Positions 1 to 33,346 of a stretch of DNA of 33,346 nucleotides are shown one piece after another. Location of the stretch: contig JAQTVA010000004.1 of the NCBI GenBank assembly GCA_028707055.1, positions 1-33,346 on the forward strand. The letters run 5' to 3'. The notes beneath the pieces were generated by a model. It worked only from the letters and a program-made list of their open reading frames with translations. It was not told the DNA's origin and searched no databases. Positions within the stretch are counted from its first letter, which is position 1, and each line of letters opens with the position of its first letter. The stretch is from Candidatus Bipolaricaulis sp. (GTDB lineage: Bacteria > Bipolaricaulota > Bipolaricaulia > UBA7950 > UBA9294). The translations under genes and the position numbers were made by a program.

Positions 1-3000
1 CGTCGCGCTTCGGAGCGACGCCGCCGAGGCCTGGATCCACAACCCCGACTCCCGGTTGTCCGCGATCGACGAACCGATCATCAACAGGGCCGATCGCTCG
101 ACGAGACGGACGCCGACGCCGTGGTTCTCGGAGATCAGCGTGTCATCAAGGAGCGCCGCCACCGACCGCGTGAGCGACAGCCCACCCAGTCCGTTCGCCG
201 CCACAAGGGTATCGAGCGCCATGAACGCCGTCTGGGCCACCGCCTCGATTCCCCAGCCCTGGTTGTCGCGGATCGTGCTCCCGCTGAACGATGCGGGGGA
301 GTTGTCGAGCACGACGCCGGACGCCGGATGCTCGGACACCGTGGAATCGAGCATCGTCACAGTCGCATTCGACGTGTGAATCGCCACGTCACCGTTCGCT
401 CGGATGGACGACCCCGCGGCGACAACCGCCGAGCTGTCGATGAGATCGAGCGCGTACGATGCGTTCCCGCTGACGGTGCTCGCGGACACCGTAATCTGCG
501 AGTTCGACGCCAGGATTCCGATTCCCTGGTTGCCGGAGAGCGCGCTGCCGACCAGCTCCAACGAAGCACGATCGAGTCGCACCCCGTCCGTGGGGTGACG
601 GCTGATCGTCGTGTCGTCGAAGGCGACGGTCGACAGAACCGCGGTGACCCCAGGCCCTTGGTTGTCCTCGATTCGCGAACTGCGCACGTCGGCGCGGGAG
701 TCGGCGAGGTCAAGCGCGGCCGCTCCGTGCTGGCGAATCGTCGTCCCGGAGATGGCAATCGTGCCGCCCACCGCGGCGATGGCTCGTGCGCTGTTCTCGT
801 AGACCTCGCAATCCTGCAGATCGATCGAGCTTTGGTCCAGGACGATCGCGTCGCTCGGGTGCCGTGTCACCGAGCTGCCGACCAATGTGACCCGGGACTT
901 CTCCGCCGCGTCCACGGCTGAATCCCCGTTCCCCGAGAACAGGCACGTCGACGCCGTGATGGATGTGGCCGCCACGTGGAGGGCGTCGCCCCGGTTCTCG
1001 GTGATCGTGCATCCTTGAAGCGTGCCCTTCGACGCCTGAGCCTGCACAGCGTCGCCGCCGTTGCTCTCGATCGCCGAGTCGCGCAGCTTGGCGGAGCTGT
1101 CGACGAGGACGACGGCGTCGTCCGTGTGTCCCGAGACGACGCTTCCCGCCGAGAGGTTGACGATCCCCTGCTCGGCGACGATCCCATTCGCTCCGTTCCC
1201 CTCCAACTCGCTGCCGCTCGCATCCACGGCGGAGTCGACCACTCGAACCCCGCCGGCGCCGTTCCCCGCAACCCGTGACGAGCCGAATTGACACGTTGTG
1301 CCGTCGCTTCCCTCGACTCCCCAGCCACGGTTTGCCTGGACCTCGCTCTCGATCGCTTCGGCGTCCGTCCTCACGAGAGTCATCCCGTTCCCGGGATGAC
1401 CGGAGATCACCGTCGCGTCGAGGAGCACCTTTCCCCCCGTCGATTCGATCCCGACGGTTCCGTTGTCGCGGATCTTCGTGTCCACCGACTCCACCGAACT
1501 CGAGTCCAGAGAAACCCCCGCTGCGCCGTTTCTGGCGACCGAGCACGCCGCCAGCTTCACCTCGCTGTTGGCAATCGCCGTCACCCCACATCGACGGTTG
1601 TCCTCGATCTTCGAGAGCTCGACGTCGGCCTTGCTCCCCTGCAGTCGCATGCCGTCCTGGGGGTGGGCGGTGATCTCCGAGTTCCCGACCTGCAAGCTCG
1701 TCCCCACGGCCTCGACTCCGTATCCGGTGTTCGCCGTGATCGTGCTTCCCTTGACTTCGGCGAATGCGCCGCTCAGAACGACCCCGCTGGCGGCATTCCC
1801 TTGGATGGCACTGCCGTCGGCGACGCGAAGAACGCAGTGGTCCCCGCGCACGCCTTCCTTCTGGTTGGCTTCCACGCGGCTCGCGCGAACATCGGCCGTG
1901 GAGTCGAGAAGACGGACTCCGCCTTCCGGGTGTCCGGAGACGCGGGTGCCAACGAGGGTCACGCGCGACCGTGCCTTGGCGTCGATTCCGCTCTTCCCGT
2001 TGGTGGCAACCGCCCCGCCCTCGATCCGAACCTGAGCGAAGTCGAGGCTCGCCCCGCCTTCCGCGTTGTTCTCCATCGTGCTGTTCTGGAACTCCGCGCC
2101 CGACGACGTCGCATGCAGACCCAACCCGCCGTTCTTCGATACGTCCAATCCCACGGCGTGAAGAGATGCCTTCGCGAGGAGGATCCCGTGCGACGCATTG
2201 GCGCGGATGGCTCCGCCTTCCGAGGAGGCCACGGAGTGCAACGCGCGCAGCCCCACGCCTCCGCTCCGCTCGATCGTCGTGCCCTCGAAGCCGGCCGCCG
2301 CGTTCTGCAGCACGACTCCGTCCTTCGGATGGTCCGCGACGAGGCAATCTACGAGCGAAGCCGTCGAATCCACGGCGTAGAGACCTTCCTCACGGTTCTC
2401 GATGACCTCCGAGCCGGTGAGGTCGGCGGTCGAGTTGATGAGATCGACGCCTCGCCGGGCGTTGCCGGCCACCTGCGTCGTCGCGAGGACGATCGTGGAC
2501 ACCATGCCGGCGATTCCGTGGCCGCCGCTCGTCAGGATTTCGCAGTCGAGGAAGTCCCCCGAGCTGTTGGCCAGGCGCACACCGTCATCCGGATGTTCGG
2601 CGACCGTCGTTTCGGTCGCGGTCACGCTGGAGTTGCTGTGCCCGTGAATGCCGTGGATGCCGTTCGTGCGGATCTCCGACCTCAGGATGTCGGCCAGCGC
2701 GTGCTCGAGGAGCACGCCGTTCTGCGTGTTGTCGTGCACGCGGCTGTCCGCGAGCGCCAGTCGCGAGCCAATCTCGAACACACCCTCAAGGCGGTTGTGC
2801 GAGACGTCCGTCGTCGAGACCTGTCCGGAGCTTCGCTCCATGCGGATTCCGTGCTGCGGATGCTCCAAGATCGCCGATCCCGAGACTCGGGCCTCGGCGT
2901 CGACAAGCGAAATGCCGTTCTCCCCATTCGCGCGGACCGTGCTGTCCGCGACATCGACGAAGCTCTGCTCGGCGAGAACCCCGTTGGCTGCGTTCTCGAG

Positions 3001-4722
3001 GATCTCCGACGCGCTGCCGACGTACAAGGTCGACTCGTCCAGCGCGTACAGACCCTGTTTCCGGTTGCCTTGAACGAGGCTTGTCTCGACGGTCCCCGCC
3101 GAAGCACTGAGAAGAACTCCGTGCTCCGCGTTGCCGACAATCGCCGAGTGGTCCGTCACCGTCACGGTCGAGGCCGATCGCGCGTGCACCCCGTTCGCGC
3201 CGTTGCTCTCCACGCGGCTCGTCGAGATGTCGACGCGTGACGCCTCCGCCAACACGCCGTCGGCGACGTTCCCCGTCACCGTGGTCGCGGCAAGGCTTCC
3301 CTCCGCGCCTGTGGCCGCGCTGACGCCGTGGCGCTCATTCGAACGCACCTCGGACCCACGGAGCGCTCCCACCGCCGACTCGATCCGAACTCCATCCACC
3401 CCGTTGGCCGACACGACGCAACCCTGACGGACCTCGCCGCGCCCGCTTCCGTAGACGTAGACTCCATAGCGGACGTTGGCGCGAACGGTGCCTCCGGCGA
3501 TCGCACCGGACGACGCATCCACGGTGACCCCGTCCAATCCGTTCTCGGAGAGGGTGGAGTCGACCACCTCGCACGATCCGCTCCCCTCGACGAGGATGCC
3601 CGAGAGCCCGTTCTCCGAGATCGTTGAGGACGCCACGTAGGCGCTCCCGTAGTGGACGCGGAGGCCCTGCCCCGCGTTCTTGGATACCTTCGAGCTTGAC
3701 ACCGATGCGGCGGACGACGTCGTGACCGAGATCCCATCGCTCCCCTGGTCGGTCACGGACGTGCTCGTGACCGTCACATCGCTCCCCTCCGAGACGAGGA
3801 TGCCGAACCCGGCGTTGCCCACGACCGTGCTCGCCGAGATGCTGCCCGTGGAGCGGACGTACATCACCGCGGCGTCAGGATGCCCGCTGATCGTCGCGCC
3901 GTCCACGTGGACGGCGGCGTCCTCTCCGCGCACGCCGACGCCCCGGTTGTCGACGACCTCCGCCCCTCCACGCAGCGTGAAGGTGGCCCCAGAGACGAAG
4001 ACACCGCCCGAACCGTTCCCCGAGATCCGCGTCGGGGCTCCCCCGTCGGCGAATCGAACGGTCGACTCCCCATCGACGACGATCCCATACCCCTCGTTGG
4101 ATGTGAACTCGCACGCAGCGATGTCGGCCGAGCCGGAGTGAATGACGATCCCGCCGGCATTTCGACTCACGACGCAGGATGTCATCGCCAGCTTCGCACT
4201 CGTTCCGATCCCGCCACCCAACTCGACACCCCATCCCCCGTTGTCGACGATCTCGCAGCCCGACAGCGTGAACCCGCCTCCCCGCAGCCCCGCTTCGCTG
4301 TTTCCCTGGATGACACACCCGTCGAGGGTGACCGTCGACGTCGCGTCGAGCTCGATGGCCACAGATCCGCCCTGCAGGGTGAGGTCTTGGATCACGATGC
4401 CGGTGCAGTTCTCGAACCGCAAGACCGGGAGCGTCGCATCTCGCCCGGAAATGACGATCGCGCGCTGCTCGTCCGGGGAGGCGAACACGGTGACATTCTG
4501 CTTGTCCCTCACAACGACCGTCTCGCGGATCGGGCGGGTGATCTCGATCTTGCCCCCCTTCGAGACCTGCCGAAACGCCGCCGACAGCGAGGGCGTGGTG
4601 TCGGGAACCAGGATCCTCCCACGATTCTCAAAGTCCGTGGGCTGTCCTACCCCCATCAGGCACGCGATGATGACCGATCCCAGGGCCAAACCCAGGACAC
4701 TCCTTCGGGATGACCAACGCAT
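1..4722 (-). CDS. Giant secreted right-handed parallel beta-helix repeat protein (3' end beyond window)
   Basis: Minus-strand frame from ATG at 4722 (SD GGAGGAGG upstream). Starts MRWSSRRSVLGLALGSVIIACLMGVGQPTDFENRGRILVPDTTPSLSAAFRQVSKGGKIEITRP. I read positions 1-3180 triplet by triplet and found no in-frame tta/cta/tca, and translated the rest without a stop, giving >=1574 codons. About 22-aa repeats of the form S-x-(I/V)-xxNGxxG(V/I)xVxxS, typical of pectate-lyase-like beta-helix rungs. Not in the ORF track because it runs off the window edge. Confidence 0.93.
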   Translation of the reverse strand, partial: MRWSSRRSVLGLALGSVIIACLMGVGQPTDFENRGRILVPDTTPSLSAAFRQVSKGGKIEITRPIRETVVVRDKQNVTVFASPDEQRAIVISGRDATLPVLRFENCTGIVIQDLTLQGGSVAIELDATSTVTLDGCVIQGNSEAGLRGGGFTLSGCEIVDNGGWGVELGGGIGTSAKLAMTSCVVSRNAGGIVIHSGSADIAACEFTSNEGYGIVVDGESTVRFADGGAPTRISGNGSGGVFVSGATFTLRGGAEVVDNRGVGVRGEDAAVHVDGATISGHPDAAVMYVRSTGSISASTVVGNAGFGILVSEGSDVTVTSTSVTDQGSDGISVTTSSAASVSSSKVSKNAGQGLRVHYGSAYVASSTISENGLSGILVEGSGSCEVVDSTLSENGLDGVTVDASSGAIAGGTVRANVRYGVYVYGSGRGEVRQGCVVSANGVDGVRIESAVGALRGSEVRSNERHGVSAATGAEGSLAATTVTGNVADGVLAEASRVDISTSRVESNGANGVHARSASTVTVTDHSAIVGNAEHGVLLSASAGTVETSLVQGNRKQGLYALDESTLYVGSASEILENAANGVLAEQSFVDVADSTVRANGENGISLVDAEARVSGSAILEHPQHGIRMERSSGQVSTTDVSHNRLEGVFEIGSRLALADSRVHDNTQNGVLLEHALADILRSEIRTNGIHGIHGHSNSSVTATETTVAEHPDDGVRLANSSGDFLDCEILTSGGHGIAGMVSTIVLATTQVAGNARRGVDLINSTADLTGSEVIENREEGLYAVDSTASLVDCLVADHPKDGVVLQNAAAGFEGTTIERSGGVGLRALHSVASSEGGAIRANASHGILLAKASLHAVGLDVSKNGGLGLHATSSGAEFQNSTMENNAEGGASLDFAQVRIEGGAVATNGKSGIDAKARSRVTLVGTRVSGHPEGGVRLLDSTADVRASRVEANQKEGVRGDHCVLRVADGSAIQGNAASGVVLSGAFAEVKGSTITANTGYGVEAVGTSLQVGNSEITAHPQDGMRLQGSKADVELSKIEDNRRCGVTAIANSEVKLAACSVARNGAAGVSLDSSSVESVDTKIRDNGTVGIESTGGKVLLDATVISGHPGNGMTLVRTDAEAIESEVQANRGWGVEGSDGTTCQFGSSRVAGNGAGGVRVVDSAVDASGSELEGNGANGIVAEQGIVNLSAGSVVSGHTDDAVVLVDSSAKLRDSAIESNGGDAVQAQASKGTLQGCTITENRGDALHVAATSITASTCLFSGNGDSAVDAAEKSRVTLVGSSVTRHPSDAIVLDQSSIDLQDCEVYENSARAIAAVGGTIAISGTTIRQHGAAALDLADSRADVRSSRIEDNQGPGVTAVLSTVAFDDTTISRHPTDGVRLDRASLELVGSALSGNQGIGILASNSQITVSASTVSGNASYALDLIDSSAVVAAGSSIRANGDVAIHTSNATVTMLDSTVSEHPASGVVLDNSPASFSGSTIRDNQGWGIEAVAQTAFMALDTLVAANGLGGLSLTRSVAALLDDTLISENHGVGVRLVERSALLMIGSSIADNRESGLWIQASAASLRSAT

Positions 4723-4868
4723 GAGAACCTCCTCCCCGCGGCGACTCGCGCCGCTCTCCACGCACGTCTCGCTGTGCAACGTCGACCGAAGAACGCGGTT
4801 TACTCACCTACCCTGCCGCCCCGGGCGGGGTGTCGCCGGCAACGTCATAACTCTGCCACAAGTGTGCT

Positions 4869-4897
4869 TTGGCCGTCCCACAACCGAGGGGTATCCT
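4869..4897 (+). promoter_or_regulatory. Putative sigma70-type promoter of efflux operon (TTGGCC-N17-TATCCT)
   Basis: TTGGCC 4869-4874, 17-nt spacer, TATCCT 4892-4897; about 50 nt upstream of the GTG start with SD. Confidence 0.5.
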
Positions 4898-4946
4898 CTC
4901 GCCCGGAATGTTTGGATATGCCGGAAACACGCAGGAGGTGTCCCAG

Positions 4947-6338
4947 GTGCTGGTCCTACGCGTAGGCCATCGGGCGACGCTGGTTCTCTTGCTCCTTCTC
5001 ATCGTGCTCACGGTACCCGGAATGGCGTCCGCCGGGCAATCACGCGAGATCTCTCCGTCGGAGGCCATCGAGCGGGCCGTCGAGAACGACTTCGGACTTT
5101 GTCAGGCGAGGCTCGGCCTAAGTCTCGCCGTTCTCGAGCTTCGCGCCGCCAAGCTCTCCCTGTACCTTCCAACCGTCGGGTTCGCGCTCGACCTTCCCGA
5201 CCTCACGAACAACGGTCCCGGACAGGAGATCGGTGCTTCCCTCACGGCGTCGATCCCTGTCCCGTGGGGAAGCGGAAGTGTGACCGGGGGCGTCGGCTTC
5301 AGCTACAACGCGTCGACGTCCGAGCTTGTCGCACCGACGTGGAACGTGTCCCTCTCGGAGATCCTCGACCTTGCCCATCTCGACGGCCGCTCGGAGACGA
5401 TCCATACGCTCCAGCAGACGCTGGAGAGTGCCGAGCGATCCTACCGGACGGCCCATGCCGATCTTGTGATCTCAACGATTCGGACCTACGGAGACCTGCT
5501 CTCCGAAGCGCAGCAGGCAGAGCAGGACCTCCAGACGGTGGATCGCCTCACGACACGGCTCGGCCAGATCGAGGAGCTCGCCGCCCAGGGATACAAGGGC
5601 GAGTTGGACGTGAATGAGGCAAGACTCCTTGTGCTCGAGGCGGAGGTGCGAGCGGAGAAGAGCGCCGCCGTGTACGCGACCGACCTCGAAGCGTTCGGCC
5701 GGGAGACCCTCGGCGTCGAAGAGCCGTATCGCCTTTCGCCGTTCACCCTTTCGACGGGCGATCTCGTATTGTCCGCACGTGCCCTCCTCGCGGCGGAGAT
5801 CCCCACGAGTGCGATCTCCGACTCCTCGACGGTGATCGCTGCCCAACAGGGTGTAGCCGACGCCGAGGACGCCCTGCGGGAGGCGCGTGTCGGCGTGTTG
5901 CCGTCTTTGTCCGTCGAGGCCGCCGTAAGCGCCGACGAGTGGCGCGTGGGCCTCGGCCTGTCGCTCGACCTGTTCGACCCCGAGCGCGGCGCCGAGATCG
6001 AGATCGCGAAGATCGATCTCGAACTGGCGCAGGAGAAGCTGGGCTCGGCACGTGAGACGGTCCGCAACGCGATCCTCAGTCTGAAGTCTTCTCTCCTCTC
6101 AGCCGTCCGGAGTGCGGAGAGCCTGACGCTCGAGACCGAGGCGTGGCAGCTCGAAGAGCAGGTCAAGTCCGCGAAGCGCGACGCCGGCAGTCTCTCTGAC
6201 AGCGACTGGGCTGAGTTCCTCGAGGAGAAGGGCGCATTCGGGATCGAGGCGGCGAGCCGCTCGACCTCGCTCCTCGTCGCACACCTCGCGTATCGCAACG
6301 CCTTGGGAATGGAGCTGGATTGGGAGGAATGGCTGTGA
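4947..6338 (+). CDS. TolC-family outer membrane efflux protein
   Basis: Signal peptide LVLRVGHRATLVLLLLLIVLTVPGMASAG, then long helical TolC-like architecture (SPSEAIERAVEND...; E-rich coiled-coil). SD AGGAGG 4933-4938 precedes GTG 4947. Followed directly by MFP and ABC genes. Confidence 0.85.
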   Translation: MLVLRVGHRATLVLLLLLIVLTVPGMASAGQSREISPSEAIERAVENDFGLCQARLGLSLAVLELRAAKLSLYLPTVGFALDLPDLTNNGPGQEIGASLTASIPVPWGSGSVTGGVGFSYNASTSELVAPTWNVSLSEILDLAHLDGRSETIHTLQQTLESAERSYRTAHADLVISTIRTYGDLLSEAQQAEQDLQTVDRLTTRLGQIEELAAQGYKGELDVNEARLLVLEAEVRAEKSAAVYATDLEAFGRETLGVEEPYRLSPFTLSTGDLVLSARALLAAEIPTSAISDSSTVIAAQQGVADAEDALREARVGVLPSLSVEAAVSADEWRVGLGLSLDLFDPERGAEIEIAKIDLELAQEKLGSARETVRNAILSLKSSLLSAVRSAESLTLETEAWQLEEQVKSAKRDAGSLSDSDWAEFLEEKGAFGIEAASRSTSLLVAHLAYRNALGMELDWEEWL

Positions 6339-7375
6339 AGATGAAACGAAGAACCTGGAGGATCATGGCCGGGGTCGGGTTGGGGGTCGTGGCGGGAGCG
6401 ATCGCCCTCGTGCTGCTGCTCAACCGCTTCGGCAAGGACGAAGCCGCGGTCGCCGTTCCGACGTTTGAGGTTCAGCGAGGCGACGTCACGAACAGCCTCG
6501 TCGTCTACGGGACCGTCCAGCCGAACCAGGAGTACACCTTCACGTTCGACGGGGATCGAGTCGACTCGCTCCTCGTGAGCGTCGGGGAGCGCGTGACCGA
6601 GGGACAGGCGCTGGTCAAGCTCGATCCGTCTCAGCAGGAACTGGCGCTCCTCCAGGCCGAACGAGCCCTCGCCGAGGCCAAAGCCGGCGGCGTCCGCGCC
6701 GAGATGAAGGAGAAGGAACTCGCCCTGAGGATCGCACAGGCCAACTACGACAGCGCGACGCTCGCGGCCCCCTTTGCCGGCGTCGTGACAGAGATCAACC
6801 AGGCGGCGGGCTCCAACGAGCTCTGGACGCTTCTTCTGATCGACACGAGCGCGCTGTACCTCGAGGTTGAGATCGACCAACTGGACGCCCCCTCCGTCGC
6901 CGTGGGTCAACCCGCGACCGCGGTCATCGAACCGCTTCCCACCAAGACGTGGGACGTCGAGATCACCGAGATCGCCGGCATGGCCGAGGAGTTGGGCAAC
7001 AGCACGGTCGTCATCGCGAAGGCGAGCTTCCCGTACGCCGATCCGCGCGTTCTCGTCGGATACACGGTGGAGATGGAGATCATCACGTCGTCCGCAACGA
7101 ATGTGCTCATCGCGCCGCTCTCGTACCTCACCGAGACGCCGCGGGGGTGGATCGTGACGAAAGTCGTCGACGGGCAGCCGCAGCCGCAGGCCGTGACCGT
7201 CGGCGTGACGTCCGACACGGTTGCGGAGATCACGAACGGCCTCCAGGAGGGCGATGTGCTTCGGAGCGCCGCGAGGTCCGGGGCGGCCGGCCCGACGAAG
7301 ACCCAGGAGAGCGGTCAGAACCCCGGCAGCGGAGTGCCGATGATGGTCCAGTTCAACGGGCCCGGGATGCCGTAA
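6329..7375 (+). CDS. HlyD/MacA-type periplasmic adaptor (membrane fusion protein)
   Basis: N-terminal TM, lipoyl-like halves (GTVQPNQEYTFTFDGDRVDSLLVSVGERVTEGQALVKLDP ... ATLAAPFAGVVTEINQAAGS), operon context. Start ATG at 6329 or 6341. Confidence 0.9.
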   Translation: MAVKMKRRTWRIMAGVGLGVVAGAIALVLLLNRFGKDEAAVAVPTFEVQRGDVTNSLVVYGTVQPNQEYTFTFDGDRVDSLLVSVGERVTEGQALVKLDPSQQELALLQAERALAEAKAGGVRAEMKEKELALRIAQANYDSATLAAPFAGVVTEINQAAGSNELWTLLLIDTSALYLEVEIDQLDAPSVAVGQPATAVIEPLPTKTWDVEITEIAGMAEELGNSTVVIAKASFPYADPRVLVGYTVEMEIITSSATNVLIAPLSYLTETPRGWIVTKVVDGQPQPQAVTVGVTSDTVAEITNGLQEGDVLRSAARSGAAGPTKTQESGQNPGSGVPMMVQFNGPGMP

Positions 7376-7380
7376 CCGCC

Positions 7381-8064
7381 ATGATCGAACTCAAGAACGT
7401 CACCAAGGACTATCCGATGGGGGAACTCGTCTACCACGCGCTGCGCGGGGTCACCTTCGACATCCGTGAGCATGAGTTCGCCGCGATCACCGGGCACTCC
7501 GGATCGGGGAAGTCGACCCTCCTGCACATCCTCGGGGCTCTGCACCGCCCGACCTCGGGGGACGCGCTGTTCGACGGGGAGAACCTCGGAGCGATGTCGC
7601 GCGAGGCGCTCGCGAAGATCCGGAACGAGAAGATCGGTTTCATCTTCCAGCAGTTCTTCCTTCTCCCGCGGGCGACGGCCCAAGCGAACGTCGAGCTGCC
7701 CCTCGCCTACGCCGGCGTCCCGAGAAGAAAGCGGGCGGAGATTGCGCGTGCCTGCCTCGAACGCGTAGGTCTCACCGACCATGCCCACCATCGCCCGACG
7801 CAGCTGTCGGGAGGGCAGTCCCAGCGGGTGGCGATCGCTCGCGGCCTCGCGAACTCGCCTCGCTTGATCCTCGGAGACGAGCCGACAGGAAACCTCGACA
7901 GCCACACGACAAGCGAGATCATGGCCTTCTTCCACTCCCTTCACGACGAAGGGCGGACGATCGTCCTCGTCACCCACGAACAGGAGATCGCGCAGGTCAC
8001 GAAGCGCGAGATCGTCCTCAAGGACGGGCTCATCGCGGAGGACAACCACAATGGGACTTCATGA
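7381..8064 (+). CDS. ABC transporter ATP-binding protein (MacB/LolD type)
   Basis: Walker [10 protein letters not shown], signature [16 protein letters not shown], Walker [14 protein letters not shown]. True start [15 protein letters not shown] at 7381, inside the longer track ORF 6949-8064. Confidence 0.96.
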
Positions 8065-9280
8065 GATGTTGCGGACCGCTGTGACGGCGCTCCGCGCCCA
8101 CAAGATGCGAACCACGCTGTCCGTCCTGGGCATCGTGATCGGCGTCGCCGCGATCGTGGCGATCATCGCGATCGTCAACGGCGCTACGGCCTCAATGAAG
8201 GAGCAGATCTCCGGACTCGGAATGCGGACGATCAACGTGACGATCTTCCCGAACGCCATCTCTGCCGCCTCGTCGGCGCGGGCGCTCACGGACGAGTTGA
8301 CCGGTCGGTTCGAAGCCTTGCCGAGCGTCTCCAAGGCCGTGCCGACGTCGTCCTCCAACGCGCGGGCGATCATCGATGGGGAGGAGTACTCCGCTTCGAT
8401 CGCGGGTGTCGTGCCGGAGTACGCCGAGCTGTTCGACGGCTTCTACCCTACGAGCGGTCGATTCATCTACTCGATGGACGACAACCGGCGGGTCGTCGTT
8501 CTCGGCGCCGGGTTCGCCGAAGACTACTTCGCCGGCGAGGATCCGGTCGGCCGTCGCATCACGCTCGAGATCTCCAACCAGAAACTGGCATTCACGATCA
8601 TCGGCGTCATGAGCGCGCGCGGACGCGTCGGCATGCAGGACCTCGACGACACGATCTTCGTGCCTCTGTCCACGGTCCAGCTTCTATCCGGATCACGCCA
8701 GTTCACGTCGTACATCGCCCAGGCCGAGAGCGAGACCGTCGTCGACACCGCCGCGGAGGAGATCGAAGGGGTCCTCAAGGAGGTCATCTCAACCACCTCG
8801 ACCTCCGGATCGAGCAGTTGGCGCGGTCCCAGAACTCCCTACAACGTGTCGCTCCAGCAGCAGTTCATCGAGACGTACGAGTCCACCGTGGGGACCATGA
8901 CCCTCATCCTGGGTGGCGTGGCGGCGATCGCGCTCCTCGTCGGCGGGATTGGGATCATGAACATCATGCTTGTCTCGGTGACGGAGCGGACCCGAGAGAT
9001 CGGCATCCGCCTCGCCATTGGGGCGCGTCCACGCGACATCCGGACCCAATTCCTTGTGGAAGCTATCCTCACCAGCTCGCTCGGCGGACTGATCGGACTC
9101 GCCGCGGGGTGGCTGTGCGCCTGGCTCGGGTCGCTGCTTGGCGACTGGCCGTTCGTCATGTCCGTCTATCCGGCGCTCCTGGCGGTGGGGTTCTCGCTTC
9201 TGATCGGGGTCACTTTCGGCCTGTACCCGGCCGTTCGCGCGGCTCGGCTCGATCCAGTGGAAGCCTTACGGTACGAGTGA
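8051..9280 (+). CDS. ABC transporter permease (MacB/FtsX family)
   Basis: MLRTAVTALRAHKMRTTLSVLGIVIGVAAIVAI... and C-terminal GGIGIMNIMLVSVTERTREIGIRLAIGARPRDIRTQFLVEA motif; overlaps the ATPase gene by 14 nt. Confidence 0.95.
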   Translation: MGLHEMLRTAVTALRAHKMRTTLSVLGIVIGVAAIVAIIAIVNGATASMKEQISGLGMRTINVTIFPNAISAASSARALTDELTGRFEALPSVSKAVPTSSSNARAIIDGEEYSASIAGVVPEYAELFDGFYPTSGRFIYSMDDNRRVVVLGAGFAEDYFAGEDPVGRRITLEISNQKLAFTIIGVMSARGRVGMQDLDDTIFVPLSTVQLLSGSRQFTSYIAQAESETVVDTAAEEIEGVLKEVISTTSTSGSSSWRGPRTPYNVSLQQQFIETYESTVGTMTLILGGVAAIALLVGGIGIMNIMLVSVTERTREIGIRLAIGARPRDIRTQFLVEAILTSSLGGLIGLAAGWLCAWLGSLLGDWPFVMSVYPALLAVGFSLLIGVTFGLYPAVRAARLDPVEALRYE

Positions 9281-9432
9281 CCGCGTGCGGGAGGATCGAT
9301 CGCCTCTCCTCCGGCCCCGCCAGAGCCGGCACGGCTGCCCGGCCGGCTTCACCGCTCCTTGCACACCGGCTCCGTCGACCCGTCAAGGCGGCCGAACCGG
9401 CGATGACCCGGCGTCGCTCGTTCGAGACCGTC

Positions 9433-10710
9433 CTAGTCCATGTCGCTCGAGTCCACCGGACCGCGAATCCACAGGTTATCGAACCGAACCGTCGTCTTCC
9501 CAGCGAAGTTCACCGTGCACAGCGCGACCGTTCCTCCGAGGGGAAGGACGACGCCAAGCGTCGCCGGCGATGCGCCGTTGAACGAAACCCGCGTGCTTCG
9601 GGTTCCGGCCTCCAGGTCGAGGCGGTTCACGACGTCCTTCCCTTCCTTCAGATTCGACGAAGGCATCCACGTGCCCGCAAGGCGCCAGGACGAGCTTTCG
9701 CCCGGGGCCTTCTTGAATGCGGCGTAGCTGCCTTCGGAGTCGATGAGGATCATGTAGACCCACGGGTCCGCGGCATCCTCCGCGGGGAAGAACACCAGCC
9801 CTGCGGCGCAGCTGTCGGTGCACCTGGAGAAGAGGATCTCGATCCCGAACGAGGGTCCGGATGCCTCGGCAGGGCACTCCAAGAACGTCACGACACCCTC
9901 GTCGGAGAGCGGAACCTCCACGAAGCCCCCCGAGTTCCAGAACTCCGCGAACCACTCGCGGGACTGCGAGAATGACTCTTCGTACTCGCCGTCCTTCGTG
10001 TAGACGTCGGACCACTCGACGTAGACGATCGCCGGCGCGGCCGCGGCGACGATCTCCCGTGACGTGAGGATCGCGTCGGCGGAGGAGACGCTCCAGCCGG
10101 GCACATGCTTGGCCGCCAATTGCGCCGCGAGGTTGATCGGGACGAGGAAGCTCACCCCCTCGACCTCTTCGCCGACGATCTTCGACGTAACGATCCCGAC
10201 GGCGCAGCCGTTCTTGTCGAGCGCCGGTCCGCCGCTGTTCCCGGGGTTGACGGCGGCATCGATCTGGAGGAGCTCCGGCGAGTCCTTGATCTCTCGGAAG
10301 GCGGTGACGTTCCCTCCGGTGACGTTCAGGCTTACGCCCAGTTCGAACGACAGGGGGTACCCGAGGACGATCACCTGATCGAAGAGCTGCACTTGATCGG
10401 AGTCCGCGATAGGAACGACGGCAAGCCCTGACGCCTCGATCTTCAGGAGCGCGGCGTCGTAGCCTCCTTCATCGATGGTGGGGCTGTGATCGACCACGCG
10501 TGCTTCGTACGTTCGACCATCCGACAACGTGACGGTGATCGGCCCCGTGGCACCCTCCACGACGTGATAGCTCGTGAGAATGTACCCGGACGCCCCGACG
10601 ATGAACCCCGTGCCCCCCGTCGAGTAGGTCTGGGCCGCGACGTGAACGGCCCCAAGGCCGGCGGTCGCGATCAGGCATGCCGCAAGAACCATGCGTCGGT
10701 ATCCTGTCAT
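9433..10710 (-). CDS. Secreted trypsin-like serine protease (S1C/HtrA-like) with C-terminal lectin-like beta domain
   Basis: Signal peptide; catalytic motifs TSYHVVEGA (His), YDAALLKIE (Asp), NPGNSGGPALD (Ser). C-terminal ~200 aa ends ...GTVALCTVNFAGKTTVRFDNLWIRG, resembling a concanavalin-like fold. Confidence 0.88.
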   Translation of the reverse strand: MTGYRRMVLAACLIATAGLGAVHVAAQTYSTGGTGFIVGASGYILTSYHVVEGATGPITVTLSDGRTYEARVVDHSPTIDEGGYDAALLKIEASGLAVVPIADSDQVQLFDQVIVLGYPLSFELGVSLNVTGGNVTAFREIKDSPELLQIDAAVNPGNSGGPALDKNGCAVGIVTSKIVGEEVEGVSFLVPINLAAQLAAKHVPGWSVSSADAILTSREIVAAAAPAIVYVEWSDVYTKDGEYEESFSQSREWFAEFWNSGGFVEVPLSDEGVVTFLECPAEASGPSFGIEILFSRCTDSCAAGLVFFPAEDAADPWVYMILIDSEGSYAAFKKAPGESSSWRLAGTWMPSSNLKEGKDVVNRLDLEAGTRSTRVSFNGASPATLGVVLPLGGTVALCTVNFAGKTTVRFDNLWIRGPVDSSDMD

Positions 10711-10854
10711 CTCTGATCTCCTCCGCGCGGTAGCGTTGTCTCCCTTACTTTACCCGGGACGGAGCCTCCCGCCCATCCTTGCCGGGCAAGAAGGCACCTC
10801 CCCCAGCCGGATGGCACGACACCGGATCGCGTGCGCCGACCCCGTGCGGCGACG

Positions 10855-11550
10855 TCAGTCCGTTGGACCGGACGAGGCGTCGGTGGGAGCCTCAAAGAGG
10901 TGTCGAAAGAGGTACTGCTGCAGCTCGGCCAGCCGGTCGAGTGCGGACGCAATGCGGATGCGATGTTCGATGGGGAAGGCCGTCGGGCGTTTCCCGCGGA
11001 TCCGCTCCGCGTCAATCGTCGGCGCGGGGTCCTTGGCGCGCTGATCGATGTCGAGCGACACGTAGCTCAGCGCCTCCCGCGCCTTGAAGATCTCGACGAC
11101 GCCTTCCTCCGAGATGTTCACCGCGTCGGCAAGCTCGGAGAGCGTCGGAAGGCGCCCCGTTTCGCGGAGAAGACGGGCCTCGGCAGTCTCGATCTGGCGG
11201 TTGAGGTCGTTCATCCACGGCGGCACACGAAAGGATTGCTCCCGATCGCGGATGTGTTGACGAATCTCACCTCGGATCAGGTTTCCGGCATACTCGCGGA
11301 ACGGCCGGCCGCGCGCGAGCTCAAGGTTGCACACTGCGTTCAACAACCCAAGATATCCGGCGCGAAACAGGTCCTCCGCCGAATACCCGCTACGCGCGAA
11401 GGACTCCGCGATCACCTCGTAGACCCACGGGGTCGCCCGTCGCAGAGCCTCCTCGCGAACGCTTCCGTCTGCGTCTCCACGCCGGAGCAGGTCGATGAGA
11501 TCGGCGTCCGCGTCACGCGGCGCTCCGTCGCGCCGTCCGTTGGTCGCCAT
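10855..11550 (-). CDS. Sigma-70-family protein with regions 2 and 3 but lacking region 4.2
   Basis: AEDLFRAGYLGLLNAVCNLELARGRPFREYAGNLIRGEIRQHIRDREQSFRVPPWMNDLNRQI (region 2), LPTLSELADAVNISEEGVVEIFKA (region 3). Ends ALDRLAELQQYLFRHLFEAPTDASSGPTD* where the HTH should begin. Start ATG 11550 lies 2 nt after the upstream stop. Confidence 0.9.
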   Translation of the reverse strand: MATNGRRDGAPRDADADLIDLLRRGDADGSVREEALRRATPWVYEVIAESFARSGYSAEDLFRAGYLGLLNAVCNLELARGRPFREYAGNLIRGEIRQHIRDREQSFRVPPWMNDLNRQIETAEARLLRETGRLPTLSELADAVNISEEGVVEIFKAREALSYVSLDIDQRAKDPAPTIDAERIRGKRPTAFPIEHRIRIASALDRLAELQQYLFRHLFEAPTDASSGPTD

Positions 11551-11552
11551 GG

Positions 11553-12722
11553 TCAGATCGCGAAGTGGAAGCCGAACGTGACAAGCTCGATTCCCGCGAA
11601 GTCGAACTCGACGTGTGTGAAGAGAACCACTCCCGAGAAGGTCACCTTCGCACAGACGCACTGCTCGGCGAACCCGCCGGCATCAAAGGTCGTCAGGCTG
11701 ACGAAGGTCACCGGCCCGAACGCCGCCTCGATCGCGATCCGCTCCTCGCTGAACAGGAACACGTCATCGAACGACGTCGCGCTGGTCACCAGCACGCCGC
11801 AGACCGCGAACGAGACGCCAAACTGCTGACCGGAGAAGGCGATCGGGATCACCGTCGGAACGACGGGAGCCGCGAACGTCGTCGACGAGGTGAAGCGCAC
11901 CGCCGCGATCTCGAGGTCGAGGATGAACCCCGCCCCCACAATCCCGAAGGTGCCGTCGAGGGTCATCGTGGTCAGGAAACGGAACGCGGGGTCGTCGAAA
12001 CGATAACCCAACTCGAACAGCATCCTGTCTAGCCCGTACGCGTCGAACCATGTCGTGTTGCTCGCCATCATCCCGAGGTAGTCGACCTCGAGTCGAACGA
12101 GCTCTTCTTCGAAGTAGAAGCCGCCGACGATCGTCACATCGAGATCGGCCGTCTCGGCACACAGCGCATCCAGGTGTCCGAACAGAGCGAGCAGTTGGTG
12201 GGAGAACGGTGCCTCGATCCCGTCGAGCAGGTTCACCAGGTCCACGGCGCCGAATCCGGTCAAGCTGGTGATCGCGAACCCGCAGGCGATGTTGCTCCCG
12301 AGCTCGAACACAACTCCCGTGCTGTACGAGGGGGTCTGCGGCCCGCCGATGTCGGCCAGAATCCAATGCATCCCGATGTCGATGCCGACGATCGACAGGT
12401 CGAAGGACAAGTCGTTCCAGACGAAGTAGGGTTCGAATCGGATCTCTTCCGCGATGCGTACCGCACCGAGATCCACGGCGATCGTCAGGGCTTCGGAGAC
12501 GAAGCCGCTCAAGCTGAACGCAGTCTCTGAGAGCAACCCCACGCCGGTGAAGGCGAATCCGAGCGTGAGCTCGGAGGTGATGTCGTAGGACGGTGGCACC
12601 GGAGCGTACGTCACCTCCAGCCCGATGTCGGCGGAGAAGCCGAGGCCCCCAGCCGTCGCCACCCCGCTTGACGCGAGGAGCAGGGCAATCACTGCAACCC
12701 ACTGCGCGCTCATCCGATGCAT
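11553..12722 (-). CDS. Secreted beta-strand-rich (possible outer-membrane beta-barrel) protein, unknown family
   Basis: Signal peptide MHRMSAQWVAVIALLLASSGVATAG; alternating hydrophobic pattern throughout; ends ...VEFDFAGIELVTFGFHFAI*; SD GGAGGAGG before ATG. Confidence 0.75.
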   Translation of the reverse strand: MHRMSAQWVAVIALLLASSGVATAGGLGFSADIGLEVTYAPVPPSYDITSELTLGFAFTGVGLLSETAFSLSGFVSEALTIAVDLGAVRIAEEIRFEPYFVWNDLSFDLSIVGIDIGMHWILADIGGPQTPSYSTGVVFELGSNIACGFAITSLTGFGAVDLVNLLDGIEAPFSHQLLALFGHLDALCAETADLDVTIVGGFYFEEELVRLEVDYLGMMASNTTWFDAYGLDRMLFELGYRFDDPAFRFLTTMTLDGTFGIVGAGFILDLEIAAVRFTSSTTFAAPVVPTVIPIAFSGQQFGVSFAVCGVLVTSATSFDDVFLFSEERIAIEAAFGPVTFVSLTTFDAGGFAEQCVCAKVTFSGVVLFTHVEFDFAGIELVTFGFHFAI

Positions 12723-12901
12723 GAGTCTCCTCCTCCCAAGACGGACGGTCCTGGCTCGCTCCCCAAGCGTAGGTAGGCGCGAGGAGACTCAGGCGGAAAT
12801 GCGACAGAGAGTGAGCGTGGATTCGTCACCGGTTGCAGGGACACCTGTACCGTCGTCTCCTTACGAGACAAACGGCGGGCTCGGCCGCGGACGGCGCTTC
12901 C

Positions 12902-14203
12902 CTACTTGCGGATCTCCATCTTGGAGAACACGAGGCCGGTGAGGAGCTTGGGATAGAAGTCGGTGGATTTCTGCGGCATCTTCTCCCCGTGATCGGCAAC
13001 ACCGACAACCTCGCCCGCCGATGTCGCATTCAGGATGAAGAACATCTGCTCCGCCCCCGACTCGACGCCCTTCCGCCCCTTCTCGACGTTCACGGAGTAC
13101 GTGATGTTCGCCTGCTCTTCAAGCGCCTTCGCATCGATCCCAAGCAGCGGCTCGAGAATCGCCGCGTGGAGGATCGAGACACCGAGTCTGCGGTACTCCT
13201 TCGACCACGCACCGCCGATCCGCTCGTCCATCACCCGCTCGTCGCGTAAGCGCAGCGAGGCGGCGACGTCGCGCGCGAAGAAACCGAAGGTGTGGTGCCC
13301 CTTTCCAGCAGCCACGGCCTCCTGCATCGCCTCGAACGTACCATGACGGGTCACGTCGAACCACTCGCCGGCTCTTTCGAGGAAGGTCTCGGGCGCAAAT
13401 CCCGCGACGCCATGCACCATCCGGTGAATGGGTCGAATCGACATACCGGGCTCGGCGATATTGAACAGCGTCATCAATCGGGCGTCGAACGACTCGGGCG
13501 CCGCCGGGCTCCACCCCCGCTCACGACACTCGCGCATGTAGTTCACCGAGGTCTCGTAGCGGTGATGTCCGTCGGCGATGTACAGGTCCTTGTCAAGCAG
13601 CGCCGCGCGGACCTCGCCGATCGTCCGCGGGTCGGAGACCCGCCAGACGCGGTGCTCGTTCCGATCGGCATCTTCCGCAACCATGTCCGGGGGTCTATCG
13701 GCGATCGCCGCGCCCAGCGCACGCTCCGCGGCACGGCGCGGATCGTTGTACAGCATGAAGACGTGCTCGAAGTTCGCCTCGGATGCCCGCATCAGCCGCA
13801 GCCGGTCTTCTTTCGGCCCCTTCAGCGTTCGCTCGTGGGCATGAACCTTCTCCGGCTCCAGCGTCGCCAGCGCCATCACGCCCTTTCGCACCAGGCGCTC
13901 GGCGTCGAAGGTGTACTCCTGGTGGTAGACGTAGAGCGACGGCTCGGGGTCGCGAACGAGAACGCCTGAGGCCGACCACTCCTGGAATGTGCGTGCCGCC
14001 CGCGTGTAGACGTTGTCTCGCTCGTCGTCCTTCGGCTCCGTCCGCCCTTTGATGATGCGAACCATGTTGACCGGACTGCGCGCATAGAGCGCCGCCTGGA
14101 CGTCTTCAGGCACGCGGTCGTACGGTGGGGTGACGACATCCGTCAGCGAACGAACCTTCCTCGCGTCATAGCGGATGCCTCGGAACGCTCTGATCTCGGC
14201 CAT
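12902..14203 (-). CDS. DUF1015 family protein (COG4198)
   Basis: Recognisable N-term MAEIRAFRGIRYDARKVRSLTDVVTPPYDRV and internal DLYIADGHHRYETSVNYMRE; third gene of an operon with aminotransferase and serA. Confidence 0.92.
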   Translation of the reverse strand: MAEIRAFRGIRYDARKVRSLTDVVTPPYDRVPEDVQAALYARSPVNMVRIIKGRTEPKDDERDNVYTRAARTFQEWSASGVLVRDPEPSLYVYHQEYTFDAERLVRKGVMALATLEPEKVHAHERTLKGPKEDRLRLMRASEANFEHVFMLYNDPRRAAERALGAAIADRPPDMVAEDADRNEHRVWRVSDPRTIGEVRAALLDKDLYIADGHHRYETSVNYMRECRERGWSPAAPESFDARLMTLFNIAEPGMSIRPIHRMVHGVAGFAPETFLERAGEWFDVTRHGTFEAMQEAVAAGKGHHTFGFFARDVAASLRLRDERVMDERIGGAWSKEYRRLGVSILHAAILEPLLGIDAKALEEQANITYSVNVEKGRKGVESGAEQMFFILNATSAGEVVGVADHGEKMPQKSTDFYPKLLTGLVFSKMEIRK

Positions 14204-14212
14204 CGGCTCTCC

Positions 14213-15133
14213 TTACCGAGTGCGCGCGAACTCGATGATGATCCTCGCCGCTTCGTCCCCCACCCGCGCCTGGGCCTCCTCCGTCGCGGCGCCGATGTGC
14301 GGCGTGAGGGATACGGCGTCCAACGAGAATAGCGGGTCGTCCGCAGGGGGCGGCTCCATGCCGAACACGTCGAGCGCCGCCCCAGCGACCTTGCCGCCCT
14401 TCATCGCCTCGACGAGGGCCGCCTCGTCCACGACGCCGCCGCGGGCGCAGTTCACGATCCTCACCCCGTTCTTCATCCGGGCGATCTCCGCCGCCCCAAT
14501 GACGGCACCGACTTTCGGATCGAACGGAATGTGCAGCGAGATGAAGTCCGACGCTGCCAGGAGTTCGTCGAACGCGACCATTCTAGCGACCTGCGGGATG
14601 GGGCTGACTTTGAGGTATGCGTCGAAACAGAGGACCGTCATCCCCAGCGCGCGTGCCTTCGCCGCGAGGAGTTGTCCGATTCGGCCGATGCCCACGATGC
14701 CGAGCGTCCTTCCTTCGATCTCGATCCCTGAGAGCTTCTTCTTCTCCCAGTTTCCCGCCTTCATCGAAGCCGTCGCTCGTCCGATGTGGCGGGCCAGAGA
14801 GAGGATGTGGCCCAGCGCAAGCTCAGCCACCGAGTTCGAGCTCGCCGCCGGCGTGTTCCGCACGGCAATGCCCTTCTTCGCCGCGTGCTCTGCATCCACG
14901 TTGTCCAACCCGACGCCGGCGCGAACGATCAACTTGAGGTTCGGCGCCGCGTCGATGATCGGCGCCTTCACCTTCGTGGCGCTCCTCACGACGATCGCAT
15001 CGTACGATGCGATCTCGGCCTTCAATTGGTCCGGAGAGAGATCCGTCTTCTCATCAACGACAAGTCCGGCCCCGCGCATCGCGGCGACCGCCGACGCGTC
15101 CAGCGGATCCGAAACGAGGACTGTGAACGGCAT
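14213..15133 (-). CDS. serA: D-3-phosphoglycerate dehydrogenase (short form without ACT domain)
   Basis: MPFTVLVSDPLDASAVAAMRGAGL; Rossmann GRTLGIVGIGRIGQLLAAKA; NCARGGVVDEAALVEAM; LTPHIGAATEEAQ. True start 15133, not the 15322 of the track. Confidence 0.92.
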   Translation of the reverse strand: MPFTVLVSDPLDASAVAAMRGAGLVVDEKTDLSPDQLKAEIASYDAIVVRSATKVKAPIIDAAPNLKLIVRAGVGLDNVDAEHAAKKGIAVRNTPAASSNSVAELALGHILSLARHIGRATASMKAGNWEKKKLSGIEIEGRTLGIVGIGRIGQLLAAKARALGMTVLCFDAYLKVSPIPQVARMVAFDELLAASDFISLHIPFDPKVGAVIGAAEIARMKNGVRIVNCARGGVVDEAALVEAMKGGKVAGAALDVFGMEPPPADDPLFSLDAVSLTPHIGAATEEAQARVGDEAARIIIEFARTR

Positions 15134-15146
15134 GCGCGCCTCCTTC

Positions 15147-16217
15147 CTACAGACCCAGGATGGTGTCGATCGCCCGCAGGAGCCCCAGGATCTCGTCCAC
15201 CTGCACGTCTCCCATGTGAGCGATCCGGAACGTCTTCCCCTTGAGGTCGCCGTACCCGTTCTCGATGCGTGCGTTGTACTCACTCGCCAGCGTCTTGACC
15301 ATCGCGGAGGCATCCACCTCACGCGTGTTCTTAACGCACGTCAACGTCTGCGACCAGTACCCCTCTTCCGGATAGATGTCGAAGTGCTTCTTGGCCCACG
15401 CCTGGACGATGCCCGCCATTTTCAGGTGGCGAGCGAATCGCTTCTCCATGCCCTCAGACAGCATGTCGCTGAGCTGGGCGTTCAGCGCGAACAGCTGCGG
15501 AATGGCCGGCGTTGACGGAGTCTGGTTCTTCTGATGGAACTTGTGCATGTCGAGGAGATTGAAGTAGTAGCTGCGTGGCGGAACGGTCTTGGCCCGCTCG
15601 AGTGCCCGCTCGCTGACCGCCGCCACCGCGAGTCCCGGAGGCAGAGCGAATGCCTTCTGCACGCCCGCCAGCACGTAGTCGATGCCCCAGGCGTCGGTGT
15701 CGATCTTCGCCCCCGCCATCCCGCTCACCGCATCGACCAGGAGAAGGACCCCGCGGTGCTGCCGCACGACCTCGGCGATCGACTCGAGCGGGTTCATCAT
15801 CCCCGTCGACGTCTCGTTGAACACCAGGGTCACGGCGTCGTACTTCCCCGTCGCCAGCTGCTCGTCGACCATCCCCGGCTTGATCGCCGTGTCCCACGGA
15901 ACGGCGAACTCGTCACACGGAACTCCGTTGCCCTTCGTGATCTCGTGCCAGCGATGCGAGAACGCCCCGTTCACGAGATTCAGGCAGCGCTTGGCCACCA
16001 AGTTCGTGACTCCCGCCTCCATCGCCCCCGTGGACGATGAGGTGAAGACGAGCACCGGGTTCTTCGTGTACAGAACCTGTTGGAGCTTCGGTTGAATCGC
16101 CGCGTAGAGCTCCGAGAACTCCGGCGATCGGTGGTGGATTTGCGGTGTCGCCAACTCTTTCAGGATCTCCGGACGCACCTGGGTTGGTCCTGGCGTGAAC
16201 AGACGCTTGAACATCAT
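15147..16217 (-). CDS. Class V aminotransferase (serine-pyruvate/alanine-glyoxylate/phosphoserine type)
   Basis: MFKRLFTPGPTQVRPEILKELATPQIHHRSPEF; TSSSTGAMEAGVTNL; LLVDAVSGMAGAKIDTDAWGIDYVLAGVQKAFALPPGLA (PLP-Lys motif). Confidence 0.92.
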   Translation of the reverse strand: MMFKRLFTPGPTQVRPEILKELATPQIHHRSPEFSELYAAIQPKLQQVLYTKNPVLVFTSSSTGAMEAGVTNLVAKRCLNLVNGAFSHRWHEITKGNGVPCDEFAVPWDTAIKPGMVDEQLATGKYDAVTLVFNETSTGMMNPLESIAEVVRQHRGVLLLVDAVSGMAGAKIDTDAWGIDYVLAGVQKAFALPPGLAVAAVSERALERAKTVPPRSYYFNLLDMHKFHQKNQTPSTPAIPQLFALNAQLSDMLSEGMEKRFARHLKMAGIVQAWAKKHFDIYPEEGYWSQTLTCVKNTREVDASAMVKTLASEYNARIENGYGDLKGKTFRIAHMGDVQVDEILGLLRAIDTILGL

Positions 16218-16252
16218 CGCCTCCTACCGCTCGGTGATAGCACGACGGGCCG

Positions 16253-16281
16253 AGGATACCCTTGTCCGCTTCCGCTCGCAA
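16253..16281 (-). promoter_or_regulatory. Putative promoter of aminotransferase-serA-DUF1015 operon (TTGCGA-N17-TATCCT)
   Basis: On minus strand: -35 TTGCGA 16281-16276, 17-nt spacer, -10 TATCCT 16258-16253. Confidence 0.6.
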
Positions 16282-16314
16282 CGACCGCCGGCTCCGCCGG
16301 CCGACGGCCGGAGC

Positions 16315-16343
16315 TTGGCGTTCCTCCCCCCGCCGACTAGAAT
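16315..16343 (+). promoter_or_regulatory. Putative promoter of lemA unit (TTGGCG-N17-TAGAAT)
   Basis: TTGGCG 16315-16320, 17-nt spacer, TAGAAT 16338-16343; SD AGGAGGGG then ATG 16370. Confidence 0.65.
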
Positions 16344-16369
16344 CGACACGAAGTTGTCAAGGAGGGGAC

Positions 16370-16927
16370 ATGAATCCTGTCTTGATCGGGATCCTGGCCG
16401 CAGCCGTCCTCGTGGTCGTCTGGGCCGTTGGCATCTACAACCGCCTCGTACGCCTGCGGGTTCAGGGCGAGGAGTCCTGGCGCGACATCGACACGCAGCT
16501 GAAGCGACGCTGGGATCTGATTCCGAACCTCGTGGAAACCGTCAAAGGGTACGCGACCCACGAAAGAGAGGTCTTCCAGCGAGTAACCGAGGCCCGCGCC
16601 CACGCCCAGGCAGCTACGGGACCGAAGGAGACGGCCGCTGCAGAGGCCCAGCTCCGCAACGCGATGGTGAACCTGTTCGCCGTCGCCGAGGCGTACCCCC
16701 AGCTCAAGGCCAACGAGAACTTCCTCCAGCTGCAGGGTTCGCTCGAGCAGGTCGAGGACGCGATCCAGAAGTCCCGCCGGTACTACAACGCCGTCGTTCG
16801 CGACTACAACACCGCCCTGCAGATCTTCCCCAGTAGCCTTGTCGCCAGCCTGTTCGGGTTCAAGCCGCGGGAGTTCTACATGCTGGAGGATGAACAGCAG
16901 CGCGAGGCCCCGAAGGTCACGTTCTGA
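16370..16927 (+). CDS. LemA family protein
   Basis: GIYNRLVRLRVQGEESWRDIDTQLKRRWDLIPNLVETVKGYATHEREVFQRVTEAR ... RRYYNAVVRDYNTALQIFPSSLVASLFGFKPREFY. Confidence 0.96.
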   Translation: MNPVLIGILAAAVLVVVWAVGIYNRLVRLRVQGEESWRDIDTQLKRRWDLIPNLVETVKGYATHEREVFQRVTEARAHAQAATGPKETAAAEAQLRNAMVNLFAVAEAYPQLKANENFLQLQGSLEQVEDAIQKSRRYYNAVVRDYNTALQIFPSSLVASLFGFKPREFYMLEDEQQREAPKVTF

Positions 16928-18675
16928 TGCGTTCCGTCCTCGCGGCCCTGGCTCTCGCCGTGGCGCTCGGTGTTTCCGCCGGCGCCACGCTCTACGTCGA
17001 GAGCTTCGATGCTGTGATCGGCCTCACGACGGCCGGCGACCTCGAGGTGATCGAGACCCTGGCCGTGGTCTTCGTGACCCCGCACCACGGGATCGAACGG
17101 TACATCACGATCTCGGGCAGGACGCCGCTCGGAAAGCGCGTGACCATTGACCTCCGGGTCGGCGAGGTCACCATGGACGGCGCGAACGTCGCCGTAGAGG
17201 CCCGCCGATCGGGCAGCCACCAGTACCTGCGCATCGGCGATCCCGATCGCACCATCACGGGAACCCACGTCTACCGGATCGCGTACACGGCCGGTCGCGC
17301 GCTCCTCTTTCACGACGACTACCTTCAGCTCTACTGGAACGTCACCGGCAACGACTGGGAGATCCCCATCCGACGCGCGACGGCGGTGTTCGCTCTGCCC
17401 CCCGGGACACCCTCTGAGAACGTCAGCACGACGAGTTACGTGGGACCGAAGGAAAGCACGGCCCTCGGGCAGCCCGTCACGGTCGATGCCACCGGTCGCT
17501 TCGTCTTCGCGACGGGTGCAATCAATCCGGGCTCCGGACTGACGATCGACGTTTCGATCCCTCGCAGCCTGCTTCCCATCACTCCGCCGACGCTCACCCA
17601 GAAGCTCGGCCGCTTCCTGTGGGACAATAAGCTCGCCGCGCTCCCGATGGCGACCCTGGCCTTCATGATCGTCCTTTGGTCGCGCATCGGAAAGGATCCC
17701 CGGAAGGGCGTGATCGCGCCGGCGTTCGAGCCGCCCTCCAACCTGGGGCCGGGCGCCGCCGGCGTGCTCGTCGACGATCGCATGGACCTGCGCGATGTTT
17801 CCGCCATGGTGATCGGACTGGCGGTCGACGGGTACCTTACGATCCGCGAGGATGCGCCCGGCGACGAGTCGCTGGCCGACAAGGCACGCTCGTGGTTTGG
17901 GGGTTCCACGACCCGCTACACGTTTGTGCGCGGGCAACGTTCACCCGACGACCTGTTCGCGGCGGAGCGCGCGCTCTACGACGCGATCTTCCCGGATCAA
18001 GAGGCGAAGGAAACGCCGCTTGACGCCCTTGAGAACCGGTTCTACAGGCATCTGCCGACCATCCGCCTCCGGCTGTTCGACGACGTCATTGCGAAGAAGC
18101 TCTATCCACGGAACCCGGAACGGGTTCGCGCGGCGTATGCCGGGTGGGCGGGAGCCCTCGTCGCGGCTGGCGCCGGCCTCGGTGTCTGGCTCCAGTCTCT
18201 CTACGTCGGCGTGGCCGTCGCCCTGTCGGGGCTCGTCGTGCTGTGCTTCGCCCCCATCATGCCCCGCAAGACGACGCAAGGGGCGGCCGCCCTCGCGGAA
18301 GTCCTCGGCCTGGCGGAGTACATCCAGCGCGCCGAGGTGGACCGGATCGAGTTCACCGACGCGCCCGCCAAGAGCCCGGAGCGGTTCGAGAAGCTCCTGC
18401 CGTACGCTGTTGCCCTAGGGCTCACGTCCATCTGGATTCGCCAGTTCGAGGGCCTCCTCCGCGTGCCGCCGCAGTGGTACTCCGGAGGCGCAACGTTCAA
18501 CGCCCACCTCTTCGGCCTCTCCCTCGGCCGGCTGACAAGCGGGATGCAGAGCACGTTCGTGTCGATGCCGCGGACGGCGGCAAGCTCCGGACGATCGGCG
18601 TGGGGCGGACGGTCCAGCTTTGGGGGCGGCTTCTCCGGCGGAGGGTTCGGCGGAGGCGGCGGGCGCGGCTGGTAG
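16927..18675 (+). CDS. DUF2207 domain-containing membrane protein
   Basis: Signal peptide, beta-rich ectodomain, TM segments, C-terminal SFGGGFSGGGFGGGGGRGW typical of DUF2207; directly follows lemA. Confidence 0.9.
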   Translation: MRSVLAALALAVALGVSAGATLYVESFDAVIGLTTAGDLEVIETLAVVFVTPHHGIERYITISGRTPLGKRVTIDLRVGEVTMDGANVAVEARRSGSHQYLRIGDPDRTITGTHVYRIAYTAGRALLFHDDYLQLYWNVTGNDWEIPIRRATAVFALPPGTPSENVSTTSYVGPKESTALGQPVTVDATGRFVFATGAINPGSGLTIDVSIPRSLLPITPPTLTQKLGRFLWDNKLAALPMATLAFMIVLWSRIGKDPRKGVIAPAFEPPSNLGPGAAGVLVDDRMDLRDVSAMVIGLAVDGYLTIREDAPGDESLADKARSWFGGSTTRYTFVRGQRSPDDLFAAERALYDAIFPDQEAKETPLDALENRFYRHLPTIRLRLFDDVIAKKLYPRNPERVRAAYAGWAGALVAAGAGLGVWLQSLYVGVAVALSGLVVLCFAPIMPRKTTQGAAALAEVLGLAEYIQRAEVDRIEFTDAPAKSPERFEKLLPYAVALGLTSIWIRQFEGLLRVPPQWYSGGATFNAHLFGLSLGRLTSGMQSTFVSMPRTAASSGRSAWGGRSSFGGGFSGGGFGGGGGRGW

Positions 18676-18683
18676 TCGACGAC

Positions 18684-18716
18684 GTTCACACAACATTCAC
18701 AGCCGCCCTGTACGAT
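18684..18716 (+). promoter_or_regulatory. Candidate PHO-box-like direct repeat plus -10 element
   Basis: GTTCACACAAC|ATTCACAGCCG: TTCACA at 18685-18690 and 18696-18701 (11-bp period); TACGAT -10-like at 18711-18716; next ATG 18747. Confidence 0.4.
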
Positions 18717-18746
18717 GCCCCTGCGAAAGGGGGACGGGGTCGTCTC

Positions 18747-19352
18747 ATGAATGCCCGCACGTTCGTCTGGTCTTGTCTTTTGTTGGTCTGTTTGTCGCTT
18801 CTTGCATCCGCGTACGAGCTTCCTGCGACGTGTGTACGCTGGAGTTCTGCTCGGCCGCTCACATGGTCGGACTTCCTCTCCCCACCGCCGGCCAACGCCT
18901 CCGATCTGATTGATGTCGCCGCGATTCACATGACCATCCACTGGTCTGCGAGCTACGCGATCCGCAACCAAGGGGGGGCGATGTGGGTCGGCACAGTGCA
19001 AGGGCTATCCGTTGTGAACGCTATGGACACCGCCCGGTCATGGGTTGTGGCAAACCGGCAGAGCGCTCAGGCACTGAGTCACGAGCAGACCCACTTCAAC
19101 CTGAACGAAGTCTACCGCCGCAAGGTCGAGCTGGCGTTGCGTTGCCTTCAGACGACCGGACCGACGGCGCAGGCCGCGGAGAGCACTCTTGCGCAGAGGC
19201 TGCACCAGACCGCCGACGCGATTCTGGACCATCTGGCCGAGATCCAAGGCCAGTACGATCGCGAGACGCGGCACGGAAGCGACGCCGCGAAGCAGGCGGA
19301 GTGGGATCAGCGCGTTCTTCGATGGCTGGCGCAGCCGACGCTTGCACCGTAG
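18747..19352 (+). CDS. DUF922-type secreted putative Zn metalloprotease
   Basis: Signal peptide, RPLTWSDFLSPPPANASDLIDVAAIHMTI, and HEQTHFNLNEVYRRKVE (HExxH). Start ATG 18747 inside longer track ORF. Confidence 0.8.
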   Translation: MNARTFVWSCLLLVCLSLLASAYELPATCVRWSSARPLTWSDFLSPPPANASDLIDVAAIHMTIHWSASYAIRNQGGAMWVGTVQGLSVVNAMDTARSWVVANRQSAQALSHEQTHFNLNEVYRRKVELALRCLQTTGPTAQAAESTLAQRLHQTADAILDHLAEIQGQYDRETRHGSDAAKQAEWDQRVLRWLAQPTLAP

Positions 19353-19439
19353 AGCGGAGCCTCTCCGTGCCCGCCCGCCCGGGGAGAGAGACAACCTCAG
19401 CGAGATAAGGCTTCTCGCCGCACTGCAAAGGAGGACGGG

Positions 19440-19544
19440 ATGAACCCTTGGCACGCCACGCGTCGATTCGCCCTCACGGCCCTTCTAGCCGCCGTGCTCG
19501 CGGCCGCCCTCGCCGGCTGCTGCGTCGGACCCGTTTGCTTCTAG
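19440..19544 (+). CDS. 34-aa micro-lipoprotein candidate
   Basis: SD AAAGGAGG 19427-19434; MNPWHATRRFALTALLAAVLAAALAGCCVGPVCF*; lipobox LAGC. Below the track size cutoff; 3' part overlaps the hypF C-terminus antisense. Confidence 0.55.
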   Translation: MNPWHATRRFALTALLAAVLAAALAGCCVGPVCF

Positions 19545-21809
19545 CAGACGCCAGCGGAGGCCCGCGGCCACGGCCTGGCCGAATGCGACGCCGCCGTCGC
19601 CGCACGGCGCCCACTCGTTCGTCAGAAGCATCCGGCCCGACGCCTCCACAATCGTGCGGAGTTCCCCAGCAATGGCGTCGTTTGCGGCAACCCCTCCGGA
19701 CAGACAGACCGCCCGAATCCCTCGCTCCTGCGCGACGGCGATCGCCGCCGTCGCGACGCCCCGCGCCAGGGCGCTCTGCGCCGTCGCCGCCAGCCGCCCG
19801 AGGGGCGCTTCGCCGACACCCTCGGCCAGCTCGCGAAAAACAGGAACAAGGTCCACCTCCCAGCCGCTCCCCAATCGCCGCACAGGAACCTCCAGCGGTA
19901 GAGGCTTGGACCTCGCTGCAGCCGCTTCGAGCCGCATCGCAGGCTCTCCTTCGTAGGTCCGCTCCCGACAGACACCGAGCCACGCCGCGACCCCATCAAG
20001 GAATCGGCCCGCGCTGGTCGTGCGCGGCGCGTTCACCCCGCGCTCCCACTGTCGCAATAGCGCGCCGCTCGCCTCCGCGCCGAGGCCGCGCCGACTCAGC
20101 TCCGCCTCGAGCCTCGCCAGCGGCACACCGGCTTCTGCGAGGTACGCCGCGGCGACGCGGAGCGGGAACCTCGTCGCAACGTCTCCTCCCGGAAGGTGAA
20201 CCGCTCGAAGCGACCCCACGCGTTCGACGATCCCCCCGCTCGCCACGAAGATCTCCCCGCCCCACGCCGAGCCGTCCTGCCCGTAGCCGTACCCATCGAG
20301 CACGACACCCACGGCATCCTCGACGCGATGCTCGGCCATGACCGACGCCAGATGGGCGACATGGTGCTGAACCCGAACGACCCGGCCGCCCGATGCCGTT
20401 GCCATCTCCTCGGCGAGCGACGAGGTGAGGAATCGGGGATGCGCGTCGCACGCGAGGATACGCGGGGCCTCCAGGCCGAGCAGCCGTTCCATGTGATCGA
20501 CGGCTCCCTTGAGGAAGGCGTAGGTCTCGAGGTTGTCGACCGATCCGATGTGCTGGGACATCGTGAGCTCGCCGGCGCCGTACACGGCGAACGCGATCCC
20601 CGTCTCCGGCCCGAGTGCGAGGATCGGCTCGACGCCGAGGTCGATCGCGAACTGCGCCGGCGTGTACCCCCGCGACCGTCGAAGGAAGACGGTTCTCCCT
20701 CCCGCGCGGCGCACGACGGAGTCGTCACAACGAGCCACGATTCGCCGCTCGTGTGTGACGCAGTGGTCGGCGATTCCCACTGCCTTTCGTTCGATCTCCT
20801 CGCGGTCGATCCACATCGGCCGACCCGGTCGGTTCGCGCTCGTCATGACGAGCGGGCCGTGCACCCGGTCCAAGAGAAGCGCATGGAGCCCCGTGTACGG
20901 AAGCATGACCCCAACGGTGTGGAGCCCCGGAGCCACCGCATCCGGAAGCACGCCGCACCGCTGCAGGAGGGCCACGATCGGCCGCTCCGGCCCTCGCAAG
21001 AGCGCCCACTCCTCCGGTGCGACCTCGGCGAACGATGGAACCACCGCCTCGGTCGTCATCAGGGCGAACGGCTGACCGGGCCGCCCGAGCCTCCGCCGGA
21101 GCCGAGCCAGCGCCGTCGAGGACAGCGCGTCGCAGGCCAAGTGCGTGCCTCCGAGCCCGTGGATCGCCACGACCTCCCCCCCGGAGAGCGCCGCCGCCGC
21201 CCGCTCGAGCGGTTCATCCTCAGTGCCGTCGAACCACAGGCGGGGGCCGCAGACCGGACACGCCGTGGACTCCGCGTGGTAGCGGCGGTCCAGTGGGTCG
21301 AGGTACCCCCCCTCGCACGTCGGACACAGCGGAAAGTCGGCCATCGCCGTGCGCGGACGGTCGTATGGGAGCCCTTCGATGATCGTGAATCGCGGTCCGC
21401 AGTCGGTACAGCTCGTGGCCCAGTACCCGCGGTACCGGGTCGCCCCCCGGATCTCCGCCAGGCACTTCCGGCAGATCGCGGTGTCCGGAGGGATCGTTCC
21501 GCTCGCTCGTCCCTCCCCGCGCGAGGGAACGATCGCGAACCCGAGGTCGCCCTCGGGAGTCCTCTCTTCCACGGACACGCCGGCGATCGAAGCCAGCGGG
21601 GGTCGATCCCTGAAGAGCGCTTCCAGAAAGGCATCCGCCGCCAGCGCGGGGCCCTCGACGAAGACCTCCACCCCCGAGTCTCCGCGATTGCACACGCTCC
21701 CGCGAAGTCCGAGATCCACCGCGGTTCGGTAGACGAACGGCCGGAAGCCGACGCCCTGGACGACGCCTCGGACCACGATCCTTCGGCGAACGATCACCGG
21801 GTCACGCAT
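19485..21809 (-). CDS. hypF: Carbamoyltransferase HypF (hydrogenase maturation)
   Basis: Acylphosphatase domain VVQGVGFRPFVYR, zinc-finger CxxC motifs (CRKCLAEI, CTDCGPRFT, CPTC, CPVCGPRL), YrdC-like region, VQHHVAHLASVMAEH and DGYGYGQDGSAWGGE, DGGVAFGQA. Confidence 0.97.
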   Translation of the reverse strand: MRDPVIVRRRIVVRGVVQGVGFRPFVYRTAVDLGLRGSVCNRGDSGVEVFVEGPALAADAFLEALFRDRPPLASIAGVSVEERTPEGDLGFAIVPSRGEGRASGTIPPDTAICRKCLAEIRGATRYRGYWATSCTDCGPRFTIIEGLPYDRPRTAMADFPLCPTCEGGYLDPLDRRYHAESTACPVCGPRLWFDGTEDEPLERAAAALSGGEVVAIHGLGGTHLACDALSSTALARLRRRLGRPGQPFALMTTEAVVPSFAEVAPEEWALLRGPERPIVALLQRCGVLPDAVAPGLHTVGVMLPYTGLHALLLDRVHGPLVMTSANRPGRPMWIDREEIERKAVGIADHCVTHERRIVARCDDSVVRRAGGRTVFLRRSRGYTPAQFAIDLGVEPILALGPETGIAFAVYGAGELTMSQHIGSVDNLETYAFLKGAVDHMERLLGLEAPRILACDAHPRFLTSSLAEEMATASGGRVVRVQHHVAHLASVMAEHRVEDAVGVVLDGYGYGQDGSAWGGEIFVASGGIVERVGSLRAVHLPGGDVATRFPLRVAAAYLAEAGVPLARLEAELSRRGLGAEASGALLRQWERGVNAPRTTSAGRFLDGVAAWLGVCRERTYEGEPAMRLEAAAARSKPLPLEVPVRRLGSGWEVDLVPVFRELAEGVGEAPLGRLAATAQSALARGVATAAIAVAQERGIRAVCLSGGVAANDAIAGELRTIVEASGRMLLTNEWAPCGDGGVAFGQAVAAGLRWRLLEANGSDAAAGEGGREHGG

Positions 21810-22188
21810 CGGTCAGGGGCTCGTCGGACAGCGTGACGTGATCGACGTACAGCTCTCGCCCGGCGACGACATCGACCGGAGCGGTGCACTCCGGACAAGC
21901 GAGAACAGGAATCGAGAAGTGATCGTCCGCTTCCCCCAGCCGCCCCGCGGCTCCGCGATATCCGCACGCCGGGCAAGCCACGACCGTCGGCACGACCTCG
22001 ACCACGAGCTGTGCCCCCGCCAGACGGGTTCCATGGGACAGAATCTCGAACGCATTCCCGAGGGCTCGATCGGAGAGGATTCGAAGCTCCCCTTTCTTCA
22101 GGACCAGGGTCTTGACCCGGCCGGGGTGCTCCGTCAGTCGCGGCAGCACCGCGCTGATCAGCGCATCTACCACTGAGTACTCGTGCAT
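21802..22188 (-). CDS. hypA: Hydrogenase nickel incorporation protein HypA
   Basis: MHEYSVVDALI N-terminal Ni motif, CPACGYRG...CPEC zinc site. Confidence 0.93.
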   Translation of the reverse strand: MHEYSVVDALISAVLPRLTEHPGRVKTLVLKKGELRILSDRALGNAFEILSHGTRLAGAQLVVEVVPTVVACPACGYRGAAGRLGEADDHFSIPVLACPECTAPVDVVAGRELYVDHVTLSDEPLTDA

Positions 22189-22832
22189 CGCAGCCCCAGG
22201 AGGTCAAGCAGCGCGTCGATCCCCTCTCCGGAGCGCAGCGAGGTCAGAATCACCTTTCCGTGTGGGTTCACGCGCGCATAGTCATCGACGATTCGCTGGG
22301 GGTTCACCCCGACGGCGGCGGCGAGATCCACCTTGTTGACGGCGACAAAGTCCGTCTGAGCGAAGATCTTCGGGTGCTTCCGAACCATGTCGTCCCCCTC
22401 GGTAACCGAGATGACGACGATCTCCACGTCGGTACCGAGAGGGAAATCTGCTGGACAGATCAGGTTTCCAACGTTCTCGACAAACAGGACATCCATGGCT
22501 TCCAGGGGGAGATGGTCGAGCGCGTGATGCACGGTGTGAGCATCGAGGTGGCAGTCATCCTGCGTGTTGACGTTGACGGAGACCGCCCCTCTCTCCAGGA
22601 AGCGGCGGTGGTCATCGTCGCCGGCAGAGTCCGCGGCGATCGTGCCCACCCGAAGTCCCTGTCGGCGGAGTCGGTCGATCGCCTGTTCGATCAGCGTCGT
22701 CTTGCCGCTTCCAATCGCACCCATGACGCTGATGGAGCGAATCCGCTTCTCGTGCAGCCTCTGGTAGTTGGCTTCGGCCAACTCCAGCTGCCGTGCAAGG
22801 ATATCCTCGCCGGCGAAGCGAACGTCATGCAT
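22167..22832 (-). CDS. hypB: Hydrogenase nickel incorporation GTPase HypB
   Basis: ISVMGAIGSGKTTLIEQ P-loop, CHLDAHTVHHAL, FVENVGNLICPADFPLG, VNKVDL. True start ATG 22832, not the 556-aa track ORF. Confidence 0.96.
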   Translation of the reverse strand: MHDVRFAGEDILARQLELAEANYQRLHEKRIRSISVMGAIGSGKTTLIEQAIDRLRRQGLRVGTIAADSAGDDDHRRFLERGAVSVNVNTQDDCHLDAHTVHHALDHLPLEAMDVLFVENVGNLICPADFPLGTDVEIVVISVTEGDDMVRKHPKIFAQTDFVAVNKVDLAAAVGVNPQRIVDDYARVNPHGKVILTSLRSGEGIDALLDLLGLRCTSTQW

Positions 22833-22856
22833 GGTGTACCCCCTCTCTGCGACCGA

Positions 22857-22885
22857 ATGATAGGGCCGGCGCAGATCGCCCGCAA
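22857..22885 (-). promoter_or_regulatory. Putative promoter of hypBAF (TTGCGG-N17-TATCAT)
   Basis: Minus strand: -35 TTGCGG 22885-22880, 17-nt spacer, -10 TATCAT 22862-22857; 25 nt upstream of hypB ATG. Confidence 0.65.
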
Positions 22886-22977
22886 ACGGCGCCAATCCCG
22901 GAGGAGTCGAATTATCCGCCGTCGCAACGTATGATCGTGTTTTGACACCGACGGCTCCGCCGAGGGTATGTGATCGT

Positions 22978-23012
22978 AGCGAGCGCCGGCCCTGCTCGGC
23001 CGGGGGCTCGCT
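22978..23012 (+). promoter_or_regulatory. Strong GC-rich hairpin in the 5' leader of the DUF1573-rhodanese gene
   Basis: AGCGAGC-g-CCGGCC-ctgctc-GGCCGG-gg-GCTCGCT (7 bp + 6 bp); ends 2 nt before SD AAGGAG (23015-23020). TTGACA at 22942-22947 upstream. Confidence 0.55.
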
Positions 23013-23027
23013 GGGAAGGAGATACGA

Positions 23028-23717
23028 ATGCGAAGAGTACTGCTGACTCTCTTGCTGTGCGCCACCGTGAGCGTGGCGGCTGCGGCGAACGGAGCCCTGC
23101 TCGTCGACGCCGCAGACTTCAACTTCGGGAAGGTCATCGAAGGGACGATCGTGGTTCACACGTTCATCCTCTCCAACCCGGGGCCTCAACCGATCGAGAT
23201 CAAGAAGGTCCGGGCCAGCTGCGGCTGTACCGCCATGGCGCTGTCCGACTACTCGCTCGACGCGGGGGAGTCCGTTCAGCTCGACACCCGAGTGGACACG
23301 AGCGGCTTCGGCGGCGACGTCGTGAAGTCGATCTACGTCGACTACATGACCGGGAGCTCCGAGTCGAAAACCCTGACGCTGCATGTCGCGGGGAACGTGT
23401 CCCGCGCCCAGCCGTACCACATCACGGTCGGCGACCTGAATTACCTCTTCTACATCCTGATCGACCTCCGCGACGCCGAGGCCTACGCCGCCGGCCACCT
23501 CATGGGCGCGATCAATATCCCGTACGGGGAGTTCGCCGCGTGGGCGGCCCGACTTCCCAAGGGAGTCATCATCGTCCTCTATGACCAGGACGGTGCGCTG
23601 AGCGACGAGATCGCCCAAGCCCTCTTCGCACAGGGGTACAGCGACGCGCGGAGTCTCCAGGGCGGGCTCAACGCGTGGACCATCGCCTACGACGAGCAGT
23701 TCATCCTGGAGCCGTAG
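23028..23717 (+). CDS. Secreted DUF1573 domain protein fused to rhodanese-like domain (catalytic Cys absent)
   Basis: Signal peptide; FNFGKVIEGTIVVHTFILSNPGPQPIEIKKVRASCGCTAM (DUF1573); LIDLRDAEAYAAGHLMGAINIPYGEF...SDARSLQGGLNAW (rhodanese). Confidence 0.9.
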   Translation: MRRVLLTLLLCATVSVAAAANGALLVDAADFNFGKVIEGTIVVHTFILSNPGPQPIEIKKVRASCGCTAMALSDYSLDAGESVQLDTRVDTSGFGGDVVKSIYVDYMTGSSESKTLTLHVAGNVSRAQPYHITVGDLNYLFYILIDLRDAEAYAAGHLMGAINIPYGEFAAWAARLPKGVIIVLYDQDGALSDEIAQALFAQGYSDARSLQGGLNAWTIAYDEQFILEP

Positions 23718-23784
23718 GGCGATGCGTCGTGGGCGGCGGCGCGTCGAGGCCCCCCGCCCACGGCGCACAACGGGGGGGATCGTA

Positions 23785-24267
23785 ATGCGGACCCGCTTCG
23801 TCTTGGCTCTCGCGGTGGTCCTGTCTCTGTCCGCCATGGTCGGCTTCGCGGAGTCGGCTCTGGACCTGCCTGTCGTCGTGGTCTTCTACGCAGACGGGTG
23901 CCCCGATTGCGCGTTGATGGAAGAGCTGTTGGTCGGTCTCGCCTACGATCTGCCCCCCTCTGCGATCCGACGCTATGAGATTTCGCAACCCGGCTCGATG
24001 CGGATCCTACGACGACTGGAGGCCGCGTACGAGATCGACTCGACAACGAGCGCCATCCCCATCGTGTTCGTCGGCGACACCTACGTCATCGGCGCGGGTC
24101 GTTCCCAGGAATTCCGATTGAGGGATGCGATCGGCCGCTGCGTCACCGTCGGCTGTCCATCGCCGCTCGCCCGCATCGAGCTCACGTCGTTCCCGTGGAA
24201 GGACGTCGCTCGCCTTGCCCTCATCGTCGGGCTCATAGCCCTTCTCGCGCTCCTGCAATTCCCCTAG
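23785..24267 (+). CDS. Thioredoxin/glutaredoxin-like protein with CPDC motif, signal peptide and C-terminal TM
   Basis: VVVVFYADGCPDCALMEELL ... SAIPIVFVGDTYVIG ... VARLALIVGLIALLALLQFP. Start ATG 23785. Confidence 0.82.
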   Translation: MRTRFVLALAVVLSLSAMVGFAESALDLPVVVVFYADGCPDCALMEELLVGLAYDLPPSAIRRYEISQPGSMRILRRLEAAYEIDSTTSAIPIVFVGDTYVIGAGRSQEFRLRDAIGRCVTVGCPSPLARIELTSFPWKDVARLALIVGLIALLALLQFP

Positions 24268-24316
24268 ATCCGAGAACCCGACTGCCTGAGAGCGGTATAC
24301 TCTTCGCGGAGGCACT

Positions 24317-25174
24317 TTGAGCGACGCCAAGCGCACGGAGCGTCGACCGCGATCGGTCGCGTTCGACCAGCTCAACAACGAGGAGCTGATCGGCCTTCTG
24401 CGCAGAATGGATCCTGCGGGACGCACCGACGGCGAGGCTCTGCGGCTGCGTGAGGAGATCGTCTCGCGGAACATCGGTCTGGTGAAGTCGATCGCCGCCA
24501 AGTTCCTTTCCTCCGGTGAGCCCCTCGACGACCTGATCCAGGCGGGGTATATCGGTCTTCTCAACGCCGTGGCCAACTTCGACTTGGCGCGCAACACCCG
24601 GTTCTCGACGTACGCGACGTACCTGATTCAGGGAGAAATCCGCCACTTCATCCGCGACAAGCACGCTCCGATCCGCGTACCTCAGTGGGTGCAGACCATG
24701 AACCGTCGGATCAAGGAGGCCGAGGAGGCGCTCTTCAAGGAGCATGGGCGGGCTCCGACGTTGGCGGAATTGGCGGGCTCCCTCGACCTGACAACGGATC
24801 AGCTCGCGGCGCTGCTCCGTGGGCGGGAGTCGATGACGTACGTCTCGATCGATCGGGACCGCCGGTCGACGGACCCGAACCCGTCTCCTCCGTCACTCGA
24901 CGAGGTTCTGCCTCCGCTGCGCGAAGACATGCCGCTCCATACGCGACTCCGCATTGCCGTAGCCATCGAGGAGCTGGCCGAGATCCAGCGGCAGATCATC
25001 GACGGGCTCTTCTACCGAGGCAAGAGCCAGTCGGAAGTCGGACAGGAGCTTGGAATCTCCCAGCGCCAGGTCTCGCGGATCAAGGATCGAGCGCTCTCCG
25101 ATCTTCGCGATAGCCTAACCCGGGCGGCCGATTCGGCGAACCGGGAAACTGGAGAGGGACATGACGTGGAATAA
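24317..25174 (+). CDS. Sigma-70 family RNA polymerase sigma factor (group 3 type, full length)
   Basis: TTG start with GGAGG SD. DDLIQAGYIGLLNAVANFDLARNTRFSTYATYLIQGEIRHFIRDKHAPIRVPQWVQ (region 2), APTLAELAGSLDLTTDQL (region 3), KSQSEVGQELGISQRQVSRIKDRALSDLRDSL (region 4.2). Confidence 0.95.
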   Translation: MSDAKRTERRPRSVAFDQLNNEELIGLLRRMDPAGRTDGEALRLREEIVSRNIGLVKSIAAKFLSSGEPLDDLIQAGYIGLLNAVANFDLARNTRFSTYATYLIQGEIRHFIRDKHAPIRVPQWVQTMNRRIKEAEEALFKEHGRAPTLAELAGSLDLTTDQLAALLRGRESMTYVSIDRDRRSTDPNPSPPSLDEVLPPLREDMPLHTRLRIAVAIEELAEIQRQIIDGLFYRGKSQSEVGQELGISQRQVSRIKDRALSDLRDSLTRAADSANRETGEGHDVE

Positions 25175-25198
25175 TCCGAGCGTGTGGGGAGAAGCAAC

Positions 25199-25480
25199 GT
25201 GAATCGAACCGAAGAACGAGCGGACCTCTTGCTGTTGATCGGGCACGCGATCGACGGCTTGCGACGATCGATCGATGACCTCGACACGGCGAACCGTACC
25301 GACGGGCTCCTCCATCTCGGCCAGGTGATCCGTGAGATCGAAGACTACATCGAGCACATCCACGAGGATCCCCTGCTCGGGCTCGCTCCCGTAGCGCCGG
25401 CGCACATCCGGTCCGGGTTGCTGAAGGTACGCGACGATCTCGCCATGGTGATTCGGGATCTTGGCCAACCCACGACGTAG
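25199..25480 (+). CDS. Small helical protein of unknown function
   Basis: GTG start with GGGAGA upstream; NRTEERADLLLLIGHAIDGLRRSIDDLDTANRTDGLLHLGQVIREIEDYIEHIHEDPLLG...; 24 nt downstream of the sigma gene. Confidence 0.65.
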   Translation: MNRTEERADLLLLIGHAIDGLRRSIDDLDTANRTDGLLHLGQVIREIEDYIEHIHEDPLLGLAPVAPAHIRSGLLKVRDDLAMVIRDLGQPTT

Positions 25481-26207
25481 CCCGGCAGGCCCCCCCCCGG
25501 TGGCCCTGATCACCGGCGGCACCCGGAACATCGGCCTCGCCATCGCCGAGGAGCTTGGCATGATGCCCTATCGGCTGGTGCTTGCCTATCAAACCGACGT
25601 CGCGAAGGCCGAAGTCGCCGTCCGCCGCTTGGGGACGCTCGGAATCGCCGTGCGAGCCGTGCGAACCGACGTGACGGAAGACGGGGATGTCCGCCGCCTT
25701 CTCGACGATGTCCGAAACGTCGAGGGACGACTCGACCTGCTCGTGAACAACGTCGGCGACTTCCTGTGGAAGCCGTGGGCGGAGACGACCCTCGCGGAGT
25801 GGAACGACACTCTGCGCAGCAATCTCACGAGCGCCTTCCTGTGTGCGAAGACTTCACTGCCGCTCTTGCGCGAGCGCGGAGGGCAGATCATCTCGGTCGC
25901 ATCGATGCACGCGGACGTCCTGCGTGCCGTCCCGAATACCCTGCCGTACGCGATCGCCAAGACGGGACTCGTCGTCCTCACGAAGTCCGCCGCGAAGTCC
26001 GAGGCGCGTTACGGCATCCGGGTCAACGCCGTCTGCCCCGGATTTGTGAGCTCAGGCGCAGCACCGGAGGTGGATCCGAACTCGATCCCCTGCGGTCGAC
26101 TCGCCACGCCTTCCGAGATTGCCCACGTCGTGCGCTTCCTCGCCACGGAGGAGGCATCCTACGTCACGGGGGCGGTCATCAACGTCCACGGCGGCGCGCT
26201 TCTCTAG
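25461..26207 (+). CDS. SDR family oxidoreductase (FabG-like); start uncertain (TTG 25461 or GTG 25500)
   Basis: VALITGGTRNIGLAIAEEL, LVNNVGDF, YAIAKTGLVVLTKSAAKSEARYGIRVNAVCPGFV, EEASYVTGAVINVHGG. Confidence 0.93.
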   Translation: MANPRRSPAGPPPVALITGGTRNIGLAIAEELGMMPYRLVLAYQTDVAKAEVAVRRLGTLGIAVRAVRTDVTEDGDVRRLLDDVRNVEGRLDLLVNNVGDFLWKPWAETTLAEWNDTLRSNLTSAFLCAKTSLPLLRERGGQIISVASMHADVLRAVPNTLPYAIAKTGLVVLTKSAAKSEARYGIRVNAVCPGFVSSGAAPEVDPNSIPCGRLATPSEIAHVVRFLATEEASYVTGAVINVHGGALL

Positions 26208-26208
26208 G

Positions 26209-27747
26209 CTAGCCTCCGACCGCGGCATCGTAGCCGCCGTTCGAGCGCTCGACGGTGATCCTCGTCGTCTGTTGATCGGAGATCACAACCTGGTCGAGCA
26301 CAATCTGCGGCGATGTGTCGATCACGACGCGGTACGTCCCCGCCGGGAGCTTCGGGCCTTGGTCGCCTAGACGCCCGCTGTACACGACATTCCCTGTCGC
26401 ATCGTACACCGTATACGTGAACGGAACGGCTAGGCTCAGGGCCGCGCGGAGCTCGGCGGTGTTGTTGGCATCGAAGTAAAGCCCGCCCGTCGCCTCGGCG
26501 ATGTCCATCAGCTGCTGACGCGTCTTGTTGTCCTGACCGAGGCTGAACCCGACCACATCGATCCGTAGGTCGTGGCCGGCCGCGATCAGCTGGCGCGCCT
26601 CGGCCACCGGGTTGCCGCCGCACGTCTCCATCCCGTCGCTCACGAGGAGAATCAACTTCGTGCCGGGAGCGTCGGCGAAGTCCTCCGCCGCGAGACTCAG
26701 CGCGTAGGCAAGCGGAGTCGCCCCCGCGGGCTGCATCGCACGCACCTGCGTCTTGAACCACTCGTGGTTCGGCTCCGAGACGATCTTGGAGATGACCTCG
26801 CTGTGCCCACATCCGCCGAACGACCTCATGCCCACGTGCATCGTCGATGGCAGCGAGTCGATGAGGTCGATGATCACGCTCTTCGCGACCTCGATCTTCA
26901 GCTGACCTTCAATGACCTCACCCATGCTCGACGACGTGTCCAGCATGATCAGCAGGCTGTCCGGAGCTCGGTTCAGGGACAGCGAGAGCTCTCCGGCGGG
27001 CTGCAACTCGAGGGTGCCGTACTCCTCCCCAACGATGATCTCCTCAGCAGGCCCCATCGCCCCGATGGCATCGATGCTGGGACCCGAGCAATCGGAGTGG
27101 TTCTCGTCCCCAGGGACGTCGCTCAACCGCACAAAACGGAAGCGACCGCCCGAACCCGCATACGGAGCGATGTCCACTGCGCCGGGGTATCCAACGGTCT
27201 GCCCGACGTAAAGGAAGTTCATCCCATCCTCGCTGATCTCGACGCGGCAAGGCTGGTCGTTGGTGATGTAGATAAACAGGTCCGCTCCCGGGCCGTCCAC
27301 CAGGACATTGTCGATGAACTCCACGATCAGATACCCACGAGAGTCCAAATCACTCAGACGGAAGCCGAGCGCCACGGCGTTCGTGTCGCAGCCGTCGCAC
27401 GCCTTGAGACCGTCTAGGTTCGCGGCCGCGGGAGTACCGACCCCCGGCGTCTGGCCGGATGCGGATGCAGATCCGGCCCCGGTAGGACCGGCCCCGCACA
27501 AGGAGCAACCGCACGGCCTTGCGTCGGGAGGGCCAAGGGCTTCCTCAGGGTCATCGTACGCGTCCCGCACGCAACTGGCGACAACGTACTCCACGACGCG
27601 ATCGGCAAACGCCCGATCGCCGTGCTGGAACGTCACTCCATAGTACGTGGCCGGCTGGGCAATCAACACCACCGTGACGGCTACGAGGATCCACGCTACG
27701 ACGACAGCTCCACGCCCCACCCACCCGGTGCGCGTCCTGCGTTTCAT
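26209..27747 (-). CDS. Secreted/surface von Willebrand factor type A domain protein
   Basis: N-terminal TM; ALGPPDA and VALGF...GYLIVEFIDNVLVDGPGADLFIYI surface-protein motif; vWA MIDAS LIMLDTSSSMGEV, GATPLAYAL, ILLVSDGMETCGG. Confidence 0.9.
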   Translation of the reverse strand: MKRRTRTGWVGRGAVVVAWILVAVTVVLIAQPATYYGVTFQHGDRAFADRVVEYVVASCVRDAYDDPEEALGPPDARPCGCSLCGAGPTGAGSASASGQTPGVGTPAAANLDGLKACDGCDTNAVALGFRLSDLDSRGYLIVEFIDNVLVDGPGADLFIYITNDQPCRVEISEDGMNFLYVGQTVGYPGAVDIAPYAGSGGRFRFVRLSDVPGDENHSDCSGPSIDAIGAMGPAEEIIVGEEYGTLELQPAGELSLSLNRAPDSLLIMLDTSSSMGEVIEGQLKIEVAKSVIIDLIDSLPSTMHVGMRSFGGCGHSEVISKIVSEPNHEWFKTQVRAMQPAGATPLAYALSLAAEDFADAPGTKLILLVSDGMETCGGNPVAEARQLIAAGHDLRIDVVGFSLGQDNKTRQQLMDIAEATGGLYFDANNTAELRAALSLAVPFTYTVYDATGNVVYSGRLGDQGPKLPAGTYRVVIDTSPQIVLDQVVISDQQTTRITVERSNGGYDAAVGG

Positions 27748-27797
27748 CCAGCCACCTCCGCTCGAATCGAGTCCCCACCGATCATTGCTTACGGCCC

Positions 27798-27826
27798 ATC
27801 ATAGAGCGATCCGCAAAAGAAGGCAA
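27798..27826 (-). promoter_or_regulatory. Putative promoter of vWA gene (TTGCCT-N17-TATGAT)
   Basis: Minus strand: -35 TTGCCT 27826-27821, 17-nt spacer, -10 TATGAT 27803-27798. Confidence 0.65.
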
Positions 27827-27876
27827 GTCGCGGGCCCTTCCCCATTCGTTTCGACGAGTATTCCTTGCCGGACCTG

Positions 27877-27905
27877 TTGAAAGCCGCGGAGCCGTTCGCT
27901 ACCAT
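27877..27905 (+). promoter_or_regulatory. Putative tRNA-Leu promoter (TTGAAA-N17-TACCAT)
   Basis: TTGAAA 27877-27882, 17-nt spacer, TACCAT 27900-27905; tRNA 5' end at 27916. Confidence 0.65.
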
Positions 27906-27915
27906 CGTCTCCGTT

Positions 27916-28002
27916 GCCGAGGTGGCGGAATTGGCAGACGCGCATGGTTGAGGGCCATGTGGACATACAACGTCCGTGCGGGTTCAAGTCCCGCCCTCGG
28001 CA
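27916..28002 (+). tRNA. tRNA-Leu (anticodon GAG)
   Basis: Acceptor GCCGAGG/CCTCGGC, anticodon arm CATGG-TTGAGGG-CCATG (GAG at 27950-27952), long variable arm, T arm GCGGGTTCAAGTCCCGC; discriminator A; no encoded CCA. Confidence 0.96.
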
Positions 28003-28046
28003 TTCCTCTTTCTTGCCTTTTCAGCCGTCCGGGAGAGTGAGGCCCG

Positions 28047-29060
28047 ATGAGAATCCTGCTCGACGTCATGGGGGGCGATCTTCCTCCGCAGGAACTGATC
28101 CGGGGCGGAATCGCCGCAGCGCGCAACCAGTCCATCGACATCGCCTTCGCGGGAGACGCTCGGACGATCGAAGCCACGCTCGCGGAAGCCGGCGAGCGGT
28201 CGGGAGAGCGATTCAGCATCGTCCCGAGCACCGACGTGATCTCCATGGACGACCCTCCCGTACGCGCCATTCGTGAGAAGAAGGGGTCCTCCCTCGTCGT
28301 CGGCCTCGCGGCGCTGCACCGCGGCGAAGTCGATGGTTTCGTCTCGCCGGGAAACACGGGCGCCGTGGTCGTCGGTTCCATCTTCACGCTGGGTCGGATC
28401 GCGGCCATTCCGCGTCCGGGACTTCTCGCCGTCCTGCCGACCCTTCGCGGCCCGAACCTCCTCGTCGTGGACGTGGGAGCGAACACGGACTGCTCTCCAA
28501 GCCACCTCGCGGCGTTCGCACTGATGGGAGCCACCTACGCGCGGGAGATCCTCCGCATCGAGCATCCACGCGTCGGTCTGCTCAACATCGGAACCGAGGA
28601 GACGAAGGGGAACCGCATCACCCAGGAGGCGTTCGCCCTTCTGCGCACGTCCGCGCTCGACTTCGCCGGCAACGTGGAGCCGCACCACCTGCTCACCGAC
28701 CGACCCGTCGACGTCGTCGTGTGCGATGGATTCATCGGCAACGTCTTCTTGAAGTCGATCGAGGGCGGGATCTCGGCCGTCACGAGCCTCCTGAAGAGAT
28801 CGATCATCCAGAACGCCTTCGCGAAGGTCGGCGCACTCCTGCTCAAGCGCGCTTTCTCCGACGTCCGTCAGGTCCTGTCCTACGAGCGCCACGGCGGCGC
28901 CCCGCTCCTCGGCGTCAACGGCACGGTCGTCATCGCCCACGGACGTTCGGACGCGGTGGCCATCGAGAGCGCCGTTGACGTCGCGCGAAGACAGGTCGAG
29001 GCGCGACTTGTTGAGCGTTTCGGGCGCGGCATGCAAGGGTGGGCCCGAGATGGCGGCTAG
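28047..29060 (+). CDS. plsX: Phosphate acyltransferase PlsX
   Basis: MRILLDVMGGDLPP, VSPGNTGAVVVGS, LLVVDVGANTDCSPSHLAAFALMG, LLNIGTEETKGN. Confidence 0.97.
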   Translation: MRILLDVMGGDLPPQELIRGGIAAARNQSIDIAFAGDARTIEATLAEAGERSGERFSIVPSTDVISMDDPPVRAIREKKGSSLVVGLAALHRGEVDGFVSPGNTGAVVVGSIFTLGRIAAIPRPGLLAVLPTLRGPNLLVVDVGANTDCSPSHLAAFALMGATYAREILRIEHPRVGLLNIGTEETKGNRITQEAFALLRTSALDFAGNVEPHHLLTDRPVDVVVCDGFIGNVFLKSIEGGISAVTSLLKRSIIQNAFAKVGALLLKRAFSDVRQVLSYERHGGAPLLGVNGTVVIAHGRSDAVAIESAVDVARRQVEARLVERFGRGMQGWARDGG

Positions 29061-30027
29061 GATCGTCGGGAGCGGGTCGTACCTCCCGCCCCACACCGTC
29101 GCGAACTGCGACCTCGAGAGCGTGGTCGACACCTCGGACGAGTGGATCGTCCAGAGAACGGGAATCCGCGAGCGGCACCTGCTCGACGAGCACGAACTCC
29201 CGTCCGACATGGGAGTCGTTGCCGGACGGCGTGCGTTGGAGGCCGCCGGCTGCGTCGCCGGCGACATCGACTTTCTCCTTGTCGCCACCACGTTTCCGGA
29301 CATGACGTGTCCGGGGACGGCGCCCTTCGTGGCCCGGGAACTGGGCACAGGCGATGCACCGTTCTTTGACCTCACGGCGGGCTGCACGGGGTTCGTGTAC
29401 GGGCTGGCCGTGGCCGAGGGCCTCCTCGCGTCGGGACTGGCCCAGTGCGTCCTCCTCGTCGGGTCTGAGGCGTTGTCAAGGGTCACGGACTGGAACGACC
29501 GCCGAACGTGCGTCCTGTTCGGCGACGGGGCCGGCGCGGTCGTCCTCCGATCCGGACCCGCGGGAACCGGGGTGCTCGGCGTCTCTGTTCACGGAGACCC
29601 TGAGAAGGCCCTTCTCCTTCACATGCCCGCGGGAGGCGCTCGTCAACCGGCCAGCCACGCCACCGTGGACGCCCGCCAGCACTTCCTCCAGATGGAGGGC
29701 TCGGGTGTGTTCCGGAGCGCCGTTCCGCTGATGGAACGCGCCCTGGAGCGCGCCCTCGCGAAGGCCGGGCTGACCCTGACCGAGGTCGACTGGGTGATCC
29801 CGCACCAGGCCAACCAACGGATCATCGACGCCCTGGCACGGCGTCTCGGGGTCTCCCCCGATCGAGTGATCGCAAACGTCGATCGCGTAGCCAACACGTC
29901 CGCGGCGTCGATCCCGATCGCCCTCGACGAAGCGATGCGCCAAGGGCGGATCAAGCCTGGAGACGTCGTGGCCATGACCGCTTTCGGAGCCGGCGTCACG
30001 TACGGTGCGGCGATCGTGAGGATGTGA
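29050..30027 (+). CDS. fabH: 3-oxoacyl-ACP synthase III FabH
   Basis: MAARIVGSGSYLPPHTVAN, SDEWIVQRTGIRERHL, AGCTGFVYGLAVA (Cys), WVIPHQANQRIIDA (His), NTSAASIPIALDEA. Confidence 0.97.
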   Translation: MAARIVGSGSYLPPHTVANCDLESVVDTSDEWIVQRTGIRERHLLDEHELPSDMGVVAGRRALEAAGCVAGDIDFLLVATTFPDMTCPGTAPFVARELGTGDAPFFDLTAGCTGFVYGLAVAEGLLASGLAQCVLLVGSEALSRVTDWNDRRTCVLFGDGAGAVVLRSGPAGTGVLGVSVHGDPEKALLLHMPAGGARQPASHATVDARQHFLQMEGSGVFRSAVPLMERALERALAKAGLTLTEVDWVIPHQANQRIIDALARRLGVSPDRVIANVDRVANTSAASIPIALDEAMRQGRIKPGDVVAMTAFGAGVTYGAAIVRM

Positions 30028-30920
30028 CGGTGGATCCCACGGCCGATCGAATCGCCTTCCTGTATCCCGGCCAAGGAACCTTGCCCCGGGAGATCGTCCC
30101 TGCGCCCGACGACCTCGAACGGCTCTACGCCATCGCCGAAGATGCGGGACTGCCGCTCCGTCGCTGGACCCGCGATGCGGACGTAGACCGCCTCTCTCGA
30201 ACGGATGCCGCCCAGCCCGCGCTTTTCCTCGACTCCCTCGTCCGAACCGCTGCGCTGCACTCGTCGGGGCTCGCCCCAGATGTTGTGGCAGGTCACAGCC
30301 TCGGGGAGTACTCCGCCCTGGTCGCAGCCGGGGTTCTCGCGCCGCACGATGCGCTCCGCCTCATTCTCCGCCGTGGCTCGCTGATGCGCGACGTCCTGGG
30401 TGGGATGGTGGCCGTCGTGAAACTGGATCTCGAAACGGTCCGCTCGCTGTGCCGTGAGATCGGGCCCGACCTGCACGTGGCGAACCACAACGGCCCCGCG
30501 CAGGTCGTCGTCTCCGGGCCCGCCGCCGCGCTCGACGCCGTCGTGAAGGCCGCCGCGAGCCGGGGCGGCCGAGGACTGCGCTTGGCGGTGTCGGGTCCGT
30601 TCCACTCGCCGCTCATGCGCCCGGCCGAGACCGCCCTCGCCCCGGAGATCGAGCGCGCTTCGTTCTCGGCCCCGTGCGTCCCGATCGTCTCATCCGTCAG
30701 CGGAGCCGAGGAGGGGGATCCGAGCCGGCTGAAGGCGCTGCTCACCACGCAGATGACATCCTGCGTGCTCTGGGCGGACGTGCTCGAAGCCCTCGAGGCC
30801 AGGGGCGTGACGCACGCCGTGGAAGTCGGCGCGGGCGACGTCCTCACGAATCTCGGTCGGCGGGCCTCGAAGGGAGTCCGTTTTCTGACCTACCAGGAGG
30901 CTGTCGATGGCGCGCTTTGA
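30024..30920 (+). CDS. fabD: Malonyl-CoA:ACP transacylase FabD
   Basis: IAFLYPGQGT, VVAGHSLGEYSALVAAGVL, GPFHSPLMRPA; GTG start overlapping the fabH stop. Confidence 0.95.
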   Translation: MTVDPTADRIAFLYPGQGTLPREIVPAPDDLERLYAIAEDAGLPLRRWTRDADVDRLSRTDAAQPALFLDSLVRTAALHSSGLAPDVVAGHSLGEYSALVAAGVLAPHDALRLILRRGSLMRDVLGGMVAVVKLDLETVRSLCREIGPDLHVANHNGPAQVVVSGPAAALDAVVKAAASRGGRGLRLAVSGPFHSPLMRPAETALAPEIERASFSAPCVPIVSSVSGAEEGDPSRLKALLTTQMTSCVLWADVLEALEARGVTHAVEVGAGDVLTNLGRRASKGVRFLTYQEAVDGAL

Positions 30921-31638
30921 GAACAAGGTTGCCCTGATCACGGGGGCTACTCGCGGAATCGGCCGTGCCGTCGCCGCTCGGCTGCACGCCGAGGGGGCCC
31001 AGGTCGTCGGCCTCGGCCGCGACGAAGCGGCTGGCACGACGTGGACGAGCGAGTTCCCCGGTGCGCAGTTCTTCGCGGTCGACGTCGCCCGCGGCGGGGA
31101 CCTTCGCGCGGCGATCGAGGAGATCGTCCGCCGGTTCGGCGGGATTGACCTTGTCGTCTGCAGCGCCGGAATGGTGCACGACGCTCTGGCTCTGCGAATG
31201 TCCGAGGATGCCTGGAACCAAGTCCTGGCTGTGAACCTGACCGGCACGTTCCTCACGATCCAGGGGTGCCTGCGAACCCTCCTGCGCCGGCCCGGATCGG
31301 CGATCGTCGCGATCGCTTCGGTGGTCGGCGAGACAGGGAACGCCGGGCAAGCCAACTACGCCGCGTCGAAGGCCGGCATCGCGGGCCTCTGTCGAAGCGT
31401 CGCGAAAGAAGTGGCCGGGCGAGGTGTTCGCGTCAACGTGGTCGCTCCGGGCTTCGTCGAGACGGACATGACCGCATCCCTGCCCGCCGCCGCTCGCGCC
31501 GCGTATCTAGAGCGTATCCCGCTTGGACGCCCGGCCCGCCCTGAGGAGATCGCGGACGCGGTGTGCTTCTTGCTTTCGCCGGAGGCATCCTATATAACTG
31601 GGCAGGTGATCGGCGTCAACGGCGGGCTATTCCCATAG
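30907..31638 (+). CDS. fabG: 3-oxoacyl-ACP reductase FabG
   Basis: ALITGATRGIGRAVAARL, VCSAGMVHDAL, YAASKAGIAGLCRSVAKEVAGRGVRVNVVAPGFVETDMT. Confidence 0.96.
   Translation: MARFENKVALITGATRGIGRAVAARLHAEGAQVVGLGRDEAAGTTWTSEFPGAQFFAVDVARGGDLRAAIEEIVRRFGGIDLVVCSAGMVHDALALRMSEDAWNQVLAVNLTGTFLTIQGCLRTLLRRPGSAIVAIASVVGETGNAGQANYAASKAGIAGLCRSVAKEVAGRGVRVNVVAPGFVETDMTASLPAAARAAYLERIPLGRPARPEEIADAVCFLLSPEASYITGQVIGVNGGLFP
31570..31598 (+). promoter_or_regulatory. Putative internal acpP promoter inside fabG (TTGCTT-N17-TATAAC)
   Basis: TTGCTT 31570-31575, 17-nt spacer, TATAAC 31593-31598 inside codons TAT-ATA-ACT near the fabG 3' end; acpP ATG at 31669. Confidence 0.6.
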
Positions 31639-31668
31639 AGTGCGCATGCAAAGGGAGGTTTCTCTGTC

Positions 31669-31917
31669 ATGAGTGACATTGCCGACAAGGTGAAGGCGAT
31701 CATCTGTGACCAGTTGATGGTCGACGCGGATGAGGTCACCGATGCATCGTCCTTCGTCGAGGATCTCGGGGCGGACTCGCTCGACACGGTCGAGCTGATC
31801 ATGGAGTTCGAGGACGAGTTCGGGGTGGAGATCCCGGACGAAGAGGCCGAGAAGATCTCGACCGTCGGAGAAGCCACCGCGTATCTCGAGAAGCTCCTTG
31901 CGAAGAAAGCGGCCTAG
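31669..31917 (+). CDS. acpP: Acyl carrier protein
   Basis: [49 protein letters not shown]. Confidence 0.98.
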
Positions 31918-31931
31918 CCTGAGGCGGCGCG

Positions 31932-31966
31932 AAGGGGACAGCGAGTCGAATCGCTCGTCCCTTTTT
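31932..31966 (+). terminator. Rho-independent terminator after acpP
   Basis: AAGGGGACAGCGA-gtcgaa-TCGCTCGTCCCTT followed by TTT; stem with single bulges and T-run 31962-31966. Confidence 0.8.
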
Positions 31967-32005
31967 CGTTGGGTTCGTCCGGCGCCCGTTCGATGAGGAG
32001 ATCCC

Positions 32006-32638
32006 ATGACCGATCGCTCGTGGACTGAGGACACGCTGACAACCTACCTCGATCGACTTGCCTCGGGCGAGCCGACCCCCGGTGGCGGAAGTGCCGCCTG
32101 CGTCGCAGGCGCACTCGGGGCCGGCCTCGGCTCCATGGTCGTCGCCGTCGCTCAGAAGAAGGGCGGCGGCGGCGATTGGGCGGGGTTCGACCTCGCCTTC
32201 CGAACCCTCGGCGAATCGTTCCTCCGCCTTGCCGAGGACGACGAGGCCGCCTTCGCGGTGGTCATGGACGCCCTGCGGCTTCCCAAGGGCGACCCGTCTC
32301 GACCGGAAAGGCTGGAGCAGGCCCTCGAGGAGGCCGCGACGGTCCCTCTTCAGGCCGCCGAGCAGGCCGTTCAGCTCCTGCGCCACCTCGAAGACCTCCT
32401 TCCCTACGCCTCCGTTTCGATCATCAGCGATGTGGGCGCCGCCGCTCACCTGGCTCTGGCCGCGCTACGCTCCTCCCTCCTCAACGTCGACGTCAACCGA
32501 CGGGGGCTCAAGGACCCGGACCGGCGAGCGCAGCTCGTCGAGGAGCGCCGCGCGCTCGATCAGACCGGCGTGGCGATCCACGACCGCATCGCAGGCGCCG
32601 TCTGCGCGCGGCTCGCCTCGGAGTCGCACGCGGGCTGA
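32006..32638 (+). CDS. FTCD_C / methenyl-THF cyclohydrolase family protein (FchA-like)
   Basis: LASGEPTPGGGSAACVAGALGAGLGSMVVAVA, DDEAAFAVVMDALRLPK, SVSIISDVGAAAHLALAALRSSLLNVDVN. Confidence 0.9.
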   Translation: MTDRSWTEDTLTTYLDRLASGEPTPGGGSAACVAGALGAGLGSMVVAVAQKKGGGGDWAGFDLAFRTLGESFLRLAEDDEAAFAVVMDALRLPKGDPSRPERLEQALEEAATVPLQAAEQAVQLLRHLEDLLPYASVSIISDVGAAAHLALAALRSSLLNVDVNRRGLKDPDRRAQLVEERRALDQTGVAIHDRIAGAVCARLASESHAG

Positions 32639-32648
32639 ATCCCCTCCC

Positions 32649-33346
32649 ATGACACCCGACCGAATCTTCCCATCCAAGGATTCGGTGCTTCGCGATGCCC
32701 TCGCCGTGGCCACGGCTGCGGCGCGGCGCGTCGGAGCCGTTCTTCGCAGCGGTCTCGAAGACGTCGACAAGACCTGCGAGACGAAGGCCCACCGCCACGA
32801 TCCCGTGACGCGCTACGACCGTGACGCGGAGCAAATCCTCGTCGACGCGCTCGGATCGGCGTTTCCCCGGTGCGGCATCCTGACCGAAGAGGGAACGAAC
32901 CGCGCCGGCTCTGGCGCATGCCGTTGGATCCTCGACCCCCTCGATGGGACGAACAACCTTCTTCGCGGCGTGCCTCACTTCGCCACGTCGATCGGGCTCA
33001 CGGATGACGAAGGCCCGGCGCTGGCTTGCATCTACGACCCGTGCCGCGACGAGCTGTTCACGGCGATCCGTGGGAGCGGAGCCCACCTGAACGGCCGTCC
33101 CATCCGAGTCAGCGTCGGCTCGGCCCTGGAGGGCGCCGTTCTGGGTGTCGGCTTCCCCACGCTTCCCGAACCGCGGAAGACGATGATCGGCCAACTCCCG
33201 GGGCTCGCTCCGCACGTGCGCTCGCTGCGGGTGACCGGCTCGGCGGCCCTCGACCTCGCGTATGTCGCCGCCGGGCGCTTCGATGCCACGTGGTACTTGT
33301 CCCTTCACGACTGGGACGTCGCCGCGGGGCGGCTGCTCGTGACGGA
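32649..33346 (+). CDS. Inositol monophosphatase family protein (3' end beyond window)
   Basis: ATG 32649, open to window end; ILTEEGTN, WILDPLDGTNNLLRGVPHFATSIGL, LHDWDVAAGRLLV. Not in the ORF track. Confidence 0.9.
   Translation, partial: MTPDRIFPSKDSVLRDALAVATAAARRVGAVLRSGLEDVDKTCETKAHRHDPVTRYDRDAEQILVDALGSAFPRCGILTEEGTNRAGSGACRWILDPLDGTNNLLRGVPHFATSIGLTDDEGPALACIYDPCRDELFTAIRGSGAHLNGRPIRVSVGSALEGAVLGVGFPTLPEPRKTMIGQLPGLAPHVRSLRVTGSAALDLAYVAAGRFDATWYLSLHDWDVAAGRLLVT

Follow-up and report, generated by a model that had tools for sequence, protein, structure and literature searches.

What can a sigma-70-family protein do if it ends just before the domain that reads the -35 element? This question is raised by a gene on the minus strand of the window (the whole stretch of 33,346 nucleotides that we analyzed), at 10855..11550, which runs from an ATG to a TGA and encodes 231 amino acids. 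We will call this protein T. The same window encodes a full-length sister of the SigB/F/G type (24317..25174, plus strand), in which Pfam finds regions 2, 3, and 4; we will call it F. To our knowledge, the main examples of sigma factors functioning without region 4 are those of phage T4 and a single split pair in Bacillus.

Judging from Pfam, the alignment, and an AF2 model, T covers regions 2.1-2.4, 3.0-3.1, and 3.2 plus helix 4.1, and then ends before region 4.2. The Pfam hits are Sigma70_r2 (1.2e-8) and Sigma70_r3 (8.2e-9), both above the cut-off, with no other Pfam domain. We placed the end of T between helix 4.1 and the HTH of region 4.2 because its C-terminus (IEHRIRIASALDRLAELQQYLFRHLF) aligns to helix 4.1 of F (LHTRLRIAVAIEELAEIQRQIIDGLF). 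Where the full-length sisters have the HTH, T has a short, variable tail (10855..10893, minus strand). In the AF2 model (mean pLDDT 85.9), helix 4.1 corresponds to residues 194-219. A Foldseek search with this model matched sigma factors only, at low whole-chain TM-scores (0.2-0.4). The best NCBIfam model for T is TIGR02980 (SigBFG), with a score of 110 against a cut-off of 234. In the 600 nucleotides downstream of T and of its homologues, read in six frames, there was no significant remnant of region 4. The original prediction had T stopping where region 4.2 should begin, with regions 2 and 3 conserved and a frameshift made unlikely by the lack of a downstream HTH remnant, and these results bear it out.

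The shortened form is conserved across Bipolaricaulota. T's own genome is a Candidatus Bipolaricaulota (Acetothermia) assembly too, going by those of its relatives that carry names. In all 31 of the complete homologues that we examined (209-237 amino acids), the chain ends 2-19 residues past position 219 of T, which is mostly an L-F that closes helix 4.1; the 29 full-length F proteins extend 40-56 residues past the matching point. Most genomes of T's own family have a homologue of T, and so do a second family of the order and, in a third family, some scattered genera. The homologues form a clade separate from F (support 0.988), and T and F cluster together against RpoD-type outgroups (support 0.71). 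The T homologues have zero inner stops and a dN/dS of about 0.1-0.23, and T evolves under purifying selection. We also looked for orthologues with region 4.2 in place, which the original prediction had named as the sign of an assembly error or local pseudogenization, and there were none among the 31; the relatives carry proteins of similar length with a common endpoint. So the shortening is real and clean, as had been claimed; the wide conservation of T and its pairing with a porin gene had gone unnoticed. The viral contigs that we searched gave no relative, and the best hits in phages were only distant matches (under 30% identity). We found no paper on T in the open literature, using a corpus that lacks most subscription journals.

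The partner of T is encoded directly upstream, at 11553..12722 on the same strand. It is a porin-like outer-membrane beta-barrel with a signal peptide, and in the window its stop lies 2 nucleotides before the start of T. The AF2 model of the barrel (pLDDT 89) has about 23 predicted beta strands, and Foldseek matches it to porins and TonB-type barrels. A secreted-protein gene lies directly upstream of T, on the same strand, in 21/21 loci examined, and further loci from family f4 are alike. This partner has about 400 amino acids in most loci (303 in G056). Across loci, the start codon of T is a few nucleotides from the barrel stop, and none of the upstream sequences that we inspected had a Shine-Dalgarno site before T; by contrast, a strong site precedes the barrel gene. 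Because T starts next to the barrel stop without its own Shine-Dalgarno site, we infer that its translation is coupled to barrel synthesis. An HtrA-like gene downstream of T is not conserved as a neighbor, and we rejected it as a functional partner. An Rfam search of this region of the window gave no match. Some barrel genes of family f4 have no T beside them (L186, L188, L191, L193, and L194), and the next ORF in these loci, of about 320-345 amino acids, looks peroxiredoxin-like from its N-terminus.

Elsewhere in the window, an open frame of about 1,600 codons (1-4803, minus strand) has a signal-peptide-like start and runs off the window. Its repeats are of the kind common in secreted proteins with a parallel beta-helix, and the long ORFs that overlap it on the plus strand are probably spurious. 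From reading the ORFs, there is an apparent efflux cluster of the TolC-HlyD-MacB type at 4869-9280 (plus strand), with an outer-membrane factor, an adaptor, an ATPase, and a permease.

To see where T occurs, we scored 100 genomes from the phylum for T, F, and the barrel. T was present in 31/31 genomes with both the barrel and F, in 4/45 genomes with the barrel in which F was undetected (these four are 58-85% complete), and in 0/10 genomes with F but no barrel. In its gene content, T depends on both F and the barrel. Among barrel-bearing genomes, the association of T with F has a Fisher p of 3e-6 at the genus level; for family f4 by itself, p is 0.005. These values are confounded by phylogeny. 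The T-bearing members of f4 group together in the barrel tree, with weak support; there might therefore have been just two or three joint losses, or one joint transfer, and the co-occurrence of T and F may rest on few independent events.

F itself has a conserved neighbor. Directly behind it is an ORF of 98 amino acids (25184..25480, plus strand), and a small ORF is conserved in this position in nearly all of the loci that we examined. These proteins have about 85-118 amino acids, are helical, and have no match in Pfam. The small protein is our first candidate for a cofactor of F or for an anti-sigma factor or other antagonist. We saw no SpoIIAB- or RsbW-like anti-sigma factor in T's own genome, where HATPase_c_2 hits fall only in frames of about 550 amino acids, so a SpoIIAB/RsbW partner switch is unsupported there as the target of T. 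A -10-like TATACT box lies upstream of F (24296-24301, plus strand) and is present before many F genes; F looks to be driven by a housekeeping-type promoter.

Both the residues of T and how they are constrained suggest something other than an ordinary sigma factor. By alignment, the position of the core-binding glutamine of sigma70 (Q406) corresponds to R63 of T, in region 2.2 (codon 11362..11364, minus strand). It is glutamine in 29/29 F proteins and is arginine (23), histidine (7), or lysine (1) in the 31 T proteins. At the same position, the Q80R change in sigma32 reportedly lowers affinity for the core enzyme. The adjoining D403 equivalent is mostly glutamate in T, and a K-S in region 2.1 of F has become mostly acidic. 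Across the same 22 genomes, T diverges faster than F in region 2 (1.89x in 2.1, 2.21x in 2.2, and 2.35x in 2.3-2.4), and more slowly in regions 3.0-3.1 (0.94x), region 3.2 (0.81x), and helix 4.1 (0.77x); the relaxation of region 2 in T is thus one in comparison with F only, and in absolute terms this region is still well conserved, with many invariant columns. Helix 4.1 retains its hydrophobic positions even though the HTH that packs on them is missing.

On the DNA side of region 2, F84, N90, R97, and R101 are invariant in T, and position 87 is tyrosine or phenylalanine. The DNA contacts of Staphylococcus aureus SigB include F86, R97, R100, and R110 (PMC11156646); in T, the equivalents of F86 (as tyrosine or phenylalanine) and R100 are kept, that of R97 is lost, and that of R110 is variable. 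We had considered the loss of "ST" from the FSTYA motif as proof that T is inactive, but we dropped this argument because the active SigB of S. aureus has "EA" there.

We prefer the explanation that T, most likely a decoy, regulates the F pathway as a sigma-like protein, instead of serving as a sigma factor in its own right, and is coupled to the synthesis of the porin-like barrel; we give this somewhat less than an even chance. T would be a functional offshoot of the F type that has lost the domain for reading the -35 element and some of the usual contact with RNA polymerase. Because its gene is directly behind the barrel gene without its own Shine-Dalgarno site, T would be made when the barrel is made. 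It would imitate F through its region 3, linker 3.2, and helix 4.1, and what it deceives in this way would most likely be an antagonist that otherwise keeps F bound (the small protein encoded behind F would be the first candidate). F would then be released as porin synthesis rises, and T would not itself initiate transcription.

This explanation is consistent with the shared endpoint of a distinct clade under selection, with the co-occurrence of T, F, and the barrel, with the changes in regions 2.1 and 2.2, with the faster divergence of region 2 beside the constrained parts that follow it, and with the conserved small ORF behind F. There is also a precedent in PhyR, a sigma mimic whose core-binding and promoter-binding regions are degenerate (PMC8103513, PMC4814048). 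The original prediction had offered a decoy as one of three ideas, and a decoy or regulatory role is the best supported of these, indirectly, by the co-occurrence with F and the loss of the core-binding glutamine. On the other side, the invariant DNA-side residues and the aromatic at position 87 exceed what a pure decoy should need, and the small protein behind F is a candidate binder only, in a genome with no SpoIIAB- or RsbW-like anti-sigma factor seen. Furthermore, the four genomes with T in which F was undetected (all incomplete) and the possibly small number of independent events count against a decoy.

Could T instead be an active sigma factor that serves promoters lacking a -35 element, in line with the idea of extended -10 promoters in the original prediction? 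The -10 element would be read by region 2 and the bases just upstream by region 3, and an activator bound farther upstream would take the place of region 4, much as gp55 of phage T4 works with gp33 and gp45. The DNA-side residues of region 2 and region 3.2 are kept in T, which fits, and T4 gp55, a region-2-type protein without region 4, initiates at -10-only promoters (PMC7892883). The barrel-T operon is also preceded by a promoter-like region (12765..12843, minus strand). Across 20 loci it follows the pattern TGTCC-N10-GGACAAA-N22-TTTCC-N23-TAnnCTT with fixed spacing, as found by a register search that maximizes matches to these four elements themselves; the window has the variant TGTCC-N10-TGACGAA. 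Flanking positions that were not scored (ACA) are conserved too, which gives ACAnn-TGTCC-N10-GGACAAA-N22-TTTCC-N23-TAnnCTT. No -35 hexamer is conserved at the usual distance (17 bp) in these 20 T loci.

But f4 genomes that lack T and F have the same layout before the barrel, with TTTCC decayed and the inverted-repeat and TA parts present. The promoter therefore belongs to the barrel gene and does not prove T to be its sigma factor. The loss of the Q406 equivalent in every T also argues against an initiator, and this reading gives no reason for T's need for F. With about one exact copy of the inverted-repeat pattern per genome, there is no sign of a wider regulon. Overall, we think it unlikely that T is an active sigma factor, though this is the strongest of the rival explanations. 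By eye, we saw no motif common to the promoters of F and of the T operon (F has only the housekeeping-like TATACT). More broadly, the rigid layout of the barrel promoter (loci L070-L089 and L180-L197) is kept across families and is partly decayed where T is absent. Upstream of the barrel gene in the f4 loci L180-L182, a GC-rich inverted repeat (GGGCGGCC...GGCCGCCC) surrounds GGACAAA and could form a hairpin, either in RNA or in DNA.

Another explanation is that T binds core RNA polymerase without opening promoters and acts as a brake, by competing with F or with other sigma factors for the core or for the beta flap. The parts of T that are most constrained relative to F are region 3.2 and helix 4.1, which in the holoenzyme extend in the direction of the flap and the RNA exit channel. 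A competitor of F would also explain why T and F co-occur. However, the residue that is most diagnostic for binding to the clamp helices is changed in every T, which should weaken the competition. We consider a brake of this kind quite unlikely.

Slimmer still is the chance that T contributes regions 2 and 3 to a two-subunit sigma factor and relies on another protein for region 4, like the SigO-RsoA pair of Bacillus. The retained helix 4.1, with its hydrophobic positions, would suit the docking of a separate HTH. The original prediction had suggested such a partner and a search for stand-alone sigma4 proteins, but we found none in T's own genome (86% complete) and no such gene adjoining T. The own-genome hits over the Pfam cut-off for region 4 were ordinary sigma or ECF genes (RpoD, an RpoS-like protein, a third sigma factor, F, and three ECF genes) or a DUF134-like gene, and the weaker hits were response-regulator and transposase genes. 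In five related genomes that encode T, every strong region-4 hit lay in a frame of at least 171 amino acids. This was mostly a check of frame sizes; the two ORFs that we read were both ECF factors with region 2. A highly diverged partner may yet exist. Finally, an assembly error, a frameshift, or a decaying pseudogene can be set aside almost entirely: the source of the window is an incomplete metagenome assembly, which is all that favors such an error, and it is countered by 31 independently assembled homologues that share the endpoint, by their intact frames and low dN/dS, and by the missing region-4 remnant.

We see it as an even call whether T is a chromosomal, deeply conserved, porin-coupled member of the sigma family without region 4 that either informs its sister F about porin synthesis by mimicry or works in the cell as a sigma factor that always does without a -35 element. 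As a conserved cellular family whose gene content ties it to a porin and to a full-length sister, T is an experiment of nature on how far regions 2, 3, and 3.2 can go when -35 recognition is absent. T also suggests a way for the synthesis of outer-membrane proteins to act on sigma control without a transmembrane anti-sigma factor.

How does T compare to known systems? Like T, the T4 late sigma factor gp55 (which works with gp33 and gp45) belongs to the sigma family and lacks region 4. But gp55 consists of a region 2 domain and a helix-loop-helix, with no region 3, while T has region 3. Also, gp33 sits on the flap in place of region 4, and we found no equivalent of gp33 for T. In the SigO-RsoA pair of Bacillus subtilis, as in T, region 2 is naturally apart from region 4. 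In this pair, region 4 comes from SigO, and RsoA contributes just region 2 (PMC8103513, PMC10028694; PMC10141391 assigns the domains differently), whereas T retains region 3 and helix 4.1 and no partner was found for it. PhyR is a sigma-like decoy for an anti-sigma factor in the general stress response of alphaproteobacteria, and it shares with T a sigma-like domain with altered core-binding positions. In PhyR, the promoter contacts are altered as well. Also, the sigma domain of PhyR is ECF-like and is part of a response regulator, while T is of the group 3 type and has neither region 4 nor a receiver domain. By the features that we tested, T appears to belong to none of these three types. It is closest to the group 3 sigma factors (SigB, SigF, and SigG, represented here by F), with which it aligns throughout regions 2, 3, and 3.2 and helix 4.1. 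It differs from them in lacking the HTH of region 4.2, in its changed core-binding glutamine and several other residues of region 2, and in sharing an operon with a porin. T is thus best described as a SigB/F/G-type protein by descent that departs from group 3 in two defining features, region 4 and the core-binding glutamine.
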